DNA from: Methanoplanus sp. FWC-SCC4 | GTDB lineage: Archaea; Halobacteriota; Methanomicrobia; Methanomicrobiales; Methanomicrobiaceae | NCBI RefSeq assembly: GCF_032878975.1 | Contig: NZ_CP043875.1 | Location: 372,001-436,000, forward strand | DNA: 64,000 nucleotides | Reading direction: 5' to 3' | Shown: positions 1-64,000 of the stretch, in pieces | Layout: the number at the start of each line of letters is the position of its first letter | Position numbering within the stretch: the first letter of the stretch is position 1 | Notes under the pieces: model-generated | What the model saw: only the letters and a program-made list of their open reading frames with translations | The model's database searches: none | Told to the model about the DNA's origin: nothing | Made by a program: the position numbers and the translations under genes

Positions 1-408
1 GCCGCCGTTCTCTTCGATTTTTGCTTTGGCAGTTTCGGAAAATGCCTCGGCGGTTATGTTCATCTTATGTGTAACTTTTCCACCGCCAAGTATTTTATTA
101 ATTCCGATCTGCTCTGCATCTAAGATTATTGTGTCGCCATCGACAGTGGCGAATCCCCTTGCGACAAGTGAATCGATCATCTGATCGATATCGCCGATAT
201 CAAGGACTTTGTTTGCAGATCCGGTCTGGTTGAAAAATCCGTGTTTTCCATTGTGAACCTGACCTGCAAGGAGGAAGTGTGTGAAACGGTGGTCTCTGTG
301 ACCTGCACGTCCTTTTCCTCCACGATTTCCTGCACCACGACGATTTTTGTGTGTTCCACCACCGCATGTACGGGAACCACGGTATTTTGATCTTTTGTTT
401 ACAGGCAT
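1..408 (-). CDS. rpl15p: 50S ribosomal protein L15 (uL15), 3' end cut by the window edge
   Basis: This is the large-subunit protein uL15, truncated after 136 codons because the gene runs off the left edge. The start ATG is the complement of 406-408. The N-terminus is the Arg/Gly-rich extension typical of L15 (MPVNKRSKYRGSRTC, then repeated RGG/GRGR), followed by the conserved GHKG-like region. It is the last visible gene of the operon, seven bases after L30. In other archaea secY usually follows, but that lies outside the window. Confidence 0.95.
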   Translation of the reverse strand, partial: MPVNKRSKYRGSRTCGGGTHKNRRGAGNRGGKGRAGHRDHRFTHFLLAGQVHNGKHGFFNQTGSANKVLDIGDIDQMIDSLVARGFATVDGDTIILDAEQIGINKILGGGKVTHKMNITAEAFSETAKAKIEENGG

Positions 409-415
409 CTCCTTT

Positions 416-877
416 TCACCTCATTCTGTAAAGAAGGTTGTTTATCTCGCTTCCATAGTTACCAAGTGCTCCACCCTGCTGGTATGTGCGCTTGATAGAC
501 TTGTATCCTTTTCTAGGCGGGTGAAGGCGCAGAACTGGTTTTAATCCCGGAAGATCTGTAAGCTGTGCTTCTCCTGAACAGATTGCATTTGCAAATGAAC
601 TGATGTCTGCGAACTTTGAGTTCTCTTTGACATATTCATCTGTAAGTTTTACGTCTCCTGTCAGGCGTCCGCGTGTTTCAAGGATTGTTGCAAGTACTTC
701 TGAGTTTACTTCGCCGTATGCCACGTAATCCTTTACTTTCCTGATCATACCTGCATATGCAGGTGTGTCAGGGATAAGGACACAGTGGTTTATGTGGTGG
801 AGGCGGAGCATTTTGAGTGTGTCTTTGATCTCTTTTCTGGTGTTTACAACACCACGAACCTGAACAACGACGTACAT
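416..877 (-). CDS. rpl30p: 50S ribosomal protein L30 (uL30)
   Basis: A 153-residue archaeal/eukaryotic-type uL30. The N-terminal 60 residues form the L30 ferredoxin-like fold ([11 protein letters not shown], then an [13 protein letters not shown] stretch). The longer C-terminal part is normal for archaeal L30 and absent from bacterial L30. Its start overlaps the S5 stop by one base, which suggests translational coupling in the spc-type operon. Confidence 0.95.
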
Positions 878-1494
878 TATTGTGAGCCTCCCATTCTTAC
901 AAGGTTAGCCTGCTTGAGTGCATCGTAAGTTGCTTTTGCATAGTTTATGGTTGTACGTGTGTTACCGCTTGAGTAAGTCCATACATCACGAATACCTGCA
1001 AGGTGTAATACTTTCTTTCCGATGTCACCCGTTACAAGTCCGATTCCCTGTGGTGCCGGCACGAGTGTAACTTTTACACTGCCTGCCTTTCCTGTAGCAC
1101 GGACGGGGATTGAATGACCCTCACCACATGCACATTCCCAGCTGCCACAGCCTCTTTTGACTTTGATTATATTGATTTTTGCATTGGCAATTGCCTTTTT
1201 AATTGCATTTCCGACCTGGGCATCCTTTGCCTGGCCAAAGCCAATGTAACCATTGCTGTTTCCTACTACAACAGCACAGCGGAATTTAACACGTCTGCCA
1301 CTGTCGGTCATTCTCTGCACCATGTTGATGTCGAGTACTTCATCTTCAAGATCCGGGAGGAAGTAGTCAACGATCTGTGGCTCTTTGATTGGTCTTCCGC
1401 TTTCAAGCACAGTGTCAAGGCTTGGGATTTCTCCGGCGGCTACCTTCTTTCCGAGACCGGTGAGAGGAATCCATTCTTCCTGTTCAAAGGCCAT
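877..1494 (-). CDS. rps5p: 30S ribosomal protein S5 (uS5)
   Basis: A 205-residue archaeal uS5. The double-stranded-RNA-binding N-terminal domain lies near residues 55-120 ([17 protein letters not shown]), and the C-terminal S5 domain follows ([19 protein letters not shown]). In the small subunit S5 contributes to decoding fidelity and the mRNA entry site. It overlaps L18 upstream and L30 downstream by one base each, as expected for a tightly coupled ribosomal operon. Confidence 0.96.
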
Positions 1495-2021
1495 TATCTC
1501 AGCTCCTTCATAATTGCATCTTCAACTGCTTCGACATTTTCTACAAGATCGCCTGCTCTCTCAGGAGCGTATTCTGCGATGTGTACTCCTTTTACCCTGT
1601 CATCATCAGGAAGGATATCCTCGCCATGAGGAATGTTGAAGCCTGCATTTACAGCTCCTTTCAGTGCTGCAAATATTTTTGCGCCGTATGTTGCACGGTG
1701 AAGACCAATGTCCAGAATTGCTTCTTCGTAGCCTGCATTGAATGCCTTGACTGCAAAGAGCATACCTGTAAGGTATGCAGCTGGTGTGTTTCCGGTTGCA
1801 CCTTTGTAGCCATATTTTTCAAGTTCACTTGAATATGCGGCAACAAGTGTTCTGTCACCATCAAGGTGAGCTTCAACAAGCTGACAGATGATCTGTTTGT
1901 TAGTCTTACGAACGACCATACGTGGTTTCTCGGAGAGGAGAAGTTTTAAGCGCTTGTAGTAGTCTGTTTTGCCTTCTCTGCGTCTGCGGAACTGGACAAA
2001 ATATCTTGGACCTGTTGCCAT
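1494..2021 (-). CDS. rpl18p: 50S ribosomal protein L18 (uL18)
   Basis: A 175-residue archaeal uL18, which binds 5S rRNA in the central protuberance. The basic N-terminus ([18 protein letters not shown]) and the [14 protein letters not shown] strand are characteristic. The length matches archaeal/eukaryotic L18/L5 rather than the shorter bacterial protein. The start overlaps the L19e stop by one base. Confidence 0.95.
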
Positions 2022-2473
2022 TATTCCATCCTCCCTGAGATCTGCTCAAGCTGTGCCTTCATGTGGGCAACACTTCTGAACTGCCCTCCAGCTGCTTTTC
2101 TGTACATAATTCTGTATAAATGTGCGTCAATCTCGCCTTCATCACGGAGTGTGCGAAGTTCTCTTCTGATTGCGCGTATTTTTCTAATCCATATGCGCTT
2201 GGATGGATTGCGTGCTCCTGCTGCACCTTTCCTGCGTCCTGCACCTTTACAGTGACCGTATGAACGCTTTGCTGCAAGTACACGTGCTCTTCCGCGGCTT
2301 ATGCCCTTTACAGGTCTGGCGGAAATTGCACCTTCTTCAACAAGTCCTCTGATATCTTCGCGTGAAATAGCATTGGAGATCTCCTCTGCATTTTCAGGGT
2401 TCAGACATACACGGTTTACACCACATTTGAGAACTGCTGCTGCCATACGCTTCTGGTTTTTCAGATCACTCAT
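2021..2473 (-). CDS. rpl19e: 50S ribosomal protein L19e (eL19)
   Basis: A 150-residue eL19, a large-subunit protein found only in archaea and eukaryotes. Family features are the start [17 protein letters not shown], the central [20 protein letters not shown] basic helix region, and a long C-terminal helix. Its N-terminus overlaps the L32e C-terminus by 8 bases in another frame (2466-2473). Confidence 0.95.
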
Positions 2474-2897
2474 TGTCTTTCACCTCTTCTGCTGCTTCAG
2501 CGACCTCTCCGGTCTTTATTGAAACATCCTTTGGGTTTATGACTTTAAGTGTAAGCTCTGCAGCTTTTTCCTGAATTGAAGCACGCTTTTTGTTTCCAAC
2601 AGCTGCAGCAATCCTGATTGCCTGAATCTCTGAGTTAAGACCTTCGAGATCTGCTATGTTGAATACAAGTACTTCTTCGTATCCTGACGGGTGCATTCCG
2701 CGGACTGCCTTCGGGCTTCCAAAGCCTGATCTTGGGTGGCGTCCTTTTGCACGGTACTGCTTCCTCTGTTTGCTCTGAAGACCACGTGGTCTTCTCCAGG
2801 TGTCTTCAAGTTTCTTTTTCCGGGACAGACCCTGGCGCTTAAAGGTTGCACGCTGGGCGTTCCTTGCCCTTATCAGTCTTATTTTATCGTCAACCAT
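2466..2897 (-). CDS. rpl32e: 50S ribosomal protein L32e (eL32)
   Basis: A 143-residue eL32, restricted to archaea and eukaryotes. The core is [20 protein letters not shown] followed by a [19 protein letters not shown] segment, which is highly characteristic. The last 20 residues are acidic and probably disordered. It lies between L6 and L19e, the standard archaeal spc order. Confidence 0.95.
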
Positions 2898-2903
2898 TTT
2901 TCA

Positions 2904-3428
2904 TCACGCCTTGTTTACGATGTAAATTCCGTCCTGGAAAACGCGTGAATCACGTCCACGGACTTTTGTTGCTCTCTCAATTCTCCCTGATGCAGTTCCT
3001 ACCATTTCTTTGTTAATTCCTGTCAGTGTGATTTCATCACCGCTGATTTTAATCTTGACACCTTCTGGAATTTCAGCGAAACGGGATTCCTTTTCACCGA
3101 GGAAGTTTGCGATCTCAAGTTTGTTTCCGCTGGTCTTGAGCTGAATTGGGAAGTGACTGTATACAACTTTCATTGTATAGACATACTCTTCGGTAACGCC
3201 TCTGCACATATTTTTTGCGTGTGATGCGTATGTTCCGAGCATAGCGGTAATCTTCTTCCTTGTTGATTCGGTTGAAACAACGAATTCCCCTTCTTCAATT
3301 TTTATGTTGACATTGGGGTAGTGCATATTTCTCTCAATTTTTCCTTTAGGTCCGGAAACAGAGAGAGTTGAACCGATAATTTCAGCGTTGACACCCTCCG
3401 GAATTGTAACTTTTCTTTCTGTGATCAT
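2904..3428 (-). CDS. rpl6p: 50S ribosomal protein L6 (uL6)
   Basis: A 174-residue uL6 made of two repeated alpha/beta domains (about residues 1-80 and 81-174). The second domain has the VVYSHFPIQLKTSGNKLEIANFLG signature region of archaeal L6. It binds 23S rRNA helix 97 near the factor-binding site. It lies 12 bases downstream of S8. Confidence 0.95.
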   Translation of the reverse strand: MITERKVTIPEGVNAEIIGSTLSVSGPKGKIERNMHYPNVNIKIEEGEFVVSTESTRKKITAMLGTYASHAKNMCRGVTEEYVYTMKVVYSHFPIQLKTSGNKLEIANFLGEKESRFAEIPEGVKIKISGDEITLTGINKEMVGTASGRIERATKVRGRDSRVFQDGIYIVNKA

Positions 3429-3440
3429 TTCCTGTCACCT

Positions 3441-3833
3441 TTAGTATACATATCCGAGAAGTTCTCCGCCTACACCGAGACGGCGTGCATTTTCGTGTGA
3501 CAGAACACCCTTTGATGTTGTAATCAGGAGTATTCCAAAGTTCTTTGCAGGGAGGTACTGGTTTTCCCATTTTTCAAGTTCATCAACACTAACAGCAAAA
3601 CGCGGGCTGATAACGCCGCATTTGTTTATGTTTCCGTTGAGTGAGATCCTGAACTGTCCGCCTCTGCCGTCATCGATAAGCTCGAAGCTTTCAATGTAGT
3701 TCTCTTCCTTCATGATGCCGAGCATTGCTCCAAGAAGTTTGCCTGCGGGTTCGACAATACATTCTGTCTTACCTACGTCAGAGGCGTTTTTGATAGCGCT
3801 CATTGCATCTGCAATTGGATTAAGCCTTGTCAT
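3441..3833 (-). CDS. rps8p: 30S ribosomal protein S8 (uS8)
   Basis: A 130-residue uS8, a primary 16S rRNA-binding protein of the platform. It begins with the near-invariant [14 protein letters not shown] and ends with [29 protein letters not shown], matching the archaeal S8/S15A C-terminus. In bacteria S8 represses its own operon; nothing here shows whether that applies. Confidence 0.96.
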
Positions 3834-3847
3834 CTTTAAACACCCTC

Positions 3848-4024
3848 TTAGTTCATCTTCTTAAAGCCGATCTTCGGAGCAGATTCACGGAAGCACTGGC
3901 GACAGAGCATAATATTGTACCTGCGTACAAGACCCTGCTTTCTTCCGCACATCTGGCATTCGTTAGCACCGCGTCCAAATATTTTTGCAGGTGCTTCCTG
4001 TTCATTTGAATTTTTTTCAGCCAT
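3848..4024 (-). CDS. rps14p: 30S ribosomal protein S14 (uS14), zinc-binding
   Basis: A short gene of 58 residues starting at ATG 4024 and ending with TAA at 3848. Two CxxC pairs (ECQMCGR and LCRQCFRE) form the zinc site of the short archaeal uS14. The C-terminus APKIGFKK is conserved. The N-terminal 12 residues are a lysine/glutamate-rich extension. It sits between L5 and S8, its expected place. Confidence 0.94.
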
Positions 4025-4026
4025 GT

Positions 4027-4533
4027 TTACTGCACCTCGACACCAAATTCTTCTTCCATGAATTTGATTGCTTCTTCGCTTGTCACTCTCTGCTTCTCAG
4101 GAAGTTTTTTTGTCTGAATGCTTCTTCTTGCGATACGAACACCTTTCTTCTCAAGGATGACGTTTACATCCATACCATAGATACCGATCATTGGATCGTA
4201 ATTCTGGGTTGGGAAATCTGTGTGTTCTTCAATACCGTAAGAAATATTTCCTGATTTGTCAAACTGGCTTGCAAAGAGTTTTTTCTCGATGATTTCGAGT
4301 GATGTACGGACAAATTCCTCAGCCTTTTCTCCTCTGAGATAGACTTTGCAACCGATTGGCTGGCCTTTTCTGATACCAAATGCCGGCTGGGTGCGTTTTG
4401 CAATTGTCCTTACTGACTGCTGGCCTGTAATTTCTTTCAGGATTGTTTCAGCTTTAACCAGTTTTTCACCGGCTTCGCCTACTGCCATGTGGACAACGAT
4501 CTTGTCAATGTGCAGATTCTGCATTGGGTTCAT
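4027..4533 (-). CDS. rpl5p: 50S ribosomal protein L5 (uL5)
   Basis: A 168-residue uL5, the 5S rRNA-binding protein of the central protuberance. The start [22 protein letters not shown] and the [21 protein letters not shown] region are typical of archaeal L5 (eukaryotic L11 family). The start codon overlaps the S4e stop by one base. Confidence 0.95.
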
Positions 4534-5264
4534 TACTCTTCAATCCCCCATTCCTTGATTACGGACTCTGATTTTCCAACCATGAAGGTATAATCTTCAA
4601 CAGTGTCGAATTCTTCGCCACTCTTTTCTTCTACAAGATAAATCCTGTTGGAGATGCTTCCGGGAATTACATTGATCTTTGTAATTTTGCCAACCTTTCC
4701 TGAGTGGCGTCCACCAATGATCATTGCAACATTTCCTTCTGCAAATGGGAAGTGGTCCACTACTGTAAAGTGTCCGTCGCCTTCTGCAATATTCAGAACA
4801 ACTGAATCTTTAGGCTTGTATTCCTGTGAATCAACGAGAATGTTTGCACCGTAGCGGAGATTGAGCTGGATCTTTCCACCCTTTACAATTGTCTTGTCGG
4901 CAATTTTGCAAAGGCGTGTTTTTGCATCTTCTTCTGAGATGTCCACTGAGACATAGTCGCCCTTCTTGTTGCGGAGAATTCTGAAGTATTTCTCCATCTT
5001 TGGAATTGCAACGATATCAAAAACTCCCAATCCCATTTTAGGATCAGTGCATACCTTGCCGTTTACAATAATTGATCTTGAGCTAAGGATCTTTTTGACC
5101 TCTTTCATGTTGAGGGCAAGTCCGGTGTGATCTCTTAACCAGACAACCATTGGCATTGCATTCTTGTTATGTGGACCTGGAGCGGTCTTTGTAATGAATA
5201 CGTTTTGCTTTTTTGCAATACGCCATCCTGTTGGCGCATTAAGTCTCTTAATATGGTTTGACAT
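4533..5264 (-). CDS. rps4e: 30S ribosomal protein S4e (eS4)
   Basis: A 243-residue eS4, found only in archaea and eukaryotes and unrelated to bacterial S4 apart from the S4 RNA-binding fold. An N-terminal basic leader (HIKRLNAPTGWRI) is followed by an S4 domain near residues 42-100 and a C-terminal KOW-like segment near 175-205 (GNVAMIIGGRHSGKVGKI). It overlaps L24 and L5 by one base each. Confidence 0.95.
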   Translation of the reverse strand: MSNHIKRLNAPTGWRIAKKQNVFITKTAPGPHNKNAMPMVVWLRDHTGLALNMKEVKKILSSRSIIVNGKVCTDPKMGLGVFDIVAIPKMEKYFRILRNKKGDYVSVDISEEDAKTRLCKIADKTIVKGGKIQLNLRYGANILVDSQEYKPKDSVVLNIAEGDGHFTVVDHFPFAEGNVAMIIGGRHSGKVGKITKINVIPGSISNRIYLVEEKSGEEFDTVEDYTFMVGKSESVIKEWGIEE

Positions 5265-5635
5265 TAGTTCTTACCCTCCAGTCTTCCTTCACGAAGTTTG
5301 TCGTTCAGATTGAGTTTTACAATCTGCACATTTGATGCATATACAGGTCTTGGCACTTCGGTTCCGTCAACTTTTGTTACGGAAACTCCGTGAACCAGAA
5401 CTGTACCTGCTTCTGTGTTGACTGAGTCAACAACTGCTTCTTCGCCTTTGAAATCTCCACGGAGAACCTTTACGGTGTCACCCTCAACTACGCGGAATGA
5501 ACACTTGCCATATTTTTCTTTGAGTTCTTTTGAAAGGCTTGCGTTAAGGAATTTTCCACGCATGTGTGCAGGTGCATTGTAGCGTGCTTTACGCTGTTTT
5601 CTTGGCTGACTGCTTGCAATTCTTACCATTACCAA
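5264..5635 (-). CDS. rpl24p: 50S ribosomal protein L24 (uL24)
   Basis: A 123-residue uL24. The conserved N-terminus is SSQPRKQRKARYNAPAH, and a KOW motif follows near residues 50-75 (GDTVKVLRGDFKGEEAVV). Two in-frame starts lie close together, 5635 and 5629 (MVMVRIASS); MVRIASS at 5629 resembles homologues more, so the outer coordinate may be two codons long. Confidence 0.94.
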   Translation of the reverse strand: MVMVRIASSQPRKQRKARYNAPAHMRGKFLNASLSKELKEKYGKCSFRVVEGDTVKVLRGDFKGEEAVVDSVNTEAGTVLVHGVSVTKVDGTEVPRPVYASNVQIVKLNLNDKLREGRLEGKN

Positions 5636-5641
5636 TACACC

Positions 5642-6040
5642 TCACACGATGATTGTCGCCATTGAACCAATCTTTGGAAAACGCTCGGCAACTTCACGGG
5701 CCACAGGGCCTTTGATTTCTGTGCCTTTTGGTTCACCACGTTCGTTTGTGATGACCATTGCATTGTCCTCGAAAGTCAGACGAAGTCCGTTCACTCTTCT
5801 AATTTCTTTTTTCTGCCTGATTACGACTGCTTTTTCAAGCTTGCGGCGCATTTCAGGAGTACCCTTCTTTACAGAAACTGTTGCCATGTCGCCAAGACCA
5901 AGTTTTGGCTGACGTCTGCGGACACCATGGTACTTGTCGACAGATACAATCTGTACCTGACGTGAACCGGTGTTGTCTGCACAGGTTAATTTTGAACCTG
6001 TTGAAATTGCCCTTGGAATTTTAGACTGAATTGCTTTCAT
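5642..6040 (-). CDS. rpl14p: 50S ribosomal protein L14 (uL14)
   Basis: A 132-residue uL14, part of the intersubunit bridge and factor-binding face. Conserved segments include [31 protein letters not shown], and the end GSMATIIV. Its start overlaps the S17 stop by four bases (ATGA type). Confidence 0.96.
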
Positions 6041-6363
6041 TCCTCAGACACCTCTACTACAACAAATTTCTTTGTCTTGGAAATTGGCCTGCATTCAGCG
6101 ATTTTTACTACATCGCCGACTTTGGCGCCAAGACATGGAGGGTTGTGTGCGTGAAGCTTTGATGAGCGTTTTTCGTAACGCTTGTATTTCTTCACGTAGT
6201 GCAGGTAATCTCTTGATACTACAATTGATCCCTGCATGCGGTCACTCACGACTTTACCGGTAATCACCTGGCCGCGTACTGGCAAAGTGCCGTGAAATGG
6301 ACAGTTTACGTCATTGCATTCCTTCTCCGGAATTGCGACGTTTAACCCTGTGTTTTTAGCCAT
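6037..6363 (-). CDS. rps17p: 30S ribosomal protein S17 (uS17)
   Basis: A 108-residue archaeal uS17, a primary 16S rRNA-binding protein. The N-terminal extension contains [18 protein letters not shown], typical of archaeal/eukaryotic S17/S11. The OB-fold has [20 protein letters not shown] and the KLHAHNPPC segment. It is directly preceded by the Rpp29 gene. Confidence 0.95.
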
Positions 6364-6365
6364 AT

Positions 6366-6647
6366 TTACCTCAGATTTTTGATTCGCATGCTGATTCTTT
6401 TTTCAGGCTGCATAACCAACACTGATCCATCAACCCTTAGACGGGTCTCATCTGGAAGATGAAGGTCAATTTTTAAGCCTGTTTTCTGCACTTTTTTGAG
6501 GCCGTTCCCAGAATGTATTGTCAGCAGATTTTTGCTTTCATCAACAATTATACCGGTTATTCCAATCTGCGAAGGATTGGTTGAATTGGAGATATATATC
6601 TCCAGACCGATTAATTCATGTCTGCATACATTCTGAGGTGTGATCAA
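6366..6647 (-). CDS. rnp1: RNase P protein component 1 (Rpp29/Pop4 family)
   Basis: A 93-residue protein matching the archaeal RNase P subunit Rpp29, which stabilises the specificity domain of the RNase P RNA during tRNA 5' processing. The Sm-like beta barrel is visible in [33 protein letters not shown] and the C-terminal [15 protein letters not shown]. Its start overlaps the L29 stop by four bases. Its place between L29 and S17 is the normal archaeal one. Confidence 0.9.
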
Positions 6648-6850
6648 GCCTCTTTTCTCCGTTTGTTCTGCTCAGTTTTGATTCTTGCAATGGTGCGCTT
6701 GATTTCGTGAATGCGGCCGGGGTTCTCCGGTGCTCCACCTGCGCTTACCTTTCCAAGATCCTGAACAAGTTCAAGTTCAAGCTTGTCAAGCTGTTCTGAC
6801 AATTCGACATCACTGAACTGTGCAACTTCTGATGCACGAAAGATAGCCAT
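6644..6850 (-). CDS. rpl29p: 50S ribosomal protein L29 (uL29)
   Basis: A 68-residue uL29, an antiparallel helical hairpin at the polypeptide exit. I place the start at 6850 (MAIFRASEVAQFSD). An upstream in-frame extension would reach 6904 but lies entirely inside the S3 gene and resembles nothing in the family. The family core is LDKLELELVQDLGKVSAGG followed by IHEIKRTIARIKTEQNKRR. Confidence 0.93.
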   Translation of the reverse strand: MAIFRASEVAQFSDVELSEQLDKLELELVQDLGKVSAGGAPENPGRIHEIKRTIARIKTEQNKRRKEA

Positions 6851-6851
6851 T

Positions 6852-7583
6852 TCAGAAATCCTCCTCTGCGGGTACGTCCTCTGCGGCTTCCATCTCTTCG
6901 TCAATCTCTTTTCCGATGACCTCTTCTGCAGGAATATCTTCGATTTCCTCTTCTACAGGTTTGGTTTCAACGGGTTCCTTAACAGGTTCTGCTTCGAGAA
7001 TTTCAAAGTGATCTGGAAGTTGTGCACCAGGAGGAACGATTCTTACGGTACATCCGATAGTTCCGAGTTTTTTGACTGCGATTGCATATCCGTGTTCAAC
7101 AATTGTCAGACTTGGTTCGCCTGCAAATTTGACGTATCCTTCTGAGAACTTCTGAACACGTGAACGTGCACCTGTAAGTTTTCCTGACATTACAACCTGA
7201 CAGCCAAGTGCGCCTGATTCCATGACTCGGCGAAGGATGCTGGATCCTGCCTTACGGAAGTACCATCCGCGTTCAAGTGAATTTGCAAGGCGTTCTGCCA
7301 TGATCTGTGCATTGAATGCCGGATTTTCTACCTGCTGGACTTCAATCTGTGGTGATTCGATATTGTATTCGTTCTGGAGTGTTGCTGTAAGTTCACGTAC
7401 AACTTTTCCGCCCTTTCCGATTACAATACCAGGTTTCTCAGCGAAGATTGTGATCTGTGTCCCAAGGGGAGTACGAACAATTTCCATTCCGCCGTATCCG
7501 GCTCTCTTGAGTTCTTTTGAGAGGTACTGCTCAACGCGTGCTCCGCGAACACCGTCCTCAACAAATCTTTTCTCTACTGCCAA
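6852..7583 (-). CDS. rps3p: 30S ribosomal protein S3 (uS3)
   Basis: A 243-residue uS3 lining the mRNA entry channel. An N-terminal KH type-2 domain carries the GxxG loop (IVIGKGGKVVREL, about residues 52-66), and the S3 C-terminal domain follows (LTGARSRVQKFSEGYVKF). The last 45 residues are strongly acidic (EEEIEDIPAEE...), a low-complexity tail common in archaeal S3. Confidence 0.95.
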   Translation of the reverse strand: MAVEKRFVEDGVRGARVEQYLSKELKRAGYGGMEIVRTPLGTQITIFAEKPGIVIGKGGKVVRELTATLQNEYNIESPQIEVQQVENPAFNAQIMAERLANSLERGWYFRKAGSSILRRVMESGALGCQVVMSGKLTGARSRVQKFSEGYVKFAGEPSLTIVEHGYAIAVKKLGTIGCTVRIVPPGAQLPDHFEILEAEPVKEPVETKPVEEEIEDIPAEEVIGKEIDEEMEAAEDVPAEEDF

Positions 7584-8045
7584 TTACTCCACCTCTCTGA
7601 CCATAATTTCGACATTTGCGGACTCTGCGAATTTCGCTGTAGCCCTTCCCATTGCACGCGGGAAGATTCCGCGCTGTCTTCTTCCTCTGTTGGATGTTGC
7701 GAAGAAGATCTCAAGTTTCTCAGTATCAAGACCGATGTATTCCGCATTTTTCTCAACTGATCTGAGAACTTTGAGGAATTCGGATGATGCTTTGACAGGG
7801 TATCTTCCAGCGTCCCATTTGTCAAGACCTCTTTTGTGTGCAACATTTCTGTTGAATCTCTTGAATGGAATTGCCTTCTTGAGGGCCACAACATCTTCGA
7901 GGTATGCAATTGCTTCCTTTGTTGTCTTGCCTTTGATGAATCTTGTGATCTCAATGGCATGCTTTGGAGAGATTGGAAGTTCGTTAGCCTTTGCACGGGC
8001 AATCTGTTCGGCTTCCATCTTAAGTGAATAGTTTGTTCTTGCCAT
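7584..8045 (-). CDS. rpl22p: 50S ribosomal protein L22 (uL22)
   Basis: A 153-residue archaeal uL22, which contacts all 23S domains and lines the exit tunnel. Recognisable parts are NELPISPKHAIEITRFIKGK, VAHKRGLDKWDAGRYPVKA, and the tunnel-loop region RGRRQRGIFPRAMGRATAK. It ends one base before the S3 start. Confidence 0.95.
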   Translation of the reverse strand: MARTNYSLKMEAEQIARAKANELPISPKHAIEITRFIKGKTTKEAIAYLEDVVALKKAIPFKRFNRNVAHKRGLDKWDAGRYPVKASSEFLKVLRSVEKNAEYIGLDTEKLEIFFATSNRGRRQRGIFPRAMGRATAKFAESANVEIMVREVE

Positions 8046-8050
8046 TTACA

Positions 8051-8464
8051 TCACTTCAGTGGGACGAATTTACTGGATCTTGTTGCACCGATACCAGCAC
8101 TACCGTGTGAGACACGTTTTCTTGTAAGTGCGAATTCACCAAGATACATGAATACAGCTTCAGGCTGAATTTCTACTTTGGTAAATTCCTTACCGTTGTA
8201 CACTTCGATTGTCTTTCCAATCATATCGGGCATGATTACCAGATCACGAATGTGGGTTCTGATACGCTCTTTGCCTTCTCTGACTTCAGCAAGAACCTTC
8301 TCATGTCCTTCTGACAGACCGCGGTTGTATTTGCGGCGTGCCCTTGACGGCATGATAGGGAGAAGCTCGCTCAGACTCATTTGCTGAAGTTCTTCAATTT
8401 TAAAGCCGTGGTAGGTAAATTCCTCTTTTCGCCTCGGCAATCTCTTCTGCGTTTTCTTTGCCAT
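8051..8464 (-). CDS. rps19p: 30S ribosomal protein S19 (uS19)
   Basis: A 137-residue archaeal uS19, in the head of the small subunit. The conserved [36 protein letters not shown] and [17 protein letters not shown] segments are present. The N-terminal 30 residues ([19 protein letters not shown]) are the archaeal/eukaryotic S15-type extension. Confidence 0.96.
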
Positions 8465-8479
8465 AGTTTGCTACACTCC

Positions 8480-9193
8480 TTATTTCCTGCCTGTCCTCTT
8501 TGCAGCGATATGTCCGACTTTTCTACCTGGTGATGTACCACGTGATACTGTCTTTGGACGTCCACAGTGCTGATGTCCACCGCCACCGAACGGGTGGTCG
8601 ATTACGTTCATACAGACACCTTTGACACGAGGCCATTTTGCTGCCTGTGACTTCATCTTGTGGAATTTCTTTCCTGCTTTTACAAACGGTTTTTCACTGC
8701 GTCCTCCGCCGGCTACAATACCAACGGTTGCACGGCAGTCCCCGTGGAACCACTTGTGTTTGCCGCTTGGCATTTTTATTCCGACGCGTCCGTCATCGGA
8801 TTTACCGATAACCTGGGACTGAACTCCGCTTGAACGGATGAATTTACCGCCATCGTTGGGTCTTGCCTCAACATTGCATACATATGCACCGACAGGAATG
8901 TCGATAAGTTTCAGAGTGTTCCCGTTTTTGACTTCTGCTTCAGGTCCCCATGCAACATTGTCGCCAACTCCCATGCCTTCTGTAACGAGCATGAAAATCT
9001 TCTCACCTTCTGCGAGGACAACCTTTGCAATAGGTGCGTGACGTGCAGGGTCATGTTCAATATCAATAATTTCTCCGCGTACGGTTGTTGATATGTTACC
9101 GGGGTGCTTGAGTGAAGCCTTGTATTTATGTGACGGTGCACGGTATACAGGACCTCCACGACCACGGTTTTGCGAGATAATGCGTTTTCCCAT
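8480..9193 (-). CDS. rpl2p: 50S ribosomal protein L2 (uL2)
   Basis: A 237-residue uL2, essential for subunit association and close to the peptidyl-transferase centre. The OB-fold and SH3-like domains are followed by the catalysis-associated loop MNVIDHPFGGGGHQHCG, with the conserved histidine in the GGGxH region. It is placed between L23 and S19 as in the S10 operon. Confidence 0.97.
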   Translation of the reverse strand: MGKRIISQNRGRGGPVYRAPSHKYKASLKHPGNISTTVRGEIIDIEHDPARHAPIAKVVLAEGEKIFMLVTEGMGVGDNVAWGPEAEVKNGNTLKLIDIPVGAYVCNVEARPNDGGKFIRSSGVQSQVIGKSDDGRVGIKMPSGKHKWFHGDCRATVGIVAGGGRSEKPFVKAGKKFHKMKSQAAKWPRVKGVCMNVIDHPFGGGGHQHCGRPKTVSRGTSPGRKVGHIAAKRTGRK

Positions 9194-9204
9194 TTACACC
9201 ACCC

Positions 9205-9453
9205 TCACATTACTCCGAGTCTGCTGAGGATCTCTTCGCCTGCTTTTTCGTCAGCGAATGTGACCATTGCCTTTTTCTGACCTTTCATTGTCATGAGGGT
9301 CTTTACAGAGACAACTTCCTTGTCGAACATCCTCTCGATCTCTTTTGCAATCTGTTTCTTTGTTGCTGCGCGATCTACTATGAACTGGAGTTTTCCTTTG
9401 TACTCAAGGTCCATTGATGCCTTTTCTGAAACATATGGGTTCTTGATTATCAT
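9205..9453 (-). CDS. rpl23p: 50S ribosomal protein L23 (uL23)
   Basis: An 82-residue uL23 at the tunnel exit, where SRP and other nascent-chain factors dock. Typical segments are YVSEKASMDLE, LQFIVDRAATKKQIAKEIE and VVSVKTLMTMKGQKKAMV. The short length is normal for archaea. Confidence 0.95.
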   Translation of the reverse strand: MIIKNPYVSEKASMDLEYKGKLQFIVDRAATKKQIAKEIERMFDKEVVSVKTLMTMKGQKKAMVTFADEKAGEEILSRLGVM

Positions 9454-9455
9454 TT

Positions 9456-10202
9456 TTACATCTCCTCCAGTTTGTTAATAGCTGAAACAGTCCATACTGT
9501 CAGACGTCCTGCCTGTGTTCCAGGTGCAAGATGTTCTGCATTAAGTTCGTCTACTGTTATTGAGTCAACACCTGCAAGGTTTCTTGCTGCACGGAGCTGT
9601 TTTTCTCCTGTGACAATTAAGAGACTCTTGCGCTGTTTGTAACGGCGTCCACGGAGTTTTCCGCGTCCTGCACGAACTTTCTTGGAGTCTCTTGAACGAA
9701 CGACATCTGCGTAAAGTCCTGTTGCTTTGAGAGCTTCGACAATGTCTTTTGTCTGTTCAAGTGATTCAAAAGAGTCTTCAAAGACGAATGGTATTGTTCC
9801 TTCAAATTTGTGTCCGCGTGCGAGAACAAGCTCTTCGATTGTGGTTGCGGCGATAGCCGACCTGATTGCCTTTCTTTTTTCCTGCTTGTTTATTTTACGG
9901 ACAAGGATTTTCTCTACTTTTGGAGGATGAGCTGCACGTCCGCCTACTGCCTGTGGAATACGTGCTACACGTGAACCGTTTTTGATTCTTGGTACCTGTG
10001 CGACACCACGTCCGCTACCCCAGGATTCAGCTGATGTCTTGAGTCCTGCGTATGCGTTTGTTCCGTGTGGCTGGAAGCGTGTGCTCTGGAGTGCCAGTAC
10101 AGCATTTTTTATGAGGTCAGGGCGGTATGCTTCTTCGAATACAGCCGGGAGTTCAATATCTCCTGCAACATTTCCGTCTATTGTTCTAATCTGTGTTATC
10201 AT
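9456..10202 (-). CDS. rpl4p: 50S ribosomal protein L4 (uL4; archaeal L1e/L4)
   Basis: A 248-residue archaeal/eukaryotic-type uL4. The tunnel-lining loop is clear ([20 protein letters not shown] then a GGRAAHPPK segment). The C-terminal half has the family [19 protein letters not shown] segment. It lies between L3 and L23. Confidence 0.96.
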
Positions 10203-10208
10203 CTCAGA

Positions 10209-11222
10209 TCACCCCTGCTTGCTCATTGTGCTGACATAGCTGATTGACGGTACACGGTCAACATGGCCTCTGATACGAATTGCAGGTCTGATTCTTACAA
10301 GACGCTTGACAGGTCCGGGTACTGATCCCTTGATAGCGATGTACTTTCCTCTTACGAGACCGTAGTGGAGGAATCCGCCGTCAGGATTAATTGACTCCGG
10401 TTCTGTTCCCAATTTAAGGATACGCTTGTTGAATTCTGTTCTCTGCTGGTATCCCATCTGACCCATCTGTGGAACCTGCCATCTTACGTGGTGAGGTGTC
10501 CATGGTCCAAGGTTTCCAATGTGGCGTTTCTTTCCACCGACAGAGTGTTTTCCCTTACGTGTCTGAATACCCCAGCGTTTGACAGGGCCGTTTGTGCCTT
10601 TACCTGTTGTTACTGCTGTAACGTCTATGTACTGGCCTTCTTCTGCAACTGCATCCAGTTCAATTTCTGAACCAAAGAGTCCTGTTGCAAATTCGAGGCG
10701 TGCTTCCATGCTTCCGCCGGCAACACGGACTTCCATTAAGTCCGGAACTTTCTTTGGAACACCGGTAAGCGCTGCCGGCTGAGTGTACATTAATGCAAAA
10801 ATGTCAGAGACTCTCTCGTTTGCGATAGCGTCACGGATTTTCTGAGTGTTATCTGCACTGTTGTTGTTCTTTGGAATTGCAATGCGTCCTTTGAGTGCTT
10901 CGTCGACATTTTCTGCCCACACTTCTGAGAATGCATGCTTTCCGTATGTATCCTTAGCGTATGCACGCACTGCAACAACCTTCATGGGTGGAATTTCGAC
11001 AATTGTAACAGGTACTGTGATGTCCTTGCCCTCACTTGGGCTGTTTTTGTGGTCATCAACCATTACAATATGCGTCATACCCACTTTGTATCCGGCAAAT
11101 CCCTGCAGTTTTGGCTCCCCTTCGTACTCAGGCCAGGATTTGTATTTTGGTACCTGGCTCTTTGCACGCTTGCGGGGACTGTATGCAAGAGATCCTCTGC
11201 GTGGTCTGGATATTTCGGCCAT
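10209..11222 (-). CDS. rpl3p: 50S ribosomal protein L3 (uL3), first gene of the operon
   Basis: A 337-residue archaeal uL3, an early assembly protein next to the peptidyl-transferase centre. It starts [20 protein letters not shown] and contains the core [15 protein letters not shown] and [20 protein letters not shown], the tip loop region. It is the promoter-proximal gene of the 11-kb ribosomal cluster. An AT-rich box about 32 bases upstream of the ATG could drive an almost leaderless transcript. Confidence 0.96.
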
Positions 11223-11246
11223 TTTTCAATCAATCCTAAATCTTGA

Positions 11247-11260
11247 TTTAATTATTAAAT
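11247..11260 (-). promoter_or_regulatory. Candidate TATA element for the L3-led ribosomal operon
   Basis: The symmetric run TTTAATTATTAAAT is centred 32 bases upstream of the L3 ATG (11222), the distance expected for an archaeal TATA box with a start site just before the codon. Because it is palindromic it could also fire in the plus direction toward the structured region at 11274. Confidence 0.35.
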
Positions 11261-11264
11261 CGAT

Positions 11265-11760
11265 ACTGTTTTTCCGAGATTTCAGGAAACATGTTCCTGA
11301 AGGGTTAAACAGACGTTCTCGTCTGGCCTAATGAACCTGGATACTCGTGTATTGTTTACTCCGGCAGATTAAGGGTCTGCTGAATAACATGCAGTAATCT
11401 TCTGCCTGCCTTTTTGGAATTAAATAATTCCTTAGCCTTGACCGAATTCTGCCGGCCAATAGCTTTCACGTCTCTCTAACAGATTCTGACCTTTACCTGC
11501 GCTCTTCTGGTCAATGCCAGAAAAAGGGCCGAAAATACATTTTCGTCCACCCCATAATTTGGCGCATACATCAGATCCTACGTCGTCAGCCCGTTACTAC
11601 CCTTCAAAGGGTAATAAACAACTATCTCGGCAATCACCAGAATCCTGAAACGATTTCAGGTTTCCGGGCAACCACTTTATGAAAATTTGTCTTTCAATGA
11701 TGTTTATTCTCTGTCGTTGACAGGTTCATGAACAACATTTCATGCAAATTTCATAACGGT
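11265..11760 (-). ncRNA. Candidate large structured RNA (or very long structured leader) upstream of L3
   Basis: No credible protein is encoded, yet perfect complementary arms are dense. On the minus strand an outer helix pairs CCGAGAT (11624-11630) with ATCTCGG (11274-11280). A second long-range pair, TTGTTTA/TAAACAA, lies inside it. CCGGCAGA/TCTGCCGG (8 bp) is a third. Local hairpins include TACCCT-TTGA-AGGGTA, CGAAAA-TGTA-TTTTCG, TTCTGG-CATTGA-CCAGAA, GGAATT-ATTT-AATTCC, CAGACG-AGAA-CGTCTG, TTCAGGAA-CATGT-TTCCTGAA, CCTGAAA-TCG-TTTCAGG and CTGTC-AAC-GACAG. A TATA-like box at 11783-11791 favours minus-strand transcription. I do not see the conserved cores of RNase P RNA or SRP RNA on either strand. 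Exact ends, strand and function are inferred. It could instead be a non-autonomous mobile-element remnant. Confidence 0.4.
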
Positions 11761-11782
11761 TTCCTAAATGTTCTATTTATTT

Positions 11783-11791
11783 TATTATAAA
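11783..11791 (-). promoter_or_regulatory. Candidate TATA box for the structured RNA
   Basis: On the minus strand the sequence reads TTTATAATA inside a strongly AT-rich stretch. The predicted start site 25 bases downstream (near 11758) lies just ahead of the first hairpins of the structured region. The stretch from 11792 to 11980 shows nothing else that I can interpret. Confidence 0.35.
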
Positions 11792-11981
11792 GATTTGTAT
11801 TTTGGAACTCATGAATAAAAAAGAGAAAATGCCTGATGATGATTTTATAGTATTATTGTAAGTCTGAATATTTCCACATGATCTGAATTAACAATTTATA
11901 ATCTGTACAATTTTTTGATTTTATTTGAATATATGGGCATTATGACTAAAAAATTCTTTGGAAAATAATAATTTCAGATAT

Positions 11982-12386
11982 TTAATTGAAATATATGTCG
12001 CCTTCTTTATTGATGTATACATCAATGTCGTCTTTTATGTATCTTGCCCGGAAGCGTTCCGGATTTGAGTCGCGCATACGGTTAATGAGAGATATTGTGT
12101 CGTATCGTACTTTTATACCCTCAACTTCAGCTTCTTTGAAGATATCCTTGGCTGCCTCAATAAAATCAGAACCTGCGCTTATGGTGCATAAATGGGTGGC
12201 ATCGAGGGTATATAGGAATTCGATTGTTTCTTTTGCTTTTTTGATGTTTTCCATCGCTGCTTTCTCAATCGTGCACACATTTGCTTTGGAAGTTTTTATG
12301 ATGTCTGCAATCTGCTGCTGGGTATAACCATGTTTACGGTACCTGAGCACTTCTTTTTGGCGGTCAGTAAGTAGACTATCTTTCAT
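11982..12386 (-). CDS. tfx: Tfx family DNA-binding regulator
   Basis: A 134-residue protein resembling Tfx, first described as a DNA-binding protein for the molybdenum formylmethanofuran dehydrogenase operon of Methanothermobacter. The N-terminal helix-turn-helix spans about residues 6-45 (LTDRQKEVLRYRKHGYTQQQ, then IADIIKTSKANVCTIE), a sigma-factor-like HTH. The C-terminal 70 residues form the Tfx-specific domain. It is transcribed divergently from mtd across 142 bases that contain two perfect palindromes, which makes mtd a plausible target; that link is inference. Confidence 0.85.
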   Translation of the reverse strand: MKDSLLTDRQKEVLRYRKHGYTQQQIADIIKTSKANVCTIEKAAMENIKKAKETIEFLYTLDATHLCTISAGSDFIEAAKDIFKEAEVEGIKVRYDTISLINRMRDSNPERFRARYIKDDIDVYINKEGDIYFN

Positions 12387-12477
12387 TAATATGGTTATAT
12401 GTTTACCTGAACTTAAACACTTCTAATTAACATGTTAAGTTAACTGTGTACAGAAAAGGAAGATTTCAAAATCTTTA

Positions 12478-12517
12478 TTAGCAGATCTGCTGAATTTAAA
12501 ATGTTCTCAAATTTGAG
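12478..12517 (+). promoter_or_regulatory. mtd promoter with two perfect 12-bp palindromes
   Basis: AGCAGATCTGCT (12480-12491) directly follows an AT-rich TATA-like segment (ATCTTTATTA, 12471-12480). CTCAAATTTGAG (12506-12517) overlaps the Shine-Dalgarno area (GAGAGGT) of mtd. The nonamer TTAGCAGAT (12478-12486) recurs in the mer promoter at 18088-18096. These are candidate operator sites for the divergently encoded Tfx or another regulator. Confidence 0.4.
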
Positions 12518-12528
12518 AGGTATAGAAT

Positions 12529-13371
12529 ATGGTAGTTAAAGTTGGAATCGCAAAACTCGGCAACATCGCAAGTGGTGTTATGGCTGAATTACTCCTTGAT
12601 GAGCGTGCAGACCGTGAAGACATGGAAACATTCATGGCAACAAGCGGAACAAAACTTCAGGAAAACGACATTGCACGTGTTGTTGACAACATGAAGGCAT
12701 GGGCACCTGACTTTTGTATTGTTGTGTCTCCAAACGGTGTTCTTCCCGGACCAAAGGGAGCACGTGAGGCACTTGCAGCAGCAGGCATTCCATGTATTGT
12801 AATTACAGACGATATCACATCAAAGAAAGATGACTTTGCAGCACTCAAGGAATCAGCATTTGGATACATCATCATGAAGGCAGACTCCATGATTGGTGCA
12901 CGCCGTGAATTCCTTGACCCTAAGGAAATGTCAGACTTTAATGGAAACCTTGTAAAGGTTCTCGCACTCACAGGCGCATTCTCCAAACTCCAGATTGCAC
13001 TTGATGAAGTAATTGACCAGGTAAAAGAAGGAAAGAAGGGTGCAGACCTTGTTCTTCCAAAGATCGTCATGACATCCGACAAAGCAGTTGCAAATGAGTT
13101 CACAAACCCATACGCATATGCAAAAGGACGTGCAGCATACGAGATTGCACAGGCAGTTGCAGGCCAGAATGTCAAGGGTTGTTTCATGACAAAGGGTCAC
13201 GAAAACTACACACCTATCGTTTCATCCGCACACGAGATGATGCGCCAGGCAATGCTCCTCTGTGAAGAAGCACGTGAAATTGAGAAAGCAGGCGACGGTG
13301 TAATCAGAAGGCCACACAAGGGCGACGGAACACGCGTTGAGAAGAAAGAGCTTATCTCAAAGCCCTGGTAA
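12529..13371 (+). CDS. mtd: F420-dependent methylene-H4MPT dehydrogenase
   Basis: A 280-residue Mtd, which reversibly reduces methenyl-H4MPT to methylene-H4MPT with reduced F420 in the CO2-reducing methanogenesis pathway. The start [20 protein letters not shown], the [15 protein letters not shown] and the [20 protein letters not shown] segments are diagnostic. A Shine-Dalgarno GAGAGGT lies 6 bases before the ATG. It is a single-gene unit: an AT-rich spacer with T-runs follows. Confidence 0.97.
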
Positions 13372-13390
13372 AATAAATAAAATTTAATTA

Positions 13391-13404
13391 TTTTTTTAAT
13401 TTTG
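13391..13404 (+). terminator. Oligo-T terminator after mtd
   Basis: A T7 run followed closely by a second T-rich tract lies 20 bases after the mtd stop, typical of intrinsic archaeal termination, which needs no hairpin. Confidence 0.4.
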
Positions 13405-13583
13405 TTTCTATATTCAGATTGTTATTTGGAAAATCTGTTATTGTTTTTCGAAATGAAAAACGGCTGTTCCTGAAAAATTATATAATTTAGATGATTTTTG
13501 AATATTCGTATGTATGATTTTCAGATATAGTGAATGTTTGAATCATTTTTATAAAAAAAGTTAAAATAATTATCATCCCATTT

Positions 13584-14396
13584 TTATCCAAGGGCCACAT
13601 CCAGAATCATCATAACAAGAAAACCTGATATTGCCCCGAAAGTTGCCAGGTCTGTATTTCCGTTAAGCTGTGACTCCGGAATTACTTCTTCGATAACGAC
13701 ATAGATCATTGCACCTGCCGCAAAGGAAAGGGCATAGGGGAGGACTGGCATTACAAAGACAACCGCAGCAGCACCCAGGACAGCTGCAACCGGTTCGACA
13801 ACTGCTGACAGCTGGCCGTACCAAAAGCTCTTCGCTGCACTTGTGCCTTCACTATGGAGTGGCATGGAGATAGCAATTCCCTCCGGTAAATTCTGGATCC
13901 CTATCCCAAGAGCCAGTGAGATGGCAGCAGCAATAGTAGCCTCCGGATGTCCGGATGCGGCTGCTCCGAAAGAAACACCGATAGCAAGGCCTTCTGGTAT
14001 ATTGTGGAGGGTTATGGCAAGCACCAGCAGTGTACTTCTCCGCCATGATGTCTTAATCCCTTCAGCATTTTCGTAGGGGGAGCCTATGTGCAGGTGTGGG
14101 AGTGTCCTGTCGAGTCCGGCAATGAATACTGCTCCGAGAAGAAATCCTGCTGATGCAGGAAACCAGTTAAGATATCCCCAGTCCCCCGATAATTTTATTG
14201 CGGGAATTATCAGTGACCAGATGCTTGCCGCGAGCATTATTCCTGCAGCAAAACCGAGCATGATATCCATAAACTTTCTGTTAAAACCGGTGAACAGAAA
14301 CACTACTGCCGCTCCGGCTGCAGTCATTCCCCATGTAAAAAGCCCTGCAAGAAGGGCCTGCTGCACAGGGCCAAGTCCCTGGAAATACTCAAACAT
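13584..14396 (-). CDS. ZIP family divalent metal transporter
   Basis: A 270-residue polytopic membrane protein with about eight membrane segments. The ZIP signatures are clear: HNIPEGLAIGVSFGA in TM4 and IQNLPEGIAISMPL in TM5, which together build the binuclear metal site. It resembles GufA/ZupT-type importers of zinc or other divalent metals. It stands alone with no regulator beside it. The cation cannot be decided from sequence. Confidence 0.85.
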   Translation of the reverse strand: MFEYFQGLGPVQQALLAGLFTWGMTAAGAAVVFLFTGFNRKFMDIMLGFAAGIMLAASIWSLIIPAIKLSGDWGYLNWFPASAGFLLGAVFIAGLDRTLPHLHIGSPYENAEGIKTSWRRSTLLVLAITLHNIPEGLAIGVSFGAAASGHPEATIAAAISLALGIGIQNLPEGIAISMPLHSEGTSAAKSFWYGQLSAVVEPVAAVLGAAAVVFVMPVLPYALSFAAGAMIYVVIEEVIPESQLNGNTDLATFGAISGFLVMMILDVALG

Positions 14397-14590
14397 TGTA
14401 AATACTCCAAAAGTCCTGCTTTCTTACATATTAAAAGATTCATTATATTTCAAAAACACTTGTGTGGATTTTTTTCTGACACTCAGTCATCATTGAAGTT
14501 TGGATTTCATTTTAAGATGCGTGTATTTTTTGCCGGATATCTGGTTTTTTAGATTATTATTTTAAAAAATAGAATTTTATTGTTCCTTAA

Positions 14591-16003
14591 TTAATTGTAA
14601 ATATCTCTGTTTTTTACTGATATCGATATTATCAGTGCAGCTACCGCAAGGACTGCTGAGAATATGTAGATCATCTCCATTGCATTGGTAAAAATTATTG
14701 GGGGCAGTGATTGGATAATTGTGGATTGAAAATTCTTTGTCTGAAGTGAAATGCTCTCCTGAAGTACGAGTGTGTATGCTGCTGTCCCTATACTCATGCC
14801 AACGTAAAATACGAGGTTGCTTATTGCAGAGCCTGTAATTTTATGTTTTTCAGGGCTGTGTTCAATTACCCTGCTTGCTCCCGAGCTTGCAACAATACCA
14901 ATTGCAGCCCCAAACATTATCAGTGCAATTACAAGATGGATTGTGTCTGTGTATAGCGAATAAACGAATGGAATGCTGGATAATAGTGCTATTAATGCAG
15001 CTATTGAACACACCAGCCTGTTTCCTTCGTAATCAGATATGAGACCTCCTGCAGGGCCTGCGATTATCATGATGAGCGGGGGTATCAGCAGATAAAGTCC
15101 TGATATGTCCGGTGTCAGCCCTGTAATATTTTCCAGATAGAAGGGGAGGGTAAATTCGATTCCTCCAAGAAGTATCTCAAATAAAGTGAGGAACAAAACT
15201 GCTCCCAGAAATTTCCATGAAAGGAAGATTTCCGTGTTGATTATCGGGTTTGCATTCCTGTTTTCCCATATGAAAAATAATGGTGCAAAAATCATAAACA
15301 GCAATATACATAACAGAATTACCGGAGAATTCCAGCCAAGAGCACTCCCTTTTGTCAGTGTAAAAAGGAATGCGGACATTGCAACTGACAAAAATATTAC
15401 TCCCGGGTAATCAAATTTACGGGTAATTCCTGAAGGTTTTTGATCTTCAAATAAATATAATGTTAAAATGACTCCGATGAGTCCCAGGGGTATGTTTATG
15501 TAAAATATCCAGTGCCAGGAGAGGTAATGGGTTATATACCCGCCTATGGCAGGCCCTGCTGCAAGTGCAAATCCTCCTGCACCCATAATAATTCCAAGCG
15601 CTTTCCCGCGAACATTTTGTGGGAATGCTATTGCAACCTGTGCCGGGACTCCGGCGGCCATCATGGCCCCCCCTATGGCCTGTATTCCTCTGAAGAGTAC
15701 AAGCCACCATACTCCTGGTGAGATTGTGCAAAGGTATGATGCAGCCGTAAATATAAGAAATCCGCCGGCAATGATCCTTCCTGTTCCATATATCTCTGCG
15801 GTTTTTGCAAACGGTAAAAGAAGGCAGCTTATTACCAGGAAATATACGAGTGGGATCCATGAAACCGAGTCGAGTCCCGCGTTGAATTCGGTGGCTATTG
15901 TTGGCAGTGATATGTTCAGTGCTGTGCCGTCAAGAAGTTCAATTGCTGTTGCAAGAGAAAGAACGGTCAGGACAGACCAGTACCCTTTAAGGCTGTTTTT
16001 CAT
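14591..16003 (-). CDS. MFS transporter, DHA2 (14-TM, EmrB/QacA) family
   Basis: A 470-residue membrane protein with the pattern of a 14-segment drug:H+ antiporter. The first helix carries the DHA2 motif LDGTALNISLPTIATEF. Helix 5 carries GxxxGPxxGG (FALAAGPAIGGYI) followed by WHWIFYINIPLG, the typical EmrB/QacA segment. It probably exports hydrophobic compounds. Its start overlaps the upstream GalT-like gene by four bases (16000-16003), so the two are co-translated. Confidence 0.87.
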   Translation of the reverse strand: MKNSLKGYWSVLTVLSLATAIELLDGTALNISLPTIATEFNAGLDSVSWIPLVYFLVISCLLLPFAKTAEIYGTGRIIAGGFLIFTAASYLCTISPGVWWLVLFRGIQAIGGAMMAAGVPAQVAIAFPQNVRGKALGIIMGAGGFALAAGPAIGGYITHYLSWHWIFYINIPLGLIGVILTLYLFEDQKPSGITRKFDYPGVIFLSVAMSAFLFTLTKGSALGWNSPVILLCILLFMIFAPLFFIWENRNANPIINTEIFLSWKFLGAVLFLTLFEILLGGIEFTLPFYLENITGLTPDISGLYLLIPPLIMIIAGPAGGLISDYEGNRLVCSIAALIALLSSIPFVYSLYTDTIHLVIALIMFGAAIGIVASSGASRVIEHSPEKHKITGSAISNLVFYVGMSIGTAAYTLVLQESISLQTKNFQSTIIQSLPPIIFTNAMEMIYIFSAVLAVAALIISISVKNRDIYN

Positions 16004-16956
16004 TTTGTATTGATTTTGAAGTTACTGTATGCCTCTCCAAGATCTTCGGGGAGTGTAAGTATGACAGGTTCCATGTGGAGGCGCTCCATAAATGCGGTGT
16101 CGGAAGTACACGCACGATTGGGATTTATCCGTGCAATAAAAGAACAAAATGCCCTGAATCCTTTATTTTTGTTTTTAGGTGTTCCTGTGTACAATGAAAA
16201 ATTGAATGCATAATGACCTAAGTAATTGTAAAAATCAATTATATTTTTCATTCCTTTTGAGATTAGATCAATATAAGACTCAAGTTCATCCAGTGTTGAA
16301 AACGGCATATATCCTCTTATCTCTTTTTCTCCCAGTGGAACCGGGTTTGCGGCCCAGATTATTTCACTGCCTGCTATAAAACGTGAAGATTTCATTTCTG
16401 TATGTATTAGTTCATCCCAGTAGTTTTTGCCTTTTTCCTGATAGTATTTGTATGAATTTGTGATGTATTTTTCAGTTAGGTTTGAAGGGGTGTAATCAGA
16501 TATTCCCTGCATATGCGGGTGAAGCATGCTTGCGCCTGCTGAAGGGAGAAAGTTCCAGTTGATTGATGAGTATCCGGTTTCGTTTATCAGTGCCCGGTAC
16601 TGCCCGTCAATTGCATCTTCAATCTGCTTTTTTGAAAAAGTTCTGACATTGTGATCTTTAGTAATTACTGTAACCACATGTTTTCTGGCAAACGGGAAGA
16701 GATTTGGAAATGTTATACTCTCGCCTTTCTGTATTCTGGTTCCGTCTTTAAACACAGGGGTATTTATCAGAACATTTTCAGGGCAAAAAGGACATGGCTC
16801 ATTATTATATTTTGAAAAATCCGGATTGTCTATATTGCGTTTAATTCTTTCAGGACTAATCCGACATTTTATGCCAGTCAGGTTTTCAGTCCTGTACTGA
16901 ACAATTCCTGAATTTGTTTGGATTTCGCTGAAACTATATATGCCCCTGTCTGTCAT
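16000..16956 (-). CDS. Galactose-1-phosphate uridylyltransferase-like (HIT superfamily) protein
   Basis: A 318-residue protein of the GalT/HIT-like nucleotidyltransferase family. An N-terminal CPFCPEN motif resembles the zinc-binding pair of GalT. The active-site HPHMQ (about residue 155) matches the HxHxQ nucleophile motif. No galK or galE is nearby; the only partner is the overlapping MFS exporter. The true substrate may therefore be another hexose-1-phosphate or nucleotide, as in related archaeal ADP-glucose phosphorylase-like enzymes. The family call is solid, the substrate open. Confidence 0.75.
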   Translation of the reverse strand: MTDRGIYSFSEIQTNSGIVQYRTENLTGIKCRISPERIKRNIDNPDFSKYNNEPCPFCPENVLINTPVFKDGTRIQKGESITFPNLFPFARKHVVTVITKDHNVRTFSKKQIEDAIDGQYRALINETGYSSINWNFLPSAGASMLHPHMQGISDYTPSNLTEKYITNSYKYYQEKGKNYWDELIHTEMKSSRFIAGSEIIWAANPVPLGEKEIRGYMPFSTLDELESYIDLISKGMKNIIDFYNYLGHYAFNFSLYTGTPKNKNKGFRAFCSFIARINPNRACTSDTAFMERLHMEPVILTLPEDLGEAYSNFKINTK

Positions 16957-17055
16957 ATGAATAACTTTCCAGAGGAGTATATTTTCATTAAATGTTATAA
17001 AATAGTTGAATAAAAATGTGAAAAAAATATGTGATTTTTATTTTTTTCAGCTTTT

Positions 17056-18057
17056 TTAGATGACGTATTTTCCGAGAAGACGGATGGAGTTTGTCATGTC
17101 TGGTCCGAGTGGTGAACCAAATATGATCTGTGTTACACCTGATTTTGTAAGGTTTTCACACTTCTCCTGTACCATTTCCGGTGTGCCTGCAATTGTGAAT
17201 GCGTCAATTTCGCCATCGCCAACGAGGCCTCCTACTGCACCAAAGTCAAAGCGTGAAAGTGCGTCTTTGATCTTTGCTACATTGTCAAGGTCAAGACCGT
17301 GGCGTTCAAGAAGTGCTGGTGGTGAACCTGCTGCGATAAATGCTGCAACAATCTTCGCTGCATTGCGTGCCTTCTTTTCGCTCTGGTCAATGGACATTGC
17401 AGTGTATGCGCCGACATCGAATTTCTTGAATTTCTTCTCGTCGACTTTGTCACATGCAGCTTTAATCATTGGAATTGCGATATCAAAGTCCTTGGAGTTT
17501 GATGCATTGATAAGAGCACCGTTTCCAATTTCACCTGCAAGTGCGAGCATCTTGGGGCCCTGCGCTCCGATGTAGACTGGTATCTGCTTCTTCTTTGCAG
17601 GAAGTTCAACACCTGTCAGCTTTGCACCATCGTAGTCAAAGAATTCCATGTTTCCTGACTTTTTGACTTCTTCGCCTGCGCAAAGTGCTTTGATCTGCTG
17701 AACACCCTCTTTTAAGCGTGAAACTGGCTTAGCTGGGTCTATTGCAAGTTTTGGCAGTGTTGAAAGGTCACCTGGACCGATACCGAGTGCTGCGCGTCCT
17801 TCTGAAATCTCGTTAAGAGTGCACATAAACGATGCAATTGCTGCCGGTGTGTCGGTAAATGTGTTCATGATACCCGGGCCCATTTTAATGCTGTCAGTTG
17901 CCTCTGCAATTGCTGCAAGGGTTGGGTAACAGTGACGGTTGTTGTAGTGGTTTGTAATCCATGCAAAGTCGATATCCTTCTGCTCTGCAAGTTTACAGTA
18001 TTTTACTACCTGTTTAACAGATATATTTCCTGGTACAAATTCAATTCCATAACTCAA
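17056..18057 (-). CDS. mer: F420-dependent methylene-H4MPT reductase
   Basis: Mer is a luciferase-like (bacterial-luciferase fold) enzyme that reduces methylene-H4MPT to methyl-H4MPT with F420H2. Diagnostic segments are YGIEFVPGN at the N-terminus, FAWITNHYNNRHCYPTLAAI, and ALGIGPGDLSTLPKLAID. The start is a TTG; I prefer 18057 (MSYGIEF) because GAGGTG then sits 8 bases upstream, whereas the TTG at 18063 leaves only 2 bases. It is 333 residues from that start. It is monocistronic and shares a promoter nonamer with mtd. Confidence 0.95.
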   Translation of the reverse strand: MSYGIEFVPGNISVKQVVKYCKLAEQKDIDFAWITNHYNNRHCYPTLAAIAEATDSIKMGPGIMNTFTDTPAAIASFMCTLNEISEGRAALGIGPGDLSTLPKLAIDPAKPVSRLKEGVQQIKALCAGEEVKKSGNMEFFDYDGAKLTGVELPAKKKQIPVYIGAQGPKMLALAGEIGNGALINASNSKDFDIAIPMIKAACDKVDEKKFKKFDVGAYTAMSIDQSEKKARNAAKIVAAFIAAGSPPALLERHGLDLDNVAKIKDALSRFDFGAVGGLVGDGEIDAFTIAGTPEMVQEKCENLTKSGVTQIIFGSPLGPDMTNSIRLLGKYVI

Positions 18058-18087
18058 GGTCAATTCACCTCAATTAGTCTATTATCG

Positions 18088-18105
18088 TTAGCAGATTTAA
18101 AAACA
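18088..18105 (-). promoter_or_regulatory. mer promoter region with TTAGCAGAT element
   Basis: On the minus strand an AT-rich box (GTTTTTAAAT) runs into ATCTGCTAA, the complement of the TTAGCAGAT nonamer also found at the mtd promoter. The position, 30-45 bases upstream of the mer start, fits a TATA box plus an adjacent operator. Confidence 0.3.
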
Positions 18106-18371
18106 TTATCATTTTGATTACCCATTTAAAAAAATCAGGTTTGTTTTATGAATGTCTGAAAAATAAGATTGTGTTGAAAAATGAAATTCATATATTAATT
18201 TTTCAGCCTCATGGGCTTTAATTTTTTAAAATACTCTGATATATTCCGCCATTTGGATTTTTATTCATAGACGTATGAATCAAGACAATTATTAGTCTGT
18301 ATGTACATACATTAAATATAGTTTAAACAGCTGCAAAAATAATTGTAAATTATACCTGCCATGTATGGCCG

Positions 18372-18419
18372 GAATACAATAAAACTGACTGATTGAGCGG
18401 GGTTTTACACCCTGTATTC
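18372..18419 (+). promoter_or_regulatory. Two-helix hairpin in the leader of the FtsZ-like gene
   Basis: GAATACA (18372-18378) pairs with TGTATTC (18413-18419), and TAAAAC (18380-18385) pairs with GTTTTA (18402-18407). This gives 13 base pairs capped by a 16-base loop, 65 bases before the FtsZ-like ATG. The rest of the 420-base gap between mer and this gene is AT-rich, with a TATA-like TTAAATATA near 18312 and nothing else I can identify. Confidence 0.35.
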
Positions 18420-18483
18420 AGCCGATAAATTAAGAACATATGTATTATCTCCTGAATTTGTAAATTCCGGGGTTTAAAGTAAA

Positions 18484-21240
18484 ATGAGGATACTTGCCAT
18501 TGGTGTGGGTGGGGCCGGTTCACGTATTGTGGATCAACTTTACTATCAGGACAGGCGCAGTAGTGTAAACTGTATTTCTGCAATTGTGATTGATACCGAC
18601 GGGAATTTTCTGTCCCAGCTTCGGAATCTTCCTGATGAAGCAAAAGTATTTTCCCCCGTTCTTGATCCTGCCGTTCATTTTGATGCGTGCTCTACAATTG
18701 ATGTAGACGAAGTTATGTCCCAGGTTAAAAAGATGGACAATGTCGACATCGATGCAATTTTTGTTTTCACAGGTCTTGGCGGGCATCTGAGTGATGTTAT
18801 CCCTGACCTTACAAATGAGATCAGAAAGTCATATGTCGAACCGGTGTTTGCAGTCTGCACTTTACCGTATCTTCGTGAAGGAAGGCTTATCGCGACGAAA
18901 GCAGCCGATGATCTTGACATGATCGGTGAGTGTGTTGACGGTATATTTCTGTTTGACAACGAAACCTGGTACAAAAAAATAAAGGCCTCTTTTGAAACGA
19001 CCCTCGATGAAGCAGGAAACCCTGTACAAAAACCATCGCCGTTTGGAAAACATTTTCCTGAAAATCCCCGGGATACCTATAAGATGCTTAATGAAAGGAT
19101 TTCACGCCAGGTGGGTCTTTTGCTGCGTGCAGGGGAATTTAATGAATCGGGCTTTGAATCAGCTGAAATTGTTTTGGATGCAGGAGAAATTTTAAACACC
19201 CTTAAAGGAAACGGGATGACGGCCATCGGGTATGCAATTGAGATGCTTCCAAGCAATTGGCTTGATCCTCTTGAGAGGTGGAGATCTGATACATATTTCA
19301 GTGAGGGTTCTCATAAACGCGCAACACGTATTGTTTCACTTGCCAAACAAGCCGTTTATGAGGATATTTCAATACCCTGTGATCTCACAAGCGCCGACAA
19401 AGCACTTGTTCTGATAGCAGGGCCCTCCCGTGAACTTTCAATGAAAGGTTTTCAGACTGTCAGGAAATGGATTGATTCAAGTATTGCCGGCCTTGAAATG
19501 CGTTCCGGTGATTATCCTGTCCGAAATACGCGTTATGTCGGAATCATCATAATGCTTTCAGGTCTGCACAATATTCCCCGTCTGGAAGAGATAAGAAAAA
19601 TAAGGGAGGTTTACAGGTTGGAAGAAGAGCAAAAAAGGCAGATGGAAGAAGAACAGAGAATCCTCCGTGAAGATGAAATGCTTCTCTTATCTAAAGGCAG
19701 ATCATCAGAAGAAAAGGATAACCGCGAAATTTATGAGTCGGAGCATTCCCCCTTAAATCAGCAGTGTGGGAATTTAGGGGATGAAACGCCTTCGTATACC
19801 TCGGGATATCCGGAAGGTTGTAGTGGAGAGTATAATAACAGGCCTTCTTCGGCCTGTGATGATGAGTCACTTGAAGAAGAGGCCTGGGGCCTTATTAGCG
19901 GTTATTCGGACGATTCCCTTTCAGGAGCCTCAGACAATACGATTGCCGGGGCTGATGATCGTTTGGGAATGAACGGGGAAGAGGCTTATTTTGGAAGTTA
20001 TGAGCTTGACCTGCTTGAAACTTCTGAGGGCGGGAATTTTTCGGCAGGTGCTTCTCCTTCTCTTAATATTGCGGACTTTCTGGAGGATGATTTGGCTGAG
20101 GCTGAATCTTATCAGGGATCTGAAAATTATAGTCCGGGAGCAGTTGATCAGGCGGGGATCAACAGGGGCTATTCATTTGTCGAGCTTTTGGAGGATGAAG
20201 AAATGGATGATTATGATGATGGCGGGGACAATGCGGGGGATTTTGTGAATTATGATGAATCTGAGCCGATATCTCTGACTTCCCGTGAATATGTAAAAAA
20301 GGAAGAGTACGAGGAGCTAAAAAAGGAACAGTCTGACGGTATGCCTTTGGTTAAGAAAGAAAAAGTGCATGATGACCAGATTGTAATTTCCGGTAAAAAG
20401 GAGAAGAAAAAGGATAACAACGGAATCAACCTGCCCGGAAGATCAGGAAAGACCGATCTTGATATGACAAGGATGACTTCTGTTGATATGGGCAAAGCTC
20501 CAAAAGACAGGATCTTTGGTGTCGGGGAGATCAAGGGGCCTTCTGTTCCGCGTGAAAAGAGTGATGTTGCCCGTGTCGGTGAAAAAATAAGTATTGGCGG
20601 TTCGGTTCAGCGGCCCACTGACAAGGCATTTTCAGGGAGCAGGATCTCCGGTGGGAAGGTGCTGAAACCTAATGACAATACATTTTCCGGCGGTTCCATC
20701 TCGGTGGGTCATAAATTAAAGCCCTCTGACAATGCTTTATCCGGAGGCAAGGTGTCGGTAAGTCCGAACATCCGTGCAAAAGAGGGAAGTCTTTCCGGAG
20801 GAAGGCTGTCAATAAGGCCTGCAATACGTCCCAAAGATAATAATTTAAATGGTAAACTGTCTATGGGGGGAGCCGCCCGCAAACCAAAAGAGCTTCTCTC
20901 AGGGGGTGTCAGAATGAGGAATGATGTCTCTGCCCCAAAGGAGCTTTTATCCGGAGGGGTAAAGATGAGGGGTGATGCTGTCAAACCCCGTGAACTTATC
21001 TCGGACGATACAAAGATAAAAGGAATGAAGGCAGTGCGTTCCAAAGATGAGTCATTCTCGCGTGCTGAAAAAAGGCTTGTAAGTGCAAAAAGTGCGGGTG
21101 CAAAAGATCCCGAACCTGGCAAAAGGAGACTTCAGGTTAAGGATGACAGGACACCGTCAGCAGATAAAAAATCTGTCAATAAAAAGAGTAAGAGCAGTTT
21201 TTCATCTGATTCAGAAGATGATGACATGCTCTGGCTATAA
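18484..21240 (+). CDS. Divergent FtsZ/tubulin-superfamily protein with long repeat tail
   Basis: A 918-residue protein. Residues 1-360 are FtsZ/tubulin-like: the nucleotide loop ILAIGVGGAGSRIVDQL at 3-19, TGLGGHLSDVIPDL at 96-109 in place of the canonical GGGTGTG loop, LFDNETWY near 156 matching the FtsZ VPND region, and CDLTSADKALVLIAG near 300 matching the T7 catalytic loop. A charged coiled coil follows at about 370-400 (EEEQKRQMEEEQRILRED), then an acidic low-complexity linker to about 620. A basic tail contains roughly eight 17-18-residue repeats (about 700-860) with the core KPxDNxxSGGxxS. The altered glycine loop and T7 region suggest changed GTP binding or hydrolysis. It is a stand-alone gene with no division gene beside it. 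The family call is firm; the function is unknown. Confidence 0.75.
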   Translation: MRILAIGVGGAGSRIVDQLYYQDRRSSVNCISAIVIDTDGNFLSQLRNLPDEAKVFSPVLDPAVHFDACSTIDVDEVMSQVKKMDNVDIDAIFVFTGLGGHLSDVIPDLTNEIRKSYVEPVFAVCTLPYLREGRLIATKAADDLDMIGECVDGIFLFDNETWYKKIKASFETTLDEAGNPVQKPSPFGKHFPENPRDTYKMLNERISRQVGLLLRAGEFNESGFESAEIVLDAGEILNTLKGNGMTAIGYAIEMLPSNWLDPLERWRSDTYFSEGSHKRATRIVSLAKQAVYEDISIPCDLTSADKALVLIAGPSRELSMKGFQTVRKWIDSSIAGLEMRSGDYPVRNTRYVGIIIMLSGLHNIPRLEEIRKIREVYRLEEEQKRQMEEEQRILREDEMLLLSKGRSSEEKDNREIYESEHSPLNQQCGNLGDETPSYTSGYPEGCSGEYNNRPSSACDDESLEEEAWGLISGYSDDSLSGASDNTIAGADDRLGMNGEEAYFGSYELDLLETSEGGNFSAGASPSLNIADFLEDDLAEAESYQGSENYSPGAVDQAGINRGYSFVELLEDEEMDDYDDGGDNAGDFVNYDESEPISLTSREYVKKEEYEELKKEQSDGMPLVKKEKVHDDQIVISGKKEKKKDNNGINLPGRSGKTDLDMTRMTSVDMGKAPKDRIFGVGEIKGPSVPREKSDVARVGEKISIGGSVQRPTDKAFSGSRISGGKVLKPNDNTFSGGSISVGHKLKPSDNALSGGKVSVSPNIRAKEGSLSGGRLSIRPAIRPKDNNLNGKLSMGGAARKPKELLSGGVRMRNDVSAPKELLSGGVKMRGDAVKPRELISDDTKIKGMKAVRSKDESFSRAEKRLVSAKSAGAKDPEPGKRRLQVKDDRTPSADKKSVNKKSKSSFSSDSEDDDMLWL
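20584..21015 (+). repeat. Tandem 17-18-codon repeats in the FtsZ-like tail
   Basis: Successive units end in SG or NG and carry a KPxD/KPKE core: ...KPNDNTFSG, ...KPSDNALSG, ...RAKEGSLSG, ...RPKDNNLNG, ...KPKELLSG, ...APKELLSG, ...KPRELIS. The first units are 18 residues and later ones 17. At DNA level the copies are diverged, so this is an old protein repeat, not a recent DNA expansion. Confidence 0.75.
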
Positions 21241-21262
21241 TTTTTTTTAACCGGCTTTTTTT
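21241..21262 (+). terminator. Oligo-T terminator after the FtsZ-like gene
   Basis: A T8 run starts directly after the TAA stop, and a second T7 run follows after a short GC-containing spacer (aaccggc). Confidence 0.45.
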
Positions 21263-21330
21263 GTAATTTGGATCTGCAATTTTATCCCTGTGGATTTTTA
21301 TAAAAGAACAATTTTTCAGAATAATTTTTA

Positions 21331-21402
21331 TGGACTTGGCGGGATTTGAACCCGCGGCCTCTACGTTGCGAACGTAGCGATCTCCCCCTGATCTACAAGC
21401 CC
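21331..21402 (-). tRNA. tRNA-Ala (anticodon CGC)
   Basis: A complete cloverleaf on the minus strand. Acceptor stem GGGCTTG/CAAGTCC includes G3-U70, the alanine identity pair. The anticodon stem CTACG/CGTAG encloses the loop TTCGCAA (anticodon CGC), and the T arm GCGGG-TTCAAAT-CCCGC is perfect. The discriminator is A73. CCA is not encoded. An AT-rich CTTTATTTTAATA lies just upstream on this strand. Confidence 0.95.
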
Positions 21403-21455
21403 ATTTTTATTAAAATAAAGCTGGATGGAGAATTGAATAAATTTTATGGGTTAGA

Positions 21456-22466
21456 TTAGAGAATAATCTCTATATCTAGTTTTTCTGCAAGTTCCTTATA
21501 TCTGTTCCTGATCGTAACTTCGGTAACGCCTGCCACTTCAGCGACTTCACGCTGTGTACGGCGTTCTCCGCCAAGAATGGATGATATATAAATTGCGGCG
21601 GCGGCAACTCCTGTCGGGCCTCTGCCGCTTGTAAGTTCTCTTTCTCCGGCCTGTCTGAGGATTTCAACAGCCCTTGACTGAACTTCACCTTTGAGATTAA
21701 GTCCCGAGCAAAAGCGCGGCACATAGTCGATTGGTGATGTCGGAAGAAGTTTTAATCCGAGTTCTCTTGAGATGAACCTGTATGTTCTTCCAATCTCTTT
21801 TCTTGATACACGTGATACCTCGGCAATTTCGTCAAGTGTTCTTGGAACACTGCACTGGCGGCATGCAGCATAGAGAGCAGCGGCTGCAACACCTTCGATA
21901 CTTCTTCCGCGAATCAGGTTTTTGTCAACAGCATCACGATAGACAACTGCTGCTGTTTCACGAACATTTCTTGGAAGACCAAGAGCTGATGCCATGCGGT
22001 CAAGTTCGGAAAGAGCGAATGCAAGGTTTCTCTCTGTTGCATTTGATACACGGATTCTTCTCTGCCATTTACGCAGACGGTATAGCTGTGCACGGTTTTT
22101 GGAGGAGATAGCACGACCGTATGAATCACGGTTTCTCCAGTCGATCATCGTTGAGAGACCTTTGTCGTGAATTGTAAAGGTCATAGGAGCACCAACACGT
22201 GAACGTTTCATACGCTGGTCGTGATCGAATGCACGCCACTCAGGACCTCTGTCGATAAATTCTTCTTCAAGAACAAGACCACAGTTTTGACAGGTAAGCT
22301 CTGCACGTTCGTAATCATGAATTAACTGACGGCTTCCACACTCCGGGCAGACTGTTTTGGTTGTGTCTTCCTTCTTCTTTTGAAGTTTTTCGACATTTTC
22401 TGTGCTTCTCTTTTTGAGTGCTTCTCTTTGTGACTGGAGCTGTTTGAGTTTTTCAATTTCCTGCAT
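21456..22466 (-). CDS. tfb: Transcription initiation factor IIB
   Basis: A 336-residue TFB that bridges TBP and RNA polymerase at archaeal promoters. An N-terminal charged stretch is followed by a zinc ribbon ([10 protein letters not shown]...CQNCGLV, about residues 38-60), the B-reader region ([19 protein letters not shown]), and two cyclin repeats (about 145-235 and 240-335) ending in an HTH that reads the BRE ([20 protein letters not shown]). It is followed upstream-to-downstream by nothing in the same unit; Gar1 lies immediately upstream. Confidence 0.97.
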
Positions 22467-22481
22467 ATTTCACCAAATTTT

Positions 22482-22736
22482 TTATTTTGTATAGATTTTT
22501 TCGCCTGTAATGCGGTTTTTTGTATTTTTACAATAAACGGTTGCATAAGGGGCGTTTATATTCCCAAATACTTCAACAAGTTTTCCAACAGGTTTTTGAC
22601 GGCGGTCAACAACTTCTGTATGAATTCGTGGCAGTTGGGCCGGGTCACAACAAACAACGATTATGTGTTTTCCTATAATGGAATTAATACGGCCAGCAAG
22701 TTTCAATAGATTACCTTCCTGAAAAACCAAGATCAA
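22482..22736 (-). CDS. gar1: H/ACA RNA-protein complex subunit Gar1
   Basis: An 84-residue protein with the Gar1 beta-barrel pattern: LKLAGRINSIIG, then DRRQKPVGKLVEVFGNINAP, then YATVYC. Gar1 joins Cbf5 in H/ACA-guided pseudouridylation. Its location directly upstream of tfb is a recurrent archaeal gene pair that supports the call. The start could be a little further in, since the first residues MILVFQEG are not conserved. Confidence 0.82.
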   Translation of the reverse strand: MILVFQEGNLLKLAGRINSIIGKHIIVVCCDPAQLPRIHTEVVDRRQKPVGKLVEVFGNINAPYATVYCKNTKNRITGEKIYTK

Positions 22737-22812
22737 ATTCTACTTCGCAATCTATATATATGGGTCTAAAAAGTATATTAAGGTTGTGCTAAACATTATA
22801 TATTTGGTAAGA

Positions 22813-23454
22813 TCACCTAAAATGATCCAGGGCTTTATCTGATAAAATATTTTCTGCCTCGCCTGGTGTCATTCCACAACCAATGGCGACTGATTTACGC
22901 GCGGTTTCCGTCATCAAATCATCAGGGCCGTGTGTGTCGGAATTTACCAGAATATTACAGCCTGAAACCTTAGCAACTCTGTAAACATGGCCGTTTGTTC
23001 TGTTATGGCCTCCCCTTGAAGTTATTTCGAGAGCAACATTGTTTATTCTGGCTTCACATGCTTCCTCTTCTGTCAGTAGTCCCGGGTGCGCAAGAATGTC
23101 TACATCAGAGCACCTGCAGGCCGCCATATTGGTGCCGGGGCAGACCGGCTCAACCACCGTTTCACCGTGGACTACCACAATGTCAGCCCCTTCATTCCTG
23201 GCACGTTTTGCAAGCTCTGCTATCTCTTTTGGAGGAACATGTGTGATCTCAACACCTGAGAGGAGTCTTACTCCATAATGTCCGGCGGATATTTTTATTG
23301 CGTTTATTCCCTTTATCGCCTCACTTATGTTCGATGCATCGACATGATCTGTTATTGCAAGTGTTTTATATCCCAAAACCGCTGCCCTTCTCACAAGCTC
23401 TGTCGGGATAAGTTCTCCGTCGGAAATTGTCGTATGGGTGTGAAGATCATACAT
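22813..23454 (-). CDS. PHP-domain phosphoesterase (histidinol-phosphatase-like)
   Basis: A 213-residue PHP protein. Metal-binding motifs are visible: DLHTHTTISDGE at residues 3-14, TDHVDAS near 40, VVVHGETV near 97, LAHPG near 120 and NSDTHGPDD near 175. Such proteins hydrolyse phosphate esters, and histidinol phosphate is one possibility. The gene ends 7 bases downstream of srp19 in the same direction. It is not the RNase P Rpp30 protein: the full set of PHP metal ligands is present. Confidence 0.82.
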   Translation of the reverse strand: MYDLHTHTTISDGELIPTELVRRAAVLGYKTLAITDHVDASNISEAIKGINAIKISAGHYGVRLLSGVEITHVPPKEIAELAKRARNEGADIVVVHGETVVEPVCPGTNMAACRCSDVDILAHPGLLTEEEACEARINNVALEITSRGGHNRTNGHVYRVAKVSGCNILVNSDTHGPDDLMTETARKSVAIGCGMTPGEAENILSDKALDHFR

Positions 23455-23460
23455 GTTTTT

Positions 23461-23742
23461 TTAGTCCTCTTTCATGGTTTCTGCAATTTTTTTAATCAGG
23501 CTCTCTTTGGGCTGATCCCATTCTACGACAACACGGCCGCTTTTTTCAATCCAGAAAGAAGGGTGTGTTTTGTCTTCTGTTTTATATTTGAGAGCTAATT
23601 TTGATGCAGCCTTTGCTATTGATTTTGTATCGGGTTTTTTTATTGCAAGTGTCTTTTCTACGCGCCTGCCTTCCTTTCTTTTCAGATCCTTATCAAAATA
23701 GCAGGGGTAGAGCACTTTTCCTGTTTCCCTTTCCATGTACAA
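23461..23742 (-). CDS. srp19: Signal recognition particle subunit SRP19
   Basis: A 93-residue SRP19, which binds 7S RNA helices 6 and 8 and primes it for SRP54. Typical segments are VLYPCYFDKDLKRKEGRRV and KPDTKSIAKAASKL. Two starts are possible, 23742 and 23736 (MERETGKVLYPCYF); the inner one fits homologues slightly better. Confidence 0.9.
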   Translation of the reverse strand: MYMERETGKVLYPCYFDKDLKRKEGRRVEKTLAIKKPDTKSIAKAASKLALKYKTEDKTHPSFWIEKSGRVVVEWDQPKESLIKKIAETMKED

Positions 23743-23791
23743 TAGTATAGTTGGGTGAACCTATTAACAGGTACTGATCATAACTATACCT

Positions 23792-24439
23792 ATGCACCAT
23801 ATTGATATTAGCATTGAACAGGACGTTTTTAATGCAAATAACAAGCTTGCACATGAAAATTACCACAGATTAAAGGATCATGGTGTGAGGGGATTTGATC
23901 TTCTCGGGGCAATAGGTTCAGGGAAGACTGCACTTATTGAGAACCTTGTTCCTGCATTGAAGAAAAGAGGTATGAGTACAGGGGCAATTGCAGGAGACGT
24001 CTGGGGGGATGATGACTTCCAGAGGATAGTCGGTACCGGGGCCCCTGCTGTAAATGCAAATACAGGAAAGGAATGTCATCTTGATGCACATCTTGTGGAA
24101 CATGCACTTGACTCTCTTCCGCTGGATGAGATAGAGATCTTGTTCATTGAAAATGTTGGAAACATGGTCTGCCCCACTGACTTTTCCCTTGGTGCTGAAA
24201 AGAGGATAGTGGTTGTCAGTACAACCGAGGGAGATGATGTTGTAAACAAACATCCGATGATGTTTAGGAACGGAACAATTGCTGTAATCAACAAAATAGA
24301 TCTTGCAGAATTTGTTGGCTGCAACATTGAGAGAATGGAAGAAGATATTCACCGTTATAACCCTGTTATGCCTGTATTCAGGACTAATCTGAAGACTGGA
24401 GAGGGCCTTGAAGAACTCATTGATGAGATTCTGAGATAG
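23792..24439 (+). CDS. hypB: Hydrogenase/urease nickel incorporation GTPase HypB
   Basis: A 215-residue HypB, the GTPase that hands nickel to [NiFe]-hydrogenases, here presumably the F420-reducing and energy-converting enzymes. P-loop GAIGSGKTALIEN lies near residues 42-54, then DVWGDDDFQRI, IENVGNMVCPTDFSLG near 125, and the G4 motif NKIDLAE near 185. The N-terminal histidine-rich nickel store of some bacterial HypB proteins is absent. It is transcribed divergently from srp19, with no hypA beside it. Confidence 0.92.
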   Translation: MHHIDISIEQDVFNANNKLAHENYHRLKDHGVRGFDLLGAIGSGKTALIENLVPALKKRGMSTGAIAGDVWGDDDFQRIVGTGAPAVNANTGKECHLDAHLVEHALDSLPLDEIEILFIENVGNMVCPTDFSLGAEKRIVVVSTTEGDDVVNKHPMMFRNGTIAVINKIDLAEFVGCNIERMEEDIHRYNPVMPVFRTNLKTGEGLEELIDEILR

Positions 24440-24472
24440 AGAATTGCGGTGCAATTAAATAAGTTCACAAGG

Positions 24473-24482
24473 AATATATATA
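24473..24482 (+). promoter_or_regulatory. TATA box for rps8e
   Basis: AATATATATA lies 75-85 bases before the S8e ATG, in the 118-base gap after hypB. It predicts a transcript with a leader of about 55 bases. Confidence 0.4.
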
Positions 24483-24557
24483 GCACTTCAGAAGTTTTTG
24501 AAGGACCCTAGGTTTTTCAAAAAATTAAGAGTATATCATAATTTAAAGGTGTATTAA

Positions 24558-24935
24558 ATGCTCTGGCAAGGAAGATCAGTAAGAAGGCAGACCGGCGGTC
24601 GTATTAAGCCTGCCTGCGGAAAGAGAAGAGTAGATATTGGAAGATCACCGGCAGAAACACACATTGGTGAGGCACGCCGTAAATTAATCCGCACACACGG
24701 AGGCAACCAGAAAGTCCGTGCAATGCGTGACAATTTTGCATGTGTTTCAAACCCAAAAACCGGTGAGACAAAGAAGGTAGAGATCAAAAATGTGGAAGTG
24801 AACCCGGCAAACCCTAACTACGTGCGCCGTAACCTTCTCACAAAGGGTGCAATTATCTTAACCGAAGCAGGAAAAGCAAGAATTGTATCAAGACCTGGTC
24901 AGGACGGCGTAATAAACGCAGTTCTGATTGAATAA
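24558..24935 (+). CDS. rps8e: 30S ribosomal protein S8e (eS8)
   Basis: A 125-residue eS8, specific to archaea and eukaryotes. Family segments are the start LWQGRSVRRQTGGRIKPACG, then RTHGGNQKVRAMRDNFACVS and NYVRRNLLTKGAII. A monocistronic unit followed by a T7 run. Confidence 0.96.
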   Translation: MLWQGRSVRRQTGGRIKPACGKRRVDIGRSPAETHIGEARRKLIRTHGGNQKVRAMRDNFACVSNPKTGETKKVEIKNVEVNPANPNYVRRNLLTKGAIILTEAGKARIVSRPGQDGVINAVLIE

Positions 24936-24936
24936 A

Positions 24937-24943
24937 TTTTTTT
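24937..24943 (+). terminator. Oligo-T terminator after rps8e
   Basis: T7 run two bases after the stop. A weak hairpin AGGGG/CCCCT (24972-24990) follows but is not adjacent to a T-run. Confidence 0.35.
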
Positions 24944-25008
24944 GATCCGATTTTTAATTTAGTGATTTTTAAGGGGGTAATCCAACCCCTGGTGTTTACC
25001 AACTCTTT

Positions 25009-25017
25009 TTTATAAAT
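25009..25017 (+). promoter_or_regulatory. TATA box of a leaderless transcript
   Basis: TTTATAAAT is centred 26 bases upstream of the ATG at 25039, so transcription would start at or next to the start codon. No Shine-Dalgarno sequence is visible, consistent with a leaderless mRNA. Confidence 0.5.
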
Positions 25018-25038
25018 TTAAGCATCAATATTGTACCG

Positions 25039-25458
25039 ATGCGCAGAGTATATCACAGGTTTCCGCAGAGATGCGATCTCGATTTTGAAATTGGAAGGCC
25101 ATTTTCTGATGTGGTTGAAAAGGTTATTCTGATGAACGGCACTCATGTAACAAACAGGGCGGGGGAGGATTTGGTACGCCTTGATCTAAAAATTTCTGTT
25201 GCAAATGAGAAGACAAATCTTGTTCCTGTTGATCAGATTCCTTCGCTGCTTGAAAAGATTTCAGAGACGGCAGATTTTCAGATAATTCTGAATGAAACCA
25301 TTCTTACAGGGGAGAGAAAAATCCCGCGTTCTGCAACCGTATATTACCTCAGACTCATTGAGAAGGGAATGAGTACTGAGTGTTTTGTGGCAAAAGAGGG
25401 CAACGGCGGGAATACAGATGCTTATGATATTAAAAAACTTATTGCGGGTGCCTTTTAA
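25039..25458 (+). CDS. Conserved-looking hypothetical protein, 139 aa
   Basis: I do not recognise this protein. It starts MRRVYHRFPQRCDLDFEIGR and contains alternating charged/hydrophobic segments with a predicted alpha/beta character (VARLDLKISVANEK-like strand, then helix PSLLEKISETADFQ). There is no signal peptide, membrane segment or cysteine motif; its two cysteines are isolated. It abuts the DUF2240-like gene with no gap, so the two probably work together. The leaderless promoter and codon use like its neighbours argue that it is a real gene. Confidence 0.7.
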   Translation: MRRVYHRFPQRCDLDFEIGRPFSDVVEKVILMNGTHVTNRAGEDLVRLDLKISVANEKTNLVPVDQIPSLLEKISETADFQIILNETILTGERKIPRSATVYYLRLIEKGMSTECFVAKEGNGGNTDAYDIKKLIAGAF

Positions 25459-25920
25459 TTGACATTAAAAACTGTGATTGCCGCTCCTTTTAAGAATATG
25501 CGAAAGCAACAGCTCAAGAAGGGGGAGTTTATCTATTTTCTTACGATTGACAAGAGGTGGATGAACAAGGATCAGGTTGTTAAGTTAATTAATATGGGGG
25601 TTGATTCAGGTCTGATTTCTGAAAATGACGGCTATTTATCGCCTGGTTTCGATGTGTCCGGGACGGATATTCCTCTGGGTTACAAACCGTCTTCATCAAT
25701 ATTTGAAAACAATGATCCGGTTGAAAGACTGCTCGAAGATATTGCCGGTTCTTTAAACACAGATGTAAGTAAGATCGTTTCTGAGATGAATATGATTATA
25801 AAAGATGTATTTGACGGAAATCTCCGGCCTGAGGCGGCCTGTGTTATCCTTGCCCGGAAATATGATGTTGACTTTGAGGGCTATCTTGAAGATTTGGAAA
25901 AAAATATCGAAAAGGAATAG
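25459..25920 (+). CDS. DUF2240 family protein
   Basis: A 153-residue soluble archaeal protein that I assign to DUF2240 from its N-terminus (LKTVIAAPFKNMRKQQLKKG, then FIYFLTIDKRWMNKDQV). The N-terminal half looks like a winged-helix or helical-hairpin module and the C-terminal half has a helix that ends DVDFEGYLEDLEK. The start is a TTG placed immediately after the stop of the previous gene, so the pair is translationally coupled. The function of this family is not known to me. Confidence 0.65.
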   Translation: MTLKTVIAAPFKNMRKQQLKKGEFIYFLTIDKRWMNKDQVVKLINMGVDSGLISENDGYLSPGFDVSGTDIPLGYKPSSSIFENNDPVERLLEDIAGSLNTDVSKIVSEMNMIIKDVFDGNLRPEAACVILARKYDVDFEGYLEDLEKNIEKE

Positions 25921-26253
25921 TAACTATCTATCCGTTTTTTGGAATAAACAGGAATTCTAACAATATTGCTCATTTTTATAAAAATTGTATCTCCTATAAT
26001 ATTTTACCAGGTTTATCTGAATTAAAAATCAGGATGAGTTTTTTCTTAATAAATACTTCATGAAATAATGTTTTGGGTCTTTATGAACAGGAAATTAGGA
26101 AAGTGATTTTTAAAGTAAAATTAAATGAGTTTCCCTTTCTTATTTAAGAAGAGAAAAAATATTTTAAATTAATTTAATGCCGGAATATCTGAACTGTAAA
26201 TTATTTTATTAAAATACAGTTTTAATAAACAGGCAAAAAAATTGTTTTTATTA
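25921..26253. other. AT-rich convergent spacer, no gene seen
   Basis: The 333 bases between two convergent transcripts contain many stop codons in all frames, several T- and A-runs, and no tRNA-like, repeat or strong hairpin signal. Confidence 0.6.
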
Positions 26254-26661
26254 TTACTGTTCAGCAGCTGCTTCGGGTTCTTCCGGAGCAAAGTACTGTT
26301 CCATTGTCTTTTCGCCGTATTCGACAACCTTTGCATTCACCTGAACAAAGTCTGATGTAATCTCAGATGCACGGATTGTCTTTCTCTGACGCTGTCCGTT
26401 GTATGTCGGGTGGAAGCCTGTGCTTTCTGAAAGAAGAAGCTTCCTTTTGCCTGCTCCTGGCAGATCTTTTCTTGCCGGAATGCCTGTTCTGTCTGTTGCA
26501 CCTGTAATCAGGATCTTGTAGCCTGCAAAACCAAGTGCATCACCATTGATCTCTTCTCCAACGGATTTTCCTATGATTGCTCCTGCCATTCCTCCGGTTG
26601 CTTCTACATTGTATGCTTTGCCGGTTTTAGGGTCGGAGAGGACTATTTTTAAATCTGCCAT
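26254..26661 (-). CDS. rps6e: 30S ribosomal protein S6e (eS6)
   Basis: A 135-residue eS6. It starts MADLKIVLSDPKTGKAYNVE and contains IIGKSVGEEINGDALGFAGY and the core ITGATDRTGIPARKDLPG, which are diagnostic. The eukaryotic phosphorylated C-terminal tail is absent, as in other archaea. It is followed upstream by infB on the same strand, 55 bases away, as in many euryarchaea. Confidence 0.96.
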   Translation of the reverse strand: MADLKIVLSDPKTGKAYNVEATGGMAGAIIGKSVGEEINGDALGFAGYKILITGATDRTGIPARKDLPGAGKRKLLLSESTGFHPTYNGQRQRKTIRASEITSDFVQVNAKVVEYGEKTMEQYFAPEEPEAAAEQ

Positions 26662-26716
26662 TTCTAGAACTCCAATATTTAGTTCTCTATAATTTTGAAT
26701 TATAACATTAAAAAGA

Positions 26717-28528
26717 CTACTTGCCCCAGAAGGGTTTGTCTTTTCTTTTCATACGTGTCAATTCTTCCAAAATTTCCGTCATACTGCTGTTTAAATGAGA
26801 AATCATCTCAGTTTCAAGAACTTTAACATGATGTTCGGGTATGTCCACGTAAAGATCATCGCCGACATTCACCTGTCGTCCTATGGTCGGGCCTTCAATG
26901 GATATTGCAATCTCATCGCCGTCGATTGCTTCCTGAATATTGTCCTGACCTTTCTTCATCTGTTTTACTTTTCCGACCTTTCTTCCGTCAAGGTGGATCA
27001 GGTTTACACCTGTCTGGAGTTTTCCTCCAAGTACCCTTATTCCAACAACAGCCGGGTTGTTCTGTCTGAATACACAGTCCGGGAGAAGTGTTATCTTTGC
27101 GGGCATGACAAGTTTTTCAAAGCTCTGTTTCTCCATTTCACGTCTTTTCTTCTCCTCCCACTCGATGTAGTCATCGATTAAATGGTAGATGACGCTTGAT
27201 TCAAAGACTTTGACATGATCCATTGAACTTTCCATCAGTGTGTCGAGTGCATCAGGCAGCATTGTTGTGTTAAAGGCAAGCAGTACGGACATAAGCGGGT
27301 TTTTAATTGTCCCTACTTCAATTATGTCATGTCTGCTCACAGGTCCTACTTCTGCACGCATGATGGGGATTTTGTGCTGTTCAAGCTCTTTTGACAATGC
27401 CTCAAGTGCACCTATGGTGTCAGCTTTTATGAAAAGTCCTTCTTCTGAGAGACTGACTTCTATATCCTGCATTTCATGCTTTACGCGCTCAATTAATTCA
27501 TCGCGGTTATTGTCAACGACAATTAATGGTGAACCTGCAACAACGTCATCAAGGTTTGGTGCCGATACCTTAATTCCGCTCGCAGCGCTGACAGATTTAA
27601 CCCTCTCAAAGCGATCTTCCGTGAGGATTTCCTGCATTGGTCTTGGCTTAAGGAGGGAGCGAACCTTTGTGGTAATAACATTCTCATTTCCTCCAACGAC
27701 AATCTCATCACCGACTTTTAGTGTCCCGTCAAAAAGGATGACATCAAGGGTTGTTCCAAGGCCTCTTTCCTCTTTTACTTCAATTACTGTTCCTGTGCCG
27801 GGTCCTTCGACTGTCAGTTTGAGATTTTCTGTCATGTATCTTTGTGCAAGACCTATCATGACCATCAAAAGATCCGGAAGACCTTCACCTGTAATGCCGC
27901 TGACAGGGACAATTCCGATATTTTTCTGGAAATCCTTGATTCTGTCGTAGCGTTCGCAGTTAAATCCCAGTTCTGAGAGTTTACCGACTACTTCATAGGT
28001 CTTGGTCTCAATTTCCAGTTTTACACGATCGTTTTGTGCATCGTAGCATTTCATGAAAGGTGCGTTTTCATTGACACGCCATCCGTGAATACGGTCTATT
28101 TTTGTTGCGGCTACAACAAACGGTGTTTTTGAATTTTTCAGGATCTGAAGGGCTTCTATGGTCTGGGGCTGGAAACCTTCGTTTATGTCAACTACGAGGA
28201 TTGCCATGTCGGCAAGAGCTCCTCCTCTTGCGCGAAGCGTGGTAAAGGCATGGTGTCCGGGTGTGTCAATGAAAAGAAGACCCGGAACGTCGAAACTGAC
28301 TTTGCCCTTTGTCCCGCTCATCTCCTCAATTGATTCGAGGGGTACGATGGTCGCGCCGATGTGTTGTGTGATTGCTCCGGCTTCCTTGTTGACCACGGAT
28401 GATCCGCGTATCTTGTCCAGTAGTGATGTCTTGCCATGATCCACATGTCCTAAAACACAAACGATTGGCGTTCGGATTGTATTTGCGTCTGGTTGCTGCT
28501 TATTTCCTTTATTCTTTTTTTTGGCCAT
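26717..28528 (-). CDS. infB: Translation initiation factor aIF5B
   Basis: The archaeal homologue of eIF5B/IF2, a GTPase for subunit joining. I set the start at 28528 (MAKKKNKGNKQQPD) because GGAGGG lies 7 bases upstream; an in-frame extension to 28579 crosses the ribosome-binding site. The protein is 603 residues. Motifs: G1 GHVDHGKTS, G3 DTPGHHAFT, G4 ATKIDR, then domain II, the IF-2 domain III and domain IV. No intein interrupts the G domain, unlike in some other euryarchaea. Confidence 0.95.
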   Translation of the reverse strand: MAKKKNKGNKQQPDANTIRTPIVCVLGHVDHGKTSLLDKIRGSSVVNKEAGAITQHIGATIVPLESIEEMSGTKGKVSFDVPGLLFIDTPGHHAFTTLRARGGALADMAILVVDINEGFQPQTIEALQILKNSKTPFVVAATKIDRIHGWRVNENAPFMKCYDAQNDRVKLEIETKTYEVVGKLSELGFNCERYDRIKDFQKNIGIVPVSGITGEGLPDLLMVMIGLAQRYMTENLKLTVEGPGTGTVIEVKEERGLGTTLDVILFDGTLKVGDEIVVGGNENVITTKVRSLLKPRPMQEILTEDRFERVKSVSAASGIKVSAPNLDDVVAGSPLIVVDNNRDELIERVKHEMQDIEVSLSEEGLFIKADTIGALEALSKELEQHKIPIMRAEVGPVSRHDIIEVGTIKNPLMSVLLAFNTTMLPDALDTLMESSMDHVKVFESSVIYHLIDDYIEWEEKKRREMEKQSFEKLVMPAKITLLPDCVFRQNNPAVVGIRVLGGKLQTGVNLIHLDGRKVGKVKQMKKGQDNIQEAIDGDEIAISIEGPTIGRQVNVGDDLYVDIPEHHVKVLETEMISHLNSSMTEILEELTRMKRKDKPFWGK

Positions 28529-28675
28529 TGCGCCACCCTCCAAAAAAATGACTGGCTGATATTGGATATTTAAAATCACCAGACATTTAAGAAATTATCT
28601 GTTTATTTATTGGCACATATAAGAATATTAAGGGTCCCCTGGGATTGGTCTGATTTCAGGATCAAAAAGATATCT

Positions 28676-28686
28676 TAATTTATAAT
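28676..28686 (+). promoter_or_regulatory. TATA-like box for tRNA-His
   Basis: An AT-rich TTAATTTATAA segment lies about 28-38 bases before the mature tRNA 5' end, the normal distance for an archaeal tRNA promoter. Confidence 0.45.
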
Positions 28687-28713
28687 GGGAATCAACCTAA
28701 GTAAAGCAGCCCT

Positions 28714-28786
28714 GCCGGGGTGGGGTAGTTGGTTATCCTCAGGGATTGTGGCTCCCTGGACTCGGGTTCAAATCTCGGCCCCGGCC
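28714..28786 (+). tRNA. tRNA-His (anticodon GTG), G-1 not encoded
   Basis: Acceptor stem GCCGGGG/CCCCGGC, anticodon stem AGGGA/TCCCT around TTGTGGC (anticodon GTG), T arm TCGGG-TTCAAAT-CTCGG with one G-U. The discriminator is C73. The base before the acceptor stem is T (28713), so the histidine identity base G-1 must be added after transcription; a Thg1 gene is present at 53975. CCA is not encoded. A T6 run follows. Confidence 0.95.
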
Positions 28787-29077
28787 TTTGTCTTTTTTGA
28801 ATTGATTTAATTAATATGTGTTTTATTGCTATCAGTTCTAATCTAAAATCCTGCCAAACAAAAAAATTGCCTCCAATCAGGGTGAAATTCTGTTATAATG
28901 TCAAATATTTGAATATTTTATCTGCTGATTTTCATATCCTGAAAAATAATGGTTGATGCAGATATTTTTAGATTATTTTAATTGACTGAAATCGGATTTC
29001 AGCTGGGTCCTTAGTTTATCTGATCATATATTCCGGTGCATCATATGTTATAAATACAAATTTGGTTATTTATTGCT

Positions 29078-29971
29078 GTGGTCATAGCCGGGATTTTACT
29101 GATTATAATATACATCTTCATAATGTCATCTATGTTTTCAATAGGGCTCGGTATTTCTTTTAAAAAAATAGTTGATATTTTCAGAGATCCTGAACTGCTT
29201 ACAAAATCTCTTCTGATAAATTTAATTTTAATTCCGGCAATAGCGGTTATGCTTGCATTGCTGCTTGGAATAAAGGGAAGTCTGTTCCTTGGGTTTATGA
29301 TGATGGCATGTGCACCGGGAGCATCTTATGCTCCAAGGATTACGGAGATAGCAAACGGGGATGTTGAACATTCAATAATTCTGATGTTTGTTTTGTGTTC
29401 GTTTGCATTATTTTCAGCTCCGCTGACACTGCCTTTGTTTATTTCCTCTCCGGCAATAGTAAATCTCTGGGATGTAATCAGGATTCTTGCAATAGTTCAG
29501 GTGTTTCCTTTAATATCCGGAATATATCTGAACTCCCAAAAACCAAAAATCTCCCGTCGCATATCACATATTGTATTTAAATTTTCAAACATATCCGCCT
29601 TTATCGCCATAATGGCATCACTTGTAATTATTTTTTTTTCAGAAGCCGGAATGATGCTATATTCTGTGATAACCGATCTAAAATCAATAATTGGAATGAT
29701 ACTGGTTGTTTTTTTCTCTCTGTTACTTGGTTATATGTCGGGCGGGGATAATATCGGGAGAAAAAAATCTATGGCAACAGGTTCTGCAAACAGAAATGCA
29801 GGTGTTGCATTTCTAATAGCCTCAAGCAGCTTTGTACTTCTGCCTGATGTTATCATAATTATAATAGCCTACATCATTATCCAGACCTTAATGTCAGGAA
29901 GCCTTGCCGGATACTGGTTATGGAAAGATATGAAGTCTGGTAAAAGTACAATATTGTCAGTCAATCGCTAA
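29078..29971 (+). CDS. BASS-like (bile acid:Na+ symporter family) membrane transporter
   Basis: A 297-residue protein with about nine hydrophobic segments. The N-terminal half has the BASS-type features SMFSIGLGISFKKIVDIFRD and MMACAPGASYAPRITEIANGD, where the APG..AP loop corresponds to the crossover region. The C-terminal half has GSANRNAGVAFLIASSS, matching the second crossover (RN.G.A). The substrate of archaeal members is unknown. The start is a GTG with no clear ribosome-binding site, so it may be a few codons off. Confidence 0.68.
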   Translation: MVIAGILLIIIYIFIMSSMFSIGLGISFKKIVDIFRDPELLTKSLLINLILIPAIAVMLALLLGIKGSLFLGFMMMACAPGASYAPRITEIANGDVEHSIILMFVLCSFALFSAPLTLPLFISSPAIVNLWDVIRILAIVQVFPLISGIYLNSQKPKISRRISHIVFKFSNISAFIAIMASLVIIFFSEAGMMLYSVITDLKSIIGMILVVFFSLLLGYMSGGDNIGRKKSMATGSANRNAGVAFLIASSSFVLLPDVIIIIIAYIIIQTLMSGSLAGYWLWKDMKSGKSTILSVNR

Positions 29972-30015
29972 TTTCAAAAAATTTTGTAGAAGATTATCCT
30001 AAATCCGGATGGAAT

Positions 30016-30630
30016 TTACCATCCGCGTGAATATTCTTCAAAACACGGGATGCAGACTATTTTTCCGTCCTGAACCCTTGCCCTTGACTCTGAGACCATC
30101 TCTCCGCACTTTGCGCATTTGACTGTTCCAAAAATTCTTGCTTTTTCAGGAATTTGAGGCTTTATGTGGCTGATATTATACAAATCTTCAAGAGGCATCG
30201 AGAGGATATGTTTTGTAATCTCAGCCCTTATTTCATGAAATTCCTTAATCTCTTCAGGATTTGCAGATCCCGAAAAGACCTTTCCTTTCAGCTCATCTGC
30301 TCTTTTGTTAAAGTCACCCATTCCGGTTTTGTCCTTCTGGGATATTCTGACTGCATCGCTGTTATCCCGTTTGATAAATGTATAAACCTGTTTGCCGAAA
30401 TCCCTGAAAATCAGGTTACCCTTTCCGATAGTGCAACCGGTAACAAACTGAATCCCGTCAATTCCGCATGCATCATTTTCGACTATTGCAACAAGTTCTT
30501 CATCCATGCTTCTGCCGTGGAAAAGCTCTTTTAATGCGTACTCAGCTGCCCTGTATCCATATGCAAGTCCGGGGCATGAATGCCCGTGAAATTCAACTGC
30601 TTCCTCAAATGATTTTATATTTTCTGACAT
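30016..30630 (-). CDS. FmdE family zinc-ribbon protein
   Basis: An FmdE-family protein, named after a subunit encoded with formylmethanofuran dehydrogenase but not a catalytic part of it. N-terminal core EFHGHSCPGLAYGYRAAEYAL and NDACGIDGIQFVTGCTIGKG hold the family Cys/His metal ligands. A C-terminal zinc ribbon has CAKCGEM...CIPCFEEY. I choose MSENIKSF at 30630, with GAGG 10 bases upstream, giving 204 residues; longer in-frame starts reach 30705. It is the last gene of the ABC importer operon. This hints at a role in handling the imported metal or cofactor. Confidence 0.83.
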   Translation of the reverse strand: MSENIKSFEEAVEFHGHSCPGLAYGYRAAEYALKELFHGRSMDEELVAIVENDACGIDGIQFVTGCTIGKGNLIFRDFGKQVYTFIKRDNSDAVRISQKDKTGMGDFNKRADELKGKVFSGSANPEEIKEFHEIRAEITKHILSMPLEDLYNISHIKPQIPEKARIFGTVKCAKCGEMVSESRARVQDGKIVCIPCFEEYSRGW

Positions 30631-30694
30631 TTTTAAATCCTCTTTCATTAATCTGATATTTTTTAGTATTTTCTCAATTTTAAATCGTTTTTTC

Positions 30695-31453
30695 CTAATC
30701 CGCAACAGGTATTACAACAGGATTCCCCTTGAAATTCTCAATGTCGACATTAACGCCATAAACATTCATTATTACATCCGGCGTAACAACATCACGCTGT
30801 CCTGCAGCATATATTGTCCCGTTCCTTAAAAAGAGGAATTTGTCGGAATACCGGAGGGCACTGTTTAAATCATGCATTGTCATTACAGCTGAGACGTCAT
30901 GTCCTCTTACAACTTCTTTTATGGTTCTCAGAATTTCAATCTGATTTTTTAGATCAAGACTGCTTGTGGGTTCATCGAGAAGCAGTACTCTTGGTTCCTG
31001 TACAAGTGCCCTTGCAATGGAAACCTTTTGGAGTTCTCCCCCGCTCATTTCGTTTATGTATCTCAGGGAAAGATCTTCCATGTCAAGTTTTTTAATTGCT
31101 GATTCAACAATTTTGATATCTTTTTCAGAAACATTCCACTTAATGTGCGGTCTTCTGCCGAGAAGAATTGAATCGAATGCGGTAAGTCTTCCTGTTTCAC
31201 ATTTCTGGGGGACATAACCGATTCGTTTGGCAATCTCAAGCTGATCGAGTTTGGTCACATCATCGCTGTCGACCATAACAGCACCTGCCTTTGGGCGGAG
31301 AATGGCATTCATACACTTTAGAAGGGTGGTCTTCCCGACTCCGTTCGGTCCGAGAATTGAAAGAAGCTCATTTTTCTGTACATTAAATTCAATGTCATTT
31401 AATACACTCTTGCTTTTGTAACCAAATTCAACTCCGTCAACATTCAGGATCAT
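30695..31453 (-). CDS. ABC transporter ATP-binding protein, Fe3+-siderophore/cobalamin type
   Basis: A 252-residue ATPase of the FecE/BtuD class. Walker A GPNGVGKTT near residue 36, signature MSGGELQKVSIARAL, Walker B VLLLDEPTSSLD, and the H-loop MTMHDL are all present. It overlaps the permease gene by four bases. The substrate is an iron chelate, cobalamin or another metal complex; the ATPase alone cannot decide. Confidence 0.9.
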   Translation of the reverse strand: MILNVDGVEFGYKSKSVLNDIEFNVQKNELLSILGPNGVGKTTLLKCMNAILRPKAGAVMVDSDDVTKLDQLEIAKRIGYVPQKCETGRLTAFDSILLGRRPHIKWNVSEKDIKIVESAIKKLDMEDLSLRYINEMSGGELQKVSIARALVQEPRVLLLDEPTSSLDLKNQIEILRTIKEVVRGHDVSAVMTMHDLNSALRYSDKFLFLRNGTIYAAGQRDVVTPDVIMNVYGVNVDIENFKGNPVVIPVAD

Positions 31454-32520
31454 TTTGCATACCCCCTTACAAGCAGATAGATGAAAACCGGTGCTCCCAT
31501 AAATGCTGTAAGAATTGCAACCGGAAGGACGTGTGGTGCAAGAATCATCCTTGCTGCTGTATCTGATGCAAGGAGCAGGATTCCCCCTGCAACTATGGTT
31601 CCCGGAATAAGGAATCTGTGGTCATCTCCGATGATACGGCGCATCATGTGCGGACAGACCAGACCGACAAACCCGATAATGCCTAAAAAACCCACAACAA
31701 CGGCGGAAATCATGGATGCTACAATCATACCTACGAGTCTCAGCCTTTCAACATTTACGCCGAGACCTTTTGCAGTTTCGTCACCTGCATCAATTGCATT
31801 GTAATTCCAGCAGTTGTAAACAAAGTAAATAATGGCAAGACCTGTGAGGATTCCCATTATCATAAGTTCATTCCAGTTGGCTCTTCCAACATCACCGAAA
31901 GTCCAGAATACGACTGCGGCAAGCTGTACATCATCTGCGAAATATTGCAAAAACATGGTTCCTGCCGTAAAAAGAGATCCTATTGCTACCCCTGCAAGAA
32001 CCATTACCTCCGGAGATGCCCTTCTTATTTTGGATATCAGCAGAATAACTGCTGTCGATAACAAAGAGAAAATAAATGCAACTGTGGTTGTGACATAAGG
32101 ATTGCTGATAACAATTGAATTGACTCCTGTACTCTGCATTGTCCCTGCCCCGAGTACAATTACGGAAAATGCTGCCCCAAATGCTGCAGCATGTGATATT
32201 CCCAGTGTAAACGGGGAGCCCAGGGGATTTCTGAGTATTGACTGCATGGCAACTCCTGAAACTGCAAGTGCAGCGCCTGCAACAATTGCCGTTAAAGCCT
32301 GTGGTATCCTGTTGTTCCAGATAATTGCAGTGAACTGATCGGATACGTTTGATCCAAAAATTGTTACAATTACATCCAGAGGAGGAATATTTACAGGTCC
32401 AAGGGATATAGCCATAATAAGTGTTATCAAAAGGAGGATAAATCCTCCAAGGATAACTGATATTTTTTTCCCTGTGTATTTAAGATAATCCTCAGGGATT
32501 GTGCCGTCATTTAGGTGCAT
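31450..32520 (-). CDS. ABC transporter permease, FecCD/BtuC family
   Basis: A 356-residue membrane protein with about ten segments. Family signatures include ALAVSGVAMQSILRNPLGSP, which is typical of FecCD permeases, ISHAAAFGAAFSV, and the coupling-helix region GIIGFVGLVCPHMMRRIIGDD. It starts 14 bases after the binding-protein gene and is part of a four-gene operon. Confidence 0.93.
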   Translation of the reverse strand: MHLNDGTIPEDYLKYTGKKISVILGGFILLLITLIMAISLGPVNIPPLDVIVTIFGSNVSDQFTAIIWNNRIPQALTAIVAGAALAVSGVAMQSILRNPLGSPFTLGISHAAAFGAAFSVIVLGAGTMQSTGVNSIVISNPYVTTTVAFIFSLLSTAVILLISKIRRASPEVMVLAGVAIGSLFTAGTMFLQYFADDVQLAAVVFWTFGDVGRANWNELMIMGILTGLAIIYFVYNCWNYNAIDAGDETAKGLGVNVERLRLVGMIVASMISAVVVGFLGIIGFVGLVCPHMMRRIIGDDHRFLIPGTIVAGGILLLASDTAARMILAPHVLPVAILTAFMGAPVFIYLLVRGYAK

Positions 32521-32534
32521 TTTTTCTACGCTCT

Positions 32535-33674
32535 TTAAAGCTCAAGTTTTGTAAAGCCCAGCCCCTTAAAAGCGTCTGTGTTCATCTGATCAAATACAGG
32601 TTTTGCAACAAGGAATTCAAAAATTTCATCTGCCTTAGCTTTAGGTTCAATGTCTTTGAAGTTATCCGGATAAAGCACTTTTCCGATGTAATATGCATCT
32701 GCAAGAACATTTCCGTGATTTGCTGTATAAGAATTGTATGGGATGACTCCGTAGACTTCTCCTGATTTTACAGCGTCAAGTATCTGGTATGAAGGATCAT
32801 TTTTAAGCTCGTCAAGACCGGAAGGATTTGTTCTAAGTGATGCAAGGTCAAGGAAGATGATACTAGGATTCCACTCAATTATTTTTTCCTTTGCGACATC
32901 TGCATGTTCTGTTCCAAGATCACCTGCAACATTGTCGGCGTTTAGGAATATGAATGGCGGGTACTCCGGTTGTGTGGACTGCATTCCGTGTGGGCCCCTA
33001 TAACTTACACCACCGATATAGCAGGTCTTTTTTGTGCTATCGGGGACATCTTTTGTTCTTGAATTCAGGTCATTTATGGTGTCTTCAAAGAATGCAATGA
33101 CTTCTTCCGCACGTTCTTCTTTGACCATAACCTTACCCATTATTCTGAGGGATTCGTAAGCATCCTGACGGTGGTATCCTATATCTCCGTAATTTAATGC
33201 AACAACAGGAACACCTGTCTTTTCGGAGAGTTTGTCGGCATCTGCTGTTGATGTGACATATGTCTTAAAAATCACATCCGGGTTTAGTGCAATTATCTTT
33301 TCAGGATCATCATTACCCCTGAATTCTCCGATTAAAGGCAAATCCTTAAACTGCGTGTTTGCAATTCTGTAAGGTCTTGCGTCTGTTGCGTCTTCCCTGT
33401 ATTCAATGTCATCGACACCGACTGTTTTGTCCTGTGCCTGAAGATATGTCAGGTATCTGAGTGCCCCTGATCCTGAGCATACGACTCTCTGGGGGTCTTT
33501 TGGTACAGTAACTTCCCTTCCAAGAGAGTCCGTAATTGATATTTTATCGTCTGCAATCTCTTTTGCAGTTGATGCCTGTGCATTTTTGTTTTCTGCTGTA
33601 CATCCTGCTGAAAGCAAAAGTGCAGCCATTAAAATCATTAATACAATCAGTAAAGCTCCATAACTTTTTTTCAT
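32535..33674 (-). CDS. ABC transporter substrate-binding lipoprotein, FecB/BtuF type
   Basis: A 379-residue periplasmic-binding-protein-like lipoprotein. The signal sequence ends in the lipobox LLSAGC (Cys about residue 25). Two Rossmann-like lobes are joined by a helical backbone, with SITDSLGREVTVPKDPQRVV at the start and IIALNPDVIFKTY in lobe one. GAGAGGT precedes the ATG by 9 bases. It heads the operon with permease, ATPase and FmdE-like protein. Confidence 0.88.
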   Translation of the reverse strand: MKKSYGALLIVLMILMAALLLSAGCTAENKNAQASTAKEIADDKISITDSLGREVTVPKDPQRVVCSGSGALRYLTYLQAQDKTVGVDDIEYREDATDARPYRIANTQFKDLPLIGEFRGNDDPEKIIALNPDVIFKTYVTSTADADKLSEKTGVPVVALNYGDIGYHRQDAYESLRIMGKVMVKEERAEEVIAFFEDTINDLNSRTKDVPDSTKKTCYIGGVSYRGPHGMQSTQPEYPPFIFLNADNVAGDLGTEHADVAKEKIIEWNPSIIFLDLASLRTNPSGLDELKNDPSYQILDAVKSGEVYGVIPYNSYTANHGNVLADAYYIGKVLYPDNFKDIEPKAKADEIFEFLVAKPVFDQMNTDAFKGLGFTKLEL

Positions 33675-33706
33675 ATATTATTACCTCTCATAAAAATACT
33701 GATTAC

Positions 33707-33738
33707 TGTGTTAATAAAAATATTCAAATGTGTGTTAA
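33707..33738 (-). promoter_or_regulatory. Direct repeat TGTGTTAA upstream of the FecB-type operon
   Basis: On the plus strand TGTGTTAA occurs at 33707-33714 and again at 33731-33738, 24 bases apart start to start, 33-64 bases upstream of the ATG at 33674. Spacing of just over two helical turns fits tandem regulator binding. A further 8-base inverted pair (TGTGTGCA 33785-33792, TGCACACC 33857-33864, one mismatch) lies in the same 315-base intergenic region, which contains no gene. Confidence 0.3.
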
Positions 33739-33930
33739 CTTTTAAAATATTAAATAATATTTGATCTAACAAATTTGTATTGTGTGTGTGCAAGTAATAT
33801 TAATTTTTAAAAATGAGATTCTCTCTCAAATTTTAAACATAACTTCACGTATAGTATGCACACCAAAAAATATGACGAAATAGAAAGTTAATGTTGTATT
33901 AGATTATAATCCTCTTTTCTGACAAAAGCA

Positions 33931-33950
33931 ATAATTACCATGGTGATTAT
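33931..33950 (+). promoter_or_regulatory. 20-bp palindrome, candidate metal-repressor operator of znuABC
   Basis: ATAATTACCATGGTGATTAT matches its own reverse complement at 18 of 20 positions and is centred 50 bases before the ZnuA ATG. This is where an archaeal DtxR/MntR- or Fur-type repressor would block the basal promoter. No regulator gene is adjacent. Confidence 0.45.
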
Positions 33951-33989
33951 ATGAGATTCAATTTATTTACATAAAAAAGGGGCAAATTC

Positions 33990-34895
33990 ATGTTTTCAAA
34001 GAGACAGATATCTGAATTATTTTTATTGTCTGTCATCTTTCTGATTATTTTAGTCACCGGATGCACAGACAACAGTACAGTACAGTCAGGCAACGGTAAC
34101 ATCAACGGTGAAAGCCAGATCAAAGTTGCGGTTTCAATACCTCCACAAAAAGAATTTGTCGAGAGTGTGGGCGGTGAACTAGTTGATGTTTTACTCTTTG
34201 TTCCCCCCGGCGCAAGTCCGCATACACATGAGCCTTCACCGGAGCAGTTAAAGGAATTGTCCAAAGCTGACATTTATGCAGAGGTTGGTTCAGGTATTGA
34301 ATTTGAACTTGCATATATGGATAAACTAAAGGGAATTAATCCTGGGATGAAGATAATTGACTGTTCAAAGGGAATTGATCTGATATATGGTGATACCGGA
34401 AGTCAGGGGGATGGTTTTGGAGATCCTCATATCTGGCTGTCGCCTAAAAATGCGAGGATAATGGTTGAAAATATCTGTGAGGGCCTTTGTGAGTTCAGTC
34501 CGGAAAATGAAGAATATTTCCGTAAAAATTCAGAAGAATATATTTCAAAACTTGACATGCTTGATAAGGATATAACCATGGAGCTTGAAGGTAAAAATGG
34601 CGAAAAAATAATGGTTTATCATTCTGCATGGGCTTATTTTGCAAAAGACTATAGTCTCATTCAGGTACCTGTTGAAACTGAGGGCAAAGAACTGACATCA
34701 GGGGATATTTCTTCTCTGATAGAACAGGCCCGGGCAGATAACATATCTGTCATATTTGCATCCCCACAATACAGTCTGAAAAGTGCAAATGTGGTTGCTG
34801 ACGCGATTAATGGCAGGTTGGTTTTGATAGACCCGCTTGCAGAGAACTATTCTGAGAATATGGCCGCAGTTGCAGGCGCTTTTGCGGAGGTCTGA
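33990..34895 (+). CDS. znuA: Zinc/manganese-type ABC transporter substrate-binding lipoprotein
   Basis: A 301-residue cluster-A-I binding protein. The signal peptide ends in the lipobox LVTGC near residue 25. The conserved VAVSIPPQKEFVESVGGELV start, the metal-ligand loop with PHTHEPSPEQLKEL, the DPHIWLSPKNA segment and YHSAWAYFAKDY supply the histidines. The histidine-rich loop of bacterial ZnuA is missing. First gene of a three-gene import operon; zinc is likely but manganese is possible. Confidence 0.9.
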   Translation: MFSKRQISELFLLSVIFLIILVTGCTDNSTVQSGNGNINGESQIKVAVSIPPQKEFVESVGGELVDVLLFVPPGASPHTHEPSPEQLKELSKADIYAEVGSGIEFELAYMDKLKGINPGMKIIDCSKGIDLIYGDTGSQGDGFGDPHIWLSPKNARIMVENICEGLCEFSPENEEYFRKNSEEYISKLDMLDKDITMELEGKNGEKIMVYHSAWAYFAKDYSLIQVPVETEGKELTSGDISSLIEQARADNISVIFASPQYSLKSANVVADAINGRLVLIDPLAENYSENMAAVAGAFAEV

Positions 34896-34900
34896 AAAAT

Positions 34901-35659
34901 ATGGCAAACACTGCGATAAATATCAAAAATATTACATTTGAGAGGAACGGACAAAAACTTCTTGAAAATGTTTCTCTTTCAATATATGAGGGCGAATTTT
35001 ATGCAATAATCGGTCCGAACGGTGGAGGCAAGACAACTCTTTTAAAGATAGTGCTCGGGCTTTTAAAACCTTCATCGGGAATAGTTGAAATCTATGGGGA
35101 GAGTCCTGAGAAAAATCGTTACATGCTTGGATATGTCCCTCAGTTTCATACTTTTGATTTTTCCTATCCTGTCAGTGTCAGGGAAATGGTACAGACCGGA
35201 AGGCTTGGACACATAAAAGGTATTCACAAAAAGTACTCCGAAAATGACAGAATCCTGGTGGATGAAGCATTAAATGACCTTGGTATTCTTGATTTGGCAG
35301 ACCGAAGTTTTGGCGAATTATCGGGCGGTGAACAGCAAAGGGCAATAATTGCAAGGGCCATAGTTGGTAATCCCCGTGTTCTTCTGCTTGATGAGCCGAC
35401 TGTTTATGTTGATTCTCCCACTGAAGAAAAATTTCTGGATATATTGCATGAACTTCATAAAAAGATGACAATAGTGCTTGTAACACATGATATAGGGGTA
35501 CTGGCTTCGGGTGTGGACAGGGTTGCATGCCTTAACAGGACGCTTTTTACCCATCATACAAACGAGATTACTGAATCGATGCTCCAAAAGGCCTACAAGT
35601 GTCCTGTTGACCTGATAGCACACGGAGTACCGCACAGAGTTTTCCGGGAGCATGAATGA
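34901..35659 (+). CDS. znuC: Zinc/manganese-type ABC transporter ATP-binding protein
   Basis: A 252-residue ATPase. Walker A GPNGGGKTT near residue 40, Q-loop PQFHTF, signature LSGGEQQRAIIARA, Walker B LLLDEPTVYVD and H-loop THDIG are visible. FSYPVSVREMVQTGRLGH is typical of the ZnuC/MntB class. It starts 5 bases after znuA. Confidence 0.92.
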   Translation: MANTAINIKNITFERNGQKLLENVSLSIYEGEFYAIIGPNGGGKTTLLKIVLGLLKPSSGIVEIYGESPEKNRYMLGYVPQFHTFDFSYPVSVREMVQTGRLGHIKGIHKKYSENDRILVDEALNDLGILDLADRSFGELSGGEQQRAIIARAIVGNPRVLLLDEPTVYVDSPTEEKFLDILHELHKKMTIVLVTHDIGVLASGVDRVACLNRTLFTHHTNEITESMLQKAYKCPVDLIAHGVPHRVFREHE

Positions 35660-35680
35660 TTTGTGGTGGTGACTGAACCG

Positions 35681-36499
35681 ATGCTTTCTGTTTTGGGATA
35701 TGAATTCTTCAGAAATGCCCTGTTTGCAGGTATCATTGCAAGTATGGCATGCGGTGTTATTGGAAGTTTTGTTGTTGTAAAAAGGATGGTTTCATTGTCA
35801 GGAGGAATATCACATGCTGCTTTTGGCGGTATAGGTCTTGGGTATTTCTTTGGCTTTGATCCAATAATCGGTGCAACTGGTTTTAGCATAGCAACTGCGG
35901 CTTTAATCGGGCACATAAGAAATACTGCACATCAGCACATGGATACTCTTGTAGGTTCGGTATGGGCTGTGGGAATGGCGCTTGGAATTATGTTTGTGTA
36001 TCTGACACCCGGGAATGCGCCTGATCTTTTTGGTTATCTCTTTGGAAATATTCTCCTTGTGCCTTTTAATGACATTTTAATAATGGCCTTCCTTGTTGCG
36101 CTTATTTTTCTGATAGTATTTTTATTTTACAATCAGATTCTTGCCGTAACCTTTGATGAGGAGTATGCGGATGTTATGAACATCCCTTCAGAAAAAATTA
36201 TGATCCTTTTGCTTGTGTTAATTGCTCTGACTGTTGTGATGCTGATACAGGTTGTGGGTGTAATTCTTGTAATTGCACTGCTCACACTCCCTGCTGCAAT
36301 AGCGCGTGAGTTTACAATGAAGATCTCCCATATGTTTTACATATCATCACTGCTTGGTGCGGTTTTTACAACGTCAGGCATCTTTCTCTCATACCTTTTG
36401 AATGTGCCATCAGGTGCAACAATTATTCTTTTGAGTGCTGTTGTGTACATAACTGTCGTGGCAATGAGAGAAGCCGGTTTGAATTTTCCGGCAATCTGA
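35681..36499 (+). CDS. znuB: Zinc/manganese-type ABC transporter permease
   Basis: A 272-residue permease of the ABC-3 family with about eight membrane segments. Recognisable parts are MACGVIGSFVVVKRMVSLSGGIS followed by HAAFGGIGLGYF, and VGVILVIALLTLPAAIARE. I choose ATG 35681, because GGTGGTGA lies 7 bases before it; an upstream GTG at 35663 would overlap that ribosome-binding site. It closes the operon. Confidence 0.9.
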   Translation: MLSVLGYEFFRNALFAGIIASMACGVIGSFVVVKRMVSLSGGISHAAFGGIGLGYFFGFDPIIGATGFSIATAALIGHIRNTAHQHMDTLVGSVWAVGMALGIMFVYLTPGNAPDLFGYLFGNILLVPFNDILIMAFLVALIFLIVFLFYNQILAVTFDEEYADVMNIPSEKIMILLLVLIALTVVMLIQVVGVILVIALLTLPAAIAREFTMKISHMFYISSLLGAVFTTSGIFLSYLLNVPSGATIILLSAVVYITVVAMREAGLNFPAI

Positions 36500-36604
36500 A
36501 TTTTTTTGTTTTTAAACGGTAATAAAAATATACTCCTCTGAAATATTTTTTTAAAAGAAAATTTGGCCAGTATTAAGATGAATTTATTTGAAGGTTTTTT
36601 GACT

Positions 36605-37777
36605 TTAATCTTCTTCATCCTCTTCATCGCTGAAGACTATCTGATTCCATTTTACCCTCTGCCATTTTCCGTTTTCAATCCTCATTATATCAAATGCAGG
36701 CGGTATATCTCCGTTTTCATCAAAAACTTTCGGGCCGCAGAGTCCCAGGTACCTTATCCTCTTAAGGGCACTGCTGATTTCAGGCCCTTTATAGCCTCCT
36801 GCTGATATTGCCTCGGAAACAATTGCCATAGTGTCATAACCGTATGAAACAGGCCAGTTAATTCCGGTTCCATATTCAGATTCATACCTTTTGATGAACG
36901 ATTTTGACTGGACCTGACTTGACTGCATAAGTCCGGCAATTCCTTCCGAATATTTTCCGACAGAATCGGGGAGTTCGTCATTTACAAGGCCCTCTGAACA
37001 GAACCATTTGACGTTTACGCCGTTATTTTCTGCTTCCTTTAGAATAATCCCTGCATCTTCAACTGTTCCAATTAATACGACTGCATCGGGTTTCGTATAG
37101 ATGATTTTGTCAATTAATTCTGAATATGATTTTTCACGTGGTTCATAGCTTTCAATTAAAACAATATGTCCGCCGGCTTTGGGGAACCAGGTTACAAATG
37201 AATTCTTAAGTTCACGGCCGTAGTCGTTGTTGAGGTATAATACTGCGGCTGATTGCACATCCGGGTACATTGTGGGAAGAACTTTTGCCATCCCTTTGCC
37301 CTGATAAATGTCGGAGGATATTGTCCTGAAAAAATAATCCTTATACTCGGAAAGGTTGGGGTTTGTTGCAGCCGGAGATATGATTACAACTTTTTCTTCT
37401 TCTGCATAAGGTGCGATTGTAAGGGCAGTTGTACTTGAAACAGGGCCTATTATGACCGGAACACCTTTTTCTGCAAACTTTTTCAATGCGAATAAGGCCA
37501 TGTTGGGATTTCCCAGGTTGTCAAAATATTCAACACTCAAAGGAGTGCCTTTGATTCCTCCCTGTTCATTGATATCAGAAACAGCCATATCAATTCCGCG
37601 TTTAATTTCAATGCCGTATGTCTCCATAGGTCCTGAGAGTGGCAGTATTGATCCAACAACGATCTCATCGGGGAAATCCCCGGGCGGCGGGCCGAAGTTT
37701 GTTGAGATCATAAAAAATGCGGATATTAATATTACTATCAGAAATAATACTGTTGAAATGGAGATTTTTCTGATCAT
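36605..37777 (-). CDS. Periplasmic amino-acid-type receptor (LivJ/type I ligand-binding) protein
   Basis: A 390-residue type I periplasmic-binding protein (Leu/Ile/Val-binding, receptor-family fold). A single N-terminal hydrophobic segment (residues 5-23) without a lipobox cysteine is followed by VVGSILPLSGPMETYGIEIKR, the family opening, and PVIIGPVSSTTALTIAPYAEE. No LivHMGF transport genes are adjacent. Instead its start overlaps the upstream membrane gene by four bases, so it probably delivers a ligand signal or substrate to that protein. Confidence 0.85.
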   Translation of the reverse strand: MIRKISISTVLFLIVILISAFFMISTNFGPPPGDFPDEIVVGSILPLSGPMETYGIEIKRGIDMAVSDINEQGGIKGTPLSVEYFDNLGNPNMALFALKKFAEKGVPVIIGPVSSTTALTIAPYAEEEKVVIISPAATNPNLSEYKDYFFRTISSDIYQGKGMAKVLPTMYPDVQSAAVLYLNNDYGRELKNSFVTWFPKAGGHIVLIESYEPREKSYSELIDKIIYTKPDAVVLIGTVEDAGIILKEAENNGVNVKWFCSEGLVNDELPDSVGKYSEGIAGLMQSSQVQSKSFIKRYESEYGTGINWPVSYGYDTMAIVSEAISAGGYKGPEISSALKRIRYLGLCGPKVFDENGDIPPAFDIMRIENGKWQRVKWNQIVFSDEEDEED

Positions 37778-39711
37778 TTTTTATCTCCCTTGTTCTCTTT
37801 TTTGGATATTTTGGAATTTTTTCTGAAAATTTTTTCTTTAAGCGAAGTTAATCCGGTACCGGCTGATATTTCATAACCTCCTTCCTTTAGGAAATATACA
37901 AAGATCAAAACCCCGGTCATGTTTACAATTGTCATTGGAACAAAACTTGTTCGCAACAGATTTTTCAGTGTTTCAAATTCAGGTTTCAAAATCAGTGGAA
38001 GTATCACTAAATTGAAGATTTCTATTGATAATACCATAAATACGGCCTTTGAATATGTAATTCCTCCCCTCCAGTATCTGGTAAAGTATCCTGCCAGAAT
38101 ACCTGCCACAATTGTTGAAAGTGCAAAAATAAATGAATGATCTCCCTCGTTTTGCATTATGTAAAATCCGCCGATTAAACCTGAAAAACCACCTGCAAAA
38201 GGTCCGCAAATAATTCCGGCAATCATCGGACCGACATGACCTGCACTGATTATAACATTAGAATATGGTATGCCACGCAATGCCCCATAGACTGATATTC
38301 CTCCGAATATGAGGATAATCCAGATAAGGTCGTATCTCTCCAGCTTTTTTTGGATACACTTTTTGAAAAGATCAGTTCTCATGAAGATGTATACGGGGAC
38401 AATCAAAAGAACAAGCCTCTCAATTAACGGAAGACCCACTTCAATTAAAGAGCCCTCCATTAAAAGTGCCATCAAAAGAAATGCGGAACTGCCAAAAATC
38501 ATTACCAGAAGCCACAGTCTGCTGCCGCGTGAATATGCGGGAAGGGTAAGATCAATATATATTGCCATGAAACCGAGAAGAGCGAACATAATTGATGCCA
38601 TCGCGGCAACGTAATGGATGACTTTGGTAGGGTCTCCCATAATTATTGCAGAGATTATGATTGCCGAAAATACTCCGAGAAGGATTCTGTAAATTTTCTT
38701 CTCATCAAGCTTTGTTTCGGTGGATGATTTTATGATTGATGATATTGCACGGGCACGACCGTCCATTCCGGTAACGGTTGCACCAAACATTATCAGATAT
38801 CCGAATATAAGGAAGAAAACAGTTCCATATGGTATGTTGGACAGAACATAAAGGGTCTGGACAATAAGTGTGTCAATCGTCAGTTCCTCACCATGTCCCA
38901 GGAATGAAACGACAAATCCGCTGACACCCAGTGTCATGAAAAGAACTGTAATTACCGCAACAAGGCCGAATGCAAGAATCAGATCAAGATTAACACTCAG
39001 GATATATTTTTTAAAGTATGTCTCTCCGTGTTCCCCCCTGCTTTTTTCATTCAGCCATACGGAATATAGGAGAAGATTAAGACCTGAACCAATTGCACCC
39101 ATCAGAGCCATTATTGGCAGTATGGAATCATGAGGAACTGTTGGAATAAGTCCGAATGCAACTGATTCCATTGGGATTCCAAACTCAAGAAGACAGTATC
39201 CTATTCCTATAAAAAGGCCGATTGCAATAGCAATCACGAGTTTTTCAACTCTTTCATAAGAATCCTTCCACAGCAGGAACATGACAATTGCAAGAGTCAT
39301 TATTGCTATGAGCTTTGAGAAGTAGACTCCCGGAAGGTAATAATCCAGGAATATTGAACCAAACAGAAGCATACCGCCAAAACCAAACATCTCAAGGAGG
39401 TAGATGACTGTAACGAATATAACAGTCCAGTTCTTTGGTCCCGGTATCTTTTTTAGTCCCTCAAAAATTGTTTCTCCTGTTGAAAGGGTATATCTGGCAA
39501 TTCCATTTGTGAATGCAAATTTGAACAGAAGTGTTACAAGAATTACCCAGATAAGGTCAAAGTGAAAGTGTGCTCCGATCTCAACTGCCTCTGCAATTCC
39601 GCTTTCTCCCGAGGCGGCAATTGCGAGAAGAAGTCCGGGTCCGATGAATTTGAATTTGTCAGAGATGTCTTTTGGTATGTAGCTGGCGAGTATTTTACGC
39701 ATGGATTTCAA
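37774..39711 (-). CDS. Nramp-like membrane protein fused to a LytS-type 5TM domain
   Basis: A 645-residue polytopic protein. Residues 20-440 follow the Nramp fold: FIGPGLLLAIAASGESGIAEA at 22-42 aligns with the Nramp TM1 opening, but the metal-binding DPGN is replaced by SGES (34-37). In TM6 the expected MPH motif is replaced by GAIGSGLNLLLYS (205-217). Residues 460-610 look like the 5TMR-LYT sensor domain of LytS histidine kinases: GALRG, then VGPMIAGIICGPFAGGFSGL, then FALSTIVAGILAGYFTRYW. No kinase or output domain follows. It is coupled by a 4-base overlap to a ligand-binding protein. Loss of metal ligands argues against metal transport; a transporter of another solute or a transceptor are alternatives. 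Confidence 0.75.
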   Translation of the reverse strand: MKSMRKILASYIPKDISDKFKFIGPGLLLAIAASGESGIAEAVEIGAHFHFDLIWVILVTLLFKFAFTNGIARYTLSTGETIFEGLKKIPGPKNWTVIFVTVIYLLEMFGFGGMLLFGSIFLDYYLPGVYFSKLIAIMTLAIVMFLLWKDSYERVEKLVIAIAIGLFIGIGYCLLEFGIPMESVAFGLIPTVPHDSILPIMALMGAIGSGLNLLLYSVWLNEKSRGEHGETYFKKYILSVNLDLILAFGLVAVITVLFMTLGVSGFVVSFLGHGEELTIDTLIVQTLYVLSNIPYGTVFFLIFGYLIMFGATVTGMDGRARAISSIIKSSTETKLDEKKIYRILLGVFSAIIISAIIMGDPTKVIHYVAAMASIMFALLGFMAIYIDLTLPAYSRGSRLWLLVMIFGSSAFLLMALLMEGSLIEVGLPLIERLVLLIVPVYIFMRTDLFKKCIQKKLERYDLIWIILIFGGISVYGALRGIPYSNVIISAGHVGPMIAGIICGPFAGGFSGLIGGFYIMQNEGDHSFIFALSTIVAGILAGYFTRYWRGGITYSKAVFMVLSIEIFNLVILPLILKPEFETLKNLLRTSFVPMTIVNMTGVLIFVYFLKEGGYEISAGTGLTSLKEKIFRKNSKISKKENKGDKK

Positions 39712-39868
39712 CTTTAAGAAGATTTATTAAAATTATTTAATTCAGGCAGTTTTAATTGCTTTTGATTTGCATTTTGAAAATTATAATATGATTTAAAAGT
39801 GATTTTAAAATAAGAGATGTCTTTATTTCCACCAAATATTCTGTTTAAATAAACAGAATGCTTTTATT

Positions 39869-41188
39869 TTATCCATAATATTTGAAAAGAAGTTCAGTGG
39901 CATTCCTGACGTCATTTCCATCCTTTCTAACTCCGGCAAGGTATGCATTGAATATCTGATCGGTTATCACGTGAAGATTTGGTTTATACATGTCAGCATG
40001 CATCTGGAGATCAAAAGATCTGGCCTCGCTTTCTGTCAGTTTTAGTGATCTGTACTCTCCTGTATGTGGGATGTAAGTCGGATTTTCATCCATTGGTGTT
40101 TTTAGCACCAGATCGGCAAGAGGCGTTTTTGGAATAGGTTCTGCAATAGAAACAAAACAATCATCCAGACAGTGTTCTGCAATAAAGTCCTTTGTTGCCT
40201 GATAATCTTCTTCTGTTTCATATGGATGGCCTACAATGAAACTTCCGGCAACTTTGAGTCCGTGTTCCCTGCATGCAAGTACTGCTTTTGATGCATCCTC
40301 TGCCGATGCTCCCTTGCCCATGTGCTTTAAGACATTGTTGCTTCCTGATTCCAGACCAAAAAAGACCCAGCCAATTGAATAATCCCTTATTGCGTCAAGG
40401 ACTTTATCAGAGATGCAGTCAACTCTTATATCGGGTGAAGAAATGTTTTTGCTGCCCATTATCTCAGCCATTCCCTTTAACAGACTTACAAATGCATCCT
40501 CGTCAATATGGCCGTCTTTGTAGTTGTAAAGAGATCCTGTTCCACCGGATACTGAAAGGCGTTTTGCACCGCGTTTTTTAAACTCCCTGACTTCTTTAAG
40601 TATATCTTCAAGATCCCTGCTTCTAATCCCGCGACCGAAATATCTTGGGACCTGGCAGAATGTGCAGGTACCTGTACATCCCCTGTGTGTTTCAATATAT
40701 GCCGAGGCACCTCTGATGTCCTGTTTTGCAATGTCTGTTGGTATCAGGGGCACTGGTCTTTTCATAGATGCGGGCACTGCCGGTGTATTTATTATGATTT
40801 CACCGTTTTCATCATAATAGGAAAGACCCGGTACATCTTTTGAAATGCCTGATTCTACAAGTTTCAATATAGATCCCTCACCCTCGCCTGTCAAAACAGC
40901 ATCGGGACTGAGTTCTCCGAGGACAATCTCTGGATATGCTGACACCGGACCTCCGATAAATACCTGACCGCCTTTTTTCCGGTGATCTTCAATAAATTCC
41001 TTTAAAATGGGAGATCTCAGGTGAAGTGTCGAATAAAGGCTCATCATAACAGTGTCTTTTGGACGTGCCGAGAGTTTATTTTTGATCGAAACATCGTATC
41101 CTTTGTCTTTTAAAATGCCTCCTATAAGCATTGCTCCATAGGTGTATATTTCAGGAGAGATAACGGTGAATTTCATAAGACTGTACAT
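39869..41188 (-). CDS. B12-binding domain / radical SAM protein
   Basis: A 439-residue enzyme. The N-terminal 110 residues resemble a cobalamin-binding Rossmann domain (GAMLIGGILKDKGYDV, then VFIGGPVSAYPEIVLGEL). The radical SAM core begins with the cluster motif RGCTGTCTFCQVPRYFGRG (CxxxCxxC). It resembles the archaeal B12/radical SAM families named after MJ_0865 or MJ_1487, which probably act on C-methylation or ring modification. The start could be MKFTVISP, four codons in. A stand-alone gene. Confidence 0.78.
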   Translation of the reverse strand: MYSLMKFTVISPEIYTYGAMLIGGILKDKGYDVSIKNKLSARPKDTVMMSLYSTLHLRSPILKEFIEDHRKKGGQVFIGGPVSAYPEIVLGELSPDAVLTGEGEGSILKLVESGISKDVPGLSYYDENGEIIINTPAVPASMKRPVPLIPTDIAKQDIRGASAYIETHRGCTGTCTFCQVPRYFGRGIRSRDLEDILKEVREFKKRGAKRLSVSGGTGSLYNYKDGHIDEDAFVSLLKGMAEIMGSKNISSPDIRVDCISDKVLDAIRDYSIGWVFFGLESGSNNVLKHMGKGASAEDASKAVLACREHGLKVAGSFIVGHPYETEEDYQATKDFIAEHCLDDCFVSIAEPIPKTPLADLVLKTPMDENPTYIPHTGEYRSLKLTESEARSFDLQMHADMYKPNLHVITDQIFNAYLAGVRKDGNDVRNATELLFKYYG

Positions 41189-41254
41189 TTTTTTGTTTTA
41201 TACAGGCAAAAATCTGATTGATAGAATAAGAGTTAAAAAAATTTATTGAGAGGA

Positions 41255-42592
41255 TCACTCTCTCTTTGATTTAAACACTGCAAGGCCGATTCCTGCAATT
41301 AAAAGGCCGGCTATTGCTGCAAACGGAATGGTTCCTGACTGTGTTGGCTGGGTTGTGGGAACAAGTGATCCCTGCACTGTTGAAGTTCCGCCTGAATTTA
41401 CAGTTGCTGTTGTTGTTGAATCCATATATCCTGTTAATCTGAATGAAACAGAGTATTCTCCTGCCGGAAGAGACAACTGGAAAGGAGTAATGCCTTTGTA
41501 TTCATTGTTTATGTAGACATTTGCCCCTGTGGGTGTTGATGAAATATCCAGAGTGCCTGTTCCTGCCGGTGGATTCACCGGTGTTAGTGGAAGTGATACT
41601 GTTGCTGTTCCTCCTCCTGAAACTGACACTGAGGTTGCTGCATCCTTATATCCTGAAAGCTTCAGTGAGATTGTATGTGTGCCTGCAGGTACGTTTCCGA
41701 TAACATATGTTCCGGAGTATGGTGTGACGCCTTCATACGATCCGTCAAGATAAATGTAAGCCCCTCCCGGAGTTGATGAGACGTATATCGAACCCTTTGA
41801 AGGGCTTGGAATTGCTGTAAGTGTTTCTGAGACTCTTGTTGTCTGGCCCGGATATACGTTAACCTGTCCTGACCATTCATTATAACCCGCTTTGTTGAGT
41901 TCAACCACGTGGGCACCTTTTGTGACACCGGATATTGTTGAAGGTGTGAGTCCCTTGTAATTGCCGTCAAGATAAATTGTTGCACCTGATGGTGATGAAG
42001 CAATTGAGATAGTACCATGGTCATTGACTGGAATAAGTGTTGCAAACACGTTTACCTGGCTTCCTGCAACTACACTTGCAGAAGATGCCCAGTTCTGGTA
42101 TCCTGATTTTATGACTTCAACATTGTGCTTGCCTGTTGAAAGACCCCTGACTGAATGCGGTGTTATTCCAACGTAATTCCCGTCAACATAAACCTGTGCA
42201 TTTGTTGGTGATGAGTCTACGTATAATGAACCTGTTGTTGGTCCCGACGGGTTTAAAGTGAAGTAATAATCAACTGTCTGACCTGCACCGGGTATCGAAA
42301 CACTGACGGTGTTGCTTGTCTGATAACCTGACTTTGCTGCATATGCAGTACTTGGCATACTTGAAGGACTTCCATCAAGGTAAACGGTGTATGTGAACTG
42401 TTGGTTTACTGTTGTTCCAACCGGATTTCCATTAACATAAATTGTTGCGCCGTCCACGTTTGTGTGGAAGGTGAGCCAGCCTATCTGGTTTCCGAGCGGT
42501 TGCTCTGCTGCACCAGGGGCGATGGTTACTGCTAGTATGGCAAGGAGTAATATCCCGCCGGACAACGCTTTACTGAATGACATAATAATCAA
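41255..42592 (-). CDS. PEGA-repeat surface protein
   Basis: A 445-residue secreted protein anchored by a C-terminal helix (AAIAGLLIAGIGLAVF followed by KSKRE). After a signal peptide ending in GAAEQ near residue 30 come five PEGA-type repeats of about 65 residues, each built on SSPxxAxIYLDGxYxGxTP and ending in K.GY. The last repeat is more diverged (NNEYKGITP). PEGA modules form surface beta-sandwich folds, so a cell-envelope or S-layer role is likely. The likely start is the ATG three codons in (MSFSKALSGG). Confidence 0.85.
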   Translation of the reverse strand: MIIMSFSKALSGGILLLAILAVTIAPGAAEQPLGNQIGWLTFHTNVDGATIYVNGNPVGTTVNQQFTYTVYLDGSPSSMPSTAYAAKSGYQTSNTVSVSIPGAGQTVDYYFTLNPSGPTTGSLYVDSSPTNAQVYVDGNYVGITPHSVRGLSTGKHNVEVIKSGYQNWASSASVVAGSQVNVFATLIPVNDHGTISIASSPSGATIYLDGNYKGLTPSTISGVTKGAHVVELNKAGYNEWSGQVNVYPGQTTRVSETLTAIPSPSKGSIYVSSTPGGAYIYLDGSYEGVTPYSGTYVIGNVPAGTHTISLKLSGYKDAATSVSVSGGGTATVSLPLTPVNPPAGTGTLDISSTPTGANVYINNEYKGITPFQLSLPAGEYSVSFRLTGYMDSTTTATVNSGGTSTVQGSLVPTTQPTQSGTIPFAAIAGLLIAGIGLAVFKSKRE

Positions 42593-42885
42593 ATCACTTC
42601 TATAACTTCTCTCCTTTTTAATGATTTTGTCTTTGATTTGCAGTATCTGTATTTAAATCCGGAGTGCAGCGTTAAATTGCCGGAAATAATAATCAGAATT
42701 TATTTTTCAAAAAGACGAATTAACAGGAAATTATCATAAAATTATTCGAGAATATCTGTAATTAAAAAAAATAATATTCTATATATCTGTTTTAAAAAAG
42801 AAGTTTTTAAAATAAATGTTATACGTACTGCCCTGATGAGATATCACCCGGGTAATTTTCAAAACAAATGAGATTTTAAAAAAAT

Positions 42886-43419
42886 TCAGAATTTGTAATT
42901 TTTTTTGCATTTATTTATTACAAATACTGAAAATACAGCTGCAAAAATGAGTAACCATATAGGAAGTGGTGACTGCTGCATTTTTTGTTCTTTTACATCA
43001 ATGATTTTTATTTTTGTCTCCGAGTATTCACCCTCTCTTAGTCCGTCAAGGTTTCCGGGGTTTAATGATGAATAGATTGTATAAGTGCCGTCTTTGAGTC
43101 CACCAACAATTAGTCCTGTATCCCAGTTGTAATCCCAGCCAGGGCCTGAGAGGTATATTTTATGGTATGGAATTTTTGCATTCCTCACATCCCCGACAAG
43201 AGGCGTCCCTTTATCAGGAAGATCAGGGCCTGTCATAAAAAGATAAACCGCAGGGGCACTCTGCCCTCCCACTTTCCCGGATATTGCTATAATATCACCT
43301 ATTTCAGCAGTATTTTGGGAAATTTCAATAGTGGTTTCTGTTGTGGCGGCCGCCTGCACTGATGTAATTACGACCCCCAGTAAGAGAATAAGTAGTATTG
43401 TCTGAATTTTACCTGTCAT
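42886..43419 (-). CDS. Membrane-anchored extracellular hypothetical protein
   Basis: A 177-residue protein with a signal peptide (IQTILLILLLGVVITSVQA) and a C-terminal membrane helix (PIWLLIFAAVFSVFVI) followed by a short lysine-rich tail. The middle looks like an Ig-like beta domain (EIGDIIAISGKVGGQSAPAVYLF, then DGTYTIYSSLNPGNL). This resembles the repeat-type modules found in Methanomicrobiales surface proteins, but I cannot name a family. It lies downstream of a 146-base gap and shares no operon with the PEGA gene. Confidence 0.6.
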   Translation of the reverse strand: MTGKIQTILLILLLGVVITSVQAAATTETTIEISQNTAEIGDIIAISGKVGGQSAPAVYLFMTGPDLPDKGTPLVGDVRNAKIPYHKIYLSGPGWDYNWDTGLIVGGLKDGTYTIYSSLNPGNLDGLREGEYSETKIKIIDVKEQKMQQSPLPIWLLIFAAVFSVFVINKCKKNYKF

Positions 43420-43565
43420 AGCAATAGTTTGTATTTTAAACCGGTATTAAAAATTAAGTTTGTCAATTATCTCTGAAATTATTTTTAAAAAAGTATAATA
43501 CTCTTTTTCCGACAGAATTACGCTTTTGATATATATTATTAGGTTCTTTTTGTAAAAGAAAATAG

Positions 43566-44204
43566 ATGCGTGGATTTAAATATATCTCCAGTGAACTCCA
43601 CAAAGGAAGACTCGAAGCACTCACAGACGGTATTTATGCTATCGCACTTACCCTCGGGGTGCTTTCAATAGATGTTTCAGATCTCCCCACAGGAACTACG
43701 GTTGCAAATCTTGGAAATTCCCTTATACGTCTAGAGCCTCAGATTTTTCATTATGGTATTGCTTTTTTCATTCTGGCATCTTTTTGGATGGCTCACCACA
43801 GACAGACGAATTATATTAGATCTGTTGATGAAATCTACATATGGCTGAGTGTAATTTCATTGTTCTTTGTATCTTTAGTGCCTTTTAGCGTTCAGCTCGT
43901 TGGTGACTACCCTGCTTCTTTCCCGGCAGTATTTATCTACAGTCTGAATATGTTTTTAATCGGGTTTTTAAACACCTGCGGGTGGTATCATGCAACAAGA
44001 GATCACCGGCTTATAGTTGATGACTTTCCTGAATCCAGGGTTGTGAGGTCTGTAAAAAAAAGTCTGACAGTGCCTTTAATTTCCGTATTTGTGATCATAT
44101 TTGCACTGTTTGTAAACCCACTATATTCTACGGTATTTTATTTCCTTATACCGGCAATTGGTTTTTTGATAGTTTATAAAGAAAAAAAAGGAAAACAGGA
44201 ATAA
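43566..44204 (+). CDS. TMEM175-family (DUF1211) membrane protein
   Basis: A 212-residue protein with about six membrane segments. The first helix holds the family motif RLEALTDGIYAIALTLGVLSI, where FSDGVFAI of the family reads LTDGIYAI. Prokaryotic TMEM175 proteins are potassium-leak channels; ion selectivity here is inferred only. It sits alone, transcribed opposite to its neighbours. Confidence 0.8.
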   Translation: MRGFKYISSELHKGRLEALTDGIYAIALTLGVLSIDVSDLPTGTTVANLGNSLIRLEPQIFHYGIAFFILASFWMAHHRQTNYIRSVDEIYIWLSVISLFFVSLVPFSVQLVGDYPASFPAVFIYSLNMFLIGFLNTCGWYHATRDHRLIVDDFPESRVVRSVKKSLTVPLISVFVIIFALFVNPLYSTVFYFLIPAIGFLIVYKEKKGKQE

Positions 44205-44296
44205 CTTAAATTTTTACCTCTGGTATTGATAATGCAGGTTAGTGGCAGTAATATATAAAAATTAATTTTTACAAGAATATTATATTCTAGTTATTT

Positions 44297-45370
44297 TTAT
44301 GTTAGTTTTCTGGCCGCCCTTTTTGCAAACATTGTTGTGAAATATGACAGTAATACTCCCAGCGAAAGCATAGCTGCAAGTATTGCCCAGTGTTGTGGCC
44401 CTATTGAGCCTACTGAGAGTCTGACTATTATGTTTGCAGTATTAAGGGGCATTGCAAGTGCAAAGATTATTACAACAACAATTGCAGTTGAGAAGATAAA
44501 CTGTGCATTTGTTCTTTCAGTATATCTCAGGGCAGTAAGTGCCCCGATCAGTATCAGAATAAAAGATCCTATGCTTACATGGAGAAGTATTGGAATTGCT
44601 CCCTGAACTGTAATTCCGTTTAGCATTAATAACAGAATCCACCCTGCCGACTGTAAGGGCACAAGAATAAAGCAGGCAAGGATTTTTCCCCATAACATGT
44701 CCGTAAAGGATACGGGTGTGGACATGAGTGTTAAAAGAGTGTTTTGCTGGTACTCTTCCGTTATCAGATCGATTATAAGGGCTCCGGATATTATTGCCGG
44801 CATGAATACAAGAAGCGGTATTAAAAGGCCGTAGACAAATTCAAAAAAGTCGCTTCCGGCAGAAGAAGGCGGCAGAACAATCGTCACAGGTTTGTGTACA
44901 AGCCGGTTGCCTCTTTCTTCCCTGAGTCTTTCCTCATAATCCAGGAAGACATCCTTTAGTTTTACATTGACGATGCTTGACTGAATGTCATTCTGGATTG
45001 TATAAAGTGTAATTTTGACAGGATTTTCAGAATCCTCAGCAACATTCGGCATCCATATAACGGCAGAGAGTTTTCTCTCCTTTAAAGACTGTACGGCAGA
45101 GGAGAGATCCATTTCATAGACGACAAAGTCATTGCTGTCCTTTAGGTATGATATTACTGCTGAGGGGTCTCCTGAATATCCGACAGGATATTTTACAGTT
45201 GAGTATTTGCTTATTGCGTCAGGATTGTACATCGAGGTAAGGCCTACCAGAAGGAATGATGAAAACATTGCAATAAAAAGCTGGAGAAGTATTGCAAGAA
45301 TTATTGTTTTTTCACTCATCAGACTTCTAAGCTCTTTTTTTGCAATTATTTTGGAATATTTTGCATTCAT
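44297..45370 (-). CDS. ABC-2 type transporter permease
   Basis: A 357-residue permease with the NatB/ABC-2 layout: one membrane helix near the N-terminus, an extracytoplasmic domain of about 130 residues, and five or six helices in the C-terminal half (GALIIDLITEEYQQNTLLTL matches the typical ABC-2 loop). It follows the longer permease by 6 bases on the same strand and probably pairs with it. The ATPase is encoded divergently just beyond. Confidence 0.85.
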   Translation of the reverse strand: MNAKYSKIIAKKELRSLMSEKTIILAILLQLFIAMFSSFLLVGLTSMYNPDAISKYSTVKYPVGYSGDPSAVISYLKDSNDFVVYEMDLSSAVQSLKERKLSAVIWMPNVAEDSENPVKITLYTIQNDIQSSIVNVKLKDVFLDYEERLREERGNRLVHKPVTIVLPPSSAGSDFFEFVYGLLIPLLVFMPAIISGALIIDLITEEYQQNTLLTLMSTPVSFTDMLWGKILACFILVPLQSAGWILLLMLNGITVQGAIPILLHVSIGSFILILIGALTALRYTERTNAQFIFSTAIVVVIIFALAMPLNTANIIVRLSVGSIGPQHWAILAAMLSLGVLLSYFTTMFAKRAARKLT

Positions 45371-45376
45371 TTGAAA

Positions 45377-47185
45377 TCACCCGCTCCAGCCCAGAATAAA
45401 GTAGAGGTTGTATAATGTATGCACAACTGTGGAGGCCATCAGTGCAGGAATGTAAAATTTTCTGCCTCCGGCTTTTAGAACGGCTGTCGTTGTCAGTACC
45501 CCGATAAAGTGGAGAGACAACGGTAGCCATAATACCTGCAGGCTTGTGAATAAGACAGCACCGAATATGGAGTCTGAAATCTCGGCAAGTGTTGCAAACA
45601 AAAGCAGCTTTTCGCCGATCAAAAATCCGAGAGCAACTGAAAATGATGCAAGGATAATATTTTTCAGGTTGAAGTATTCGGGTCTTTTTGAAAAAACTGT
45701 ATATATTCCTACGGATTTTGCAAACTCCTCGATGAATGCCGCACTGATAAGGAGAAATATCAGGGAGAGCGGCATTGGGAGATTGAATAAGAGTACAAGG
45801 AGCATCAGCTGTGCCATGAATACAAATGGTATTGTAAATATGCTGATCCCAAAAAATGAGAGGTTCGTTCTTTTTTTTGAGATTACTGTTTCTGTAAACT
45901 CTCTTAATTTCGGCATAAGTTTGTGATAATTAAACAGACCTTCTTCTTTGTAGTTTTTAGCGGCAATATAAAAAATCACGGCGCTTGTGAGATAAAAAAG
46001 GGATGTTGAATAGATGTAGTCAAAGACAGTGAAACCGTCCCCCTGCATCTGATAGATTACAAGAGTAAGGGGCGAAATAAGACTGACAATGTGAATATTT
46101 GCAAAGATACTCGGGAAAAAAATGTATGATGTTGCAACAGTTGAGAAAAATATCGATATAAATGAGAGTTCCTTGAAGCTTCGTGAAACCATCCCTATGA
46201 GCAAAGCAAAGGCGAGGAAAAAGAGAATTACAGGAAATATTGGCAAAAGTATGATGAAATTTCCGCTTGTCATTGCAGTGAGGATTACTGCAATTACAAT
46301 CATCATCAAAAGATAAGGGAGACCTTTTCCAGCTATTATTGCCCAGTTTTTGACTGGTGTTGCAAGGAGGGCCTCTCCGCTTCTTTCTATTCTTTCATTC
46401 ATAATGCTCATCATAAAAAACTGTGATGTGAAGTACAGCGGAAATATGAATACAAAAACCAGTATTATCGTGTCAAACGGCAGCGGCGGGGAGAGCTGTG
46501 CAGGGGTTTTAAATTCTGATGTGACTCCTGAGGGGGCCAGTACATCTGTATATCTGCTCAATCTTGTATCGGCATTTTCTCCTGTAATTAACTCTGTTCT
46601 GAGTTCTTCTTTTGTGATGCCTATATCTGCTCCCGGTGGTTCCACATATGCAGGTACTTTTTCAGGTACGGGGTTTACATTCGGGTTTGGGGGTGCTATT
46701 GCTCTTTCGCCGCTTTGTGTTGCAACAAAATCGATCTCACTTTTGACGTAATTTTCCTCAATCCAGAGTGGGTATGCCGCAAAAAGATCCTCTTCCCTGT
46801 TGTAAATGATGGTTTTATATCGTCTGTAATCATTTTCAAGAGCCTTAAGTGCGGCAAGACCTTTTTCAGTATTTGATGCGTAAACCTCATTGTCGGAGAT
46901 GACAAGATCGAAACCTGATGATGTGGGTAGTGAACCTTTGGGAATTTTATAAGCGGAAAAGCGAGGGTCTCCTGCGATTATTGAAGCTGACGAATCGGAA
47001 TCCACCGCGACAGAATACATGTCATCCTGCATATGAATTCCGCTCTGCTGGGTCAGTCCGGTAGCGGCGATTAACAGTATAAACAAGAGCACTGCTATTG
47101 GCAGCACTTCTTTGCTCATTGTGCCTGTAAAGCGTTTAATCTCCCACTTTGCAATTGTAAAAATCTGGTGTCCTGTACTTGTCAT
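45377..47185 (-). CDS. ABC-2 permease fused to a C-terminal PrsW-like protease domain
   Basis: A 602-residue protein. The first half is an ABC-2 permease: helix near residues 28-48, extracytoplasmic domain to about 245, then helices including MSIMNERIERSGEALLATPV. After about residue 440 a second polytopic part resembles the PrsW glutamic-type intramembrane protease family: AAFIEEFAKSVGIY (EExxK, about residue 481), FLIGEKLL (FxxxE), and later LSLHFIGVL and VVHTLYN histidines. The usual HxxxD is imperfect. Such a domain could process a substrate of the exporter. The fusion is read in one frame with no internal stop. Fold call for the C-terminus is inference from motifs. Confidence 0.68.
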   Translation of the reverse strand: MTSTGHQIFTIAKWEIKRFTGTMSKEVLPIAVLLFILLIAATGLTQQSGIHMQDDMYSVAVDSDSSASIIAGDPRFSAYKIPKGSLPTSSGFDLVISDNEVYASNTEKGLAALKALENDYRRYKTIIYNREEDLFAAYPLWIEENYVKSEIDFVATQSGERAIAPPNPNVNPVPEKVPAYVEPPGADIGITKEELRTELITGENADTRLSRYTDVLAPSGVTSEFKTPAQLSPPLPFDTIILVFVFIFPLYFTSQFFMMSIMNERIERSGEALLATPVKNWAIIAGKGLPYLLMMIVIAVILTAMTSGNFIILLPIFPVILFFLAFALLIGMVSRSFKELSFISIFFSTVATSYIFFPSIFANIHIVSLISPLTLVIYQMQGDGFTVFDYIYSTSLFYLTSAVIFYIAAKNYKEEGLFNYHKLMPKLREFTETVISKKRTNLSFFGISIFTIPFVFMAQLMLLVLLFNLPMPLSLIFLLISAAFIEEFAKSVGIYTVFSKRPEYFNLKNIILASFSVALGFLIGEKLLLFATLAEISDSIFGAVLFTSLQVLWLPLSLHFIGVLTTTAVLKAGGRKFYIPALMASTVVHTLYNLYFILGWSG

Positions 47186-47281
47186 CCGCTAAAAAATCCC
47201 GATATTCTTTTTCTTGAATATGAATTAATGCTATAAGAAAGTTTATCTGTAAAATTGATGATAGGTATCACTTGAAAATCT

Positions 47282-48175
47282 ATGATTCATGCCCGTTCTA
47301 TTGTCAAAAATTATAATGGATTTACTGCACTGGATGATGTCAGTTTTGATCTTGAAGATTCAGGAATTTTTGGGATTGTCGGGCATAACGGTGCGGGCAA
47401 AACAACTCTTTTAAAGATAATGTCTGGTCTTTTGACCCCAACGTCAGGAGAACTTTTAATTGACGGAATTGATGCCGTAAAACATCCGGATGCATTGAAA
47501 TCAAGACTTGGCTATCTGCCAGAGGAGTCGCGTCTTTATGAGAATATGACAGTCGGAGGATATCTTTCTTTTTTTGGTGAGATATACAGGATGTCTCCGG
47601 AGGAAATCAGGAAAAGAAGCCGTGACATTCTTCATAAACTCGATCTTGATGCCGGGGACAAAAAACTTGGTGAATTATCAAAGGGTATGAAAAGGAAGGT
47701 TGCAATTGCAAGGTCGCTTATACATGATCCGTCTTTTCTTGTCTATGACGAACCAACTTCCGGCCTTGATCCGATGACTTCAAGATATATTAGTCAATTT
47801 CTCCGTTCCATTAAAAAAGAAGGTGAAAAAACTATCCTTCTCAGCGCACACAATCTCTATCAGGTGGAGGAACTCTGCGATAAAGTACTGATCCTTCAAA
47901 GAGGAAAGAGACTGATGTTCGGCTCGATGGACGAACTTAGGGAAAAATTTGGTTCTGTTACATATGAGATAGAATTTGTTGTCAGCGACAGAAGTGTTTT
48001 GAGAGGTGTGCTGGACAATTACGAGGAATCCGGAGGTGTCATATCGGCAAAGGTTGAAGATGTGGATTCCCTCAATGATCTGACAGCGATTATTGCCTCG
48101 GAGGGTGGACGTGTTAAAAGAATAGAATCTCATTATCCAAGTCTTGAAGAGATGCTTATGCAGATCGGAAGATAA
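47282..48175 (+). CDS. ABC transporter ATP-binding protein (ABC-2 exporter)
   Basis: A 297-residue ATPase of the CcmA/NatA class. Walker A GHNGAGKTTLLK, Q-loop LPEESRLYENMTV, signature LSKGMKRKVAIARSL, Walker B LVYDEPTSGLD and the H-loop SAHNL are present. A C-terminal domain of about 80 residues follows the ABC core. It is divergent from the two permeases across 96 bases, and these three genes most likely form one exporter. Confidence 0.9.
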   Translation: MIHARSIVKNYNGFTALDDVSFDLEDSGIFGIVGHNGAGKTTLLKIMSGLLTPTSGELLIDGIDAVKHPDALKSRLGYLPEESRLYENMTVGGYLSFFGEIYRMSPEEIRKRSRDILHKLDLDAGDKKLGELSKGMKRKVAIARSLIHDPSFLVYDEPTSGLDPMTSRYISQFLRSIKKEGEKTILLSAHNLYQVEELCDKVLILQRGKRLMFGSMDELREKFGSVTYEIEFVVSDRSVLRGVLDNYEESGGVISAKVEDVDSLNDLTAIIASEGGRVKRIESHYPSLEEMLMQIGR

Positions 48176-48246
48176 ACGAAGAAAAAAATTACAAAAATTT
48201 TGTTTTATTTTAGTGGTTTGTTCCCGCAGTTGAATATTTAATAAAC

Positions 48247-48268
48247 GGAAATATGCCGATATATTTCC
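48247..48268. other. Small inverted repeat downstream of the ABC ATPase
   Basis: GGAAATAT (48247-48254) and ATATTTCC (48261-48268) form a perfect 8-bp stem with a 6-base loop, in the AT-rich gap before tRNA-Lys. A second pair ATTATCC/GGATAAT flanks it downstream. Either may be a terminator or chance. Confidence 0.25.
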
Positions 48269-48390
48269 CATAATAATCAGCCCTGCGCATACCGTATCAT
48301 TATCCGTTTGAAATGTTTAAAAACAATCTTTGAGGATAATACGTGGTAATTTAGCCTGAATTGTTAATATGGACAAAAAAGAATCAAAAG

Positions 48391-48464
48391 CGGGCCTGAA
48401 GGGATTTGAACCCCTGGCCTACGGATTAAGAGTCCGTCGCTCTGCCTGACTAAGCTACAGGCCC
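48391..48464 (-). tRNA. tRNA-Lys (anticodon CTT)
   Basis: On the minus strand acceptor GGGCCTG/CAGGCCC, D arm GCTTAGTCAGGCAGAGC, anticodon stem ACGGA/TCCGT around CTCTTAA (anticodon CTT), and T arm AGGGG-TTCAAAT-CCCTT with one G-U. Discriminator G73. CCA not encoded. Confidence 0.95.
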
Positions 48465-48552
48465 ATGCTTGTGCCTAAATAAGTCTAACTTAAATGTAAA
48501 TAAAGATTTCGGAAATCGTCTAAATATCTTTAAAGTGAATATATATTAACAC

Positions 48553-50019
48553 ATGGCAGATAGTCAGTCAAATGGGTCACTGGATAAAGTGAAGTACATT
48601 GTTCTCGGATGTGGAAGCATCGGTTACAATGTAGTTGAGGAATTAATCCATGACACCAGTCACGTGATTATTGTTGATCGTGATGAAAAACGTGTTGAGG
48701 ACTTAAGAGATCAAAATTACGACGCAATTGTGCGTGATATAACTGATCCAGGTATTCTTGACGGACTGCCCGTTCCTGAAGTTGTTTTTATTCTTTCAAG
48801 CGATAAGAATGCAAATATAGAGGCTGCAAAGAGGGTTAAGGAGATTTATCCGGCAGCCTATGTTATTGCAAGGGCTATCGACAGGCTGAGCCTGAATCTT
48901 CTTGAACAGGCTGGTGCGGATATTGCACTTTACCCCCAGGAAGTGTTTGCAAAGACTGCGGTACACCACATAAGGCGCCTGCATTCCTCGCGACTTGCAA
49001 GAAAACTGTATCATTTTCTGTCAGGATGCGAAGGGACACTGGGTATAGTTGTTCATACAAACCCCGATCCCGATTCGATATCCAGTGCAATGGCTCTTTG
49101 TGCCATTGGAAAGGAGGCAAGCGGTGGAAAACTTGAGTGTCGTATATTATATGACGGTAAAATAGGGCATCAGGAAAACCGTGCATTTGTAACTCTTCTG
49201 GATATTCAGATGGAGAAGATAACGCAGGAGATAGTTGATGAATGCGATTATCTGGCAATTGTTGATTCTCCAGGTCCTAGCGTTAATAATTTTCTTTCCC
49301 CTGACACAAAAGTAGATATTATAATCGATCATCATCGCGAAGCTGATGAAAAGGCCCTTGAATCATTCTTTACAGATATAAGGCCCGGTATGGGTGCCAC
49401 AGCCAGCATAATGACACAGTACCTTCAGGAGCTTGATATTTCAGTAGATCAGATTGTTGCAACCGCACTTTTGTATGGTATACGTGCGGATACAAGGGAA
49501 TTTTCGCGCAATACAACTCCTCAGGATCTAAATTATGCTGCCTTCCTTCTTCCCCTGACAGACGGGGAACTACTCGATAAGATAACATCCCCGTCCATTT
49601 CAATTGAAACTGTTGATGCTCTCGGAGATGCCATAAAGGGAAGAAGGGTTCAGAACGGTTACCTCTTCACAAATGTTGGATATGTAAAGAACAGGGACAC
49701 AATTCCCCAGGCCGCTGATCTTCTGATTCAGCTTGAAGGTGTCAATACAGCTGTTGTTTATGGAATTGGTGATGATTTTATAACGATTTCCGCAAGAAAC
49801 AAGGATATAAGAATGCATGTCGGCAATGTGATGAAAGAGGCATTTACAGGAATCGGTGAAGCCGGCGGACATGCAACAATGGCAGCGGCAAAGATACCCC
49901 TGAACTCTTTTTCACTTGTAAGAAATAAAGAAGAACTCCTTTCACTGATTATTGATCCCGTTTTAGAGCGCTTTGCAGATATTGTGGGAATTGGAAAAGA
50001 AGAAAAAAATGAAGTTTGA
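48553..50019 (+). CDS. RCK/TrkA-N domain fused to a DHH-DHHA1 phosphoesterase
   Basis: A 488-residue soluble protein. Residues 14-140 are an RCK_N Rossmann domain (YIVLGCGSIGYNVVEEL, IIVDRDEKRVEDL). From about 160 comes a DHH phosphoesterase: HTNPDPDSISSAMAL (NxDxDS), IVDSPG, and IIDHHREAD (the DHH motif), followed by DHHA1 with GGHATMAAAKI. Related DHH enzymes hydrolyse oligonucleotides or cyclic dinucleotides; RCK domains bind NAD or nucleotides. The fusion recurs in archaea and suggests nucleotide-signal regulation. It overlaps the next gene by 11 bases. Confidence 0.85.
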   Translation: MADSQSNGSLDKVKYIVLGCGSIGYNVVEELIHDTSHVIIVDRDEKRVEDLRDQNYDAIVRDITDPGILDGLPVPEVVFILSSDKNANIEAAKRVKEIYPAAYVIARAIDRLSLNLLEQAGADIALYPQEVFAKTAVHHIRRLHSSRLARKLYHFLSGCEGTLGIVVHTNPDPDSISSAMALCAIGKEASGGKLECRILYDGKIGHQENRAFVTLLDIQMEKITQEIVDECDYLAIVDSPGPSVNNFLSPDTKVDIIIDHHREADEKALESFFTDIRPGMGATASIMTQYLQELDISVDQIVATALLYGIRADTREFSRNTTPQDLNYAAFLLPLTDGELLDKITSPSISIETVDALGDAIKGRRVQNGYLFTNVGYVKNRDTIPQAADLLIQLEGVNTAVVYGIGDDFITISARNKDIRMHVGNVMKEAFTGIGEAGGHATMAAAKIPLNSFSLVRNKEELLSLIIDPVLERFADIVGIGKEEKNEV

Positions 50020-50629
50020 AGAATGGGAACCCCATTATCAATACATTCTTGATTATTTTGGATTTGACAGGAAATCTGATGAAGAGGCTGCAGCTTATGC
50101 AAGAACTCTTACTGACAGGGATGATATTGAAATATTTAAGAAGCTCTGCAATGGAAAAACCGTAACTGTATGCGGGAATGCGCCATCACTTCTTAATGAA
50201 ACAGAAAGGATAAAAGGGGTTATTTTTGCCGCTGATGCCGCTGCAGACAATCTCTATAAAGCAGGTATACGCTCAGATATAATATCCACAGACCTCGATG
50301 GTTGTGAAGACAGTTTCATTGAGATGAGCAGTCTTGGAACACTTATTGTGGTTCATGCACATGGGGACAATATACCTCTGTTAAAAAACTGGATCCCAAA
50401 ATTCAAAGGTCCTGTGGTTCTTACGACACAGAGCCGTCCGACAGAGGGTGTATATAATTTTGGTGGCTTTACAGACGGGGACAGGGCTGTTTTTGCAGCT
50501 GATGAACTTGGTGCATCAGATATCAGGATAATTGGATTTGATCTGGATGATATCTCCGTAAATTCAATGAAGCACGGGAAACTGATGATTGCACGCAGAC
50601 TTTTAAAATTAATCGGTTATGAGCTATAA
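50009..50629 (+). CDS. mptE: 6-hydroxymethyl-7,8-dihydropterin pyrophosphokinase, MptE-like (DUF115)
   Basis: A 206-residue protein starting at ATG 50009 (MKFEEWEPHYQYIL), inside the end of the DHH gene. The DUF115 core is clear: TVTVCGNAPSL near residue 55, GVIFAADAAADNLYKAGI, ISTDLDG near 95 and IIGFDLDD near 180. MptE converts the pterin intermediate into its diphosphate for tetrahydromethanopterin synthesis, matching the mtd/mer pathway. Its stop overlaps the next start by 11 bases. The substrate assignment rests on family knowledge. Confidence 0.82.
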   Translation: MKFEEWEPHYQYILDYFGFDRKSDEEAAAYARTLTDRDDIEIFKKLCNGKTVTVCGNAPSLLNETERIKGVIFAADAAADNLYKAGIRSDIISTDLDGCEDSFIEMSSLGTLIVVHAHGDNIPLLKNWIPKFKGPVVLTTQSRPTEGVYNFGGFTDGDRAVFAADELGASDIRIIGFDLDDISVNSMKHGKLMIARRLLKLIGYEL

Positions 50630-52268
50630 TTCTTTTATAATTGACGGGTATGTGGATGAGCCTGCCTGTTTTGGCGTTCCTCCATATATTTCCCCGTATG
50701 TAAGATATGTGGCCGGCGTCTGTAAGGAGCATGGTTACAATCCGGGTTATATGAATATTGATCAGATTAGAGAAAATCCTGCTCTTCTTCAAAGCGCTGA
50801 AAGATCAGATCTTATTGTTTTCATATCAGGCGTTACAGTTCCCGGAAAATATATAGGTGGCAGGCCTGCGACCGGAACAGAAATCATGCAGATAGGGGCA
50901 AGCCTGAGAAGTCCTCTGAAATGCATAGGCGGGCCTGTAGTTTTTGGAAGTGGAGGCGGCGGTGGATGCACTGCCGTTAAAGAATCATTTTCTGTTTATG
51001 ATCATGTCCTGCAAGGAGAGATCGCATCAGCACTTGACTCGGTTCTTTTAGGCGGGAGTCCTTTTGGAGAATTTGATTATTCTAAGATCGACAGATGGAG
51101 CGTTTTGGGAAGCGATATAATCCCGCAGCATCCCGCATTTCCAAATGTAATGTGCGAACTTGAAACTGCAAGGGGATGTTCACGTGCCGTTACGGGAGGA
51201 TGTTCCTTTTGCACTGAGGCATTTTATGGTCTGCCAAAGCACAGGGCTGCCTGTGGGATACATGCCGAGGTTTCAGCGCTTTACAAAGCCGGTGCACGTC
51301 ATTTCAGACTTGGGAGACAGCCTGATCTGCTTACTTACGGAACAAAGGGCGGTGGTGAGTTTCCTGTTCCAAATCCACAGATAATAGAGGAGTTGTTTAG
51401 CGGAATCAGGAAAGTTGCGCCGGAATTAAAAACACTCCACATAGACAACATAAATCCCGGCACTATTGCAAGACATGAAGATGAATCAAAGGAAGCTCTC
51501 TCTTCTATTGTCAGATGGCATACTTCAGGAGATCTTGCTGCTTTTGGACTTGAATCCGCAGATCCTCTTGTGATACGGGAAAATAACTTAAAAGCCCAAC
51601 CGGATGATGTTTTGCGTGCAATAGAGATCGTAAATGAGGTCGGAGGTGTCAGGGATGAAAATGGAATCCCCCACCTTTTGCCTGGCCTGAATTTTGTTCT
51701 CGGCCTCAGTGGTGAATCCGAAAAGACCTATGATCTCAATGAATCCTTTTTGAGAGATGTCTTAAAACGGGATCTTCTGGTAAGGCGTGTTAATATTCGC
51801 CAGGTGATGCCTTTTGAAGGGACAAAGGCGTATGAGGAGAATACCATTGGTAAATATGAGAAGCGTTTCAGGCAGTTTAAGGAATGGGTCCGAAATGAAT
51901 TTGATCTCCCTATGTTAAAGCGTGTATTTCCCGCCGGAACAGTACTCTCAGATCTGATAATTGAAGTCGAGGGGCAGACTTCTTTTGGGAGGCAGCTTGG
52001 TTCATATCCTATTCTTGCCGGTATGCCTCTACAAATTCCAAAGGGAAGCATAATTGATGCTGTTGTCTGTGACTGGGGCTTTAGATCGGTTACTGCGATT
52101 CCTTATCCTGTAAAGATTAATGAACTGCCTGCATCAGCAATAAAAAAGATTCCAGGGATCGGAAAGAAAAAGGCTGTCAAAATAATTGCAAAAAGACCTT
52201 TTCAATCATATGAGGAACTAAAGAAAGTAGCAGAAGATGTCATCCCTGAAAAATATATCGGCTTTTAA
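50619..52268 (+). CDS. Radical SAM protein with C-terminal helix-hairpin-helix (COG1031 type)
   Basis: A 549-residue protein. After a B12-binding-like N-terminal region with the segment FGSGGGGGCTAVKES comes a radical SAM core whose cluster motif is ARGCSRAVTGGCSFCTEAF. The first two cysteines are separated by seven residues rather than the usual three (C-x7-C-x2-C). A C-terminal helix-hairpin-helix (IKKIPGIGKKKAVKIIAKRP, about 510-530) suggests nucleic-acid contact. This combination matches COG1031, whose reaction is not known to me. It is translationally coupled to the mptE-like gene. Confidence 0.8.
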   Translation: MSYNSFIIDGYVDEPACFGVPPYISPYVRYVAGVCKEHGYNPGYMNIDQIRENPALLQSAERSDLIVFISGVTVPGKYIGGRPATGTEIMQIGASLRSPLKCIGGPVVFGSGGGGGCTAVKESFSVYDHVLQGEIASALDSVLLGGSPFGEFDYSKIDRWSVLGSDIIPQHPAFPNVMCELETARGCSRAVTGGCSFCTEAFYGLPKHRAACGIHAEVSALYKAGARHFRLGRQPDLLTYGTKGGGEFPVPNPQIIEELFSGIRKVAPELKTLHIDNINPGTIARHEDESKEALSSIVRWHTSGDLAAFGLESADPLVIRENNLKAQPDDVLRAIEIVNEVGGVRDENGIPHLLPGLNFVLGLSGESEKTYDLNESFLRDVLKRDLLVRRVNIRQVMPFEGTKAYEENTIGKYEKRFRQFKEWVRNEFDLPMLKRVFPAGTVLSDLIIEVEGQTSFGRQLGSYPILAGMPLQIPKGSIIDAVVCDWGFRSVTAIPYPVKINELPASAIKKIPGIGKKKAVKIIAKRPFQSYEELKKVAEDVIPEKYIGF

Positions 52269-52369
52269 ATATATCTGACATCTTCTTTTCTTTTACAAAT
52301 ATTTTTTTGCTATTTTTTGGATTTTATAGGAAGACTCCTCCGTTAAATATGGGATATAATATCCCCTTG

Positions 52370-53524
52370 TTATTTTTTAGAATAAATCTCCTTTATTTCG
52401 ATAAATTTTAGAATATCTGTTCTGGTAACGATTCCGACAACCCTGTTGTTCTCGACAACAGGAATTCTTCCAATACTGTTAACCGACATTATCTTCATTG
52501 CATCTGAGAGGGGTGCTTCCGGGGGCAGTACAATAACACTGGTCGACATGACATCTTTTACAATCATTGCCTCCCTGTCAATTGATGAAACCCTGCTCAG
52601 GTCTGATAAGGTTACCATTCCGATAATCTCATCTCTGCTGATAACCGGAAATCCAAGATGATGGGTTGAATACATCATATTGACAACCTGGTCAACGGGC
52701 ATATCGGGATCTACTGAAAGGACCGGTGATGTCATCGCCCTTTTAACATCCACATCGCGCAGAAGTTCGTTGAATTTCATCATCTCCGCTTCCTGACCTG
52801 CACCGAGATATATGAATATCGCAATTATCACCAGAATCGGGCTGAATAAAAGTATCCCTGCAATTCCAAAGATAACTGCAAATGCCCGTCCGATATCTGC
52901 GGCAATTTTTGTTGCTTTATACATTGGCATTTTTCTTGCAAGAATTGCCCTGAGGACTCTTCCCCCGTCCATTGGGAATGCAGGAATGAGATTGAAGAGG
53001 AACAGGATTATATTCAGAAATGAAAGGTAACCGAATACATAGAATAAAAGGCCGGCAAATGCCGGAGCTGAAATATAGTTATAGGACGCATAAGCCAGAA
53101 ATCCGGATATAAGTCCTATTATCAGACTTGCAACCGGACCTGCGATTGCCATTGGGAGTTCAACTTTTGGATCCGGACTTTTACCCTCATCTATCGCTGC
53201 TATGCCGCCCAGAATTAAAAGTGTTATACTTTTCACCTTCATTCCGTTCTTTTTTGCCACAATAGAATGGGACAGTTCATGCAGCAGGACACCTGCAAAA
53301 AGACTCAGTGTTACGATCAGGCCCAGACTGTACGGAACAAAACCTCTGGTTATCAGAGATGTATCTATTGGTTGAGCCAGATTGAATACACCTTCCAGAA
53401 AGAGAATTGTATATTCTATCTGGTATCCGACAATAAAGGTGAACAGAGGGATTACCAGGAGGAAGGTGAAGTGAAGTCTTATGGGTATTCCAAATAATGT
53501 TCCTATCTGTACTGAGTCTGCCAT
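52370..53524 (-). CDS. Site-2 protease (M50) with two CBS domains
   Basis: A 384-residue membrane metalloprotease. The zinc motif HELSH lies near residue 83 (LLHELSHSIVAKKNG), and the third ligand sits in AFPMDGGRVLRAIL near residue 183. Two CBS domains fill residues 260-380 (AMTSPVLSVDPDMPVDQVVN, then DVMSTSVIVLPPEAPLSDAM) and may gate activity by adenine nucleotide binding. It is divergent from the PRC-barrel gene across 52 bases. Confidence 0.92.
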   Translation of the reverse strand: MADSVQIGTLFGIPIRLHFTFLLVIPLFTFIVGYQIEYTILFLEGVFNLAQPIDTSLITRGFVPYSLGLIVTLSLFAGVLLHELSHSIVAKKNGMKVKSITLLILGGIAAIDEGKSPDPKVELPMAIAGPVASLIIGLISGFLAYASYNYISAPAFAGLLFYVFGYLSFLNIILFLFNLIPAFPMDGGRVLRAILARKMPMYKATKIAADIGRAFAVIFGIAGILLFSPILVIIAIFIYLGAGQEAEMMKFNELLRDVDVKRAMTSPVLSVDPDMPVDQVVNMMYSTHHLGFPVISRDEIIGMVTLSDLSRVSSIDREAMIVKDVMSTSVIVLPPEAPLSDAMKIMSVNSIGRIPVVENNRVVGIVTRTDILKFIEIKEIYSKK

Positions 53525-53576
53525 TTGGAAAGATTATATTTTTAACTTTTAAGTATTATACCTTCAACCGGTAACG

Positions 53577-53837
53577 ATGAAGACACAAATAACTGACCTC
53601 TTCGGGATGGAGGTATATACCGATAAAGCAATCCGTGTTGGTATTGTCGATGATGCAGTAATTAATGTGGACACGAAAAAGGTTGATTCCCTTGCAGTAA
53701 GCGAGTTAAATCCTGATTTGCTTCAGCTTAAAGGATTCAGGGGTATTAGAATTCCATACCGCATCATAAAGTCCATTGGCGATATTATTATCATCAGGCA
53801 CTTCAATAATATGTTCCCTTCAAAGGAAATGGAATAA
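53577..53837 (+). CDS. PRC-barrel domain protein
   Basis: An 86-residue protein that is a single PRC-barrel: TQITDLFGMEVYTDKAIRVG, then DDAVINVDTKKVDSLAV, then GIRIPYRIIKSIGDIIII. PRC-barrels occur in ribosome-maturation and photosynthetic reaction-centre proteins; small archaeal stand-alone ones are common and of unclear role. A GC-rich structured segment follows at 53857-53912. Confidence 0.85.
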   Translation: MKTQITDLFGMEVYTDKAIRVGIVDDAVINVDTKKVDSLAVSELNPDLLQLKGFRGIRIPYRIIKSIGDIIIIRHFNNMFPSKEME

Positions 53838-53854
53838 TATCAAATGCGGGGGGT

Positions 53855-53912
53855 TGTCCGGGGAAGATCCCGGATTAATGAATTCCTGGAAAGTAATCAG
53901 GAAAAGCCGGAC
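53855..53912 (+). other. GC-rich element with mutually exclusive pairings
   Basis: Hairpin TCCGGG-GAAGAT-CCCGGA (53857-53874) uses bases that could instead pair over a longer range, GTCCGG (53856-53861) with CCGGAC (53907-53912). An inner CCTG/CAGG stem (near 53885-53901) lies between. Being far more GC-rich than the neighbouring spacer, it may be a small RNA or a 3' regulatory element of the PRC-barrel mRNA. Confidence 0.3.
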
Positions 53913-53974
53913 TAAAAATCACATGATGATTGATATGCCCGATTTAAAGCATTAATCTTAATTTTTAAAAATAT

Positions 53975-54703
53975 ATGCAGGAAAGAGAGATTTTCAGCAG
54001 ACTGAATATTGTAACGCCTTATGTGGTCCGTCTTGACGGAAGGGCATTTCATCATCTGACTTCTGATCTTGGTTTTGAAAAACCATATGATGACAGGTTT
54101 AATGATGCAATGTGCCGCGTATGTGAAGCCCTTATTTCAAAAAGCGGTCTCGAACCTGACTTTGCGTATACTTTTTCTGATGAAATAAGTCTGTTCTTTT
54201 CAAAAACCATATTCAACGGAAGGGTTGAAAAGATAGATTCCGTGTGCGCATCATACGCCGCAAGTGCACTGACCCTGTTTTTAGGTCTTTTAGAACCCGT
54301 ATCTTTTGATTCAAGGGTTGTATGTGTTGATTCACAGTCCTTCCCCGAATATTTTTCCTGGCGGCAAAAAGAGGCGTGGAGAAATCATATGAATGCCTAC
54401 TGCCAGAACGCGCTGATAAAAGAGGGATTCTCAGCACAACAGACTGCTAAAAATCTCAGTGGTGTGGGATCAAAACAGATGCATGAAATGATGTTTGAGC
54501 GTGGGGTCAATCTTGCAAAGACACCTGCGTGGCAGAGGCGGGGCATTGTTGTGCATAAAAAAAGTGTGATCCGTAAAGGCTACAACCCGATAAAGAATGA
54601 GGAAGTTGAGACTGAAAGAAAGGTTGTAGTTGTGGATAAGGATATACCACTTTTTGATACTCCTGAAGGTCTGGATTACATATGCAAAATATCCGGGCAG
54701 TAA
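53975..54703 (+). CDS. thg1: tRNA-His guanylyltransferase, archaeal Thg1
   Basis: A 242-residue Thg1-family 3'-5' polymerase. Motifs: VVRLDGRAFHHLT near residues 16-28 with the metal-binding Asp, FSDEISLFF near 68-76 with the second Asp/Glu, and RNHMNAYCQNALIKEG. Archaeal Thg1 adds G-1 in a templated way opposite C73, which matches the tRNA-His gene in this window that has C73 and no encoded G-1. Confidence 0.92.
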   Translation: MQEREIFSRLNIVTPYVVRLDGRAFHHLTSDLGFEKPYDDRFNDAMCRVCEALISKSGLEPDFAYTFSDEISLFFSKTIFNGRVEKIDSVCASYAASALTLFLGLLEPVSFDSRVVCVDSQSFPEYFSWRQKEAWRNHMNAYCQNALIKEGFSAQQTAKNLSGVGSKQMHEMMFERGVNLAKTPAWQRRGIVVHKKSVIRKGYNPIKNEEVETERKVVVVDKDIPLFDTPEGLDYICKISGQ

Positions 54704-54797
54704 ACTTTCAGTTTTTAAAACTGAATGCTTTAAATTAATCCGTCCGTTTAAGGTTCAAATAAATATTTTGCAAAAAAAATAGATTTTAAATTTGTTT

Positions 54798-57700
54798 TTA
54801 TGCTTTTGATATGCCTATTTTAACAGATATTCCTTCAACATCCCAGTCTTCAGAGAGTTCTGCATCTGCGGCTTTTTCTTCCTGAAGAGAGAGCTCTCCT
54901 GCCCTGACCTCGCCTGCAATCAGATCTTTCCATGCTGTCAAAAGTCCGGCTATGCGTTCATCAGAAACCGAGACGCCGGCATTGATTGAATCCTCGACAT
55001 TGAGGTTTGACTGTTTTCTCATTTCCTGAATTCTTCTGATAACCTCGCGTGAGTATCCTTCAGCTTCAAGATCTTCATTCAGGGTGACATCGACACATAC
55101 GGTGGCATCTGCCATTTCTGCAGAGAAAATTCCTTCAGGCATTACTTCTGAGAAGTTGACATGGGCATCTGTTATGGTATATCCTGAAACAACTGCACTG
55201 CCATTTGATGAGATTTCCGCCTTGAGAGCAGAAGCATCGGTACTCTCTATTGCGGCCTTTACCTTTGGCCCTTCCTTTCCGAATTCAGGACCAATCGCCC
55301 GCATATTTGCTTCGGCTGAAACACCCATTTTGTCCCATGCGCCTCTGACAACTGTCACTTTCCTTGCGTTTGCACGCTGGAGAGAAAGATCATAAAGGCG
55401 TTTTACAGCGTTTTCAACTGTATCGGAATCTGTCAGAACAATTACTTCTGAAACCGGCCAGCGGAGTTTTCTCTTCCCTTCCTGCCTTGCAGTTGCAACA
55501 GATTCATCAAATGAACGGATGACTGCCATCTCTTCTTCAAGTGCTACATTGATAAGTGAATCATCGCCGGAGAACCAGTCACACATGTGGACACTTTCAG
55601 GGTCCTGTTCTTTACGGAGGTTTTTGTATATGTTCTCTGAAATGTGAGGTGTGAAAGGCGCCATGATGCTGACAAGCCTGCGCACAACGTAATACATGGT
55701 TTCGTATGCCTGTCTCTTCTCAACAGCATCTTCCTCAAGCCACATCCTGGCTCTGACAAGCTGAACATACCAGCGTGAGATATCCTCAAGGATGCAGTGG
55801 ATTACTGCACGGGTGGCTCTGTGAAGTTCGCAGGTTTGAACAAATCCGGTGACTTCTTTTCCAAGTGTATTTACACGTGAGATGATCCACCGGTCTTCAT
55901 CAGGCATTGACGGGAGATTTTCCTTTATGTATTCCCCGTTCCATACTCCGTTTTCACCGGTTGCCGGTTCAAAGGAGTCAAGAATCATATACGGCAGCGG
56001 GAAACGATAGACATTCCAGAGAATGTTTGCCGCCCTGTTTGTGGTCTTAACGCCCTCCCAGTTGAATTTGAGATCATCCCATGGTGCGCTTGCCGAAAGG
56101 ACGTAAAGGCGAAGGACATCAATTCCCACTTTTTCAATGACCTCTTCGGGAGTTACGACATTTCCGATGGACTTTGACATCTTGCGGCCTTCGGAGTCAA
56201 GTGCAAATCCGTGCATCATTACATTCTTGTAGGGGGCACGGTCAAATGCGATTGTTGAGGCGCCCAGCTGTGAGTAGAACCATCCTCTTGTCTGATCCTG
56301 ACCCTCTGTAATGAAATCGGCAGGCCAGAGTTTCTCAAATTCCTCTGTTCTGCGTGGATAACCTATTGTTGCCCAGGATGCCATTGCAGAATCAAACCAT
56401 ACGTCAAAGATGTCTTCAACGCGTTTCATATTACCGCCGCATTCGCATTTGTAGGTTACATCATCAACATAGGGTCTGTGCGGATCTGTAAGGTCTGATC
56501 CCGCAGCATCGTTGAGTTCTGCGACTGTGCCAAATACATGGTAATTTTTGCATGTGTCACATTTCCATACCGGGATTGGAATACCCCAGTAGCGCTGTCT
56601 CGAAATGCACCAGTCTCTTGCGTCTGCAACGAAGTCATGGAAACGTGCACTTCCTGCCCATTCCGGATACCAGTTGACTTTTTCAATCTCATCAAGCATC
56701 TGTTCTTTGATTTTCGGGATTGCAATAAACCACTGTTCTGTTGCACGGTTGATAATCGGTGTTTTGCATCTCCAGCAGTGCCCGTAGCGGTGGACAATCT
56801 TCATCTCACGAAGCAGATGATCTCCGAGCGCCTCGATGACTTTATGGTTTGCATCGCGTACATAGAGACCTTCAAACTCGCCTGCGTCTTTTGTGAATCT
56901 GCCGGTACCGTCAACAGGGCAGAGGATATCAAGTCCGTCTCTTAATCCGACAAGATAATCATCCCATCCGTGTCCGGGGGCAGTGTGAACAAGACCTGTG
57001 TTGTCCATTAAAACATGGTCTGCAAGAACAACGTGGTGTTCTACATCGCCCTGCATTGGAACATATTTTAACAGAGGTGAATCGTATTCCGTTCCTGCAA
57101 GCTCCTCTCCTGTTTTTGTTTCGAGAATTGTGAAATCTTCATATCTGCCTTTTTTGAGAACTTCCTTTGCGAGATCCTTTGCCATCCAGAGAATCTCTTT
57201 TCTGCCCTCTTTTATGGCTTCAATTCTTGCGTAAACAAAATCCTTTCCTGCCGCAACCGCCACATTTGCAGGAAGTGTCCAGGGTGTTGTGGTCCAGATT
57301 ACGAGATACTCATTTTCCTTTCCCCTGACGGGAAATTTCACATATATTGAAGGGTCTTCCTCATCCCAGTATTCGACTTCCGAATCTGCAATTGCAGTTT
57401 CGCAGCGTGGACACCAGTTTACAACACGTGAACCCCTTTCGAGCAGCTTTTTTTCATCCGCTTTTTTAAGAGCCCACCATGCAGCTTCAATATATTCCGG
57501 TTTTATTGTTTCATAGGGATTATCAAAGTCCATCCAGATACCAAGTTCCCTGAACTGATCGGACATGATCTCCTTGTGTGTAATTGCAAAATTCTTGCAT
57601 TTTTCAATGAAGTTGGAAATTCCGAATTTTTCGATATCCTTCTTTGACTCAAATCCAAGTTCATTTTCAACACGCACTTCGATAGGAAGTCCGTGCATGT

Positions 57701-57959
57701 CGTATCCTGCACGGTCTGTAACATTGAAGCCCTGCATTCTTTTATAGCGCAGGATAGTATCCTTCAAAATCTTGTTCCATGCAGTGCCCAGATGGATATG
57801 TCCTGTTGTGTACGGGGGGCCGTCTACAAAGAAATAGTCGTCACCGCCCGATTTTAGCTCTTTCACTTTCTTGTAGGTGTCGTTTTCAGCCCAGTATCTG
57901 CTGACCTCAACTTCGACCTCTTTTGCATTGTAGCTGCTTGTAACCTCTTTCAAATGCAA
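54798..57959 (-). CDS. ileS: Isoleucyl-tRNA synthetase
   Basis: A 1053-residue class I synthetase. The HIGH signature reads GHIHLGTAWNK near residue 52. The editing domain follows (WTTTPWTLPANVAVA). Zinc-type cysteine pairs occur in NWCPRCETA, YGHCWRCKTP and CDTCKNYHVFG, and KMSKS appears as GRKMSKSIGN near 600. The C-terminal anticodon-binding and extra domains follow. The HIGH region motif GHIHLGT is the archaeal/eukaryotic cytosolic type. A monocistronic unit, convergent with thg1. Confidence 0.96.
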   Translation of the reverse strand: MHLKEVTSSYNAKEVEVEVSRYWAENDTYKKVKELKSGGDDYFFVDGPPYTTGHIHLGTAWNKILKDTILRYKRMQGFNVTDRAGYDMHGLPIEVRVENELGFESKKDIEKFGISNFIEKCKNFAITHKEIMSDQFRELGIWMDFDNPYETIKPEYIEAAWWALKKADEKKLLERGSRVVNWCPRCETAIADSEVEYWDEEDPSIYVKFPVRGKENEYLVIWTTTPWTLPANVAVAAGKDFVYARIEAIKEGRKEILWMAKDLAKEVLKKGRYEDFTILETKTGEELAGTEYDSPLLKYVPMQGDVEHHVVLADHVLMDNTGLVHTAPGHGWDDYLVGLRDGLDILCPVDGTGRFTKDAGEFEGLYVRDANHKVIEALGDHLLREMKIVHRYGHCWRCKTPIINRATEQWFIAIPKIKEQMLDEIEKVNWYPEWAGSARFHDFVADARDWCISRQRYWGIPIPVWKCDTCKNYHVFGTVAELNDAAGSDLTDPHRPYVDDVTYKCECGGNMKRVEDIFDVWFDSAMASWATIGYPRRTEEFEKLWPADFITEGQDQTRGWFYSQLGASTIAFDRAPYKNVMMHGFALDSEGRKMSKSIGNVVTPEEVIEKVGIDVLRLYVLSASAPWDDLKFNWEGVKTTNRAANILWNVYRFPLPYMILDSFEPATGENGVWNGEYIKENLPSMPDEDRWIISRVNTLGKEVTGFVQTCELHRATRAVIHCILEDISRWYVQLVRARMWLEEDAVEKRQAYETMYYVVRRLVSIMAPFTPHISENIYKNLRKEQDPESVHMCDWFSGDDSLINVALEEEMAVIRSFDESVATARQEGKRKLRWPVSEVIVLTDSDTVENAVKRLYDLSLQRANARKVTVVRGAWDKMGVSAEANMRAIGPEFGKEGPKVKAAIESTDASALKAEISSNGSAVVSGYTITDAHVNFSEVMPEGIFSAEMADATVCVDVTLNEDLEAEGYSREVIRRIQEMRKQSNLNVEDSINAGVSVSDERIAGLLTAWKDLIAGEVRAGELSLQEEKAADAELSEDWDVEGISVKIGISKA

Positions 57960-58082
57960 TCCCTCAAATAGTCCAATAATATATGTGATTCTTTTAAGAT
58001 AGCATTTGTGAGAGTGACCGAAAAAAAGTCAGCTTCAATAGCAGTTGAAATAACTCTCTAAATGAAATAATTATGATTGTTC

Positions 58083-59408
58083 ATGCTCATTGCAATAGTT
58101 AATTCATCAATTGATCCTGCCGGGTGCAATATCAGAAAACATCTGTTATCAAAGCTCGGTGAAAACGGGGAAGTCGACGTGGAATATCAGTCTCACAGGC
58201 TCCGTTTTTATCAGACCGAAGGCAGGTTGATATTTGAAAAAAATCTGGACTCACGCACAGGCGCGGATATGATTGTTTTTATCTCGCGGCATACAAGTCA
58301 GAAGCCGTCACCTGCCCTGACTGTACATGTCACGGGAAACTATGGTGTGGCAATGCTTGGTGGAGATGACTCGGCGCTTTCTAAAACAAGTCCCGGATTT
58401 ATGCATGCTGTGCTTAACGCAATGTCAAAAAGAGCGCCGGAAGGCTACCGCGTATCCTATGAGGTAACACATCATGGCCCTACGGACATTTCTGTTCCGT
58501 CCTTTTTTGTAGAAATAGGGAGCACAGATGCCGAGTGGACCAATTATTCTGCGGGAGATGCAGTTGCTGAAAGTCTTCTTGAAGTGTTATCCTCCGAAAA
58601 TCCCGATTCGATAAATCTGGTTGGATTCGGAGGCAATCATTATGCGGCACGCCAGACTGAAATCTCTTTAAATTCGAGAGGCGCATTTGGCCATATTGCT
58701 CATTCAAGGGAAGTTGGCGGTCTAACGCCCCTGCTTGTGAGCGAGATGGTTCAAAAAAGCGGTGCAGTTGCAGGTTATATTGATAAAAAGGCTGTTTCGA
58801 AGAGTGAATTAAATAATATCCTGAAAATTGCAGATAGTTTAAAACTGGAGATTCTTTCTGAAGGGGAGATAAAAGATCTTGGGGAAACCGACTGGAACAG
58901 TTATCTGAAAATACGAAAAATGGCGGGAAATGTGACAAATGTTAGCAAAATACATTTACATAATCTGAAAGGTGCGGGAGTTCCGGAAATTATCAATATT
59001 GATCCTGATTTGATTGGGGAAACCCTCAAAACAAATGAAAATGAATTTGTTTTAGGAATTAAGTCGCTTGAGGTTGTACATTTAACTTCAAAAACCGGCC
59101 AGATACTGCCAATTTTTATCTCTTATGAGGGGAATAAATTACCAACAATAAATGCTTTAATAACTTTGTGTGTTAAGATCTTACACAAAGAAGCAGACAC
59201 TGCAGTTGATGGTGATCATCTGATTATCAGAAAGATCAGATTTGACCCGGCAAAGGCCAGAGAACTGGGGGTGCCAAAAGGGCCTTTCTTTGGAAAACTT
59301 GCTGCCGGTGAGGAAGTGTGCGTTGACGGCAGAATAATAAATCCGTCAATGGTATCCGATTGCAGTGAAAAGGTTATCCGTGTACCGGGGTTGGAGAATT
59401 ATCTATGA
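58083..59408 (+). CDS. dtdA: D-aminoacyl-tRNA deacylase, archaeal type
   Basis: A 441-residue DtdA, which removes D-amino acids from mischarged tRNAs. The start ATG 58083 ([14 protein letters not shown]) fits the family; a TTG six bases earlier is possible. The segments [21 protein letters not shown] near 130 and [14 protein letters not shown] near 185 are characteristic. Its last bases overlap the ftsZ start region by four bases, an arrangement that suggests coupling. Confidence 0.9.
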
Positions 59409-60514
59409 TGAAATCAATTGTAGAAGAGGCATTAAGCAGGGCGAACGCCGACGTTGAGATGATAGTTGACTCGCCGCAACAAAATGACGAGGAACTGGAG
59501 GAGATTCTAAAATCCCTCCGTACAGAGATCTCGGTTGTTGGCTGTGGCGGTGGTGGTTCAAATACTGTCACCCGCATGGCCGAGGAAGGAATAGACGGTG
59601 CTACTTTACTGTCAGTAAATACTGATGCACAGCATCTTATCAGGACCAAGGCTGATTACCGCATTCTTATCGGCCGTCAGAGGACGAAAGGGTTTGGTGC
59701 AGGTTCGGTGCCGCAGGTCGGAGAAGAGGCAGCACTTGAGAATGACGAGGAGATCCGTGCAAAGCTTGCAAACAGTGATATGGTATTTATTACGGCAGGT
59801 CTTGGCGGAGGAACCGGAACAGGTTCCGCACCTGTAATTGCCCGTGCTGCACGGGAACAGGGCGCTCTTACCATTGCGATAGTTACTCTTCCTTTTACAG
59901 CAGAGGGTGCAATAAGAAAGGAGAACGCGGAAGCAGGTCTTGAACATCTTCGTGATGTTGCCGACACAGTAATTGTCGTTCCCAATGACAGACTTTTGGA
60001 GGTTGTGCCAAGGCTTCCACTGCATGCGGCGTTCAAAGTTTCCGATGAAGTTTTGATGCGTGCCGTCAAAGGTATTACAGAACTTATTACCCAGCCAGGT
60101 CTTGTCAACCTTGACTTTGCCGATGTTCGCACTGTAATGGAGCGTGGGGGCGTTGCAATGATTGGTATGGGTGAGAGTGACAGTGAAGACAAAGCGGCAG
60201 ATTCTGTCAAAAAGGCACTCAGATCTCCGCTTCTCGATGTAGACATCTCAAATGCGACCGCGGCTCTTGTAAATGTGGTCGGCGGCCCTGATATGACGAT
60301 GGAAGAGGCAGAAGGTGTTGTGCAGGAAGTATACGAGAGAATTGATCCGGATGCACGTATTATCTGGGGTGCACAAATTGATCCTGAAATGCAGCACCGC
60401 ATGAGAACCATGCTTGTGGTAACAGGTGTTAATTCCCCTCAGATTTATGGCAGGGGCGATGTCTCACGCAGCAAATCTTCCGAAAGAGAATATGATATAG
60501 ACTTTCTCAGGTGA
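59408..60514 (+). CDS. ftsZ: Cell division protein FtsZ
   Basis: A 368-residue canonical FtsZ, the GTP-driven ring protein of division. GTP-binding loop [15 protein letters not shown] near 43, tubulin signature [15 protein letters not shown] near 132, NDRLLEVVP near 195 and T7 loop [12 protein letters not shown] near 235 are all intact. The C-terminus ends in a DYDIDFLR-like tail. Start choice is 59408 (MKSIVEEAL); an ATG three bases earlier also exists. It heads a run to secE and spt5, as in other archaea. It serves as the internal contrast to the divergent gene at 18484. Confidence 0.96.
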
Positions 60515-60524
60515 GTAAATACAA

Positions 60525-60698
60525 ATGTCATTTAAATTGGATGAAGAACTATTCAAAAAATACTGGCGTGTCCTTAAACTCGCAAGGACGCCTGAAAGAG
60601 ATGAGTTCCAGAAAATAGGTCTTGTTGCGGCGGCAGGTATTGCCTTAATCGGTCTGATTGGCTTTATTATTTATGAAGTCATGCTTCTCCTCCCCTAA
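60525..60698 (+). CDS. secE: Protein translocase subunit SecE (Sec61 gamma)
   Basis: A 57-residue tail-anchored translocon subunit. A cytosolic amphipathic helix (EELFKKYWRVLKLARTPERD) precedes one membrane helix (GLVAAAGIALIGLIGFIIYE). The start ATG is 10 bases after the ftsZ stop. The gene lies between ftsZ and spt5, the standard archaeal order. Confidence 0.9.
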   Translation: MSFKLDEELFKKYWRVLKLARTPERDEFQKIGLVAAAGIALIGLIGFIIYEVMLLLP

Positions 60699-60729
60699 AA
60701 AGATCTTCATTTTATAAAGGATTGTTGAA

Positions 60730-61206
60730 ATGAGCGAAGAAAATGAGTCTGTAAACAAGATCTATGCAATAAAAACAACAGCAAAGCAGGAAAGGACTGT
60801 TGTTGACAATATCGTAAAAGCGCTTGAAGATCATGATGAGATTCATGTGGTCGCAATAATGGCGCCTAACGAACTCAAGGGTTATGTACTTGTGGAAAGC
60901 CCTGACCCTATTGCACGCATTGAGCAATTGCGTGAAATGGTGCCCAATGCACGTGCCGTTGTTAAGGGGGAGACCTCTTTTCACGAGATCGAGCATTTCC
61001 TCGTTCCGAAACCTGTTGTATCCGGCATTGACGAGGGTACGATTGTGGAACTTATTGCCGGGCCTTTCAAAGGTGAAAAAGCAGTTGTCAAGCGCGTTGA
61101 CACCTCAAAAGAAGAAATCACTGTTGAGCTTTACGAAAGTATGGTTCCGATTCCAATTACTGTGCGCGGAGATAATGTGCGCGTAATTGATAAGATGCAG
61201 GATTAA
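60730..61206 (+). CDS. spt5: Transcription elongation factor Spt5 (NusG)
   Basis: A 158-residue Spt5 with an NGN domain ([20 protein letters not shown], then [10 protein letters not shown]) and a C-terminal KOW ([21 protein letters not shown]). It binds the polymerase clamp with Spt4 and promotes processivity. It starts 31 bases after secE. Confidence 0.94.
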
Positions 61207-61279
61207 CCATCTATTTTTTTGCATACACTTATTGATACTTTTAAGTCACCTTGGAAGTAATATATTAAGACCCAAGCTT

Positions 61280-61305
61280 AGTGGCAGGTTTAATCCTGCT
61301 GCACT
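61280..61305 (+). promoter_or_regulatory. Leader hairpin before rpl11p, possible L1 feedback site
   Basis: AGTG-GCAGG (61280-61288) pairs with CCTGC-TG-CACT (61295-61305), a nine-base-pair stem with a 2-base bulge, 20 bases before the L11 ATG. In methanococci protein L1 represses translation of its operon by binding an mRNA mimic of its 23S site; whether this hairpin is such a mimic is inference. The 118-base gap after spt5 suggests the stalk operon has its own promoter. Confidence 0.35.
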
Positions 61306-61324
61306 GGCGAAAGGTGATATTACA

Positions 61325-61798
61325 ATGGGAGAAGTAGTCGAGGTATTGGTACCCGGCGGTAAGGCTTCTGCCGGACCCCCACTGGGGCCCGCATTGGGAC
61401 CACTCGGGATAAATGTAAAGGCAGTTGTTGATGAAATCAACAAGAAAACTTCAGAATTCAACGGCATGCAGGTGCCGGTGACTGTTGAAGTTGACGACAA
61501 AAAGAACTTTACAATATCCATTGGTGTTCCACCTGCATCAGCTCTTATCAAAAAAGAGGCTGGAATTGAAAAAGGTTCAGGCGAACCCAATCTCCAGAAA
61601 GTAGGTGACTTACCGTTTGAGGCTGCTGTCCGTATTGCACGCATGAAGTTTGACGACATGCTTTCATATGATATCAAGAGCGCCGTAAAGGAAGTTGTTG
61701 GTACATGTGTCAGTGTTGGCGTTACAGTTGATGGTAAGAATCCAAAGGAAGTCTTTGGTCTTATTGACTCAGGCGAATACGACAGCCAGTTGGAATGA
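61325..61798 (+). CDS. rpl11p: 50S ribosomal protein L11 (uL11)
   Basis: A 157-residue uL11 at the base of the GTPase stalk. The start is ATG 61325 ([20 protein letters not shown]); an in-frame extension back to 61187 covers the leader hairpin and is not coding. The proline-rich [19 protein letters not shown] and the C-terminal rRNA-binding domain are clear. First gene of the L11-L1-L10-L12 operon. Confidence 0.95.
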
Positions 61799-61862
61799 AT
61801 AGACTATGAAAACCCATAGAAGATCCGGTTAATTCAGGGTCGTTGAACTATGGAGGTAAAAG

Positions 61863-62507
61863 ATGGTTGAAAGGGTCCAGATTCTAGAGGCCGTAAAAGA
61901 GGCTATAGAGAAAGCGCCTGATCGAAAGTTCCGTGAGAGTTTGGAAATATCCATAAATCTCAAGAACATTGACATGGCGCAGCCGAAAAACCGTATAGAT
62001 GAGACTATGATTCTGCCAAAAGGTACGGGAAAAGTTAATAAAATTGCCGTACTCGGAAAGGGAGATATCACCACGCAGGCAAAAGCTGCAAATGTTGATC
62101 TCATCATCGGGCCAGAGGAAATAGAGCGTCTGGGAGGCGAACCACGTGAAGCAAGAAAGATGGCTGATGAATACAGATTCTTCCTTGCAGAAACCGCAAT
62201 GATGCCACTTGTTGGTCGTTATTTAGGTACCAGACTTGGTCCACGTGGTAAAATGCCACAACCAGTTCCGCCACAGGTGGATGCAGGACCTATCATCGAG
62301 CGTCTGCGCAATTCTGTAAAATTCCGTACAAAGGACAAAAAGACATTCCATGTCGCAGTTGGAACAACTGTAATGTCTGCGGAAGATATTGCTGAGAATA
62401 TTGATGCAGTGATGAAAAAGGTCGAGGGAAACCTTGAAAGCGGAACAATGAACATTCGCTCAGTATATGTAAAGACATCCATGGGCCCTGCAGTGAGGTT
62501 GATGTAA
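61863..62507 (+). CDS. rpl1p: 50S ribosomal protein L1 (uL1)
   Basis: A 214-residue uL1 of the mobile L1 stalk. Typical segments are DRKFRESLEISINLKNIDMA, VGRYLGTRLGPRGKMPQPVP and ESGTMNIRSVYVKTSMGPAV. GGAGGT lies 6 bases before its ATG. It overlaps the L10 start by one base. In methanococci this protein represses its operon. Confidence 0.95.
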   Translation: MVERVQILEAVKEAIEKAPDRKFRESLEISINLKNIDMAQPKNRIDETMILPKGTGKVNKIAVLGKGDITTQAKAANVDLIIGPEEIERLGGEPREARKMADEYRFFLAETAMMPLVGRYLGTRLGPRGKMPQPVPPQVDAGPIIERLRNSVKFRTKDKKTFHVAVGTTVMSAEDIAENIDAVMKKVEGNLESGTMNIRSVYVKTSMGPAVRLM

Positions 62508-63355
62508 TGGCATTATTTACTACGCACCTGCCGCAGTGGAAGAAGGATGAAGTAGAGCAGATCAAAGAGCTCTCCAAAGAATATAAGCTTACAGGTCTTG
62601 TAGATCTTCACGGTATTCCTGCAAGTCAGCTTCAGCAGATGCGCCGTGATCTTCGCGGCAACGCTGTGCTTAAAATGTCAAGGAATACACTCATTGAGCA
62701 TTCATTTGGAGAACTTGGCGGTGACATCGAAGGTGTAAAAAAATACCTTGATGGACAGAGTGCATTGATTTATACAGATGCAGATCCGTTTAAGCTCTAC
62801 AAGAAACTTCAGGATACCATGACCAAGATGGTTGCCAAAGCAGGGGACATTGCACCTGAGGACATTGTTGTTCCTAAGGGTCCTACCGCATTCCCGCCAG
62901 GTCCTATTGTAGGTACCTTACAGCAGGCAGGAATCCCGGCAGCTATCGAAGGTGGTAAGGTTGTCATTCGTGACACCAAGACTGTAGTCAAAGCAGGTGA
63001 AGAGATAAACGCAAAGATGGCAGATGTTCTTGGAAAACTTGACATCAGACCAATCGATGTAGGTCTTAGCCTTCAGATTGCATTCTATGAAGGATCATTC
63101 TTTGAGCCAAGTGTACTGGCAGTTGATGAGACAGAGTACTTCAACAATGTTGTTCTCGCAGCACAGCAGGCATTTAACCTGTCTGTCAATGCAGCATATC
63201 CGACCGCCACAACTGCTGAAGCAATTATTGGCAAGGCAGTTCGTGAAGCCAGAAATATGGCTGTCGAAGCGGCAATCTATGAGAAAGATGTTGTTGATTT
63301 GATCATCGGACGCGCACAGAGGGACGCACTCGCGATAAACAGCATTGTCGAGTGA
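62507..63355 (+). CDS. rplP0: 50S ribosomal protein L10 (uL10/P0)
   Basis: A 282-residue archaeal P0 that anchors L12 dimers on the stalk. It starts LFTTHLPQWKKDEVEQIKEL, contains PPGPIVGTLQQAGIPAAIEGG, and ends in helical L12-binding segments (REARNMAVEAAIYEKDVVDL). It stops at ALAINSIVE without the acidic GLGALFG tail that many archaeal P0 proteins share with P1. Confidence 0.93.
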   Translation: MALFTTHLPQWKKDEVEQIKELSKEYKLTGLVDLHGIPASQLQQMRRDLRGNAVLKMSRNTLIEHSFGELGGDIEGVKKYLDGQSALIYTDADPFKLYKKLQDTMTKMVAKAGDIAPEDIVVPKGPTAFPPGPIVGTLQQAGIPAAIEGGKVVIRDTKTVVKAGEEINAKMADVLGKLDIRPIDVGLSLQIAFYEGSFFEPSVLAVDETEYFNNVVLAAQQAFNLSVNAAYPTATTAEAIIGKAVREARNMAVEAAIYEKDVVDLIIGRAQRDALAINSIVE

Positions 63356-63398
63356 GTGAATAATAATAAATTTATATATTAAATCATAGGTGAAAAAA

Positions 63399-63698
63399 AT
63401 GGAGTACATCTACGCAGCACTTATTCTGCACAACGCAGGAAAGGAAATTACTGAAGAAGCTGTTACAGGAATTCTGGGAGCAGCAGGTATCGAAGTTAAC
63501 GACAACCGTGTAAAGGCACTTATTGCAGCACTTGATGGCGTTGACATTGCAGAAGCAATTGAGAAATCAGCAGTTGCAGCAGTTGCAGCAGCACCGGCAG
63601 CAGCAGCCGAGGCAGCACCTGCAGAAGAAGCAGCAGAGGAAGAAGAAGAGGCAGACGAAGAGGGCGGCATGGCTGGTCTCGGAGCACTCTTCGGATAA
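63399..63698 (+). CDS. rpl12p: 50S ribosomal protein L12 (P1)
   Basis: A 99-residue archaeal P1/L12. The start is ATG 63399 ([16 protein letters not shown]), with GGTGA 5 bases upstream. The N-terminal dimerisation domain is followed by an alanine-rich hinge (residues 62-82) and the acidic end [11 protein letters not shown], which recruits elongation factors. Last gene of the stalk operon. Confidence 0.95.
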
Positions 63699-63701
63699 AA
63701 C

Positions 63702-63709
63702 TTTTTTTT
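63702..63709 (+). terminator. Oligo-T terminator of the stalk operon
   Basis: A T8 run begins 4 bases after the L12 stop; AT-rich sequence without a gene follows to 63931. Confidence 0.45.
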
Positions 63710-63931
63710 ATTAATTAAAGAACCCTGATATTCCCTGTCTGTTTAATCAGGCCGGCGGATATGATAATTGCACTTCTGTAAATACAAATTTTTGAACAAT
63801 TCTATCTTTCCTAATCTAAGAATTTCCTATATATGTTGGATAATAAATGTAATTGCCAATTAATTTTGTAAAAATATAGATATTTTTAAATTATGTGTAA
63901 ACTAAAAAAAGAATGGTCATTGTGAGGGGAT

Positions 63932-64000
63932 ATGATCAGAGTTTTGATGATTGATGATGAACAGGTTGTTCTTGATGTAACGAAGATGTATCTTGAACAT
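63932..64000 (+). CDS. Response regulator receiver domain, start only
   Basis: The first 23 codons read MIRVLMIDDEQVVLDVTKMY, the beginning of a CheY-like receiver domain with the acidic DDE pocket. GAGGGG precedes the ATG by 5 bases. The gene runs off the right edge, so partner domains are unknown. Confidence 0.75.
   Translation, partial: MIRVLMIDDEQVVLDVTKMYLEH

Follow-up and report, generated by a model that had tools for sequence, protein, structure and literature searches.

The S10 operon of Escherichia coli is preceded by a 5' leader RNA that is bound by ribosomal protein L4. Among archaea, the L4-Archaeoglobi leader (Rfam RF03135) was predicted in 2020, from Archaeoglobi only, and was rated borderline (Eckert and Weinberg, PMC7247131); L4 was named as its ligand as a guess, the reason being that L4 is the leader ligand in bacteria, and an overlap with a methyltransferase gene is not mentioned in the main text of that paper (PMC7247131). 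The methyltransferase family concerned here, PF02598 (COG2106), comprises SPOUT enzymes with an inserted OB-fold (PMC1829167), is predicted to methylate 23S rRNA (given as U2584 / m3U2619) and sits in ribosomal-protein operons (PMC2584109). Its members include MT1 (structure 1K3R) and, in humans, SPOUT1/CENP-32. The locus described below lies in a 64,000-nucleotide stretch (the window) of the Methanoplanus sp. FWC-SCC4 genome, a complete archaeal genome of 2.31 Mb with nearest relatives among the Methanomicrobiaceae, e.g., Methanomicrobium mobile. The reading that we prefer, with a probability of about three in four, is that this locus encodes a leader of the S10 operon with an RF03135-like core, that this core was derived from a PF02598 gene and has outlived the enzyme, and that the RNA acts in cis.

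An absence of protein genes from approximately 500 bases upstream of rpl3, claimed in an earlier sequence-only reading, was evident from the lack of any minus-strand open reading frame of at least 50 aa between the start of rpl3 (11222) and a helix-turn-helix gene (11982), presumably of the Tfx type, and from the occurrence of 9–12 stops per frame in the leader. The same reading saw no conserved cores of RNase P RNA or SRP RNA, in agreement with which these RNAs (RF00373 and RF01857, respectively) were rejected as identities of the element, both genes being located elsewhere in the genome. The GC content was approximately 0.44 in the leader region as opposed to approximately 0.22–0.26 in the flanking spacer beyond, and folding compared with dinucleotide shuffles gave z -5.2 for the minus strand and z -6.3 for the plus strand. 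Although the latter value would favor a functional RNA on the plus strand, that reading is extremely improbable since the TATA box, the position before rpl3 and the coding sense of a homologous gene (see below) all belong to the minus strand. Moreover, G-U cells (189) exceeded A-C cells (80) when aligned pairs were read on the minus strand, as expected if this strand is the RNA.

Pieces of the leader region were matched by BLASTN in 17 of 60 relatives (own genome counted), and matches within the family were placed between the Tfx-like gene and rpl3. Across the order, a gap of 500–1000 nt with recurring strings was noted upstream of rpl3. Through most of the order, the Tfx-like gene was kept with the leader on one side and, on the other, a divergent gene (12529–13371, plus strand) that probably encodes methylene-H4MPT dehydrogenase. 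The Tfx-like gene was not found beside the RNA in genus g31 of family f5 (L039, L040, L046, L049 and L074), where the RNA was still before rpl3. A weak match to snoU2-30 (26.9 bits, gathering threshold 60), with UGAUGA- and CUGA-like boxes, was seen in the AT-rich spacer (11834–11891, plus strand) and is probably due to chance, the alternative being a C/D-box RNA.

A TATA-like box at the correct distance, as noted in the sequence-only reading, was borne out by the conserved start sequence that follows it (Table 1). Of 64 loci, 45 had a perfect TTTATAT upstream of the leader, mostly 490–660 nt before rpl3. None of the 64 had one in the last 110 nt before rpl3, and the best match there was even poorer than expected from shuffles. 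This distribution suggests that transcription most likely runs through the RNA into rpl3, which would make the RNA a leader at the 5' end of the S10 operon; the unusually long ribosomal leader toward L3 proposed earlier is thereby supported by promoter position as well as by conservation and covariation. A start-site study of Haloferax volcanii counted starts lying over 250 nt away from a gene as separate RNAs (PMC4983044), so a leader as long as this one would not have been linked to the gene it precedes. The size, elaborate fold and own promoter of the element, together with a core-to-rpl3 interval that was highly variable in length among loci, would also suit a stable non-coding RNA that acts in trans, its place before rpl3 being incidental, and that is cut from, or ends before, the operon transcript. 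We consider this rather unlikely because the RNA keeps its place beside rpl3 throughout the order as well as in other classes (as judged from loci read and from spot comparisons of genome-search matches), because rpl3, with no TATA box before it, would be left without a promoter, and because one arm of a long-range helix lies near the rpl3 start.

Table 1. Features of the S10-operon leader region (window positions).
Feature	Position	Strand	Basis or remark
rpl3 (uL3)	10209–11222	-	First gene of S10 operon; ATG end 11222; adjoins RNA in all loci
Tfx-like helix-turn-helix gene	11982–12386	-	Upstream of leader
TATA box, TTTATAAT, putative promoter of leader	11784–11791	-	Sequence; approximately 24 nt before conserved GGAAACC start at 11764
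Whole predicted leader, approximately 542 nt	11223–11764	-	GGAAACC start to base before rpl3 ATG; start placed from TATA distance and conserved start sequence
5' hairpin P1, arms 11745–11760 and 11671–11689	11671–11760	-	Fold and close-relative alignment; arms co-changing by eye
Hairpin P1b, CCCGGAAACCTGAAA / TTTCAGGATTCTGG	11637–11668	-	Fold and close-relative alignment
Long-range closing helix, 5' arm CCGAGAT	11624–11630	-	Partner 11274–11280
Long-range closing helix, 3' arm ATCTCGG	11274–11280	-	51 nt before rpl3 ATG
Conserved RNA core (covariance-model match)	11468–11639	-	R1 48.5 bits; R2 81 bits (window in R2 seed)
P2 hairpin, GTTGTTTATTACCC / GGGTAGTAAC	11593–11622	-	Both-side changes in 7/7 pairs
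P3 5' arm, GGATCTGAT	11570–11578	-	P3 cells 94.8% paired; corresponds to RF03135 outer helix
P3 3' arm, GGTCAGAATCT, one bulge	11481–11491	-	Order alignment
P4 5' arm, TGCGC	11562–11566	-	Both-side changes in 6/6 pairs
P4 3' arm, GCGCA	11498–11502	-	Covarying arms, order alignment
P5 hairpin, GGGGTGGACGAAAAT / ATTTTCGGCCC	11526–11553	-	Near-invariant GGG/CCC and covarying inner pairs
P6 hairpin, TTTCTGG / CCAGAAG	11504–11523	-	Both-side changes in 5/5 pairs
Conserved unpaired motif, CTGTTAGAGAGACGTG; consensus CUNUUNGCGAGAC	11467–11482	-	Alignment; codons for (VRI)SSR in intact gene
Genus-level hairpin P8, CCAGACGAGAACGTCTG inside AGGTTCA / TTAACCC	11302–11338	-	Kept in closest relatives only
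Shine-Dalgarno-like AGGATTGAT before rpl3	11229–11237	-	Conserved GGATTGATTGAAANATG in relatives

A covariance model of the region upstream of rpl3 in Methanomicrobiales (R1), with a seed of 32 sequences that did not include the window, found the window copy as its single match in the genome (E 7.9e-9). R1 matched 99 of 100 rpl3 loci of the order, and a second model, R2, built from 99 sequences including the window, matched the hundredth. The class gave matches in 200 of 232 genomes, including 129 of the 135 good ones, almost always as one copy; one of the two matches in a single genome was at a contig end. A first MAFFT/RNAalifold consensus of 45 sequences yielded only 19 pairs because variable stems were misaligned, and anchors and a covariance model were used instead. 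In the resulting 99-row alignment, which was fitted to the structure and so favors pairing, 90.9% of cells were paired compared with 30–49% for slid partners. Both-side changes were noted in 22 of 32 base pairs of the core, amounting to 492 such cells as opposed to 145 in shuffles, and a free search for other stems recovered the P2–P6-type helices of the model as best. The large structured minus-strand RNA proposed from the window alone is thus confirmed as real and conserved across the order, both by a model built without the window and by compensatory change. A search for kinship of the core to 23S rRNA of the same genome, by BLAST and by covariance model with filters off, gave nothing above chance, and rRNA mimicry is therefore unsupported.

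From 5' to 3', the core in the anchored alignment consisted of P2, a long bulged P3 (GGAUCUGA / UCAGGAUC), P4, P5, P6 and the motif CUNUUNGCGAGAC. The letters of the P4 arms differed almost everywhere while complementarity, found here without fitting to the structure, was kept (TGCGC/GCGCA, GACGCT/AGCGTC, GCAGCAGC/GCTGCTGC and AGGACAGT/ATTGTCCT). An interpretation of CUGA...UGAUG as a box C/D or kink-turn element was abandoned because these letters form an arm of P3.

Three long-range pairs and a switch between competing pairings of GCAGA had been proposed from the sequence of the window. All of the named complementary pairs exist, but only CCGAGAT/ATCTCGG was supported by its evolution. This helix was kept in close relatives, and in other clades the arms differed yet were complementary (e.g., ATGAGTG/CACTCAT). 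Furthermore, the summed helix score between the segment before P2 and the region before rpl3 in 98 loci was 1538.5 compared with 1329 ± 21 for shuffled partners, an approximate measure of strength since the sequences are related and were compared with a plain shuffle of letters. In contrast, TTGTTTA/TAAACAA and CCGGCAGA/TCTGCCGG were not retained in the nearest relatives, whose local hairpins fill the same sites. The GCAGA switch, which had been built on these pairs, is therefore unsupported and was rejected.

The sequence-only reading had called the RNA undescribed and had suggested an Rfam search, the outcome of which was mixed. Thus, searches of the window copy with E up to 10 gave only chance matches, and the gathering threshold of RF03135 was not reached by this copy or anywhere else in its genome. 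Relatives, on the other hand, did match RF03135, which was above the Rfam threshold in 102 of 199 Methanomicrobiales genomes and, where compared, in the same place as R1. The P3–P6 topology of RF03135 is the same as that of the core: the window copy aligns to P3 (CUGA/UCAG), P4, P5 (GGGU..GCCC) and P6 of that structure, and lies on the same strand upstream of the rpl3-rpl4 operon, the place before rplC/rplD/rplW/rplB being common to both elements. On these grounds the window core is judged homologous to RF03135, and the window copy, being below threshold, appears to be a divergent homologue of that family rather than a member by the rule of Rfam. A phylum search with R2 identified 84 genomes outside the order, each with one match that was nearly always full length. 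In the 18 of these loci that were fetched, the RNA was before rpl3 on the same strand and most matches overlapped RF03135, both models thus matching the same bases in other classes. Differences from RF03135 were also noted. The Methanomicrobiales element carries P2 as an additional hairpin, is closed by a long-range helix and belongs to a non-coding leader of 500–1000 nt, whereas the RF03135-type element of other classes is inside a methyltransferase gene. In comparison with the E. coli S10 leader, likewise a 5' RNA before the S10 operon and a functional parallel if autoregulation is correct, the archaeal leader is longer and is not known to be related in sequence or fold.

The overlap with a protein gene was evident from open reading frames of 266–481 aa that covered the RNA match in other classes, where the RNA also reads as protein. 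Both of two such proteins tested were PF02598 (Methyltrn_RNA_3), and both RF03135 and PF02598 matched in H. volcanii, which served as positive control. The conserved strings of the RNA match codons for YREGVV, VGSD, WVDVG and TVRISSR, and the segment is read as coding for the inserted OB-fold of the enzyme. PF02598 was present in 83 of the 84 genomes outside the order that carried the RNA (compared by hand); in the exception (G239), the RNA was before rpl3 without an open frame (L220, G239:C1:652900-659200), and a congener (G266) had both. Locus L220 thus represents an apparent independent loss of PF02598 outside the order, with a lengthened P5. Haloarchaea-like and Archaeoglobi-like loci carried the RF03135 leader inside an intact PF02598 gene, an overlap that the annotation of the family seems not to reflect. 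Many genomes of families f7, f9, f13, f16, f18 and part of f23 contained PF02598 with no match to the RNA model; the RNA of these genomes may be absent or may have diverged past detection.

Within Methanomicrobiales, PF02598 was found in only 4 of 198 genomes (G006, G018, G033 and G073), in each case at the rpl3 locus and overlapping the RNA. In these four genes the open frame takes in the P2 hairpin (in L089 the alignment gives VVLSHNGMIDVGSD), which makes them look inherited rather than imported. In a tree of L3, the four genomes fell in two families among gene-less lineages, and the distribution of PF02598 entailed at least 5 changes by parsimony, more if losses only, with many forks open. 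The intact methyltransferase of L122 (G033) was in a 483-aa open frame as opposed to the usual 260–300 aa; either the protein is extended at its N terminus or the frame is open by chance. A PF02598 profile search of the window's own genome gave no match, and no intact frame of this gene was seen in the window, where all frames contain stops and the core corresponds to the OB-fold-coding segment; the fossil peptides VGSDVCA and AQVKVRI were in two different frames. Similarly, segment lengths were in frame in 5 of 95 non-coding loci, and 524 stops were counted in 94 non-coding loci compared with 0 in the 4 coding loci. When intact loci were compared with 104 non-coding loci by BLASTN, only about 200 nt (P2–P6 plus the motif) matched, in up to 68 of them, and the rest of the approximately 880-nt gene gave 0 matches except for the promoter and first codons. 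The core is thereby shown to derive from part of the PF02598 gene, which stands before rpl3 in other Halobacteriota. A tblastn match of 73 aa in L219 was rejected as a gene remnant, being a self-match of a chance ORF.

Support for the RNA fold where the gene is intact came from covariation and codon choice. Covariation was strong in 19 sequences, 17 of which had the gene intact, with 89.3% of cells paired compared with 36–54% for slid partners. A further pair count, made on a model-fitted alignment, is biased upward, and shuffling of synonymous codons within each gene was a fairer test. Best helix scores observed and in such shuffles were 296.6 and 210.6 ± 12.8 for P3, 311 and 220 ± 12 for P4, and 385 and 309 ± 14 for P6, respectively, and the observed sums were reached by 0 of 300 shuffles, although these are not formal probabilities since the genomes are related and not independent. 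Codon choice in intact genes thus favors the RNA pairings. Fold energy gave weak support, the mean z of the RNA segment in intact genes being -1.96 as opposed to -1.08 for other parts of those genes. The match of conserved strings to codons is what would be expected if the non-coding loci held pseudogene remains with residual coding similarity and no RNA function, RF03135 being an artefact of protein conservation. This explanation is scarcely credible, however, given the compensatory changes in non-coding loci, the survival of the RNA segment where the remainder of the gene disappeared, the broken frames, the favored pairings in intact genes and the independent retention of the RNA outside the order in G239.

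Location of the RNA inside the PF02598 gene in most lineages, and the predicted methylation of U2584 of 23S rRNA by this family (PMC2584109), raise another explanation, namely that the RNA binds the methyltransferase, as in autoregulation of PF02598, or is its substrate. This is improbable in view of the absence of any PF02598 match from 194 of 198 Methanomicrobiales genomes, the RNA nevertheless persisting in the order with strong covariation; because the RNA outlives the enzyme, the latter is an unlikely ligand. In lineages outside the order that have the gene, the segment is both protein code and RNA fold. The enzyme gene has been lost from most Methanomicrobiales, the source genome included, whereas the RNA segment persists together with the promoter upstream of it. 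Under the preferred reading, i.e., a cis-acting S10-operon leader, the RNA thereby became a non-coding leader, probably retained after decay of the gene because it controls ribosomal-protein production. The core (P2–P6) would be closed by the long-range helix reaching close to the rpl3 start, and cis action would most likely depend on predicted binding of a ribosomal protein of the operon, with L4 (the published guess), L3 or another protein as candidates among which we have no preference. By way of that helix, ligand binding might then alter how the operon is translated, or else elongation.

We consider it likely that an operon-control RNA is embedded in a protein gene across Halobacteriota and that several lineages lost the protein but kept the RNA, an archaeal protein gene having given rise to a functional non-coding RNA element. 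That the RNA is a surviving piece of the methyltransferase gene is a point that the sequence-only reading was unable to see. A borderline prediction from one class thereby becomes a well-supported element in many families of one phylum, one that is easily missed in intergenic screens because RF03135 overlaps a coding gene. Few cis-regulatory RNAs are known in archaea, where the balance of ribosomal-protein synthesis is largely open. Because the enzyme has been lost repeatedly and the RNA kept, RNA function is testable with and without the protein; the proposal, if true, provides a clean natural experiment in which the function of the RNA is uncoupled from coding. The element is also one of the rare instances in which a protein-coding sequence can be followed to its survival as a structured RNA.
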